This document shows, piece after piece, positions 1-28,989 of a stretch of 28,989 bases of DNA. The DNA comes from a virus. The stretch spans positions 1 to 28,989 of IMG/VR virus record IMGVR_UViG_3300042402_005664; one strand, given 5' to 3'. The translations under genes and the position numbers were made by a program. A model generated the notes under the pieces. The model had not been told where the DNA came from and searched no databases. It saw only the letters and a program-made list of their open reading frames with translations. Each line of letters begins with the position of its first letter. The first letter of the stretch is position 1.

Positions 1-281
1 GGGCAAGCATCGCCCCACATCTCCACGCAGGGCACTTGCACCATGACCTGTTTGGATTCCATTTCGCCTTTGATGCCAGCAAAGGGCAGGCGAATCATTG
101 CACGTTCGACCCAGAAAAATGTGTTCTTTGAGTTACCATCTGGTAGGAAGCGAATTGAGGCGCTTTGGCCTTCTTCCATGTTCCAGTGTGGGTAAATGGA
201 GTTGTCTCCACCGGTGGATTGCCCACCTTGTTTGTTTTCAGCTGCCTGTAAACGTGCTCGAATTTCTGCTAAAGATGCCAT
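1..281 (-). CDS. 32: Single-stranded DNA-binding protein gp32, N-terminal part (cut by window edge)
   Basis: The reading frame starts at the ATG at 281-279 and runs off the left edge, so only about 93 N-terminal residues are present. A strong Shine-Dalgarno (AAAGGAGA) lies just upstream. The visible protein begins MASLAEIRARLQAAENK and continues with the block YPHWNMEEGQ, IRFLPDG, NTFFWVERAMIRLPF and GIKGE. This is the conserved start of T4-type gp32, including the LAST-like basic N-terminal B region needed for cooperative binding and the beginning of the OB-fold core. gp32 coats single-stranded DNA during replication, recombination and repair. It is separated from the upstream 759-aa gene by a terminator and a short repeat-bearing leader, so it is probably transcribed on its own. 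The zinc-binding core and acidic C-terminal tail lie outside the window. Confidence 0.9.
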   Translation of the reverse strand, partial: MASLAEIRARLQAAENKQGGQSTGGDNSIYPHWNMEEGQSASIRFLPDGNSKNTFFWVERAMIRLPFAGIKGEMESKQVMVQVPCVEMWGDAC

Positions 282-300
282 AGTATTTTCTCCTTTAAAA

Positions 301-349
301 GTTGCCTATGTTGTGTTGCCTATCTAACAATGTAGATTGAGTTGCCTGT
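301..349 (-). promoter_or_regulatory. gp32 5' leader with three AGGCAAC repeats
   Basis: The heptamer GTTGCCT on the plus strand (AGGCAAC in the gp32 mRNA sense) occurs at 301-307, 315-321 and 341-347. The first two copies extend to GTTGCCTAT. They lie directly upstream of the gp32 ribosome-binding site. In T4, gp32 represses its own translation by binding a structured leader followed by an unstructured stretch. A similar operator role here is inference from position and repetition only. I see no clear sigma70 -10/-35 pair in this leader. Confidence 0.4.
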
Positions 350-359
350 GACACAGAAC

Positions 360-392
360 AAAAAAGCGCATACACCTGTGTAGTATATGCGC
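360..392 (-). terminator. Rho-independent terminator after the 759-aa gene
   Basis: On the minus strand GCGCATA (392-386) pairs with TATGCGC (372-366), with further inner pairing of ACAC with GTGT. A run of six T follows immediately, so this is a classical intrinsic terminator for minus-strand transcripts. It ends the gp17/759-aa transcription unit just before gp32. Confidence 0.8.
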
Positions 393-413
393 CTTTGCTC
401 CGGGTGTCAAATT

Positions 414-420
414 TATTTAT
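414..420 (-). promoter_or_regulatory. ATAAATA late-promoter-like motif before the terminator
   Basis: The minus strand reads ATAAATA immediately downstream of the stop codon of the 759-aa gene. It matches the T4 late promoter core (TATAAATA). The predicted start lies just upstream of the hairpin at 392-360, so a transcript from here would either be very short or read through into gp32. The A/T-rich context makes chance possible. Confidence 0.3.
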
Positions 421-423
421 GAC

Positions 424-2703
424 TTATTTGCCCAAAGCCAATTTTTTCATTCTAGCCAATGCATCGCTTTCGTAGTAGCTGCCAGTGATGGCTGCATTGC
501 GATTGATTGGGTCGTCCTCTTTTTCTGACAGTGGCATGTTGGCTGTGTTTGGACGAGTGGCGCCTATGCCTTGGCTGGCTGCTTGAGTTGATCCTTTTAC
601 GATGGCCGCGGTGCTAGAACTGGGTATGGGCACATTTTGTTCACTCATGCCACACTCGGCCAAGCCATGTTCTGGGCAGTATTCACCTTCTGTGGTCATG
701 TTGCAGCTACCTTCGGCCACAGGTGCGTCAAAGCCACTCATGACTTCAAATGTGCTGATGTTGTCGGCTTCGTTCATGCCCAATTCTGCTGCCAAGCGGT
801 CGCCGATCCATTCATCTGGATCACCAGTGCGAGCTTTTTTGATTCCATAGGGCATGTCATCAAAGTAGTAGTCATACAAGGCTTCAAACAGGTCACGATC
901 CAATTCACCAGTTTGTTTGAAGTCAGAAACTTCGCGACTGAAACGTTTGAGAATGTGATCTAGTGTGGCACCGGTTGAATCTGTAAGCACACTTTCTTTC
1001 ACGGACACACCTGCGTAGCGTAGTATGTCAGTGAGTTCTTTGCCTTCCGCCACACCTTGCTCTGGCAAGTTGGGCTTACGATGTTTGCCATGTGCATCTT
1101 TGATACTGCCTTTGAGACTGGTAATTTGATCTCTTGATGGTAGACCTTTTCTCTTGCCTGCGAGATTGAGACTATGCTTGATTCCGCTACGCCCAATACC
1201 TTGGCCTTTGACCAATGGATCATTGCTATCAAATTCACTGCCAACTCCGCCCATTCTACGTTTTTGACCTGGATCGTTTTCTGGACGCTCAGGAAAATCG
1301 TAGCCATACCCAATGTTGTCATAATCATCGCTGTCCCCGGGTTCTTGGGTATACAATCGGTCTTTGTATTTGGTATCACGCCATTTGGCTGCTTCCGCCA
1401 CACCTTGCTGGCCTGGTGCTGTGTCCTGTGCCACGTCCGCAGGTTCTACCTCAGTGCTCTGAGGAGTTTGAATGCCCAGTTCAGCCAGGCGGGCTTGCAC
1501 GTCAGAATCATCCCAGATGTTGGCTCTGGGATCACGCTGAGCCAAGTCTGACAGGATGTCAAACAGTTCATCATCGCCTATTACATCATACAACTGCTCA
1601 GTGGCATTGGTGGCGTCTGGGCCCACAATCAGTTCACTGCTCATTAAGTTGTCTAGTTTTTTTTGCGCCTCAGGTGTGTCTGGAAGAGCCCAGGTTCCTT
1701 CCATGATCTGGTTTGCCCAGTTTTCAAAAATTTGTGCTTCTTTCATAGCTCTTCCTCTTTGTTGTATTTTGGCCAGTGTGGGCAGTGCTGCTTCAATTCT
1801 GGCATCCAGTGTTTGTTCAATGAACATGGTCTTAAGATCTTCTACCAAAGCAGATTGATCTGCAATGTCAGCTGGTGACCATGATTCAAAATATTGTTGG
1901 TAACCGCGACCAGTGCTGAGACTCTGCAAGTCATCGCGCAGTTGTGCATAGTATTGCTGTGCTGTTTCCACCAAGGCCTGTGTCACACCTTCAAACACTC
2001 GCTGTTGGCTGGCTCGGTTGAATCTGCTGAGCACAGACATTTCTGACACAATTTCTGCAATGTGCTGCCCGCGAATGTCGTAAGGGCGACCACCTTGACG
2101 CACATGCTCCAGCATGGCTCGGCCACCAGCCAGTTTCACAAATGGTAGTCGAAAACGTTCGCCGTCCACAGTTTCGATAAACAGGCTTTCCACATAACGA
2201 TAGCGTTTGTCGTCTTCGCCTATCATGCGATTGTGACGTATGACCAAACGAGCTTCTGTAGGCTCGCCCATGTAGCTGACTCTGCGATTGCCATAGTAGC
2301 CTTCAAACAGGCCTTCTTTTATGGCAGCCATACCAGCCATGGTGTGTTTGAGTTGATTGATATTTTTGGGACTAAATGTGGCCAAGCCATGTGACGTGGC
2401 AAAACGTGACATTTCTTCCAAGAATCCAGGATGACGTTCGCTGCCAAACCAATCCAGTTTGTCATTGGGATCGTCCATGGTTCGGCCAATGTTGTCCCCA
2501 AAAAACAATTGCAGGTCATTGTCGTCGCCTAGAATAATGACCACTGTGCCGTAGTTTTTGCCTGAACTGGCTATCCAATCAAATGCAAATACCTTGGCGT
2601 CAGCTGGAGTGCTGTCCATGCCTTTTTCGTCGGTATATTTGACATCAAAGTTTTTGGTAGCCAACAAATCGGCTAGATCTTGTGCGAGATTTTCACGTGC
2701 CAT
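424..2703 (-). CDS. Large conserved phage protein, probable virion or internal protein (759 aa)
   Basis: I recognise this as a type found in uncultivated T4-like aquatic phages, but its function is not known. The N-terminal half (about 1-320) looks globular, with a conserved-looking block FEGYYGNRRVSYMGEPTEAR near 133-151 and LPFVKLAGGRAMLEHVRQGG near 186-205. The region from about 410 is low-complexity, hydrophilic and modular. It holds GVAE at 434-437 and 550-553 and PVAEG at 661-665, each followed by A or G and resembling prohead-protease sites ([LIV]-x-E|[AGS]). A Cys/His cluster (C667, C676, H679, C684) resembles a small metal-binding motif. An ATAAATA late motif lies 7 nt before the ATG and a terminator follows the gene. 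It is the last gene of the terminase operon. A packaged, proteolytically processed head protein is an inference. Confidence 0.75.
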   Translation of the reverse strand: MARENLAQDLADLLATKNFDVKYTDEKGMDSTPADAKVFAFDWIASSGKNYGTVVIILGDDNDLQLFFGDNIGRTMDDPNDKLDWFGSERHPGFLEEMSRFATSHGLATFSPKNINQLKHTMAGMAAIKEGLFEGYYGNRRVSYMGEPTEARLVIRHNRMIGEDDKRYRYVESLFIETVDGERFRLPFVKLAGGRAMLEHVRQGGRPYDIRGQHIAEIVSEMSVLSRFNRASQQRVFEGVTQALVETAQQYYAQLRDDLQSLSTGRGYQQYFESWSPADIADQSALVEDLKTMFIEQTLDARIEAALPTLAKIQQRGRAMKEAQIFENWANQIMEGTWALPDTPEAQKKLDNLMSSELIVGPDATNATEQLYDVIGDDELFDILSDLAQRDPRANIWDDSDVQARLAELGIQTPQSTEVEPADVAQDTAPGQQGVAEAAKWRDTKYKDRLYTQEPGDSDDYDNIGYGYDFPERPENDPGQKRRMGGVGSEFDSNDPLVKGQGIGRSGIKHSLNLAGKRKGLPSRDQITSLKGSIKDAHGKHRKPNLPEQGVAEGKELTDILRYAGVSVKESVLTDSTGATLDHILKRFSREVSDFKQTGELDRDLFEALYDYYFDDMPYGIKKARTGDPDEWIGDRLAAELGMNEADNISTFEVMSGFDAPVAEGSCNMTTEGEYCPEHGLAECGMSEQNVPIPSSSTAAIVKGSTQAASQGIGATRPNTANMPLSEKEDDPINRNAAITGSYYESDALARMKKLALGK

Positions 2704-2710
2704 AGTGCAT

Positions 2711-2717
2711 TATTTAT
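2711..2717 (-). promoter_or_regulatory. Late promoter motif ATAAATA upstream of the 759-aa gene
   Basis: The minus strand reads ATAAATA followed by 7 nt (ATGCACT) and then the ATG at 2703. In T4 late promoters transcription starts about 6-7 nt after this box, so the predicted mRNA would begin at or within 1-2 nt of the start codon. There is no Shine-Dalgarno in the gap. The motif lies in the 15-bp space between gp17 and this gene. Confidence 0.5.
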
Positions 2718-2718
2718 C

Positions 2719-4302
2719 TTAGCGCATGATTGATATGAATGGCATGGGTTCTACAATGTTGTCACTGTGATCTTTGAGATGCGTGTCAAGATCAGCATGA
2801 TAGGTTTGCAGCATCAACAACATACGCACTGCCAGCAAGCAGGCCATGACCAAATCATCAGTTTCGCCAGGTTTAGCAGCATAACTGGTTCCGTTGGCTA
2901 CAAATGTTTTGAGCTCAGAAACCAACATCCTGCTGTTGATTTTCATACGTTGAGATTCTATCAAAATTTTCAGTTTGTTGCAGGCCGTTATTTTGCTTTT
3001 GTTGGTGGTATTGAATCCTTTGCGAAACCGGCGCCCTGTGCTGCCCGTCACTGAATTGTCACTCAAAAAATACCCTGGAATGTTTTCTTCGCCGTATTCA
3101 GCTATGCTGATCAGTGCTGCTTCGCCCAGCGTGTTGTTTTCCACTGAGTAGTAGATGCTTTTTTCATCGTTGACCACTGCATGCAGTTCTTTCACAATGT
3201 CTGCCAGTATTTTGACCTGTGTAGGCACATCAGTTTTGTTGTGACGCCATTCGGCAATTTGATCTGTGGTACGAGCATCAAAAACCTGTATGGCAGCAGG
3301 GTCGCCGCCAGTGCCCAGGCTAGGGTCCAGTGCAACCACATACATGCCTTCTTTGACAGGATTCTTGTACCAGCGTACCTGACCTGTTCGGCGTATGGGC
3401 TCGATGCCTTCTAAATCCATGAGACGGATAGGATTGATCAAAGTTTCATCGTTGATAACAAATTCACAGTCCATTTCTCTACGAAAACGTTCTTCGCCCA
3501 GCTGAGCCAATTGTTCTGCGCCCCATTGGTCTCCGCGGTCAGGATGCTCTCGCCAATAGCTTCTAAATGCCTTGAATCCGTTGATGCCCAGCTCTGTGGT
3601 GTTGCCATGTTCATCTGTGGTCTTGTTGGCACCTTTCCACAGAAACGCAAACTGATCTTCATCAGAGTTGGGAGTAGATGTGATGATTGCTTTACCACCA
3701 GTGGCCAGTGTAGGCGATATGGAGGTCCAAAATTCTTTGGCAATGGTGGGTCTCACAAACGCAAACTCGTCAGCATACAGCAGCGAAATACTCATACCTC
3801 GACCAGTGGTCTCGGTGGTGGTCTGGCTCACAATACGTGACCCGTTTTCAAATTCCAGGCTGCCTTTGTTGTAACTGGTGGCACCAGCTCTGATATGATT
3901 TGGGCACAGTTCATAGGCATAGCGTATGCGTTGCATGATCTCTTGGGCACCAGTGTATTTGTGTGCAGCAATGAGGATGGTAGAATCTGGCACAAACATT
4001 GCGTACCACAGCAAGTAGCCAGCGGCCGAAGTTGACTTGCCAGTTTGTCGCGGCATCAACGATATTGAGTATCTGTAGTTGTGATAGGTGGCAATCAGTC
4101 TCTTTTGATAGTCAAAAGGATGATACAGCATCTTGCCGCGGGTGGGATGCTGTATGTAGAAAAAATGATCCATGAAATACAAAGGACCATTGACTGGGTC
4201 TGCACATAGAGCAAATTCAGTGAGCTCTTGCTCGCTGTATACTTCTCTGCGGTGCGGCGCTTTGACCAGTACAGTTTCAAGATTGTTTTTGGGACCAATC
4301 AT
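2719..4302 (-). CDS. 17: Terminase large subunit (gp17-type packaging ATPase/nuclease)
   Basis: This 527-aa protein is the DNA-packaging motor of T4-like phages: an N-terminal ATPase that drives DNA into the prohead and a C-terminal RNase H-like nuclease that cuts concatemers. Walker A is MPRQTGKST (83-91) and Walker B with catalytic Glu is LLYADEF (174-180). The nuclease acidic residues appear as ALDPSLGTGGD (D326), SVENN (E388) and ETDDLVMA (D482/D483). T4 gp17 has 610 residues; this one is shorter but has all core motifs. Its start overlaps the end of the SGNH gene by 26 bp, so the two are cotranscribed and probably translationally coupled. The small subunit gp16 is about 10 kb upstream in the same strand block rather than adjacent as in T4. 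Confidence 0.96.
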   Translation of the reverse strand: MIGPKNNLETVLVKAPHRREVYSEQELTEFALCADPVNGPLYFMDHFFYIQHPTRGKMLYHPFDYQKRLIATYHNYRYSISLMPRQTGKSTSAAGYLLWYAMFVPDSTILIAAHKYTGAQEIMQRIRYAYELCPNHIRAGATSYNKGSLEFENGSRIVSQTTTETTGRGMSISLLYADEFAFVRPTIAKEFWTSISPTLATGGKAIITSTPNSDEDQFAFLWKGANKTTDEHGNTTELGINGFKAFRSYWREHPDRGDQWGAEQLAQLGEERFRREMDCEFVINDETLINPIRLMDLEGIEPIRRTGQVRWYKNPVKEGMYVVALDPSLGTGGDPAAIQVFDARTTDQIAEWRHNKTDVPTQVKILADIVKELHAVVNDEKSIYYSVENNTLGEAALISIAEYGEENIPGYFLSDNSVTGSTGRRFRKGFNTTNKSKITACNKLKILIESQRMKINSRMLVSELKTFVANGTSYAAKPGETDDLVMACLLAVRMLLMLQTYHADLDTHLKDHSDNIVEPMPFISIMR

Positions 4303-5032
4303 ATACCATTCGATTCGCTAGTGCAATATGACCTTCAGGGCCGCAGTGCATGCGGTCCCGTGCATAACCAATTTGTTCTCGGCTGTGAGCCATGTGATCA
4401 AACGTGTCATAGATAAAACAAGGTATTTCAAATTCATCACACATGGCTTTGATCGCTAACTTGTTTTTTTTGGCATTGAGTCTAGAATTTTCGTCTGCGG
4501 TGTGCCAGTGTTTCAAAAAACTATCTACTTCGGTAGCAGATTTTGACTCACTGCTGGGCAAGTATACATTTATGGGAGGATCTCCTGAGGCCAGGATCAA
4601 TTCAAATCGATTGGGCGGTGGCGTCAACATAAACACTGCTCGAGGTCTAAGACGTGGAATCCAATATTCAGCCAACCTAAAACATGTGTCAGCTGAGCTG
4701 CCACCCCAGGCCAAAGTACGTGGCACTAGATTCAACGCTGCGCCCACCAACTGAGGCCATGTGGATTGCAACGGCAATCCTATGCCAACGGTAAAACTAC
4801 AACCCAAGGCTATCATGCAGTCTCGATCATCAAATTCATCACAACGATATCCGTGACTGTTGATTTTGTAAGTTATGGCTCCGGGCTCCAGCCAACCTTG
4901 TTTGCGAAAATATTCCTGGTATTCAGGCACTTGGCACAGCCGTTCAAAACATTCTTTGGTATCAGATGGCAGAAATTCCAAAGTTTGATTGGCATAATTG
5001 ATGCCTGGGTGCCAAGGATCTTTTGATTTCAT
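4277..5032 (-). CDS. SGNH/GDSL-type hydrolase-like protein (251 aa)
   Basis: The sequence carries the SGNH signature blocks: ALGCSFT with Ser79 (block I), WGGSSAD at 109-115 (block II-like Gly), PPNRF with Asn141 (block III) and ARDRMHCGPEGH with Asp226 and His229 (block V, DxxH). Members of this superfamily are esterases, lipases or carbohydrate O-acetyl-esterases. There is no signal peptide or membrane segment, so a cytoplasmic or virion-associated enzyme is expected. The gene overlaps gp17 by 26 bp and follows the oxygenase gene by 10 bp, placing it firmly in the terminase operon. No good Shine-Dalgarno precedes the ATG. The substrate is unknown; removal or transfer of an acyl group on a glycan made by neighbouring genes is inference. 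Confidence 0.7.
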   Translation of the reverse strand: MKSKDPWHPGINYANQTLEFLPSDTKECFERLCQVPEYQEYFRKQGWLEPGAITYKINSHGYRCDEFDDRDCMIALGCSFTVGIGLPLQSTWPQLVGAALNLVPRTLAWGGSSADTCFRLAEYWIPRLRPRAVFMLTPPPNRFELILASGDPPINVYLPSSESKSATEVDSFLKHWHTADENSRLNAKKNKLAIKAMCDEFEIPCFIYDTFDHMAHSREQIGYARDRMHCGPEGHIALANRMVYDWSQKQS

Positions 5033-5042
5033 TTGATTAGTA

Positions 5043-5600
5043 TTAAATCCAAGTGTAAGTACTTAGTCTGTAACTGTCCGCAGGCACAGTGTCAAGCATG
5101 GCATGCCATAACAGTGGGCGATAGCCTGTTGAATCAGCTTGATTTATCATGATGTAGCCAGCATTGATTTGCGCAGGCACTGTGTATCTCAATGAGTTTG
5201 TATCTTTGTACCAATAAAAACTGGTGCCTTGGCCGCGCCAGGTCAGCTGCATGCTGCCTGGCATTTCACCATCAGTGTGCAATAGACACTGGAAGCCAGG
5301 TTCATCTACCCAGAAGGCAGTGTCAGTGTAGCCTTGTATAGGCACGGGCAACTGTGATTGAATAGTGGACCACACAGATTTGAGATAGTCATGCCATTGA
5401 TCAATCCAGGCAATGGCCGTGTGTTTGATTCTTCTACGCCGCCATGACTCTTGACCTTGTTGCGGTTCCCAATCAAGCTCCAGCCACGATTCATTCAGCA
5501 CCAAATCCACAATGGATTGAGGGAAAACATCTGTGATTCTAAACAAATTTGATTCGTGATCAACAGCAGTTATTTGCATAGAAATGCCAACTCCGGCCAT
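5043..5600 (-). CDS. 2OG-Fe(II) oxygenase-like protein (about 180 aa)
   Basis: The C-terminal half looks like a double-stranded beta-helix dioxygenase: an HxD pair in LLHTDGE (H108, D110), a distal His in LLWHAML (H166), and Arg178 in SYRLSTY in the position of the 2-oxoglutarate-binding residue. Such enzymes hydroxylate proteins, nucleotides or sugars using Fe(II), 2-oxoglutarate and oxygen. The gene overlaps the end of the radical SAM gene. Two ATGs are possible (5600 or 5579); each has a GGAG-like element 11 nt upstream, so I cannot choose, and the listed start is the longer one. The superfamily call rests on motif spacing alone, so a non-enzymatic relative is possible. Confidence 0.6.
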   Translation of the reverse strand: MAGVGISMQITAVDHESNLFRITDVFPQSIVDLVLNESWLELDWEPQQGQESWRRRRIKHTAIAWIDQWHDYLKSVWSTIQSQLPVPIQGYTDTAFWVDEPGFQCLLHTDGEMPGSMQLTWRGQGTSFYWYKDTNSLRYTVPAQINAGYIMINQADSTGYRPLLWHAMLDTVPADSYRLSTYTWI

Positions 5601-6718
5601 AGGCGCTCAAACTCTCCAGCTTTGTCTGGATGATATATTTTTTCATTGGTTGCAATATGATTTTTAAATGCAATACCTATGTTGGTAAACTTTTGCTCTT
5701 GCAAACGAGATCGATAGTTATTCAATGCTTGATCAAAAAATTGCCGTTCAGCAGCAGTGGCAATATCCATGGCATAGAAACGTTCAATTTCATCAATGGC
5801 TTCTTGGGCCACTCCAGCGCCGTGCAAGAAAGGATCTAGGTATTCAGGCTGAAACAAGTTCTGCCACAGCACTGTGGTCTTGGTGTCCTCAGCAAACTGT
5901 CTAAATTCGCAGATTCTAGTGGCATTGTAGATGTTGTACACTGCATGTATGCCACCCCATTGTCCTTGTGTGGTCATTAGATGTTTGATCTTTGAAAGAT
6001 TTTCTTTGATCAATGTCCAACTGGCACCATGGCGTACATATTCCACACGTTCACCTGTGTTGTCAAAACTCATTGACCAACCAACTTTGGATCTTGTGGC
6101 CAGTTTGCGAAATATTTTGTTTGATTCAAGATCTACATTCAAATTGGTAATCAATGTGACAATGGCTTCTTGGGGTATGACATCCAACAGACGTTCATTC
6201 TCTGGCAGCAACAAGGGTTCACCACCAACCAAGGCCACTTCGTGTATATGCTCGTAGTGCTGTTCAATGAAGTCGCACACTGAATCATAGTAAGGTCTGG
6301 CACCAGATTTGAATGGTATGCCTTTGATGCTGGCCCATTTTGAACTGCATGCTTCACCGCAATAGTTGCAACTCAAATTGCATGTGGTGTTCCAGCGCAC
6401 ATCCACAATCACTGGGTAGTGGTAAAGATCTCCAGCTCGAGCATAGTCAAACCCTGGATTGACGTCATTGTGCCATCGGCGTTCAGAGTCTGCGCCGAAT
6501 CGTTCAGCTCGTACACAGTTAGAACAGTACTCGTGCGGTTGACCTTGTGCCAGGCTTTGGCGAATTTCAGCCATGAGGTCAGAGTTCAGTATTTGCTCAA
6601 TGGTCTGGCTGTTGAGGTTGCCCAACATGTTGGGGTTGCCAGCACAGCAAGTTTTAACATCACCACGTGGATTGATGTGCAATCCACGCCATGGCGCTGC
6701 ACAATAGAAATTGGTCAT
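5570..6718 (-). CDS. Radical SAM protein with N-terminal SPASM/twitch-like cysteines
   Basis: The radical SAM cluster motif is CNLSCNYC (C113, C117, C120), followed by a fourth nearby Cys (C124). A GGEP motif (165-168) contacts S-adenosylmethionine. Before the radical SAM domain there is a second cysteine set (C6, C24, C25, C65, C68) in a context of the type APWRGLHINPRGDVKTCC. This resembles a SPASM/twitch auxiliary-cluster region, here at the N terminus rather than the usual C terminus. Radical SAM enzymes with SPASM-like domains often modify peptides or proteins, and some act on sugars. The gene sits between a putative glycosyltransferase (7-bp gap) and the oxygenase-like gene (overlap), so all are probably coexpressed late. 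The substrate is unknown. Confidence 0.85.
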   Translation of the reverse strand: MTNFYCAAPWRGLHINPRGDVKTCCAGNPNMLGNLNSQTIEQILNSDLMAEIRQSLAQGQPHEYCSNCVRAERFGADSERRWHNDVNPGFDYARAGDLYHYPVIVDVRWNTTCNLSCNYCGEACSSKWASIKGIPFKSGARPYYDSVCDFIEQHYEHIHEVALVGGEPLLLPENERLLDVIPQEAIVTLITNLNVDLESNKIFRKLATRSKVGWSMSFDNTGERVEYVRHGASWTLIKENLSKIKHLMTTQGQWGGIHAVYNIYNATRICEFRQFAEDTKTTVLWQNLFQPEYLDPFLHGAGVAQEAIDEIERFYAMDIATAAERQFFDQALNNYRSRLQEQKFTNIGIAFKNHIATNEKIYHPDKAGEFERLWPELAFLCK

Positions 6719-6725
6719 GCAGTAT

Positions 6726-7760
6726 TTAAAGACTTTGCAGCGCCTGATCTAGTTTTGGTTTCCAACGACCAAACCAAGGTCGAGATTGTACCGGGCCTTG
6801 GTTATAGGCCAACCAGTCAAAATTGTGATCAATTTGATGTTGATGTTCACGGCTGTAGTCAAGGGCACTATCGGCGGTGTCAAATTCGTAACAAATGTCA
6901 ATGATGGGCTGAATATCAAATTCTTGAGCATGACTATCAAAAAATCTGGGTTTAAAGCCCAGATCTTCCAATACTCTATAACCAACATCGTGCATGTAAA
7001 CAGAAAAACAGCTCTTGCTCAAAATTCCTTTGGCAGTTTTTTCGCAAATCAAGGTATTGGCATCAACTTCAGTTTCAGTTATGATCACAATGCCTGTGTG
7101 CCAAGCCGGATGATTGATCCCGTAGTCATTGGGAAAGTTGTCAGGATGAGTTTGAATCTGTGTGGGCCATTGCTGTTGAGCTTGATTGAACCAGTCCAAC
7201 TGCAATAAATTGTCAACATCACAATAACTATTGCTCCATAGATTGGTAAAAGCCACACTGTAAACATCACGTTGAGGATCTATTAATTTTTTATCCAGCA
7301 AATGATGCATCAGCCAAACTCTGTGGGCTGCGTTGCGTCGATTTAAACAACCAATACGTCCACTTTTGGGCCTATGCTCAAGGTCTTTGTAGTTGTGCAT
7401 GGCAAACAATGGCATGTACACACACCCAGGCAATTGATCAAAATAGTGCTGCGCTCTAGCACTAAGTATGCAAACTTTTGAGCCAGCAAAAATTGAGGCA
7501 AGCTCGGCTAGTCTTTCTATGATTTCTGTATTAGACATCACAAATGGGTCCCACGATGCATCTACAAACACGTAGGTTGGCATGATGCCCGCGCTGACTA
7601 GCTGCTGACATGCCTTGTAAAAAGTTGACCAGTTGTTGTTTTGCTGCCAGGTAAACGGAGTACGCTGTAGGATTATATTATCACTAGGCAACACGGTTTC
7701 ACCTAGATAAACCAAACCACAAGGACTAAATTGTCCCTGGTCATAATCGTAGCAAGGCAT
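6726..7760 (-). CDS. Putative glycosyltransferase-like protein (344 aa)
   Basis: I do not recognise the N-terminal half. The middle has a block RIGCLNRRNAAHR and the C-terminal part has ITETEV followed by CEKTAKGILSKSCFSVYMHD and LEDLGFKPRFFD. That T-E-x(n)-E-K-T-x-K arrangement followed by a phrase on a position or value and LGF is reminiscent of the nucleotide-sugar-binding end of exostosin/GT10-like glycosyltransferases seen in many aquatic phages. There is no transmembrane segment. The gene lies upstream of the radical SAM gene by 7 bp and downstream of the SNase-like gene by 15 bp. No convincing Shine-Dalgarno precedes the ATG; a short inverted repeat (GTGCT-GAC-AGCAC) lies in that gap. 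The functional call is tentative. Confidence 0.45.
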   Translation of the reverse strand: MPCYDYDQGQFSPCGLVYLGETVLPSDNIILQRTPFTWQQNNNWSTFYKACQQLVSAGIMPTYVFVDASWDPFVMSNTEIIERLAELASIFAGSKVCILSARAQHYFDQLPGCVYMPLFAMHNYKDLEHRPKSGRIGCLNRRNAAHRVWLMHHLLDKKLIDPQRDVYSVAFTNLWSNSYCDVDNLLQLDWFNQAQQQWPTQIQTHPDNFPNDYGINHPAWHTGIVIITETEVDANTLICEKTAKGILSKSCFSVYMHDVGYRVLEDLGFKPRFFDSHAQEFDIQPIIDICYEFDTADSALDYSREHQHQIDHNFDWLAYNQGPVQSRPWFGRWKPKLDQALQSL

Positions 7761-7775
7761 TAATTTCGTGTGCTG

Positions 7776-8207
7776 TCAGCACCAAGACGTTTTGGCTTCG
7801 CCAAAGTATTCTCTAGCAAAGCCATTGGCAATCAAGCCTTGACGCAAGCTACGGCCATCTAGAATGATATCTCCCAGGACACGACCACCAAACTTATCCC
7901 AGCCATAGAGAACAACTTGGCGTTGGCGGCTGGCACCAATTGCACTTTTGGTAAATTCAGTGGCGGCTTGGCCTCGAGCGTTTTCCTGGGGGCACTGTGC
8001 GCGGTGTCCTTTTTCAGGTGTGTCAACGCCAAAGATTCTGACAGCGAGTTCGGGCTTGAGCGGCGCGGGTAGAAAGGGTGCTGCGATAACCACGGTGTCG
8101 CCGTCGTTGATTCTAACAATTTCAGCAGGATAGGTCACACCCTGTGGGGTCTTTTGTGCCATGGCCAGGCATGGAATCAGTAGTAGAGAGAGCAGAAGTT
8201 TTTTCAT
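7776..8207 (-). CDS. Secreted staphylococcal-nuclease-like (SNase) protein
   Basis: This 143-aa protein begins with a typical Sec signal peptide (MKKLLLSLLLIPCLAMAQ, likely cleaved after A17). The SNase/thermonuclease fold follows, with motifs INDGDTV (D36 region), AVRIFGVDTPEKG (R57, D62, E65) and FGGRVLGD (R109). These correspond to the Ca2+-binding acids and the two catalytic arginines plus glutamate of the family. SNases cleave DNA and RNA; export would put it in the periplasm. The last residue is Cys, in KTSWC. It is an unexpected gene between a virion protein and the modification cassette. Possible roles are degradation of DNA from competing phages at the cell surface, nucleotide scavenging, or entry assistance; these are inference. 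Confidence 0.85.
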   Translation of the reverse strand: MKKLLLSLLLIPCLAMAQKTPQGVTYPAEIVRINDGDTVVIAAPFLPAPLKPELAVRIFGVDTPEKGHRAQCPQENARGQAATEFTKSAIGASRQRQVVLYGWDKFGGRVLGDIILDGRSLRQGLIANGFAREYFGEAKTSWC

Positions 8208-8211
8208 AATT

Positions 8212-9789
8212 TTAGTTAGTTAGTTCTTCCCAGCCCAGTTTCCAAAGCAGGTCAGCATTGGCGCTGGTGTAGGCCACTGCTAGAGTCAAAGTGCTGGGTG
8301 TTCCAGCCGCTGTTCTCCATAGTTGCAGACGACGCTTGATGTCTTCGCTGATTTCTACTTCGTCGCGGCTGCTGGACAAGCCAGCATAGACCACAGTACC
8401 ATCAGTGATAACATTGCTGTGTATAGCGGTTTGAACAACTGATCCAACCACATTGCTAAAACTGGCAGTAAAGGTAGCATTTTCAATCAGTTGGAACTGC
8501 CCATATCTTACATCCAGTGACAAAATATCCAGTTGAGACGGTAAGACCACTGCGTCAGGATAGGCTGGATTTAGTCGGATACTGCATAGGGCTGTAACAG
8601 TGTTGGCCGAACTTACTCGTGTTGCAACAGTGTTGTTGGTGACATAGCCAAGTTTGGTAGAGGGTGCAAATCCGCCTTCACTTATCACAGTGCTACAAAT
8701 CTGTTTCATGGTGCTGGCACCTGAGGTAGCACCGGTATTGGTTATTTCATAGCGTGGATTCAGTGTGGCAGTGGTCATGTACACCGTGGTGTTGCCAGGT
8801 TGATTGGCATGTTGGAATGTATGACACACAATGAACTGACCGTTGATCACAAAGCCTGTTCGCACATTGCCCACACCCAACCACTCAACATCACACCAAA
8901 AAATCTGTGTCAATGTGGGATCAAGCGTGATTCCAGATACCCCAGCACCGTTGAGTTGATCTCCGTTCCATGAGGCCTGCGGAATTCTTTCTTCAACAAT
9001 GCTACCTGTTACACTGCTGCGAATCACAAGATTCAAGACAGTGCCCACTGCTTCAAAATAAATGCCGTTGTCGGCTGTGAAATAGCCTACACGCTGTGTT
9101 AGATTTGCTTTGAGTGTGGCCATGGCAAAAGTGTTCATGATCAGCAGACTCTTGCCGGGCTGATAGGCTTGAACTGTTTTGCTTTGTCTGATCACACTAC
9201 TACCACTGGTCGCAGATACATTTAGATTGAATGAACTTTCATTGGCCACATACACCACATTGCCGCCTGTGGCTGTGATGTTTGAAAATTGATCACCGTC
9301 TATGTAACGATTTTGACTGTCAAACAGGGTAAAAGGATTGCTTACACGCAGTCGACCAAATGCATCAAGATTAGTGCCGCCGATAGTTGTGGCAACATTA
9401 CCACCAGTGATCGTAGCATTTACATTTCCGTCTACAGTCAAACTGCCTCCGCCGTCAACCACTGTGACACTGGCGGTGATACCTGCTATGTTTCCTGTGA
9501 TGCCAACATTGCCTGCTGTAATAGACACATTGGCGTTGCCAGTAACTACCCAAGGATTTGTGCCTTGGAACACTGTGACGTTGCCTGATTGAACAGTTAC
9601 TGGCAGTGAGTTGCCACTGATGTTGACATTGCCCAAACTGCCAATGGCCACATTTCCCACTGATACATTACCAACAAGCACAGCGTTGGTACGAACAAAA
9701 ACGTTGCCTGTGGCTTCGTCAAGCTCTAGTGCTTGGTTGATGTTGCGTAGATACCACGGTGCTACCTCTGTTGGTTCTGGTACGGCCAT
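8212..9789 (-). CDS. Virion structural protein with GN-rich beta-repeat N terminus (525 aa)
   Basis: Residues about 36-140 are a run of short valine/glycine/asparagine-rich units (GNV, SGN, TGN and similar) that suggest a beta-helical or collagen-like fibrous stalk. This leads into LDAFGRLRVSNPFTLFDSQN (141-160), a sequence type I associate with structural proteins of T4-like aquatic phages. The remainder looks like a beta-rich globular domain. The start ATG overlaps the stop of the preceding gene (TAATG), and the Shine-Dalgarno AAAGGA is inside that gene's last codons. It is probably a fibre, decoration or receptor-binding component, but which one I cannot tell. The repetitive DNA also gives spurious frames on the other strand. 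Confidence 0.7.
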   Translation of the reverse strand: MAVPEPTEVAPWYLRNINQALELDEATGNVFVRTNAVLVGNVSVGNVAIGSLGNVNISGNSLPVTVQSGNVTVFQGTNPWVVTGNANVSITAGNVGITGNIAGITASVTVVDGGGSLTVDGNVNATITGGNVATTIGGTNLDAFGRLRVSNPFTLFDSQNRYIDGDQFSNITATGGNVVYVANESSFNLNVSATSGSSVIRQSKTVQAYQPGKSLLIMNTFAMATLKANLTQRVGYFTADNGIYFEAVGTVLNLVIRSSVTGSIVEERIPQASWNGDQLNGAGVSGITLDPTLTQIFWCDVEWLGVGNVRTGFVINGQFIVCHTFQHANQPGNTTVYMTTATLNPRYEITNTGATSGASTMKQICSTVISEGGFAPSTKLGYVTNNTVATRVSSANTVTALCSIRLNPAYPDAVVLPSQLDILSLDVRYGQFQLIENATFTASFSNVVGSVVQTAIHSNVITDGTVVYAGLSSSRDEVEISEDIKRRLQLWRTAAGTPSTLTLAVAYTSANADLLWKLGWEELTN

Positions 9790-10181
9790 TATCGTGGGTA
9801 TCCTTTGAATGCTATAACGGGGCTGGCCGTGCCAGTGGCAGGAGGTTCTTTGCTGTCAGCGGTAGAAACCAATTTTTTACCACCAGGTGTGCGAGTCATT
9901 TTCAATGCCAAGTCTATCACTGCATCAACATTGGAATCAAAGCCTGATATCACGCCGTGCTCGCCAAATGCAGTTTCTGGCTGCCAGTCAATGATATCTT
10001 TGTCCAGGATCTGTTGATCTTTGCCTAGGTCACTGCGAGCACGAGCCATGGCCACGCCAAATCTGTAGTTGCGATACGGGTCTGATGCACTGAGCCCTGG
10101 CATGATATAAGTGTAACGCATGGGCTCAGCTATCTCTGGTGGCAGCTCGCGTTGTTCTGCAACAAATTCACGAGCTCTCAT
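9789..10181 (-). CDS. Small protein with capsid-targeting-like N terminus (130 aa)
   Basis: Function unknown. It begins MRAREFVAEQRE, close to the T4 internal-protein capsid targeting sequence (MKTYQEFIAE) with a candidate V-A-E|Q protease site. It ends SPVIAFKGYPR, nearly the same as the end of the next gene upstream. The middle is unrelated to that neighbour and contains a conserved-looking stretch GVISGFDSNVDAVIDLALKM. The start ATG overlaps the stop of the 124-aa gene (ATGA), with AAAGGA 8 nt upstream. Packaging inside the head with N-terminal processing is inference from the motif. Confidence 0.7.
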   Translation of the reverse strand: MRAREFVAEQRELPPEIAEPMRYTYIMPGLSASDPYRNYRFGVAMARARSDLGKDQQILDKDIIDWQPETAFGEHGVISGFDSNVDAVIDLALKMTRTPGGKKLVSTADSKEPPATGTASPVIAFKGYPR

Positions 10182-10552
10182 CTGGGATATCCTTTGAAAG
10201 CTCGCATAGGGCTGCTAACATTTACCGCAGGATGTTCTTGACTGCGCATGTCTCCGCTGTTGAGGTCATGATGTTTGCTGCCCACCGCTTTGTAAGCCAG
10301 TTTCAACATGTCAGCTTCTTGCTGGGTGTAAGGAGCAGCAACGTCGTGCCGGCCGGCCCAGCTTTCGCCGTCAATTTCATTGGTAAATGTTTGTCCGTCA
10401 TTGCTGGCCACAGCCATCATGATACGGTTTAGTTCATAGATACGATCAGCAAACTGCCCGTCACGAAATTTGTGTAGGCCGCGGGTAGCATAGCGCAACC
10501 TGGTACTGATGTCGCCTACTTTTTTCTCAGCAAGAAATTCGCGGGCTCGCAC
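10178..10552 (-). CDS. Small protein with capsid-targeting-like N terminus (124 aa), GTG start
   Basis: Function unknown. Translation most likely starts at GTG 10552-10550, giving MRAREFLAEKKVGD. A strong GGAGGT Shine-Dalgarno lies 8 nt upstream, inside the last codons of the 97-aa gene. The N terminus matches the T4 capsid-targeting pattern with a candidate L-A-E|K protease site. The C terminus is SPMRAFKGYPR, shared with the following gene, while the middle (a helical region with ELNRIMMAVASNDG and QQEADMLKLAYKAVG) is different. This pairing of shared ends and different cores suggests modular cargo proteins. Confidence 0.7.
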   Translation of the reverse strand: MRAREFLAEKKVGDISTRLRYATRGLHKFRDGQFADRIYELNRIMMAVASNDGQTFTNEIDGESWAGRHDVAAPYTQQEADMLKLAYKAVGSKHHDLNSGDMRSQEHPAVNVSSPMRAFKGYPR

Positions 10553-10554
10553 AA

Positions 10555-10848
10555 TCAGCTACCTCCGCCAATCACTCCAGATTGAGCTGAACTTGCTGTG
10601 CCCAATTCCAATGCAGTAAACGAGCTTGCACACACAATGGTCACTTTGTTGCCAGCTCCTACATAGGTTTGGTACACTGTGTTGGCAGGAATGTTGATGG
10701 GTGCAGAATACAAGTTGCCCACAGCATTGGCAGTGCCCAGTGCAGTGGCATACACCTGCAGCCAAGCATTGGCAGCGTTGGTGCTGATTTCTATCCGGTC
10801 AGTGTACACTGTGGCATTGCTGAGCGAGGTATAAACGTTGGCGGCCAT
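10555..10848 (-). CDS. Small probable virion protein (97 aa)
   Basis: Unrecognised. The sequence is rich in Ala, Ser, Thr, Asn and Val with few charged residues, and looks like a single small beta-sandwich of the kind found in phage decoration or fibre-associated proteins. Its ATG overlaps the stop of the 48-aa gene (TAATG), and its last codons (GGGS) supply the Shine-Dalgarno of the next gene. It lies among virion genes, so a minor structural role is likely. Confidence 0.6.
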   Translation of the reverse strand: MAANVYTSLSNATVYTDRIEISTNAANAWLQVYATALGTANAVGNLYSAPINIPANTVYQTYVGAGNKVTIVCASSFTALELGTASSAQSGVIGGGS

Positions 10849-10994
10849 TATTTGGATTCTTTCTTGGGTTCGTAGGGTTTGAACAATTGCGTGGTCTGTT
10901 GCAACACAGGTGGCACACTCTGCTCAGATTTGTACACTGGCTGCTGAGTGGGTTTGGCCTGTGCGGCATAGCTGTTTTGATAGGGTGGCATCAT
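10848..10994 (-). CDS. 48-aa proline/glutamine-rich peptide
   Basis: A short frame starting MMPPYQNSYAAQAKPTQQ and ending YEPKKESK. It has an excellent ribosome-binding site (TAAGGAGA, 6 nt before the ATG at 10994). It fits exactly between its neighbours: its stop overlaps the next ATG as TAATG, and the preceding gene ends 11 bp upstream. That packing and the Shine-Dalgarno are strong evidence that it is translated. The sequence is disordered and of unknown function. Confidence 0.65.
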   Translation of the reverse strand: MMPPYQNSYAAQAKPTQQPVYKSEQSVPPVLQQTTQLFKPYEPKKESK

Positions 10995-11005
10995 TTTGCA
11001 TCTCC

Positions 11006-11707
11006 TTACCAAGCGCGGCAACTCCAGTAACGTGCTTTCCAGCGAGGTCCTGGATTGTCACAGTTGTGTCTAGCACGAAAGTTTTTTCTACGACCAGGTA
11101 TGCTTTTCTTGATCTTCATGCCTTTTTGACCAAAGTTCACTTTGACCACATTGCCTTTGGGTCCACGCACATACACTTTGCTTTTCTTGACATCGCCTGC
11201 CATGGGCTTGCCCAGTGGTACTTCACGACCCTGATACTTGGCTTCGTCCATGCTCTGACCTTTGTTGGCCTCCATGTAGTCGGCCGCAGTGTCTATATAG
11301 TCCGATGCTTTGGTAATTTTCATCTGCACCCACTCAGGCATGTTGTCATTGTCATCCAGCATGCCATTGAGTCTGCGAGCAGCACGCACAATGGTCTGCA
11401 ATTGATCTTTGGCTTGATCACCTTCGTAATCATACTCGCCTTGATCAACCATGTCTACTTGATCGCCATCGCTGTCTGCTTCATAGTCTTGGCTTTCGGT
11501 GATAGATTCGCCCAAATAACCATAGTTTTCCAACAGGTTCATGCCTGCTTCGTCGGCGTAGATAACAATACCGTCAACAGTTTCGTCACAGATCCAAGTT
11601 TCAAACAGGGTTTCTTCGCGAATATTGATCGCAAAGTAGTCGCCGCGCACAGGTTGACTGTAGGCACGCTCTGATTCAGCAATGTATTCGCGAAGACTTT
11701 TCATCAT
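11006..11707 (-). CDS. Probable packaged head protein with capsid-targeting N terminus and conserved basic C-terminal domain
   Basis: The 233-aa protein starts MMKSLREYIAESERAY, an excellent match to the T4 capsid targeting sequence, with a candidate cleavage at I-A-E|S. An acidic stretch follows (about 70-100). A helical block PEWVQMKITKASDYIDTAAD (124-143) comes next. The C-terminal domain from about 157 is strongly basic and runs GREVPLGKPMAGD to RARHNCDNPGPRWKARYWSC (C216, C230), a pattern shared among aquatic T4-like phages in proteins of unknown function (DUF6321-like, from memory). Basic, Cys/Trp-bearing ends could bind DNA. The Shine-Dalgarno AAGGG lies within the last codons of the upstream gene. 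Internal or injected protein is the best guess. Confidence 0.7.
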   Translation of the reverse strand: MMKSLREYIAESERAYSQPVRGDYFAINIREETLFETWICDETVDGIVIYADEAGMNLLENYGYLGESITESQDYEADSDGDQVDMVDQGEYDYEGDQAKDQLQTIVRAARRLNGMLDDNDNMPEWVQMKITKASDYIDTAADYMEANKGQSMDEAKYQGREVPLGKPMAGDVKKSKVYVRGPKGNVVKVNFGQKGMKIKKSIPGRRKNFRARHNCDNPGPRWKARYWSCRAW

Positions 11708-11708
11708 T

Positions 11709-13631
11709 TTAGCCCTTGTATTGTTTCCACAGACGTGTTATGTCAAGAATACTTTCTTCAACTTTGTTGTCTTCTTTGTCTTTAACGGCTTTTTTCATTG
11801 GCTCTTTTTTGTCACCATCTTTGTCCATGTCCAAGAAGTCAGGTTTTTTACCTTCGGCTACACCGGCCATTTCACGCAGTCTGGCCAATTCATCTTCGCC
11901 TTCGTAGGTCATCATGCGATTTTCTTGGCCTGCAATCACAGGCACAGTGGTTTGACCAGTGCTCTTGGGTTTGTTGAGTCCACCAGAATATTGCAGTGCG
12001 TCATTGCTCTGCACTTTGTCTGTAGGCCATTCAGGCTGATTTTCGTCAACTTGTTCGTCAGGGCTGCCACAAGTTTCTGCGTTGGCATCGCTGCCAACTC
12101 CAGCCATCTTGAGCAATTTGCCCAACATCATGGCATCGTCGTCTGTGGCTGTCACTGTTAACGATTTGGAAGGGCCTCCGTGCATGTCATTGTTCATGCT
12201 CATTGAAATGTTCATTGACTCGGCAATCATTTGTTCTAGCTCACGATTCATTGAGTCGTAAATGCCTTTGCCAAATTGCATGCCGCTTTTGCCTGCTTTG
12301 GGCGCAGCAGTGGCCACACTACCTGACACTGTGGTTTCTTCTACTTCTTCTTTTTTCTTGCCTTCAGGCTTTTTCTTCTCAGGCAGGCCTTTGTGCTTGG
12401 TAGCAGCAAAGTCTTCTGCGTCTTTCTTGCCCATTGACTTAGCCACTTTGGATACTTCTTTGCTGGCAGGCTTTTCACCTTTTTGTGCAGCATGGACCAT
12501 GCCCATGAAACGCTGTTGCTTTTTGCTCACTGCTTTTTCATCCACTTGTTCAGCACCATCGGCCGCTTTGCTGACTTTGTATCCGGCTTTTTTCAACATG
12601 GCCATGGCCTGTTTGATTTCTTCACTGTCGTGTTCGGCTTCTTTGGTCATAAGTTTTGACTTGCCACTTGGTCCCTTGGCACCCATGCTCTTGCCTGTGC
12701 CTTTGGGACGGCCACGACCGCGTTTTTCGCCATCTGCTGGAGCGTCATCACCTGTGTCAGTTTCGCCTGTCTTGGCATCGTATCTGCGAGTGTGCTTGAT
12801 GCCAGTGGCAGTTTTTTCAATTTCGCCTTTGGCGCCTTGCACCTTGTGGCCAGCTTTGACTTCGCCACGACGTTGGTCAACAGCTTTGATCATGTCATCC
12901 CAGCCTTCGTCAGTTTTTTCTTGTTTGCCGCCTTGGCGCAGCATGGCAAAATCATTGGCATCAAGTTTACCGTTGTTGTTTTTGTCTAGTTTCTTCTGGC
13001 CACCACGGAGTGCACCACGCATGGCTTCAGCAGCCACATCACCCAGCATCTCATCTACTTCTTTTTTGGCACCAGCAATTTTGTCAGCAAAAGTGACTTT
13101 GTCTGCTGGAGGTGCCAGCTTGGCAAAACTTTTTTGTTTTGCCGTCATGGGTTTTTCTTCCAGCGGGCCGTATTCTTCTTTGGCCATTTTTTTGTTCTTG
13201 ATCTCGTTCATGCCGCCTGGACCAGCAAAATTACTGACTTGACTGTCTTGATGCATGGGCGAGTAATTGCCTGGCTTACGTCCAGTTTGTGGAACTCCTA
13301 CATCTCGCTGCAAATTCTTCAACAGCTTTTCATCGCCAGGAGCAACTACATCCATGGCCTTGGTGGCTGCTTTTTTTATGCCGCCGCCAATGGTCTTAAC
13401 AATAGATCCTAGACCTTCTTCTACTGAATCGTCGTATTTGTTGTATTTGTCTCTGATCTTGTCAAGATCTTTGCCTTGACGACCAGCTTTGGCCAAGGCC
13501 TGCATGCCTTCTTTGCCATATTTTTCAATGCCTTTGGCATGGCGACTCATGTCGCGCTCATTGAGTTTTTGAGTCACTGGCTTGTCTGCAATGTCAGTTA
13601 GACGTTTGTTTAGTTCATAGAAAAAAGTCAT
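11709..13631 (-). CDS. Large mosaic virion/internal protein with EF-hand, AT-hook and DUF3008-like segments (640 aa)
   Basis: The protein is Lys/Ala/Glu-rich and mostly disordered, with recognisable modules in order. An EF-hand-type loop DKNNNGKLDANDF is at 216-228. An AT-hook KRGRGRPKG is at 303-311. A DUF3008-like segment (SKKQQRFMGMVHAAQKGE to ATKHKGLPEK) covers about 369-419. IAES is at 469-472, GVAEG at 590-594, and an acidic DMDKDGDKKEP calcium-loop-like motif at 601-611. The N terminus (MTFFYELNKRLTDIADKP) lacks the capsid-targeting pattern. The AT-hook suggests minor-groove DNA binding and the VAE/IAE sites suggest head-protease processing. It follows the 202-aa gene by 4 bp, with GAGG 8 nt before the ATG. 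A packaged DNA-binding protein is plausible but unproven. Confidence 0.75.
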   Translation of the reverse strand: MTFFYELNKRLTDIADKPVTQKLNERDMSRHAKGIEKYGKEGMQALAKAGRQGKDLDKIRDKYNKYDDSVEEGLGSIVKTIGGGIKKAATKAMDVVAPGDEKLLKNLQRDVGVPQTGRKPGNYSPMHQDSQVSNFAGPGGMNEIKNKKMAKEEYGPLEEKPMTAKQKSFAKLAPPADKVTFADKIAGAKKEVDEMLGDVAAEAMRGALRGGQKKLDKNNNGKLDANDFAMLRQGGKQEKTDEGWDDMIKAVDQRRGEVKAGHKVQGAKGEIEKTATGIKHTRRYDAKTGETDTGDDAPADGEKRGRGRPKGTGKSMGAKGPSGKSKLMTKEAEHDSEEIKQAMAMLKKAGYKVSKAADGAEQVDEKAVSKKQQRFMGMVHAAQKGEKPASKEVSKVAKSMGKKDAEDFAATKHKGLPEKKKPEGKKKEEVEETTVSGSVATAAPKAGKSGMQFGKGIYDSMNRELEQMIAESMNISMSMNNDMHGGPSKSLTVTATDDDAMMLGKLLKMAGVGSDANAETCGSPDEQVDENQPEWPTDKVQSNDALQYSGGLNKPKSTGQTTVPVIAGQENRMMTYEGEDELARLREMAGVAEGKKPDFLDMDKDGDKKEPMKKAVKDKEDNKVEESILDITRLWKQYKG

Positions 13632-13635
13632 GTTA

Positions 13636-14244
13636 TCATCCTCGAGGTTGGGCGCCAGTGGCTGGCTTGGGTGGTCGTTTGATATTGGTCATAGGGCTGC
13701 GTGTGCCCTGTGGCAAATCATTACTGGTCTTGGCAGCAGGGGTCTTACCGCCTGCCACTGTAAAGTCTGAACGATATTGATTTTGTAACACCACATGATT
13801 GTGCGCTTCAACACCGTAGTCCTTTTTCAGACCATCTTGTACTTTGTTGTTTTTGGGATAGTCAGTGTTGGCCAACAGATCTTTGTTTTCAGTTTCAACT
13901 CGGTCTGCTTCGTCAACTAAACCGTCAACATAATCTTGAGTCTGCATCACGACAAGATTGGGATTGCCGCCCATGAGTTGATACAGTTGTTTGATTTGAG
14001 GCTCAATGGCTGGATAACGAAAACTCACATCAAACATGGTCACAGCATCATTTTGATTGTTAGGAAAGTCTGTGAGAATTTTTTGTATGGGCGTGACCTT
14101 CACTTCGCCCATCTTCACAGGATCAAATTGATCCAGTTTGGATTTGAGGTCACGAACTTGTTCGTCCGGAATGCGCCCGCACAGCTTGATACGATAATCG
14201 TATGTGCGTTCACTTTCTGCTAGATATTTGGCAAATGATTTCAT
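13636..14244 (-). CDS. Probable head/internal protein with capsid-targeting N terminus (202 aa)
   Basis: It begins MKSFAKYLAESERTYDYRIK, matching the T4 capsid-targeting pattern with a candidate L-A-E|S cleavage, nearly identical in layout to the 233-aa protein nearby. The body (KLCGRIPDEQVRDLKSKLDQ, then TPIQKILTDFP and VVMQTQDYVDGLVDEADR) looks like an alpha/beta domain. I have seen this kind of protein next to head genes of aquatic T4-like phages, but its function is unknown. It has its own late-promoter motif about 18 nt upstream and an AGGAA ribosome-binding site. Candidate packaged protein or prohead core component. Confidence 0.7.
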   Translation of the reverse strand: MKSFAKYLAESERTYDYRIKLCGRIPDEQVRDLKSKLDQFDPVKMGEVKVTPIQKILTDFPNNQNDAVTMFDVSFRYPAIEPQIKQLYQLMGGNPNLVVMQTQDYVDGLVDEADRVETENKDLLANTDYPKNNKVQDGLKKDYGVEAHNHVVLQNQYRSDFTVAGGKTPAAKTSNDLPQGTRSPMTNIKRPPKPATGAQPRG

Positions 14245-14261
14245 GTCAGGTTCCTGTGATA

Positions 14262-14268
14262 TATTTAT
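14262..14268 (-). promoter_or_regulatory. Late promoter motif ATAAATA upstream of the 202-aa gene
   Basis: The minus strand reads ATAAATA, overlapping the TAA stop of gp16 and lying 17 nt before the ATG at 14244. A short leader with the Shine-Dalgarno AGGAA follows. It would let the internal-protein cluster be transcribed independently of the tail genes upstream. Confidence 0.5.
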
Positions 14269-14750
14269 TCATTTTGCGTTTTTTGATTCTTACCCAGAAT
14301 ACGCTCCAACAGTTCGTTGCGACTGAGCACATGCCCAGTGCCTTGTTGTGGTGTGGCTGCATCCGGAGGTTGTTGTTGATCCAGTCTGGCTTTTTTCAGC
14401 TGAAGGTCAATCATTTTGAGTTTTTTGTCTAGTTTGGCTGTTTTGGCAGTGATGGCATGACCCAACATGTTAGACGCCACTGAAAAAATCTCTGATGCAA
14501 AGCGGCTGTCCACTTGCATGCCCAGATCCATGAGATCTCGATAGCTGTCAGTGGCCAAGCCAGCCAACTCATCCATTTCCTGGTCAGTGGCGTCTAGACC
14601 ACGCACAGCCGGCAGAGCTGAATCAATTTTGTCTATGACCTGATCAATGTCTTGAATCAGTGCACGATTTTCAGCCAAATTGGGCACAGCGGCTGCAACT
14701 TCTTGATCAGTAGGTGGCAGGTCAAACAATTCTTCCAGTTTTCGTGTCAT
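14265..14750 (-). CDS. 16: Terminase small subunit (gp16-type)
   Basis: This 161-aa protein is mostly helical. Its central block (about 52-121: DATDQEMDELAGLATDSYRD, then FASEIFSVASNMLGHAITAK and LDKKLKMIDLQLKKARLDQ) matches the pattern of T4-type small terminase subunits, which form rings that recognise DNA and regulate gp17. The disordered N and C termini are also typical. Its ATG overlaps the stop of the homing endonuclease (ATGA), so its translation may be coupled to that gene. In T4, gp16 is next to gp17; here about 10 kb of other genes lie between. Confidence 0.8.
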   Translation of the reverse strand: MTRKLEELFDLPPTDQEVAAAVPNLAENRALIQDIDQVIDKIDSALPAVRGLDATDQEMDELAGLATDSYRDLMDLGMQVDSRFASEIFSVASNMLGHAITAKTAKLDKKLKMIDLQLKKARLDQQQPPDAATPQQGTGHVLSRNELLERILGKNQKTQNE

Positions 14751-15319
14751 GATTTACTTATCTGTTTAATTGTCCAACCTTTGTGATGTGCAAGGTGCCC
14801 ATTTTTTACGCCGCTCATTTTTGTGTAAATGAGATTGTGTGCTTTACATCCCTTCTTCATGCTTTCATACATGTATTCAGTGCCGTCAGGTGATACAAAT
14901 ATAGTAAGTTGACATGGGCCCTTGAGTCCAGTGACTCCTTTGTTCCAAGGCTGGTATCCTTTTTTCTTGATGCGTTCCCATCCTGCTTTCATTGCATCCT
15001 TATGCGTTTGAGGCCTTGATTTTCCTTTGTGCATTCCAACAACACCGCCACCTTCTCCAGTTTCAGGTTTAAGATTAGCCCACTCAGGAGATTCAACAAC
15101 ATTCCAAAGCTGACTGTAGTGTTGTCCAAGCTCTTGAATTAGTTGACGATCAAAAGTTTCGTGCAATATTTCAGTGTCAACTAGATAGCCGTGTTTGCTG
15201 ATGTGGGCAAGCCATTTGATACCTGATCCTTTATACTTGTGTGGATTTCTTTTAGTAAATCCTAGATATTTTAAGTTGGTTATTTTGTGGGTTTTTTTGT
15301 AAAGATAATAAACAGTCAT
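14747..15319 (-). CDS. GIY-YIG-like free-standing homing endonuclease (190 aa)
   Basis: The N terminus YYLYKKTHKITNLKYLGFTK followed by KYKGSGIKWLAHISKHG is a variant GIY-YIG core (YLY and YLG replacing GIY and YIG). The middle (GKSRPQTHKDAMKAGWERIK) resembles NUMOD3-type DNA-binding repeats. The end (SPDGTEYMYESMKKGCKAHN to HHKGWTI) resembles the NUMOD helix-turn-helix region of phage homing endonucleases. It cuts cognate DNA lacking the gene and spreads by recombination. It sits between gp4 and gp16, is visibly more A/T-rich than its neighbours, and its only Shine-Dalgarno candidate (AAGG) is 1 nt from the ATG, so translation is probably weak, as is common for T4 homing genes. Confidence 0.75.
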   Translation of the reverse strand: MTVYYLYKKTHKITNLKYLGFTKRNPHKYKGSGIKWLAHISKHGYLVDTEILHETFDRQLIQELGQHYSQLWNVVESPEWANLKPETGEGGGVVGMHKGKSRPQTHKDAMKAGWERIKKKGYQPWNKGVTGLKGPCQLTIFVSPDGTEYMYESMKKGCKAHNLIYTKMSGVKNGHLAHHKGWTIKQISKS

Positions 15320-15348
15320 ACCTTATTTAGTAGACTTTGCATAGTTTA

Positions 15349-15780
15349 CTATTTACGGCCGTTGTGAAAGAGATCGTCTTCAGTTATAACGCGAAACGTT
15401 AATCCGTGTTGATTACACCACTTCTGAGCTGATGCCCATTTGGCATAGTTCACAGCAATCACAGCTCGGTCTCTGGGATTTTGTCCTTCTTTGAGCTGGC
15501 TTTGACCTTTGGGTTTGATTTCAATCAACTCAGCTTTGACTGTGTTGTCTCTGGTACGATAGGTTATGAGAAAGTCAGGCACATAGCTGGTCATTTTGCC
15601 TGTGAGTGGATGCAAATAAGGAATGCGAATACTTTCAGATGCCCACTGCAAAATATTGTCGTTGGTATCACAAAAGCGCATGAAGCTGTGTTCCCAGCCC
15701 GACCTATATCTAGGCTGACCGTTGCCCACGTATTTTTTGGCGTTGATTACTTGATAAACACCCTGTGCCCATTTGCTCAT
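15349..15780 (-). CDS. 4: Head completion protein gp4 (TnsA-like nuclease fold)
   Basis: The 143-aa protein matches T4 gp4 in length and layout: YVGNGQPRYRSGWE with E30, SYVPDFLITYR with D69, and ELIEIKPKG with E87 and K89. This E-D-ExK arrangement is the TnsA/restriction-endonuclease-like active site. In T4, gp4 acts on filled heads and is required for stable, infective particles, perhaps trimming DNA ends before tail attachment. Its start overlaps the end of the 121-aa gene (ATGA). Confidence 0.85.
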   Translation of the reverse strand: MSKWAQGVYQVINAKKYVGNGQPRYRSGWEHSFMRFCDTNDNILQWASESIRIPYLHPLTGKMTSYVPDFLITYRTRDNTVKAELIEIKPKGQSQLKEGQNPRDRAVIAVNYAKWASAQKWCNQHGLTFRVITEDDLFHNGRK

Positions 15781-16142
15781 TGCAGCACAGCTCTTGCAGC
15801 GTAGAAGTTTGGCACTAGCTGAGAATTCACTCCCAACAGTGTGGCACGAGTACGCACATTGTTGAGATAGTAGGCCATGTTAAGGGTCAGTTCTAGACCA
15901 GTCTGACCTCTGATATTGTCCAACAGTGTCAACACAGGTATGTTAGTTTGTTCAGCTACCTGAAACAAACTCACTGTGAAGTTGCCTGCAACTTCACCAT
16001 TTTTCATTATGGAACGAAAGTAGCTGTTGACTATGTCATATTCGGCTGCAGGCACATTGGCTTCAAACTGATAGAATCTGTCGTAGATTCGCACTGTTTG
16101 GTCAATGTTTAGATTGGTATAGTTGACTGATCCTGTGGGCAT
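15777..16142 (-). CDS. Conserved small virion protein (121 aa)
   Basis: The sequence runs from IYDRFYQFEANVPAAEYDIV through YFRSIM to IPVLTLLDNIRGQTGLELTL and ends YYLNNVRTRATLLGV. I recognise it as a recurring neighbour of tail/neck genes in aquatic T4-like phages but not its role. It is coupled at both ends: its ATG overlaps the stop of the gp19-like gene (TAATG) and its stop overlaps gp4 (ATGA). A tail, baseplate or neck assembly role is inferred from location. Confidence 0.65.
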   Translation of the reverse strand: MPTGSVNYTNLNIDQTVRIYDRFYQFEANVPAAEYDIVNSYFRSIMKNGEVAGNFTVSLFQVAEQTNIPVLTLLDNIRGQTGLELTLNMAYYLNNVRTRATLLGVNSQLVPNFYAARAVLQ

Positions 16143-17329
16143 TATACACCTCCGCCGCCACGCAGCACTTCGCCTGCTCTAGGGTTGCTGAGAGCAGTGC
16201 CAATTTGTCGCTGAGTAGTGGCTGTGGGGAACACCCAACCGTCGGCTTTGTTGATTACCTGTCGAGTAGCAGATGGCCCAAGGTCTCTAATGGCACCAGT
16301 GCCCAGGCTGATGGCTTCGCTCTTGACCACTGATCTAAGATTTTTACCTTTGAAGGTATTATAAGTTGCACCAGCTTTTTGTGCAGCGCCAATCAGACCG
16401 GCCACTGATCCAGACTCTAAGTCTTGCAAAATGCCTTGACCAGTGTTTAGTAAACCGCCTTGGCCAAAAATACTGGCTGTTGATCCAGCTCGTGCCAACG
16501 GACTGCGTTCTGTATCATAGTGAGCAGTGTCTGGCCAGGATACATTGGCGTCAGGCTTGCCCAGTGCACCGCTGAGATATTTTACAGTTTCATACTTGAT
16601 GGTCATTGAATTCTGCATGATACCATTGCCTTCGCTGTAGTTGTAAGTATCATGATTGAAGTTGGATATCACAGGATTGATCAAGATATACCTTGCATAC
16701 TTGTGTTGATCAAATCCGTAGATCTGTATGTCTTTGAAGAACGGTGGCTTGCCCGACGCAGAACTAGTACCGTCCATGAAGTTTTCGCCAATGAAACCCC
16801 AGTCACTGACAGATCTATTTTGACTGTAGATATCTCTATTGTTGTAGTCAAAGGGCACTTGATTGCCAGTGATCTGACCAATACTGCCATTGGTAGTGGG
16901 TGCATTTGGTACGTATTTTTGTGCAGGATCTTTGTAGTAGTATGAGTAGTACTGATACCACATTTCACGAATGTTGTCGCCACCGTCGTCGTGAAATGTT
17001 ATGGTCACAGGTTCATAGTTAATCTTGGTCTGTATAACACGCTTACGATTGTATTGATTCAGAGTTTCGGTATCTATGCTGAATTTTGGCAAGTCAATGG
17101 TTTTTACTGCTAGGCTAAGATTGTAGATATTTTCAGGATTGAAAATTTTAGTACTTTTTAAAGATTGTATTTCATTGTAGTTCACAGTAAAAACTACATG
17201 AAATAGAAATTTGAATCGAGGTTTTAATTCGTATGCGTTGGTGCGAAAGGTTTTGCTTGCGTGAGTGTAATCACGCAAGCTGGCCGTGGCCGTGAAACCT
17301 TTGAGAAAGTCTTGACCAAAACTGGACAT
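16142..17329 (-). CDS. gp19-fold baseplate/tail-tube protein (gp54/gp48-like, 395 aa)
   Basis: The N-terminal two thirds resembles the T4 gp19 tube fold: RFKFLFHVVFTVN near 38-50, LAVKTIDLPKFSIDTETLNQ at 73-92, and NYEPVTITFHDDGGDNIREMW at 104-124. These mark the beta-hairpin and dimer-contact elements of tube proteins. A C-terminal Gly/Ala-rich helical extension (from about 280) is absent from tube subunits. In T4, gp54 and gp48 are gp19-like proteins that initiate the tube on the baseplate and are longer than gp19, as here. Following gp19 by 13 bp fits that role. I cannot say which of the two T4 proteins it corresponds to. Confidence 0.75.
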   Translation of the reverse strand: MSSFGQDFLKGFTATASLRDYTHASKTFRTNAYELKPRFKFLFHVVFTVNYNEIQSLKSTKIFNPENIYNLSLAVKTIDLPKFSIDTETLNQYNRKRVIQTKINYEPVTITFHDDGGDNIREMWYQYYSYYYKDPAQKYVPNAPTTNGSIGQITGNQVPFDYNNRDIYSQNRSVSDWGFIGENFMDGTSSASGKPPFFKDIQIYGFDQHKYARYILINPVISNFNHDTYNYSEGNGIMQNSMTIKYETVKYLSGALGKPDANVSWPDTAHYDTERSPLARAGSTASIFGQGGLLNTGQGILQDLESGSVAGLIGAAQKAGATYNTFKGKNLRSVVKSEAISLGTGAIRDLGPSATRQVINKADGWVFPTATTQRQIGTALSNPRAGEVLRGGGGV

Positions 17330-17342
17330 GGCCTACGCCTTA

Positions 17343-17978
17343 TTAGGCGCCTTGGCCTATGCCTGTTACAACGTCGTTGACTGTGCGGCCAATAACACCA
17401 CCAATACCGCCGCCACCTTGATTGCCTTGGTTAGCGTTGTCGTAAGCAATGGTCAGTGTGATTGCCACTGGTTCATTGGTGCCGTAGTTCATTGGACCGT
17501 AGTCTGCGGCTTTGAGATAGCAACCATACAGTTCCCATGACTCCAACACAATGGGTTCATTGGCACCGTTGCCGCCATCAAGAATTTCAAACTTGGTCAA
17601 AAACTTGTAGTCAATACCTGATGCAGCTGAACTCATTTCCAAAAAGTCCATCTGTTTTTGCAACTGTTCGCCAATCAGCTTGCTGACATTGCCTGATGCA
17701 TCGTCACGAATTTCAGTTTGTACATCTGCCCAACTGTGACGTCCAGCCAGTTTCAATGTGGAATTGTAGATTGGCAAAGAAATTTCTTCAAATGTGAGAT
17801 TGGGTCTTGAAAAACTCACAACCTGTTTGGTCAACTCAGTGGTCGGTGTTGATACGCCCAGATTTTCAAACATCACTCGGAAGCGATATCTCAGTTTGGG
17901 CATCAACAGACCTTGTGTGCTTGCACTTTGATCGCTGGCAAGCGGTACTGTCATTTTGTTTAGTGATGAACTTGGCAT
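17343..17978 (-). CDS. 19: Tail tube protein gp19
   Basis: The 211-aa protein carries the T4 gp19 hallmarks: KLRYRFRVMFENLG near 29-42, VVSFSRPNLTFEEISLPIYN at 68-87, and AGRHSWADVQTEIRDD at 93-108, then the tube-stacking C-terminal strands with IVLESWELYGCYLK. It is longer than T4 gp19 (163 aa), with an N-terminal extension and a Gly-rich tail. It has a strong Shine-Dalgarno (AGGAGATACAC before the ATG). It lies directly downstream of the sheath gene but beyond a terminator, so it may have its own promoter (TAAATAA at 17993-17999 on the minus strand is a weak candidate). Confidence 0.9.
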   Translation of the reverse strand: MPSSSLNKMTVPLASDQSASTQGLLMPKLRYRFRVMFENLGVSTPTTELTKQVVSFSRPNLTFEEISLPIYNSTLKLAGRHSWADVQTEIRDDASGNVSKLIGEQLQKQMDFLEMSSAASGIDYKFLTKFEILDGGNGANEPIVLESWELYGCYLKAADYGPMNYGTNEPVAITLTIAYDNANQGNQGGGGIGGVIGRTVNDVVTGIGQGA

Positions 17979-18015
17979 GTGTATCTCCTATGTTTATTTA
18001 CCTGTGACACGAGTC

Positions 18016-18043
18016 AAAAAATAGGGCCGGAGCCCTACTTTTT
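18016..18043 (-). terminator. Intrinsic terminator between sheath and tube genes
   Basis: On the minus strand TAGGGC (37-32 of the 18000 block) pairs with GCCCTA around a TCCG loop, followed by six T. A run of A on the other side makes it nearly symmetrical, so it could act on both strands. It begins at the gp18 stop codon. Confidence 0.85.
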
Positions 18044-21000
18044 ATGCGCCTCCTGCAATCTCTCCAGTGTTCTTGATACGCAGCGGTATGTAGATAAACT
18101 CCACTGCCTTCACTGGTTCAATGGCCACGTCAACCCACAATTCATTGGCATCAATGCGGGCCGGAGTGTTGTTGCTCAGATCGCACACAACCAAGTAATC
18201 GTACAATGCACGTTTTGCAACCAAGTCTACCATCAAGCTGTTGATAGTGTTGGTAATTTCATTTCGAGTGATTTGGTCATTGGGTTCAAACAGGTACAGT
18301 TTGCCAATTTCTTCTAGGCGTCCACGCATGAATGCTACCAAACGTGCCACATTGATACGATCCAACGCAGTGGTTGTTGTAGTAGATGTCTTGTTACCAA
18401 AGTTTGTAATACCCACACCGTTGACAAAAGTGATTGGGTTAACATTGTTTAGGTACAAAATATCGCGCAGGGCTTGGTTCACGCTCAGTGACACAAACTC
18501 ACCAGTGGCACTGTCAATGTAGCCCAGTTGTAAAGCGTTGTCAACAACACCACGACGTGTGCCTGCTGGAGCCAACCATGGGTAGCTCACAGAGTCGCTG
18601 CGAATAATTGTACGCATCATCATGTGACTTGGAGCAGTGACCACTGTGTTACCACTGAGGTCTGTGGTCTGGCAGCTGGGGTAGAATGTGGCAGCATAGT
18701 TGCTGGTAGCCGCTTGGCCATCACCTGTGGCAGTGCCCAAACCACTGTTGTTGGTAGCCCATTCAACCAAACTGTTACCGTCGCCTGGCAGGCGCATTGG
18801 AGTGTCACCAACCACAAACAGGGTGTTGTTACGCTCATTGCTCAAGGCAATCATGTTGGGAATCAGTTCAGGATAACTGGTAGCTGCAATCAAATTGTAT
18901 TGTGCAGTTTCTTCTCGAGCTCCCAAACTGGTATCTATACCCGATTTCATGGCTGCAACAATCATTTGTCGTTGAGCTTGACGACCTGAATACATTGCGC
19001 CATTGCTCTTTAGACCGCTGGCAGATACCCAAGTGTATGAATACTCAGGCAAGTTACCAATGGTTGCTGGAGAAGCAGGGTTATATGCTGGTGCATCAGG
19101 ATAGTTGGCAGAAGTAAAATAATTGGTTGTGAATCGCTTGATGTTGTATCCTGAGCGACGTGTGTTCCACAACAGCATGCCCTGTGGATAAAGGGCTGCA
19201 GAAGGCGCATCAAGGTCCAAATAGTTGCTGGTCAGCAAACTTTCAATGGTAGCAATTTCACCAGCAGCAGGATCCACTGCGCCGCTGGCTGCCCAACGTG
19301 CATCAGCAAAGTAGATACCGTTTTGTGTCACAGCATCAGCAGTGTCAATGGCCACCCATTGATCTGTGCCGCTCACTGATTCCCAACGATACAGGCTTGG
19401 ATAGTTTTCTAGATCACTGCTGTCTACCCAAAGATCACCATATTGCAGTGGACTCAGAGCTGAATCAGTTTGCGTGGTTGGAGCTGTGGCTGCGATGATT
19501 GGTCCAGTGGCATTGCACAGTGTGAGATCATAACCACGAACATCGTTGCTAACGTTTTGATAACCCACCCAAGCACCATTGTTTTGAATCATGATGTCAA
19601 CTTGATCAACTGAGCTGTAGTACCACAGACGACCATTGTCTGGATTGGTATCAGGTGATGTTGGACTAGAGATGTAAGTAAACAATGGTGAAGTAACAAA
19701 GTTACTGGCCAAAACACTAACTCCATCAGCACTCAGACGACATTTGGGTGTGTTCACTGTGATACCTGCAGTGGCCAACGCATTGCCTGACACATTGAGA
19801 AATGATATTGGGCCACCTGTGCTTTGGGTAAACACAATGTTGCCAGCACTGTTTACACTGGCACTGACATATGGAACATTGGCAGCCGAAACAGCAGCCA
19901 AGAAATCAGACACCGTGCCTGTGCCACCAATGGTCACTGTACCAGTGTTATTGACCACTGTACTACCTGGCTGGGTACTGCTGATTGTAAAACTGTTGCC
20001 TACAGTGAACGCTGTGCCAGTGGGCACAGTGGTTCCTGTGACAACCATTGCGCCCAGAGCAATTCTTTCATAGATTTCAAATGCCAGGCTTTGCAATGGA
20101 GCAACTTGACCAGTTTCAACATTAGGCTGTACAAAAACTGAGCCAACTGGAATGTTTTTGCCGCCACCAGTGGGGTCTTTGGCAGCAATGTACGCAGCTT
20201 CGCCTGGATATGCAGGGCAGTCCACAGTTACCCAATCTCCTAAAACTGTGTTAAATTGTTTAATTTTAACACTGAGACCGTTGTTGACTGCGCTGATATT
20301 GTTCCACACACTGCCAGTGGGGCGTGGTTGAAGTTGTGTAGAACTCCAACGCGGAGCTTGATAACTGTAAGACGCAAAGTATATTGGAGTGTAGTATTCT
20401 TTGGCTTCTATTCCCAATGCTGCCAACAGTGCAGTGCCACCTGAACCAGCTTCGATGCTGACAATACCTTCTGTAGCTGTGCTGCCGTCATTGGTGGCTG
20501 ATTCATCGGCATAGATATACAACTTACCGCTCACTGATGCGGCAGTAACACCAGTAATAGCAGCATTATTGATGGCTGTTGCAAAACCAGCTACTGTGGC
20601 CGCAGTGCCACCAGCACCCACTGTACAAATTGTGTCGTTGATAGAAATAGAGTTGCCTGGGGTCAACGAACCAGGAGTTCCAGTGCCAGTGATGGTAGGC
20701 CACGACACTTGCCATGCAGCAGTGCCCACCTGAACCCAGATATTGCTGCTGTTTTTATACCAGCCATTAATGTGATTATCTTCTGTGTTGTCAAGAGCAA
20801 CAATGGCATAGTCGCCAATGCTGCCAAGACTCTGTAATGGAGTAAAATCGCCACCATCGGCATCTACCACATCAGTGGTGCTGTTGTACACTGTGGGAGT
20901 AAGCACAGTGAAACTGTTGGTGCTAGCATTCCATTCTTGAATGCCCCACACAGTGGTGCTGGTATCTAACCACCAAGTGCCGTCAGCGGGTATGCCCACT

Positions 21001-21377
21001 GGGCGACTCAAAGAAGCTGTGAGTTCAGTGAGGTCAATGTCCACACGCTGCACATAGGCACGATTGGTGATACCCAAAGCACTGTATGCTGCCAGCAATC
21101 CATACTCATTGAGCTCGTAACCATTGATTGGTGTACCTGCTGTGGTATTGTAGAAGAAAGGCACACCAAAAGTGGCTGCCAAATCTCGCTGACTGGTAAT
21201 TAAATAAGTTTTGTTGGCATTGGCCGCCAAAGTTCCAGCTGCCACCAGAGTACCAGCGCCTGATACTTTGTTTTGCGCAGTGGCAATCAAAAAGTAGGGA
21301 ACTGTGTTTACAGCTGATGAAATATATTGACTTTCGTCAATTACTGTTACTTGTACGCCAGGTGATAGTAGAGCCAT
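18042..21377 (-). CDS. 18: Tail sheath protein gp18, greatly enlarged (1111 aa)
   Basis: The N terminus (MALLSPGVQVTVIDESQYIS, then PYFLIATAQNKV and ITSQRDLAATFGVPFF) and the C terminus (AFMRGRLEEIGKLYLFEPND, then INSLMVDLVAKRALYDYLVV and PVKAVEFIYIPLRI) match T4-type contractile sheath subunits. These ends form the conserved inner domain that contacts the tube and neighbouring subunits. T4 gp18 has 659 residues. The extra length lies in the middle (about 140-780), which is Ser/Thr/Gly/Asn-rich with several WWLD/LWYYSS/LWVDSS-type units and is likely displayed on the outer surface. It has a late promoter, an AAAGGA ribosome-binding site and a terminator, making it a self-contained unit. Confidence 0.93.
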   Translation of the reverse strand: MALLSPGVQVTVIDESQYISSAVNTVPYFLIATAQNKVSGAGTLVAAGTLAANANKTYLITSQRDLAATFGVPFFYNTTAGTPINGYELNEYGLLAAYSALGITNRAYVQRVDIDLTELTASLSRPVGIPADGTWWLDTSTTVWGIQEWNASTNSFTVLTPTVYNSTTDVVDADGGDFTPLQSLGSIGDYAIVALDNTEDNHINGWYKNSSNIWVQVGTAAWQVSWPTITGTGTPGSLTPGNSISINDTICTVGAGGTAATVAGFATAINNAAITGVTAASVSGKLYIYADESATNDGSTATEGIVSIEAGSGGTALLAALGIEAKEYYTPIYFASYSYQAPRWSSTQLQPRPTGSVWNNISAVNNGLSVKIKQFNTVLGDWVTVDCPAYPGEAAYIAAKDPTGGGKNIPVGSVFVQPNVETGQVAPLQSLAFEIYERIALGAMVVTGTTVPTGTAFTVGNSFTISSTQPGSTVVNNTGTVTIGGTGTVSDFLAAVSAANVPYVSASVNSAGNIVFTQSTGGPISFLNVSGNALATAGITVNTPKCRLSADGVSVLASNFVTSPLFTYISSPTSPDTNPDNGRLWYYSSVDQVDIMIQNNGAWVGYQNVSNDVRGYDLTLCNATGPIIAATAPTTQTDSALSPLQYGDLWVDSSDLENYPSLYRWESVSGTDQWVAIDTADAVTQNGIYFADARWAASGAVDPAAGEIATIESLLTSNYLDLDAPSAALYPQGMLLWNTRRSGYNIKRFTTNYFTSANYPDAPAYNPASPATIGNLPEYSYTWVSASGLKSNGAMYSGRQAQRQMIVAAMKSGIDTSLGAREETAQYNLIAATSYPELIPNMIALSNERNNTLFVVGDTPMRLPGDGNSLVEWATNNSGLGTATGDGQAATSNYAATFYPSCQTTDLSGNTVVTAPSHMMMRTIIRSDSVSYPWLAPAGTRRGVVDNALQLGYIDSATGEFVSLSVNQALRDILYLNNVNPITFVNGVGITNFGNKTSTTTTTALDRINVARLVAFMRGRLEEIGKLYLFEPNDQITRNEITNTINSLMVDLVAKRALYDYLVVCDLSNNTPARIDANELWVDVAIEPVKAVEFIYIPLRIKNTGEIAGGA

Positions 21378-21401
21378 GGTTGAGTCCTTTTCAAGTTCTA
21401 A

Positions 21402-21408
21402 TATTTAT
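21402..21408 (-). promoter_or_regulatory. Late promoter motif ATAAATA for gp18
   Basis: The minus strand reads ATAAATA about 24 nt before the gp18 ATG, with a normal leader carrying AAAGGACTCAACC. It fits the T4 late promoter core and the need for high late expression of sheath protein. Confidence 0.55.
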
Positions 21409-21433
21409 TGAAACAGTGAAAAAACAGTGGATG

Positions 21434-21440
21434 ATAAATA
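21434..21440 (+). promoter_or_regulatory. Late promoter motif ATAAATA for the plus-strand homing endonuclease
   Basis: The plus strand reads GATAAATAC, 26 nt before the ATG at 21467, with the Shine-Dalgarno TAGGAA in between. A small inverted repeat (CCTTT-GT-AAAGG, 21441-21452) directly follows and could fold at the 5' end of the transcript. Confidence 0.5.
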
Positions 21441-21466
21441 CCTTTGTAAAGGTTTAGGAAATTATT

Positions 21467-22120
21467 ATGTCTACATACCAAGGATTCATCTATGAATGGA
21501 CCAACAAACTTAATAACATGAAGTATATAGGAGCACACACCGGGCAAGAGGACGACGGGTACATCGGCGGCGGCAAAAAATTTAGAGATGATTTAAGAAA
21601 ATTTGGGCTCATAAATTTTGAAAGAAAAATTTTAGAGTACATCGAAGATGCATCAAAGATCAAAGACCGAGAGAACTACTATCTTGATCTATTAGATGCT
21701 GCAAACAGCAGTGAGTACTACAACACTGCTAGACGATCATCTGGGCTGAGGACAAAAACCGTGGCTAAACAAACAAAAAGATCGTTGTGTTGTGTTTGTC
21801 ATCAGAGACCCGTGGCTGTTAACTATGTTAAGGATGACATAAAGCATTACCGAACAAAATGCGATGCATGCTTAAAGAAAAAGAAAAACCCGAAACCTTT
21901 TGTACCTAAATGGCAAGCTTCGGGCTACAAAAAGAAAATGACCTGCGACCGTTGTGGATTCAGAGCCAAGCATGTGGCTCAAATCATGGTCTATCACATA
22001 GACGGCAATCTCAACAATGCTGCCGCAAAAAATCTAAAGTCAGTGTGCAGGAACTGCGAAGTTGAACTTACTAAGACTGATTTGCCTTGGCGTCGTGGTG
22101 ATCTTGAACCGGATCTATGA
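21467..22120 (+). CDS. Homing endonuclease: GIY-YIG domain fused to HNH-like zinc-ribbon domain (217 aa)
   Basis: Residues 1-90 form a GIY-YIG nuclease: GFIYEWTNKLNNMKYIG (6-22), then GGGKKFRDDLRKFG and an E in KDREN (about 69). Residues 105-200 hold four cysteine pairs or clusters (C108/C109/C111, C132/C135, C160/C163, C194/C197) and YHIDGNLNNAAAKNLKSVC with H177, an HNH/recombination-endonuclease-VII-like zinc fold. It ends PWRRGDLEPDL. The gene is A/T-rich, oriented against its neighbours, and sits between gp18 and gp1. Its last 50 bp overlap gp1 tail to tail. A mobile, free-standing endonuclease is the best reading; whether both domains are catalytic is unknown. Confidence 0.85.
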   Translation: MSTYQGFIYEWTNKLNNMKYIGAHTGQEDDGYIGGGKKFRDDLRKFGLINFERKILEYIEDASKIKDRENYYLDLLDAANSSEYYNTARRSSGLRTKTVAKQTKRSLCCVCHQRPVAVNYVKDDIKHYRTKCDACLKKKKNPKPFVPKWQASGYKKKMTCDRCGFRAKHVAQIMVYHIDGNLNNAAAKNLKSVCRNCEVELTKTDLPWRRGDLEPDL

Positions 22121-22739
22121 CCAGCTGCTTGACCTGTTGATATAGATGATCCAGTGTAGCATTGTTGTCTAACACTGCATCAAAGTCTGTGCCAACCCAG
22201 GCAGTTTCTGATGCGTGAATGCCCAGCGTTTTGAGTCGCTCGCGACTGATCATCCAACTCATGTTGCCCCTGCCAGCATTGGCATTTGCAGCATCTTGAT
22301 ACCATTCAGGCTCAGGGCCGCGCACTACTCTAATGACTTTGCCTCCGGCTGCTTTGATAGCACGGATTTCATTGGGAAATCTACAATCGCTGATCACCAC
22401 ATCATCTTCACTGTTGCGCAGTTTGTTCTCAAGGCTGGCAATCCAGATATCGTCATGAAAAGATCGACGGCAAACTTCTGTGCCCCATTGCTGCAATATC
22501 CAGCGTGGAGTGATTTCCATACCCAAACGATTACTCCACCAGTCATCACGCACTTCTCTCCATTCACGAGCCTGCTTGGTACGTCCTTCCAGTAGAGTTC
22601 TGTCCCAGCCAAATACTTGGGCCACAGCGTCTTTGAGGCTGTTGGCAAAACTTTCTCGTCTAAAATGATGTAAATTTACAAGATAATCAGCAATAGTATC
22701 TTTGCCTGAACCAATAAATCCGCAGATTCCTATGATCAT
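22071..22739 (-). CDS. 1: Deoxynucleoside monophosphate kinase (gp1-type)
   Basis: The protein begins MIIGICGFIGSGKDTIADYL with Walker A GFIGSGKDT (7-15), the dNMP kinase signature of T4 gp1. Other family features are FANSLKDAVAQVFGWDR, the LQQWGTEVCR block and VVISDCRFPNE, where the last is the nucleotide-binding loop. The enzyme phosphorylates dNMPs to dNDPs to feed phage DNA synthesis; T4 gp1 acts on dTMP, dGMP and hydroxymethyl-dCMP. Its ATG overlaps the stop of dexA (ATGA). The last 16 or so residues are encoded antisense to the homing endonuclease and may be an acquired tail. Confidence 0.9.
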   Translation of the reverse strand: MIIGICGFIGSGKDTIADYLVNLHHFRRESFANSLKDAVAQVFGWDRTLLEGRTKQAREWREVRDDWWSNRLGMEITPRWILQQWGTEVCRRSFHDDIWIASLENKLRNSEDDVVISDCRFPNEIRAIKAAGGKVIRVVRGPEPEWYQDAANANAGRGNMSWMISRERLKTLGIHASETAWVGTDFDAVLDNNATLDHLYQQVKQLVIDPVQDHHDAKANQS

Positions 22740-23257
22740 TTTAGCTCCCTCACGTTGAGGTATTTAAGTGTGTTTTGCAGCATGCCTATTTGTCTGCGGC
22801 AGTCTTCCAAGGCATGGTGAGTGGTAGGTGGAATCGGTTGATCAGGCCACAGCGAAAACACAGTGCGGCTGTCTCTCACCATGTAGTATTTCCAGGGCAG
22901 GGGTTTGTGATAGCTTTTGTAGGCATGTTCAAGAATGTTCATGTCGTATGTAGGTCCCTGAGCCCAGATACGTTGACTGCGCCAAATCAGCCGGCCCAGC
23001 TCGTCCAGTGCCTGATCAAGCGGAATACGCCCATCTTCGGCAAAGGCTTCATCACGCACCACAGCAGGTTGTGTGGCCCACCAATCAATTGTACCTTGTT
23101 CAATACTGCGATTTTCCTGGCTTTCCAAGGTCACACGAGCATAGTAGCACTGAGCGTAATGGCCCGTGCCCATGGGATCAAATGCCTGGGCAGCAATGGT
23201 AAGGATAGTGGTGTCTGGGCCTGTGCCCAGGCCTTCGAGGTCAATCATGAGGTCCAT
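22736..23257 (-). CDS. dexA: DexA-like DEDDh 3'-5' exonuclease
   Basis: The 173-aa protein starts MDLMIDLEGLGTGPD, with the DxE motif (D6, E8) of DnaQ-fold exonucleases. The second acidic residue is in TYDMNIL (D105), and the terminal HHALEDC gives H148 and D152, completing DEDDh. T4 DexA and related proteins degrade DNA or RNA 3'-5'; nucleotide recycling with gp1 is likely since the two genes are coupled. A sigma70-type promoter places transcription start exactly at the ATG. An internal ATG (codon 4, 23248) is an alternative start, but no good Shine-Dalgarno is seen for either. Confidence 0.8.
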   Translation of the reverse strand: MDLMIDLEGLGTGPDTTILTIAAQAFDPMGTGHYAQCYYARVTLESQENRSIEQGTIDWWATQPAVVRDEAFAEDGRIPLDQALDELGRLIWRSQRIWAQGPTYDMNILEHAYKSYHKPLPWKYYMVRDSRTVFSLWPDQPIPPTTHHALEDCRRQIGMLQNTLKYLNVRELK

Positions 23258-23263
23258 TTTGCT

Positions 23264-23292
23264 ATTGTAGCAAAAATGTTCTCAATGGTCAA
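23264..23292 (-). promoter_or_regulatory. Sigma70-type promoter of dexA/gp1
   Basis: The minus strand has TTGACC (23292-23287), a 17-nt spacer ending TTTGC, then TACAAT (23269-23264). The -10 box is followed by AGCAAA and the dexA ATG, so +1 should be the A of the ATG. It fills the gap between gp13 and dexA. Confidence 0.85.
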
Positions 23293-24060
23293 TCAGCCAA
23301 TGACCCAAGTCAGCGGTTGTGATGCATCGACGTAATTGACCAGTTGGCCAATCAACTCATCCTGTGCAGTTTTGCCTTCGGCTTTCATAGCAGTGCCGTT
23401 GAGTGTGCCGCCACCTTGGGGGCCAGCAATGGTGCCAAATTTTTCACGTGCTTCGCCAATGATGATCTTGCAAGTGGCCACCATGTAGTCTTTGATCCAC
23501 TGTTGTATTTGAAAATCACTGAGCAGATTGATTTCTGGCTTGAGATTGTAGGTCCAGATCAGCACTGCTTCGCCGGTGTTTTTGGGGTCTCTGATCAACT
23601 GCAACTTCTTGGTCACAGGATTGAATGTGTAGTTGAAATAGCCACCAAACATTTTGGCAGCCAACTCTGTGTATTGACTGTAGAAATCGTATGTGGCCAA
23701 GCCTCCAGCCACGTTGAAATTCATGAGATAAACATTGAGCGATGCCTGTGCAAATGGATCAAAGTTTGAAGCAAACGGTCCAGTGGCGTCGCCAAATGTT
23801 CTGCGAAAGCACTGACGCACACTGACCACTTCCTGGGGCAGTGTATAGATGTTTTCGTCTTTGACCAGGGTAAAAAAGCTGTAGCTTTCTTCGTAGGCGT
23901 TGTTGGCCCGCTGGCGATATGTACCAATGGTTTTTTGATAGGCTACTTCATAGTGTGCTGGATCCAGTTCCAAATCTATAATTTGATTGCCCAGCATGAG
24001 TTGACAATATTCGATGAGATTTTGTTTGAGTTGCGAAAGTGTGTCTTGTTGTTCAGCCAT
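23293..24060 (-). CDS. 13: Neck protein, gp13-like (255 aa)
   Basis: The N-terminal part (LIEYCQLMLGNQIIDLELDP, AYQKTIGTYRQRANNAYEES, SFFTLVKDENIYTLPQEVVS) follows the T4 gp13 plan: an adaptor helix bundle followed by a beta domain. The region NVYLMNFNVAGGLATYDFYS and LIWTYNLKPEINLLSDFQIQ continues the pattern. gp13 closes the filled head and, with gp14, connects it to the tail. In T4, gp13, gp14 and gp15 are adjacent on one strand; here gp14/gp15 are divergent and about 1.8 kb away. It has a late promoter and a GGAG ribosome-binding site. The gp13 assignment rests on pattern and context. Confidence 0.75.
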   Translation of the reverse strand: MAEQQDTLSQLKQNLIEYCQLMLGNQIIDLELDPAHYEVAYQKTIGTYRQRANNAYEESYSFFTLVKDENIYTLPQEVVSVRQCFRRTFGDATGPFASNFDPFAQASLNVYLMNFNVAGGLATYDFYSQYTELAAKMFGGYFNYTFNPVTKKLQLIRDPKNTGEAVLIWTYNLKPEINLLSDFQIQQWIKDYMVATCKIIIGEAREKFGTIAGPQGGGTLNGTAMKAEGKTAQDELIGQLVNYVDASQPLTWVIG

Positions 24061-24070
24061 GTCAAGCTCC

Positions 24071-24084
24071 GATACAGTATTTAT
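24071..24084 (-). promoter_or_regulatory. Late promoter ATAAATACTGTATC for gp13
   Basis: The minus strand reads ATAAATACTGTATC, identical over 14 bases to the plus-strand element before gp14. It is followed by GGAGCTTGAC and the gp13 ATG at 24060. Here, unlike at gp14, a ribosome-binding site has been placed between promoter and start codon. Confidence 0.6.
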
Positions 24085-24301
24085 CGGTCAAGCCCTATCC
24101 ATTGAGCCAAGCGGTCAGCAATCAGCTGATGTCCCAGTTGGTTGGGATGACAAAAGTTGGGTCTGATATAGACATTGTCGCCCACATCCAAAAGATGTTC
24201 ACCGTTGTGTTTGCTGGCCCCAACCAGTCAGCAGCAGTTTCTTGCCCTTGTGCCCAGATCTTGTCAAGATTCACTCTAGGCATCCAATGTTTGTATCGTG
24301 C
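24081..24301 (-). pseudogene. Truncated, frameshifted SGNH hydrolase C-terminal remnant
   Basis: Two minus-strand frames together encode the end of an SGNH/GDSL hydrolase. One (24301 to about 24222) reads ARYKHWMPRVNLDKIWAQGQ and then ETAADWLG; the other (24227-24084) reads ASKHNGEHLLDVGDN, then PNFCHPNQLGHQLIADRLAQ and WIGLDR. The block HPNQLGH is the block V region with the catalytic His. Adding one G to the GGGG run at 24221-24218 joins them into one 73-residue frame. The catalytic-Ser end is missing altogether. Alternatively the frameshift is a homopolymer sequencing error in a 5'-truncated gene. It lies between gp13 and the 378-aa gene, and its TAA stop overlaps the gp13 late promoter. 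Confidence 0.55.
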
Positions 24302-24312
24302 TCACACTCTAT

Positions 24313-25449
24313 TTACCAGGCCTTGAGAATGATCAGCGTATCTGTACCACGACCATTCCAGGCAGTTTCTGTGGCTTTGATTTCTTTGAAGGCTTTGCGA
24401 GCTGCTGGTTTGCCTGCTGTAGCAATGCTCTTGAGCTGTTCTGCGGGCTTGCGCAGAGTTTTTTGCACAGTTTCCACAGTGGAGAATCCAATGATGGAGT
24501 TGTTTTTCACAGTAAACGCCTGTGCATGACTGTCGGCCACCAAGTGTATGAGCTTGCGCTTCTTGGTGTCGTAAAGCCAGGCTTCGCTCTTGTCTACCAA
24601 CTGAGCTGCTGGCAGACTACGAAGTTTGAGTTCAGCAAACTCAGTCTGAATTTTGAACTTGGCTGCACGTTTTTCTGGCGTGACAGGTTTGACTTTGCGA
24701 GGCTTGCGTTCCACCTTCTTGATCTGCACATAGGCGCCACAATCACTGATCACCAACTCACAGAATTTCACACAATTCTTGAGCTGTGTTTTGGTCAAAT
24801 GACTGTAGCCCTGTGCAATTTGCGCATCCTCGCCGGCCACTGTCTGCTCATACTCAGTCAATCGACGAGTCCAATGATCACGAATCATGCTGGTCAGCTG
24901 CGGAGCAATGTTCATACTACGCATCAAACTCACAGGTTTGTAGTCGGCTGTGAGCTTGGCACCTGCGGTGACAAACTCATCAAACATGCCTTCCATCTCG
25001 CCCAGGCACTCAGATACTTTTTCTCGCAAGCGATCTTGAATGGTCAGGCGGTTGGTGGGTTCAGGTTCTGCCACTGCGGTCTGCTGCACAGGCTGTTCTC
25101 GATGAGCCAAGATTTCGCTGATCATATTGTCCAGCTTGATCTGTTCGTGTTCATCTAAATTCAAGCCCATGTCTGTCATGCGACATAGCCAGCCAGGAGT
25201 TAGCCGTATTTGACTGTCAGGTGTGGCTCTGATTTGTCGAGCATCACGCACACGTTCGCGGCGGTCAAGATAGCCAGCAATGAAATCTTTGGCTTCTTTT
25301 TTGCCATAAAAATACCCATACCAATTGAATGCTCGTGTGAGCACAGCAAATCGATTTTCTGTGGGCTGTTCGCGCCACAGCGGCTCGTCACCCACGTATT
25401 TGGTGTCAGCACTGCGGGGATTCAGAGGTTTGAGAACAGCAGTTTTCAT
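24313..25449 (-). CDS. Early-type protein of unknown function (378 aa)
   Basis: Unrecognised. I start it at ATG 25449 because AGGAGA lies 5-6 nt upstream and a near-perfect sigma70-type promoter lies just before that; the frame is open further upstream only through a TTG. The N-terminal part contains AFNWYGYFYGKKEAKDFIAG, and a helical middle (about 100-230) follows. The C-terminal third is rich in Lys/Arg (KKVERKPRKVKPVTPEKR) and contains EAWLYDTKKRKLIHLV, consistent with nucleic-acid binding. No catalytic motif is visible. The early-type promoter suggests host takeover or replication rather than virion structure. The reverse strand carries a 286-codon open frame that I consider a shadow. 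Confidence 0.7.
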   Translation of the reverse strand: MKTAVLKPLNPRSADTKYVGDEPLWREQPTENRFAVLTRAFNWYGYFYGKKEAKDFIAGYLDRRERVRDARQIRATPDSQIRLTPGWLCRMTDMGLNLDEHEQIKLDNMISEILAHREQPVQQTAVAEPEPTNRLTIQDRLREKVSECLGEMEGMFDEFVTAGAKLTADYKPVSLMRSMNIAPQLTSMIRDHWTRRLTEYEQTVAGEDAQIAQGYSHLTKTQLKNCVKFCELVISDCGAYVQIKKVERKPRKVKPVTPEKRAAKFKIQTEFAELKLRSLPAAQLVDKSEAWLYDTKKRKLIHLVADSHAQAFTVKNNSIIGFSTVETVQKTLRKPAEQLKSIATAGKPAARKAFKEIKATETAWNGRGTDTLIILKAW

Positions 25450-25473
25450 TGAGTCTCCTAATGGCAAACAGTA

Positions 25474-25502
25474 ATTATAGCAAATCAAGCAATTTTGGTC
25501 AA
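25474..25502 (-). promoter_or_regulatory. Sigma70-type promoter of the 378-aa gene
   Basis: The minus strand has TTGACC (25502-25497), a 17-nt spacer ending TTTGC, then the perfect TATAAT (25479-25474). Unlike the other two promoters of this type, a normal leader of about 18 nt with AGGAGA follows. It overlaps the 3' end of the 92-aa gene. Confidence 0.9.
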
Positions 25503-25763
25503 GTCAAGCGAAAGCATTACCAAAGTGAGATCTGCTTCATTGCGAAAGGTAATCCAAAAAGTTTTCCTGTCCGAATGACTGTTTGAGGCGCCGAAATAAC
25601 TGAACCAAGAATCAGTGCGACTCCAACCGCCACCTCCTAACTTCTTGCGAGTATGATCTTCTACAGCAATGGCTTGTTTGCTCCAGTTTGGAAAACGCAA
25701 AGCCACAGTGTGCCCGTTTTCTTTGAACTGTTTGAATCTGCGGTTGAGTTTGACTACTTTCAT
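25485..25763 (-). CDS. Small early-type protein of unknown function (92 aa)
   Basis: It starts MKVVKLNRRFKQFKENGHTV and ends VMLSLDLTKIA. I place the start at ATG 25763 because the promoter's predicted +1 is this A; the frame extends two codons further only through TTG. There is no Shine-Dalgarno, fitting a leaderless mRNA. The protein is basic with WFSYFG and FWITFRNEADLTL, looks like a small alpha/beta domain and has no recognisable catalytic motif. Small early proteins of this kind are often host regulators; that is inference. Confidence 0.7.
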   Translation of the reverse strand: MKVVKLNRRFKQFKENGHTVALRFPNWSKQAIAVEDHTRKKLGGGGWSRTDSWFSYFGASNSHSDRKTFWITFRNEADLTLVMLSLDLTKIA

Positions 25764-25769
25764 GCCCAA

Positions 25770-25798
25770 ATTGTAGCAGGCATAGAATATTCAGTCAA
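25770..25798 (-). promoter_or_regulatory. Sigma70-type promoter of the 92-aa gene
   Basis: The minus strand has TTGACT (25798-25793), a 17-nt spacer ending CCTGC, then TACAAT (25775-25770). It is followed by TTGGGC and the ATG at 25763, so +1 is expected at the A of the start codon. It lies back to back with the gp14 late promoter. Confidence 0.85.
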
Positions 25799-25805
25799 CC
25801 AGCCC

Positions 25806-25819
25806 ATAAATACTGTATC
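25806..25819 (+). promoter_or_regulatory. Late promoter ATAAATACTGTATC for gp14
   Basis: The plus strand reads ATAAATACTGTATC and is followed immediately by the gp14 ATG at 25820. With the T4 late promoter spacing, transcription would start at or within 1-2 nt of the ATG. There is no Shine-Dalgarno. Confidence 0.6.
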
Positions 25820-27178
25820 ATGCCACGTCTAAGCCTCTACCGCCCAAATCGAACTCGCGATTACCAATTTTTGGATCGCACAATTTCTGAAATGTACACT
25901 GTAGGCGGTCTAGATATCTATGTTCACAAATACTTAGGCCCACAGACCGGTGGTGAAGATTCAGCTCTGAGTGGAAACTTTGATGCCACTCAACCCATTT
26001 ACGAAGATCAAAGTCCTCTGAACATACAGGATCTTTTGCTGTTGGAAAATCGCGATAGAATTTATGCACCAGACATCTACGTCATGCGTGGTGTATACCG
26101 TACTCAAGATGTAGACTTTGACCTCACACAGTTTGGCCTTTTTCTCAACTCTGACACCCTGTTCATTACTTTTCATTACAACGACATGATTGATACCCTG
26201 GGTCGCAAGCTGATGAACGGTGATGTAATTGAAGTGCCCAATCTCAAAGACTACAATCCTTTGAATGCAGCCTTGCCTCTGGCACTGCCTAGATACTATG
26301 TGATACAGGATGCTAATTTTGCTTCTGAAGGTTTTAGCCAAACATGGTTGCCACACCTATGGCGTGTCAAAGCCACACCATTGACCAATGCACAAGAATA
26401 CAACAACATTTTGAACAAACCTTTTGTGGCTGAATATATCTGGGATCCCAGCGACTTTTACCCCATGGGCAGTGTTGTCAACTATGGCGATGTGTATTAC
26501 AGAGCCATACAGAATGTGCCTGCTGGCACCAATATTACCAACACCACATATTGGACACTGTATACGCCACCCACTATCTCTGACATGCAGAGCACCAGAC
26601 CCAAAGATCAGCAAATCAATGACGATATCTTGACTCAGGCCGACGTTGAAGTGCCACTGAGTGGTTATGATGTAGAAAAATTCTACATTGTGGCCACCAC
26701 AGATGATGGGCAGCCTGCTAACCCTGTGAGCTTGACCACTGACCAAGGCGCCACTGTAGACGGCACACAAGGAGGCATGAATGTTACGCCTAAATCAGAT
26801 GGCTATACCATGGGCTATCTCACTGGTGACGGTATTGCGCCCAATGGCCTGCCAGTGACTCCCGGTGTTGCATTTCCGCCCAATCCTGCTTCAGGAGATT
26901 ACTGCCTGCGCCTGGACTACAAGCCCAATAGATTGTTTAGATATGACGGACGCCGGTGGATCAAGATTGAAGAAAAAGTACGCACCAATTTGAACAATGC
27001 GCCAAGCAATCAAACTTTGCGGTCAGGCTTTGTGAACAATACATACACAACCAACACCACTGACTTGGGTGCAGTACCTCAGCGTCAGAGTTTGAGCCAA
27101 GCACTCAAACCCAAGGCCGACAACGGTGATCAAGGCGGATTCTTGCCACCCAACCCACCGCCACCTTTTTCGAGATAA
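25820..27178 (+). CDS. 14: Neck protein gp14-like with carbohydrate-binding-like insert (452 aa)
   Basis: The first 200 residues fit T4-type gp14: RTISEMYTVGGLDIYVHKYLG (20-40), LLLLENRDRIYAPDIYVMRGVY (72-93), DVDFDLTQFGLFLNSDTLFITF (97-118), and LGRKLMNGDVIEVP. gp14 joins gp13 at the neck. After this comes an insert at about 206-248 (YIWDPSDFYPMGSVVNYGD, then VYYRAIQNVPAGTNITNTTY and WTLY), which has the W-x(n)-Y-x-x-G-x-x-V-x-Y-x-G-x-x-Y-x-A pattern of chitin-type CBM5/12 modules. A long low-complexity C terminus follows (YNFRYDGRRWIKIEE-like block, then Pro-rich end). T4 gp14 has 256 aa. Virion-surface display of a carbohydrate-binding module is inference. The gene is transcribed apart from gp13 in the opposite direction. 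Confidence 0.8.
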   Translation: MPRLSLYRPNRTRDYQFLDRTISEMYTVGGLDIYVHKYLGPQTGGEDSALSGNFDATQPIYEDQSPLNIQDLLLLENRDRIYAPDIYVMRGVYRTQDVDFDLTQFGLFLNSDTLFITFHYNDMIDTLGRKLMNGDVIEVPNLKDYNPLNAALPLALPRYYVIQDANFASEGFSQTWLPHLWRVKATPLTNAQEYNNILNKPFVAEYIWDPSDFYPMGSVVNYGDVYYRAIQNVPAGTNITNTTYWTLYTPPTISDMQSTRPKDQQINDDILTQADVEVPLSGYDVEKFYIVATTDDGQPANPVSLTTDQGATVDGTQGGMNVTPKSDGYTMGYLTGDGIAPNGLPVTPGVAFPPNPASGDYCLRLDYKPNRLFRYDGRRWIKIEEKVRTNLNNAPSNQTLRSGFVNNTYTTNTTDLGAVPQRQSLSQALKPKADNGDQGGFLPPNPPPPFSR

Positions 27179-27180
27179 AC

Positions 27181-28599
27181 ATGCAACAGTTCTTCTATGA
27201 TGCCCAAATACGCAGATTCCTGCTACAATTTACCAGAATCTTTTCAGGCTTTCAAATTGAGTACGGCAACGAAACTGATGGCGTCAACAATGCTAGCCTG
27301 TTGCGTGTGCCTGTGCGCTACGGTGATGCCAGCCGCAATGCTCAAACCATTATACAAGAAAACTCTGCCAGCTCCTTGCCATCTACTCCGTTGATGACCT
27401 TTTATATCAACAATCTTGAATACGACCGTCCCAGAATTCAAGAACCATACTTTGTGGACAAAATCAACGTGCGCCAACGTACCTACGACACTGCCACTGA
27501 AACCTATGAGACCACTCAGGGCAATGCGTTTACCATTGAACGCTTGATGCCTGTGCCCTACAAGCTCAGTGTCACACTGGATATTTGGACATCAAACACC
27601 AACCAAAAGTTGCAATTGTTGGAACAGATTCTCACACTGTTTAACCCTAGCCTTGAAATACAAAACACCGACAACTATATTGACTGGTCAAGTCTCAGTG
27701 TGTTGTACCTAGATCAATTGACCTGGAGTTCTAGAACCATTCCACAAGGCACTGAAAATCCCATTGACATTGCCAGTATCAAATTCTCAATGCCCATATG
27801 GATCTCATCTCCAGCCAAAGTTAAAAAATTGGGTGTGGTCGAGCGAATTGTGGCTGGCATATTTGATGCCAATGGTGATGCTGCGGATGCCGTCACCAAC
27901 AATGATTTACTGCTGGGCACCAGGCAAATGTTTACTCCATGGAACTACAAACTGGTGGTTATTAACAACCAGATACAGATACTGTACAATCCAACTATTG
28001 TGCCCAACGGCGACTACGACAATCTCAACCCCACTGCCATTGTGGCAGATTCTCCGCTGTTGTGGCCTGCTGTGATTTCTGCGTTTGGTGTGCTGAGACC
28101 AGGTATCAGTCAAATTCGATTGAACCAGCCAGCCATTGCTGCTCCTGACACAGCCAATCCTATCATTGGAACCATTGTGATCAATCCCGACGACGACAGA
28201 TTGGTGATTTTTAGTCCTGACCCAGATACTGCTCCGCAAAATACCTTGCCACCCATTGATGCCATTATTGATCCGCTGGCCAGTGGACCTGGCGCTGGTC
28301 TGCCTGCGCCTGTGACAGGTGTGCGATATTTGCTCACCGAATCCACTGGCAGCATTGACAACACAGACAATCCTTCAGCCTGGATTGGCGCAGGAGGACA
28401 ACCGCTGGTGGCCAATGCCAATGACATCATTGAGTGGAACGGCACACGTTGGAGAGTGGTATTTGTCAGCCAGGACGAAACTGCTGTGCAGTATGTAACC
28501 AACATAACTACTGGCACACAGTATGAATGGACTGGCGAACAATGGATAAAAAGTTATCAAGGAGTGTACCCTCCCGGAGCATGGAGCTTGGTGTTGTAA
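27181..28599 (+). CDS. 15: Tail sheath stabiliser/completion protein gp15, with C-terminal extension (472 aa)
   Basis: The N-terminal 230 residues match T4-type gp15: FFYDAQIRRFLLQFTRIFSG (4-23), LRVPVRYGDASR, MPVPYKLSVTLDIWTSNTNQ, LQLLEQILTLFNPSLEIQ and IPQGTENPIDIASIKFSMPI. gp15 caps the tail after sheath assembly and bridges it to the head. T4 gp15 has 272 aa; the extra ~200 residues include a Pro/Asp-rich linker and a C-terminal part with DIIEWNGTRWRVVF and YEWTGEQWIKS, resembling small fibre-like beta modules. It follows gp14 by 2 bp. Confidence 0.88.
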   Translation: MQQFFYDAQIRRFLLQFTRIFSGFQIEYGNETDGVNNASLLRVPVRYGDASRNAQTIIQENSASSLPSTPLMTFYINNLEYDRPRIQEPYFVDKINVRQRTYDTATETYETTQGNAFTIERLMPVPYKLSVTLDIWTSNTNQKLQLLEQILTLFNPSLEIQNTDNYIDWSSLSVLYLDQLTWSSRTIPQGTENPIDIASIKFSMPIWISSPAKVKKLGVVERIVAGIFDANGDAADAVTNNDLLLGTRQMFTPWNYKLVVINNQIQILYNPTIVPNGDYDNLNPTAIVADSPLLWPAVISAFGVLRPGISQIRLNQPAIAAPDTANPIIGTIVINPDDDRLVIFSPDPDTAPQNTLPPIDAIIDPLASGPGAGLPAPVTGVRYLLTESTGSIDNTDNPSAWIGAGGQPLVANANDIIEWNGTRWRVVFVSQDETAVQYVTNITTGTQYEWTGEQWIKSYQGVYPPGAWSLVL

Positions 28600-28989
28600 A
28601 AGCAGTGGGCGTTTGGTTCTTGGCCAAGGAGACTGGCCGATATCTCTACCTTCTGCGCAATGACCCCAAACATCCAGGCACCTGGGGCCTGCCTGGAGGC
28701 AAAGTTGAGCCTGGAGAAACATTGCTGGGTGGTATGGAACGAGAGTGTGTGGAAGAACTGGGACATTTTCCACAATACCGCAGATTGGTTCCTTTGGAAA
28801 AGTTTACATCAGCTGACAGTGTGTTTGAATATCACACTTGGGTGTGTGTCTTAGACAGCGAATTTATACCTGTGCTCAACAACGAACACATTGGCTATGC
28901 ATGGATAACTGCTGGCACTTGGCCTAGGCCCATGCATCCTGGCCTGTGGAACACTGTAAACATTGACTCAGTGCAATCAAAACTAGCTG
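28581..28989 (+). CDS. Nudix hydrolase (cut by window edge)
   Basis: The frame starts at ATG 28581 inside the end of gp15 (19-bp overlap) and is open to the edge, 136 residues. It carries the full Nudix box GGKVEPGETLLGGMERECVEEL (G-x5-E-x7-REUxEExGU), preceded by HPGTWGLPGGK. The later part (WPRPMHPGLWNTVN) is typical of the C-terminal region, so the gene is nearly complete. Nudix enzymes hydrolyse nucleoside diphosphate derivatives, mutagenic nucleotides or RNA caps; T4 NudE is one phage example. The only GGAG is 1 nt before the ATG, and a better AAGGAG lies further upstream, so translation is probably coupled to gp15. Confidence 0.85.
   Translation, partial: MELGVVKAVGVWFLAKETGRYLYLLRNDPKHPGTWGLPGGKVEPGETLLGGMERECVEELGHFPQYRRLVPLEKFTSADSVFEYHTWVCVLDSEFIPVLNNEHIGYAWITAGTWPRPMHPGLWNTVNIDSVQSKLA

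What the first reader, a model, noticed from the sequence alone, without database searches (positions are those of the whole stretch)
4277..7760. Glycosyltransferase/radical SAM/2OG-oxygenase/SGNH cassette inside the terminase operon
Four predicted enzymes, none a standard packaging or structural gene, occupy about 3.5 kb directly upstream of gp17. The order of transcription is putative glycosyltransferase, radical SAM with an N-terminal SPASM-like cysteine set, 2OG-Fe(II) oxygenase-like, SGNH hydrolase. Spacing is 7 bp, an overlap, 10 bp and a 26-bp overlap into gp17, so they are expressed late with the packaging motor. The combination could build, tailor and deacylate a modification on a virion protein, a nucleotide or a host surface glycan. 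I know of no described system with this composition.
Basis: partly seen in the sequence, partly recalled or inferred. Interest (0 to 1): 0.8.

Follow-up and report, generated by a model that had tools for sequence, protein, structure and literature searches.

The report
Radical-SAM tailoring cassette beside phage terminase
A large group of uncultured giant phages carries, locked just in front of its DNA-packaging gene, a fixed-order set of optional chemistry enzymes (radical SAM, oxygenase, hydrolase, sugar transferase) that probably puts finishing touches on an unusual sugar-like molecule whose main pathway lies elsewhere in the same genomes.

Summary
In detail: four co-directional genes with the stated spacings lie directly upstream of gp17 (TerL). 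All four enzyme calls gain support: radical SAM with an N-terminal twitch (NCBIfam NF033640, above cut-off), GT-B glycosyltransferase (fold), 2OG-Fe(II) oxygenase (fold, HxD...H...R) and SGNH-like hydrolase (Ser, Gly, DxxH; one block not conserved). The association is conserved. In 76 of 76 distinct testable loci the radical SAM gene (rSAM1) precedes TerL, with optional genes in one fixed order: [GT]-rSAM1-[2OG]-[rSAM2]-[SGNH]-TerL. In 22 of them rSAM1 abuts TerL. Selecting loci by TerL alone, 43 of 53 near relatives carry rSAM1 (24 of 24 at TerL >=81%); 0 of 53 distant ones do. The cassette shares a T4-type late promoter with the terminase.

Unexpectedly, the larger relatives also carry a conserved distant cluster of 5-6 radical SAM paralogues with carbamoyltransferase, GT-like and SGNH-like genes; all eight checked records >=300 kb have it. 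The two closest cultured relatives lack it. I infer that the cassette does late tailoring of a glycan- or cyclitol-like product, more likely deposited on virions than elsewhere; product and acceptor are unproven.

The parts
6726..7760 (-). GT: GT-B-fold glycosyltransferase, 344 aa, optional member placed just upstream of rSAM1
   Evidence: AlphaFold model pLDDT 68; the 50 VIA-align rows shown are GT-B glycosyltransferases and close kin, Z 8.3-9.8; shared EK block with other GT-like proteins of these phages; present in 11 of 76 loci
5570..6718 (-). rSAM1: twitch-domain radical SAM enzyme, 382 aa, near-constant member
   Evidence: NF033640 205.5 bits against cut-off 170; TerL downstream in 76 of 76 loci
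6515..6703 (-). N-terminal SPASM/twitch domain of rSAM1 (residues 6-68)
   Evidence: Pfam SPASM E 9e-12; Cys5, 23, 64, 67 invariant; profile matches the BtrN auxiliary domain E 6e-5
6362..6385 (-). CNLSCNYC, CxxxCxxC motif of rSAM1 (residues 112-119)
   Evidence: Cys112, 116, 119 invariant in rSAM1 and rSAM2
5043..5579 (-). 2OG-Fe(II) oxygenase, 178 aa from the conserved start (longest ORF reaches 5600)
   Evidence: Model pLDDT 94.4; Foldseek matches to 2OG oxygenases, best E 7.6e-6; H101, D103, H159, R171 invariant in 23 sequences
4277..5032 (-). SGNH-like hydrolase, 251 aa
   Evidence: S79, G111, D226, H229 invariant in 17 sequences; GDSL_2 in 4 of 17 members, best E 4.8e-7
2719..4302 (-). 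Terminase large subunit (gp17), anchor of the slot
   Evidence: Terminase_6N E 1.9e-15
7776..8207 (-). SNase-type nuclease with an apparent signal peptide, usual upstream border of the cassette
   Evidence: Pfam SNase E 3.2e-9; nuclease (SNase or NUC1) is the upstream neighbour in 57 of 76 loci
14262..14269 (-). T4-type late promoter core (NATAAATA) at the head of the transcription unit that ends with TerL
   Evidence: same place in 32 of 34 loci

Best explanation
A late-expressed tailoring cassette occupies a cargo slot between a secreted-type nuclease gene and terminase in a clade of uncultured T4-superfamily giant phages. rSAM1, a twitch-domain radical SAM enzyme, is the near-constant member. 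GT, 2OG oxygenase, a second radical SAM and an SGNH-like hydrolase are optional add-ons in a fixed order. They most likely act on a sugar- or cyclitol-like product made by the phage's separate conserved cluster of 5-6 further twitch radical SAM enzymes with GT-like, SGNH-like, carbamoyltransferase and, where read, amidinotransferase genes. Proposed steps, all inferred: rSAM1 does a radical dehydrogenation or epimerisation on the sugar, GT transfers it, 2OG hydroxylates it, and SGNH trims or transfers an acyl group. Because the genes share the late packaging transcript and no checked genome has a GtrA flippase or a Bac_transf initiating transferase, the acceptor is more likely a cytoplasmic virion protein than a lipid-linked host glycan. 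Shown: enzyme folds and motifs, linkage, order, clade range, predicted late unit, purifying selection. Inferred: chemistry, product, acceptor, and the link between cassette and distant cluster.
For: Enzyme identities. TerL downstream of rSAM1 in 76 of 76 loci with fixed order; non-random co-occurrence; TerL-selected control 43 of 53 near, 0 of 53 distant. Late unit. Purifying selection. Distant cluster with the same enzyme types. Sugar/cyclitol hints: twitch domain resembles BtrN, amidinotransferase resembles GATM/StrB1, carbamoyltransferase resembles NovN/GdmN/TobZ, dehydratase/epimerase-family gene in two cassettes. GtrA and Bac_transf absent.
Against: No direct evidence on substrate or product. 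Twitch/SPASM radical SAM enzymes more often act on peptides (established knowledge). The distant cluster exists without rSAM1 (G024, G027), so the two are separable. Fibre-like virion genes in the same unit are not shown to be glycosylated. The GT model is modest (pLDDT 68).
Confidence: 0.4

Rival explanations
1. Host-envelope remodelling: the enzymes modify host LPS or capsule sugars during infection, blocking superinfection or readsorption of progeny.
For: Pelagimyophages carry glycosyltransferases and radical SAM cassettes in a host-recognition region and were read as O-chain modifiers (PMC7029224). Vibrio phage K566 has four twitch radical SAM genes with GT8/GT4-like genes next to PagP and an LpxC-like gene.
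Against: No GtrA or Bac_transf family in seven records. The cassette is co-transcribed late with packaging. rSAM1 is as conserved as TerL, unlike typical variable host-surface genes.
Confidence: 0.25
2. Nucleotide or DNA hypermodification: the enzymes alter phage DNA bases to evade restriction.
For: T4-like phages glucosylate DNA, and carbamoyltransferases and radical SAM enzymes are known in phage base modification (established knowledge). T4 alpha-glucosyltransferase is among the structural matches of GT. A T4 gp1-like dNMP kinase lies at 22071-22739 (by eye).
Against: Thymidylate synthase/hydroxymethylase family absent from six records; the Tet/JBP search was uninformative. Late timing fits virion assembly better than replication. 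All GT-B folds resemble one another.
Confidence: 0.1
3. Peptide maturation: rSAM1 modifies a phage-encoded peptide or the tail of a virion protein, as SPASM/twitch enzymes do for RiPPs.
For: rSAM1 has the SPASM/twitch architecture and weak matches to peptide maturases. Two small upstream proteins carry invariant FKGY(PR) C-termini.
Against: The FKGY tails also occur in relatives without rSAM1 (7 of 11 such loci), so they do not depend on it. GT and dehydratase/epimerase-family genes in the same cassette point to sugars.
Confidence: 0.15
4. Unrelated cargo: the slot before TerL merely tolerates insertions and its enzymes share no pathway.
For: The slot can hold a lone SGNH, a ~90-aa ORF, a different oxygenase-like protein (L371) or nothing. 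GT has been swapped relative to its neighbours (67% against 98% identity to L023).
Against: Invariant order over 31 multi-gene loci; non-random co-occurrence; 2OG, rSAM2 and GT not seen in rSAM1-less near relatives; the same enzyme types recur in the distant cluster.
Confidence: 0.1

Closest known systems
NCBIfam NF033640 twitch domain-containing radical SAM proteins
   Same: rSAM1 scores 205.5 bits against a cut-off of 170 and has the N-terminal twitch plus radical SAM layout.
   Different: I found no characterised member and no known substrate; here one member is fixed beside terminase in a phage clade.
Radical SAM and glycosyltransferase cassettes of pelagimyophage host-recognition regions (PMC7029224)
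   Same: T4-superfamily phages with glycosyltransferase genes and radical SAM cassettes, read by the authors as surface-sugar modifiers.
   Different: Those regions are hypervariable and sit with tail fibre genes; this cassette is locked upstream of TerL in a fixed order, with a second conserved cluster elsewhere.
Vibrio phages K566 and KVP40 radical SAM genes
   Same: Catalogued T4-like phages with several twitch radical SAM genes near GT genes (K566 two above and one just below the NF033640 cut-off; KVP40 two below it).
   Different: Not next to terminase; beside PagP and LpxC-like genes in K566; no detectable relative of the four window genes in cultured phages.
Aminoglycoside tailoring enzymes BtrN, StrB1, TobZ
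   Same: The twitch domain resembles BtrN; the distant cluster has an amidinotransferase like GATM/StrB1 and a carbamoyltransferase like NovN/GdmN/TobZ.
   Different: Sequence resemblance only; the cluster has five or six radical SAM enzymes and the product is unknown.
Pseudomonas phage PA5oct and Sinorhizobium phage Phosso
   Same: Closest cultured TerL relatives (48-52% identity).
   Different: No rSAM1 cassette and no radical SAM/carbamoyltransferase cluster.

Membership tests
NF033640 N_Twi_rSAM | Whole-protein score above the curated cut-off | tested here: met
   205.5 bits, cut-off 170
NF033640 N_Twi_rSAM | CxxxCxxC and N-terminal twitch cysteines | tested here: met
   Cys112/116/119 and Cys5/23/64/67 invariant; SPASM at residues 6-68
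2OG-Fe(II) oxygenase superfamily | Double-stranded beta-helix fold | tested here: met
   Model pLDDT 94.4; Foldseek matches to 2OG oxygenases, best E 7.6e-6
2OG-Fe(II) oxygenase superfamily | HxD...H iron triad and a 2OG-binding Arg | tested here: met
   H101, D103, H159, R171 invariant in 23 sequences
SGNH/GDSL hydrolase superfamily | Ser, Gly and DxxH of blocks I, II and V | tested here: met
   S79, G111, D226, H229 invariant in 17 sequences; GDSL_2 in 4 of 17 members
SGNH/GDSL hydrolase superfamily | GxND of block III | tested here: not met
   The position reads PPxxR in most of the 17 sequences; no conserved Asn there. Hence called SGNH-like, not filed as a member
GT-B glycosyltransferases (GT10-like) | GT-B fold | tested here: met
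   VIA-align Z up to 9.8, rows shown are GT-B enzymes and close kin; model pLDDT only 68
GT-B glycosyltransferases (GT10-like) | Membership in GT10 by sequence | tested here: inconclusive
   No Pfam match, no PDB sequence match; alpha-1,3-fucosyltransferase is only one of many structural rows
T4-type late transcription unit | NATAAATA just upstream of the first gene | tested here: met
   32 of 34 loci, 24-25 bp before p13636; none between rSAM1 and TerL; consensus match only
O-antigen-modifying phage systems (Gtr type) | GtrA flippase | tested here: not met
   0 of 7 records; 7 of 14 control genomes ring
Substrate class of the cassette | Sugar, peptide or nucleic-acid substrate | not testable with these tools
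   Needs biochemistry or virion mass spectrometry

The most novel reading that the evidence does not exclude
A whole clade of giant phages encodes its own radical-SAM-rich biosynthetic pathway (7-16 twitch radical SAM enzymes above cut-off per large genome, with carbamoyl-, amidino- and glycosyltransferases) that builds a previously unknown aminoglycoside- or glycan-like decoration, and adds lineage-specific finishing steps from a cassette transcribed with the packaging motor so that the decoration is placed on virions as they are made.
Probability: 0.3. Interest if true: 0.9.

Novelty: new variant of a known kind. Interest (0 to 1): 0.7.

Why it matters
Radical SAM genes in phages are usually noted one at a time as auxiliary metabolic genes. 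Here one is almost as constant as terminase within a clade, sits in a fixed-order tailoring cassette, and belongs to genomes that hold 7-16 such enzymes, many of them in a conserved cluster with carbamoyl-, amidino- and glycosyltransferase genes. If the product can be identified it would be a phage-encoded natural-product-like pathway and could assign a substrate class to the uncharacterised NF033640 family. It also marks the site just upstream of TerL as a cargo slot where such enzymes can be looked for.

Tried and rejected
FKGYPR-tailed small proteins as rSAM1 substrate: rejected as a dependent partner, because the tails occur in rSAM1-less loci. DNA hypermodification: thymidylate synthase/hydroxymethylase family absent; Tet/JBP search uninformative because no control rang. 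Gtr-type O-antigen system: families absent. Cultured phages with any of the four genes: none by tblastn at E 1e-5 for rSAM and 1e-2 for SGNH, 2OG and GT. Bacterial source of rSAM1: one weak relative only, 25% identity, in a Bdellovibrionaceae MAG; its neighbours gave no clue. The GT query as a single protein found no viral relatives because its peptide patterns were too specific; homologues came from the rSAM1 loci. Literature searches found no description of this composition; nearest is PMC7029224. VIA-align gave GT-B folds generally and did not single out a GT family.
Full report
What is there. On the minus strand, directly upstream of the terminase large subunit (2719-4302), lie four genes in transcription order: 6726-7760, 5570-6718, 5043-5579 (longest ORF to 5600) and 4277-5032. 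TerL is T4-type.

Enzyme identities. rSAM1 scores 205.5 bits on NCBIfam NF033640, twitch domain-containing radical SAM protein, against a cut-off of 170, with an N-terminal SPASM/twitch domain (E 9e-12) and invariant cluster cysteines. An alignment profile matches the auxiliary domain of BtrN in the PDB (E 6e-5). The 2OG protein has no Pfam family, but its model (pLDDT 94.4) matches solved 2OG oxygenases (E 7.6e-6) and HxD...H plus Arg are invariant in 23 homologues. The hydrolase keeps Ser, Gly and DxxH in 17 homologues but lacks the usual GxND block; 4 of 17 members match GDSL_2, best E 4.8e-7. The first enzyme has no HMM support. Its modest model (pLDDT 68) gives GT-B transferases and close kin in the 50 VIA-align rows shown (Z 8.3-9.8), and it shares the EK-containing block with other GT-like proteins of these phages.

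Conservation of the arrangement. Two scans of IMG/VR with rSAM1 gave 78 distinct sequences; in all 76 with enough flank TerL lies downstream. Between rSAM1 and TerL: nothing 22, SGNH 17, 2OG-rSAM2-SGNH 17, 2OG-SGNH 7 (as in the window), 2OG 6, rSAM2-SGNH 5, and 2OG-rSAM2-SGNH plus a GT-like gene, a second SGNH-like gene and a dehydratase/epimerase-family gene 2. rSAM2 is a second SPASM/radical SAM enzyme, about 30% identical to rSAM1. No other order was seen. GT lies just upstream of rSAM1 in 11 loci, never in loci with rSAM1 alone. Co-occurrences are non-random (rSAM2-SGNH p 1e-6, 2OG-rSAM2 p 1e-5, 2OG-SGNH p 0.008, GT with any p 0.03), but these tests ignore kinship.

A control that does not select on rSAM1. 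I fetched relatives by TerL. Among near relatives with at least 2 kb upstream, 43 of 53 carry rSAM1, including all 24 with TerL at least 81% identical; one truncated contig (L253) is left out. Among 53 distant ones none does. Where rSAM1 is missing, the nuclease gene abuts TerL, or a ~90-aa ORF or a lone SGNH fills the slot. SGNH also sits there in more distant phages. So the slot before TerL is a cargo site, SGNH is probably an older resident, and rSAM1 was gained in one clade and mostly kept. 2OG, rSAM2 and GT were not seen in the rSAM1-less near relatives.

Selection and expression. Against the closest relative (L023) dN/dS is 0.10 for rSAM1, 0.11 for 2OG and 0.15 for SGNH, while GT has been exchanged (67% identity, synonymous sites saturated). 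A T4-type late promoter core lies 24-25 bp before the first gene of the unit (p13636) in 32 of 34 loci, and none lies between rSAM1 and TerL (window site 14262-14269). Late co-transcription with terminase is therefore well supported, though inferred from a consensus.

The wider context. Searching whole records behind the loci showed that these phages (up to 364 kb) carry many NF033640 enzymes, 7-16 above cut-off in six large records. Five or six lie in tandem in a distant cluster together with GT-like and SGNH-like genes and a carbamoyltransferase of the NovN/GdmN/TobZ kind; a GATM/StrB1-like amidinotransferase gene lies beside it in clusters read. Cluster genes are mostly 62-88% identical among five genomes. 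All eight checked clade records of at least 300 kb have it, including one (G024) whose TerL is only 69% identical and which lacks rSAM1; so does the 118-kb G027. PA5oct and Phosso, the closest cultured phages by TerL, have neither cassette nor cluster. The cassette is thus one late satellite of a broader, older radical SAM capacity.

Mechanism. Shown: folds, motifs, linkage, order, clade range, late unit, selection. Inferred: that the enzymes act on one product; that it is sugar- or cyclitol-like (supported by GT, the dehydratase/epimerase-family gene, and the BtrN, StrB1 and TobZ resemblances); and that it is placed on virion proteins (supported by late co-expression and by absence of the GtrA and Bac_transf families). 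Host-envelope modification is the main rival, with precedent in pelagimyophages (PMC7029224) and a Vibrio phage cluster beside PagP and LpxC-like genes. DNA modification is less likely: no thymidylate synthase or hydroxymethylase family and late timing. A peptide substrate stays possible, but the obvious candidates, two FKGYPR-tailed proteins, persist in phages without rSAM1.

Novelty. Radical SAM and GT cassettes in T4-like phages are known. The terminase-locked, fixed-order cassette and the conserved 5-6-enzyme cluster were not found described in the papers searched, though most subscription papers are not held. I rate it a new variant of a known kind.

Limits. Records are metagenome contigs, often fragments; only the best 80 per scan could be read; the GT model is modest; no host is known; function rests on inference.

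Noticed in passing
G001-G006, G011, G021-G024, G027; read in L151-L154 and L156: Conserved distant cluster of 5-6 tandem twitch radical SAM genes with carbamoyltransferase, GT-like, SGNH-like and a conserved 360-aa unknown protein, and an amidinotransferase gene beside it.
   Followed up: partly
window 9789-10181 and 10178-10552 (-): Two small paralogues with N-terminal MRAREF(V/L)AE (resembling a T4 capsid-targeting sequence) and an invariant C-terminal SPxxxFKGYPR tail, conserved across the clade, also without rSAM1.
   Followed up: partly
window 7776-8207 (-): SNase-type nuclease with an apparent signal peptide; in other loci the place is taken by an unrelated secreted-type DNA/RNA endonuclease (PF01223). 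An exported nuclease as a late gene is worth a look.
   Followed up: partly
window 14747-15319 (-) and 21467-22120 (+): Two probable GIY-YIG/HNH homing endonuclease genes inside the structural region (judged by eye).
   Followed up: no
window 8212-9789 (-): Repeat-rich fibre-like protein (GNVSVGNV repeats) upstream of the nuclease, replaced by other fibre-like proteins in relatives; a candidate acceptor.
   Followed up: no
L371, about 55-615 bases upstream of TerL: A different oxygenase-like protein (186 aa) and a 272-aa protein fill the slot before TerL in a distant relative.
   Followed up: no
L157 (Vibrio phage K566, record positions about 158479-172827): Four twitch-type radical SAM genes interleaved with GT8/GT4-like genes beside PagP and an LpxC-like gene in a catalogued Vibrio phage; a possible culturable model.
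   Followed up: partly

Follow-up and report, generated by a model that had tools for sequence, protein, structure and literature searches.

A putative T4-type capsid-targeting propeptide at the N termini of four proteins of an uncultured phage

The internal proteins Ip1-3 of bacteriophage T4, the known bearers of an N-terminal capsid-targeting tag, are injected inhibitors whose targets are type IV restriction systems, and their bodies share no similarity with one another (PMC12373910). The N terminus of T4 ipII and ipIII is MKTYQEFIAE, and in IPIII residues 4 and 7 matter in targeting and residues 8 and 10 in processing (PMC9026906). Packaging and injection have also been proposed for polyvalent proteins (Iyer et al. 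2017; PMC5512222), and the sections of that paper bearing on their packaging make no mention of a short tag. NMNAT, kinase and SAM hydrolase have been detected in the virion proteomes of S-SCSM1 and S-CREM2 (PMC9602691, PMC10665884). Both papers leave open whether these are encapsidated enzymes or contaminants, and the terms "capsid targeting" and "N-terminal" are both absent from the text of the S-CREM2 paper.

Here, we describe an uncultured freshwater-type phage in which four genes, contained in a stretch of 28,989 nucleotides (the window), encode products with a T4-like head-loading tag at the N terminus. The first 9-10 residues of these proteins are likely a T4-type capsid-targeting propeptide, with packaging, cleavage and injection being inferred. 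An earlier note, made from sequence alone, had proposed this interpretation, and it is supported because the tag matches the T4 targeting and processing residues position by position, because relatives possess a prohead protease and a corresponding predicted site in the major capsid protein, and because of both the many unrelated bodies found behind the tag and the mass-spectrometry virion proteome of S-CREM2. No packaging, cleavage or injection has been observed for the window phage. We found no description of this reading in print in the open-licence literature that we searched.

Four tagged genes in three families

The pattern ^M[KR].{1,3}[EK][FY][ILV]AE was scanned from each in-frame start of each ORF of at least 60 aa in the whole window and gave exactly four matches, all on the minus strand. 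The features of the region are as follows, with a slash marking the predicted cut.

13636..14244, minus strand: family A, 202 aa, MKSFAKYLAE/SERTY...; strict motif, between both terminase genes, ferredoxin-like body, likely head-associated
14215..14244, minus strand: family A tag, M K S F A K Y L A E (F4, Y7, L8, E10, T4 register)
11006..11704, minus strand: family B, 232 aa, MKSLREYIAE/SERAY...; mosaic body, C-terminal ARHNC...YWSCRAW module
11675..11704, minus strand: family B tag, M K S L R E Y I A E
10178..10552, minus strand: family C copy 1, 124 aa, MRAREFLAE/KK...; GTG start, C-terminus AFKGYPR
10526..10552, minus strand: family C copy 1 tag, M R A R E F L A E
9789..10181, minus strand: family C copy 2, 130 aa, MRAREFVAE/QR...; start overlaps the copy 1 stop, C-terminus AFKGYPR
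10155..10181, minus strand: family C copy 2 tag, M R A R E F V A E
11709..13631, minus strand: untagged companion, 640 aa, DUF3008-like module (367-420)
10555..10848, minus strand: untagged protein of 97 aa inside the cluster
14265..14750, minus strand: small terminase-like protein, directly upstream of family A
2719..4302, minus strand: large terminase subunit, the query for finding relatives
8212..9789, minus strand: structural protein of 525 aa at the cluster's downstream edge (phrog_1645 virion structural protein, E 2e-101)

The earlier note had listed four ORFs with a shared N-terminal pattern and had proposed searching the rest of the genome for it; all four exist, and the scan of the window added none. 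Several of its details required correction. The protein it read as 233 aa begins MMKSLREYIAE, and the start at 11704 (232 aa) places the tag in T4 register. The start codon of the 124-aa gene is GTG. Its description of the bodies as unrelated held in part: the 124- and 130-aa proteins are tandem paralogs (E 1e-10, 30% identity, with the C-terminus common to both), so the four genes form three families. Similarity between families A and B is restricted to the first 15 residues. The tags of these two families are in exact T4 register (hydrophobic residue 4, aromatic residue 7, I/L/V at 8, Glu at 10), and that of family C is one residue shorter, with a near-invariant Ala where T4 has residue 4.

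The small terminase-like protein matches phrog_16202 (E 7e-13) and phrog_445 (terminase small subunit) at just E 0.23; the terminase small subunit of S-CREM2 occupies the same position. The large terminase is 52% identical to those of PA5oct-group phages and matched 80 viral contigs. The window is only a fragment: the head genes lie outside it, and it has no protease, scaffold or capsid genes. As a separate observation, the DUF3008-like module of the 640-aa companion resembles S-SCSM1 gp279, annotated "virion protein"; the likeness of this companion to gp279 and gp280 was judged by eye.

Conservation of the tag in related phages

The core R[AST].EF[ILVM].E occurred 155 times in a six-frame search of 161 related loci (1.9 Mb), and every match (155/155) lay directly after a start codon, 139 ATG and 16 GTG. 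A broader form, [KR]...[FY][ILV]AE, followed a start codon in 93 of 102 matches in the same loci. Across 20 relative contigs, 43 of 52 core matches followed ATG, most of the remainder stood at the expected place of a GTG-started first paralog, and a reversed-pattern control gave 0 for the ATG form. Third codon positions within the tag are free to vary while the E, F and E codons are fully conserved, and bases -30 to -1 before tagged starts carry no more than 0.33 bits. The tag is conserved at the protein level.

Relatives encode at least 297 distinct tagged proteins, falling into at least 27 body clusters; both figures are lower bounds, from a search that fixed Arg as AGA. Clusters were formed by single linkage, and one cluster, with 63 members, is itself a mosaic. 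Up to six ATG-tagged genes occur per contig, with runs of five tagged genes, and the bodies include GNAT, ADP-ribosyltransferase, kinase-like, ParB and lysozyme domains, as well as ART-PolyVal and Kinase-PolyVal domains. GH19 lysozyme matches were obtained for six tagged proteins, in some of which the tag precedes a TAT-like signal; this is odd for capsid cargo.

Family A matches phrog_14802, "virion structural protein" (E 1.3e-4), in an alignment that starts at residue 1. Its PA5oct homolog, EST35_0202, is annotated "structural protein, ESI-MS/MS", and its homolog in CBB is also annotated structural. In the predicted structure (pLDDT 70) tag residues 4-11 are helical and the fold starts at residue 15; a structure search with this ferredoxin-like model gave no informative match and no enzyme match. 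Columns 2, 4, 7, 8 and 10 of the family A alignment are near-invariant and columns 3, 5, 6 and 9 variable, the near-invariant residues being those that govern targeting and processing in the T4 tag. This alignment was drawn by a regular expression that required E and limited the preceding residues, so the invariance of E within it is no evidence. Orthologs picked by body profile are less biased, though the profiles were built from tagged members; they retain Glu at residue 10 in 82/82 distinct intact ORFs of family A and the site Glu in 125/127 of family C. The earlier note had suggested packaged effectors or head-core proteins. For the 202-aa protein the effector part is unlikely because the protein is conserved, lies between the terminase genes and is homologous to PA5oct and CBB proteins that carry a structural annotation; the head-core part is favoured, and family A is likely a standing component of the head.

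Residues 150-232 of family B match phrog_7595, and its C-terminal module recurs in Pelagibacter, Roseobacter and Flavobacterium phages. The family B body profile also drew in the family of the 640-aa neighbour; 13 of 51 distinct ORFs fit the tag pattern, and we claim no rate for this family. Among 25 non-fitting rows that were inspected, 4 are genuine family B starts whose tags deviate (YIAE, YITE twice, HINE) and 21 align only from profile position 36 onward; 13 more lay outside the inspection. Family C had no match among 50,697 cultured-phage records and no relative in the genome contigs covered by the host search, so that no host is assigned, and its structure model (pLDDT 64.5) was too poor for a structure search. 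It is possible that this duplicated, fast-evolving family, confined to these phages, is injected cargo, a reading that may extend to tagged genes lying distally in relatives; in both cases injection is inferred.

Peptidase_S77, the gp21 family of prohead proteases, is present in 8 of the 20 relative contigs, among them one (L082) whose large terminase is 91% identical to that of the window. The eight major capsid proteins of relatives that were examined have, at the predicted cleavage site, [KR]YLKE/NAS[AS]GST, which resembles the tags; the site in PA5oct is FLVE/NASAGAT. A tagged 66-aa protein reads MRAQEFIKE/NASVGATSSGSVA. From these sequences we infer, with no cleavage observed, that the tag and the propeptide of the major capsid protein have the same cleavage consensus.

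Virion proteomes and rival explanations

A T4-derived rule, M..[FYLIVMW]..[FYW][ILVMF].E, picks 6 of the 219 coding sequences of the cultured cyanophage S-CREM2, and five of these six are virion proteins by mass spectrometry, against a background of 52/219 (P=0.003; with non-structural coding sequences only, P=0.0002). The five include SAM hydrolase, kinase, cytidylyltransferase and gp136, encoded between the terminase genes in the position of family A. The rule was written after a looser search of the S-CREM2 genome; its residue classes come from T4 data, and their exact choice was ours.

Results from two other phages count against the propeptide reading. In S-SCSM1 the rule matches three proteins at any start and two at annotated starts, and one of the latter two, NMNAT, is flagged as a virion protein; gp030, which adjoins the large terminase gene, has no virion flag. 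Annotation was covered only for 60-109 kb, 43.5-46.5 kb and one further stretch. The MRA tag was not found in PA5oct, where the family A homolog is a virion protein by mass spectrometry but lacks the Glu (MKSFRDYYDA). A loose T4-derived LxE rule gave no significant enrichment in that phage (5/13 virion proteins at annotated starts vs 93/445, P=0.11; the latter two figures are hand counts). Three PA5oct regions resembling tagged bodies or family A lie in annotated structural proteins (0202, 0205, 0349), and a fourth match, spanning 0381/0382, is ambiguous. A lineage-specific PA5oct rule (5/7 virion proteins) was discarded, since it was partly drawn from the same proteins.

In the mechanism we propose, the hydrophobic residue at position 4 (Ala3 where the tag has 9 residues) together with the aromatic residue at position 7 would bind the prohead scaffold core, so that the tagged protein would be drawn inside the prohead during head assembly. 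A gp21-type prohead protease would then cut after the Glu of [FY]-[ILV]-x-E, so that the body stays in the head alongside the DNA. Family A would remain as a head or core component; the proteins injected with the DNA would be those of family C and of distally placed tagged genes in relatives. For the window phage, scaffold binding, cleavage, packaging, injection and effector activity are all inferred.

The strongest rival, which we hold to be less likely than not, takes the tag as a motif by which permanent head proteins bind scaffold or capsid; such proteins would enter the head and stay there as structural parts, with no injected cargo. Family A supports it by its conservation, its place between the terminase genes, its structurally annotated homologs and a plain ferredoxin-like fold without an enzyme match. 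Against it stand the GNAT, ADP-ribosyltransferase, kinase-like and ParB domains among tagged bodies in relatives and the three enzymes among the tagged virion proteins of S-CREM2. An unlikely alternative gives the tag some other function at the N terminus, for example in recruiting a chaperone, marking the protein for degradation or localising it within the infected cell. The GH19 lysozyme matches and their TAT-like signals count in its favour, as does the N terminus of T4 gp23, which reportedly directs gp23 to GroEL; the coincidence of the tag with the capsid-protein cleavage consensus and with virion proteins detected in S-CREM2 counts against it. That the shared N terminus is a relic of DNA cassette shuffling (ribosome site plus first codons) without protein-level function draws support from tandem genes with stop/start overlap and common ends such as AFKGYPR, but it is contradicted by low upstream information, free synonymous variation in the tag and conserved E, F and E codons, and is all but excluded.

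Comparison with known systems

The T4-type propeptide admits a bolder reading, toward which the balance tips only slightly: a short, swappable N-terminal cargo code may extend across the wider T4-like phages, predicting an injected arsenal and explaining the enzymes of cyanophage virions. Under it, this uncultured jumbo-type lineage would use the MRAxEF[ILV]xE form before dozens of unrelated proteins (acetyltransferases, ADP-ribosyltransferases, kinase-like, ParB-like, lysozyme and unknown bodies), with some operons fully tagged. If true, the tag would predict the injected proteins of uncultured phages and would account for the puzzling presence of SAM hydrolase, kinase and cytidylyltransferase/NMNAT, and perhaps of a Cas9-like nuclease, in cyanophage virion proteomes. 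As the tag is legible in uncultured genomes, phage-injected proteins would become a question for sequence search.

The closest system is the capsid-targeting sequence (CTS) of T4 IPI, IPII and IPIII, which the tag resembles in its N-terminal 10-mer, the pattern at residues 4, 7, 8 and 10, the L/I-x-E protease site and the unrelated bodies behind a common tag. It differs in that the dominant form is one residue shorter (MRAxEF[ILV]xE), the bodies in relatives are often recognisable enzymes and many tagged genes occur per contig; a tblastn comparison of tagged bodies with the 60-109 kb region of T4, which holds ipI, ipII and ipIII, gave no match at E 1e-3. T4 Alt is likewise a packaged ADP-ribosyltransferase with an N-terminal propeptide (PMC9026906, PMC5512222), and ADP-ribosyltransferase domains stand behind the tag in relatives, whereas the window has no ADP-ribosyltransferase (the Alt sequence itself was outside the comparison). 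Polyvalent proteins share the ART-PolyVal and Kinase-PolyVal domains with tagged bodies, although tagged proteins are mostly short. Finally, the virion-associated enzymes of S-SCSM1 and S-CREM2 bear CTS-like decamers at their N termini, and the finding in S-CREM2 points to a rule that holds beyond T4 and to a mechanism by which enzymes of hitherto open virion status could be carried as cargo.

Tagged genes between the terminase genes

The 28,989-bp window spans an entire IMG/VR record. On its minus strand, T4-like genes for neck, sheath, tube, head completion and terminase follow the same order as in Pseudomonas phage PA5oct. Four ORFs whose first nine or ten residues (the tag) resemble the T4 capsid targeting sequence (CTS) are placed between the small-terminase-like gene and the large terminase gene:

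14265-14750, minus: small-terminase-like gene
13636-14244, minus: family A, 202 aa, MKSFAKYLAE
11006-11704, minus: family B, 232 aa, MKSLREYIAE
10178-10552, minus: family C, copy 1, 124 aa, MRAREFLAE
9789-10181, minus: family C, copy 2, 130 aa, MRAREFVAE
2719-4302, minus: large terminase gene

The earlier note's claim that four N-termini share a pattern held, as a window-wide scan of all in-frame starts in all ORFs of at least 60 aa returned exactly those four matches. Its claim of four unrelated bodies held only for three families, since the 124- and 130-aa proteins, which have 30% identity and the same C-terminus, are paralogs arranged in tandem. The likeness between families A and B is confined to the first 15 residues. 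The C-terminus shared by the two family C copies (window 9789-10552) is AFKGYPR, whose codons contain the next gene's ribosome site; such conserved ends may aid cassette exchange. The phrases QGVAE or GVAE[GA] are repeated within the 759- and 640-aa window proteins (424-2703; 11709-13631) and also occur inside tagged proteins of relatives (locus L180:4075-5795); VAE could mark additional prohead-protease sites.

The four N-termini are best read as T4-type capsid-targeting propeptides, with targeting, cutting and injection all inferred, and the tag as a variant form in wide use within this uncultured lineage. Synteny and the structural annotation of the PA5oct and CBB homologs make family A a likely core head protein. 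Family B is probably a mosaic protein of the head or its cargo. Family C, duplicated and specific to this lineage, is a cargo candidate whose activity is unknown, its packaging and injection being inferred.

The tag in related viruses

Across 161 related loci (the window among them), picked for their resemblance to the 202-aa protein or to terminase, six-frame searching for R[AST].EF[ILVM].E gave 155 matches, every one directly after a start codon. The core pattern matched 52 times in 20 longer contigs, 43 of these after ATG; for most of the nine others a second match follows some 370 bases later, which puts them at the expected place of a GTG-started first paralog. Third codon positions of the tag are variable, and the 30 bases upstream hold almost no information. 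The tag is N-terminal and under selection at the protein level. Among orthologs chosen by body, all 82 distinct intact family A ORFs have E as residue 10, and the site is retained in 125 of 127 family C proteins.

A tag-only scan of viral contigs, combined with other loci, yielded at least 297 different tagged proteins, whose bodies fall into at least 27 clusters; tagged genes of relatives were also found far from the terminase cluster. Pfam matches among the 101 tagged proteins outside family C comprised DUF6267 (7), GH19 (6), GNAT families (up to 5), LysM (2) and, one apiece, ADPrib_exo_Tox, ART-PolyVal, Kinase-PolyVal, ParB_N and Phage_lysozyme2. The ADP-ribosyltransferase match stands behind the tag at L293:6643-7242 (E 9.5e-13), and four tagged proteins matched a protein-kinase PHROG. 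Five consecutive tagged genes (MRAx[ED]F[IL]xE), one a GH19 lysozyme, occupy L203:2414-6639, each start overlapping the preceding stop, and appear to form an operon composed solely of tagged proteins; in L293 and in L216, three tagged genes follow one another. A TAT-like signal (RRGFL...) directly follows the tag at L203:2992-3612, ahead of the GH19 lysozyme domain, and at L251:3858-4493; such lysozymes are unexplained by a pure capsid-cargo model. One GNAT-like and one ParB-like protein with the same tag (L181:2570-3577 and L183:3856-4437) have a lysine-rich module in common at the C-terminus, FADGKVKGKSRPGRVKRSGASC...WCANMKSGRKK.

Of 20 contigs from relatives, several of them fragments, 8 encode Peptidase_S77 (the gp21 family). 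At the predicted propeptide boundary, the eight major capsid proteins encoded beside it read [KR]YLKE|NAS[AS]GST and that of PA5oct reads FLVE|NASAGAT. An xE site immediately precedes the motif S-x-G-x-T..G-x-[IV]-A in 15 of 15 distinct contexts, which include seven relative capsid proteins, the PA5oct capsid protein and some small proteins. One small protein, MRAQEFIKE|NASVGATSSGSVA, fuses the tag to a capsid-like junction. This machinery is consistent with T4-type tag processing, in which cutting remains inferred.

Virion proteins of cultured phages

All 219 CDS of the cultured cyanophage S-CREM2 were compared with its 52 virion proteins identified by mass spectrometry (Table 3 of PMC10665884). 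The T4-derived rule matched six, five of them virion proteins (P=0.003; P=0.0002 when restricted to non-structural CDS): SAM hydrolase gp6, gp13, kinase gp14, gp136, which lies between the terminase genes in the family A position, and cytidylyltransferase gp154. The sole match outside the virion list is gp175. Encapsidation of these enzymes was left open by their discoverers. Left out of the count was the Cas9-like nuclease gp12 (OR473000.1 7704-10313), a virion protein in which a short leader precedes a CTS-like FASFMAE|A at about residues 19-25.

Among cultured cyanophages, the cytidylyltransferase/NMNAT-like protein begins with CTS-like MKKFSAFL[NST]E in S-SM1, syn9 and S-RIM2, MKSFGQFLTE in S-SSM7, MKSFLQFLKE in S-SCSM1 and MRFLDFIKE in P-TIM40; its start lacks a CTS-like decamer in S-PM2 and HTVC008M. 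The S-SCSM1 protein was detected in the virion proteome (PMC9602691).

Contrary results were also obtained. The tag-type rule was not significantly enriched among virion proteins of PA5oct, whose family A homolog is without the tag Glu, and only one of two S-SCSM1 matches is flagged as a virion protein. The CBB homolog keeps LTE at residues 8-10.

Comparison with the T4 tag

T4 ipII and ipIII begin MKTYQEFIAE. Ten N-terminal residues of IPIII are enough for packaging, with targeting dependent on residues 4 and 7 and processing on 8 and 10, and gp21 cleaves after L/I-x-E (PMC9026906). T4 gene 61.1 (NC_000866.4 18966-19130) encodes a hypothetical 54-aa protein beginning MKTFKEFIKE, a textbook CTS; gp61.1 is possibly a further, so far unrecognised tagged protein. 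An AlphaFold model of family A has residues 4-11 helical, ahead of a ferredoxin-like domain beginning at residue 15, and therefore a cut after residue 10 is predicted to keep the fold intact. In the family A alignment, columns 2, 4, 7, 8 and 10 are near-invariant, and 3, 5, 6 and 9 are variable. The regular expression used for selection restricts columns 2, 7, 8 and 10 and leaves column 4 free, which is nonetheless F in 76 of 78 sequences. The T4 tag and the family A tag match position by position, the conserved columns covering both the targeting and the processing residues.
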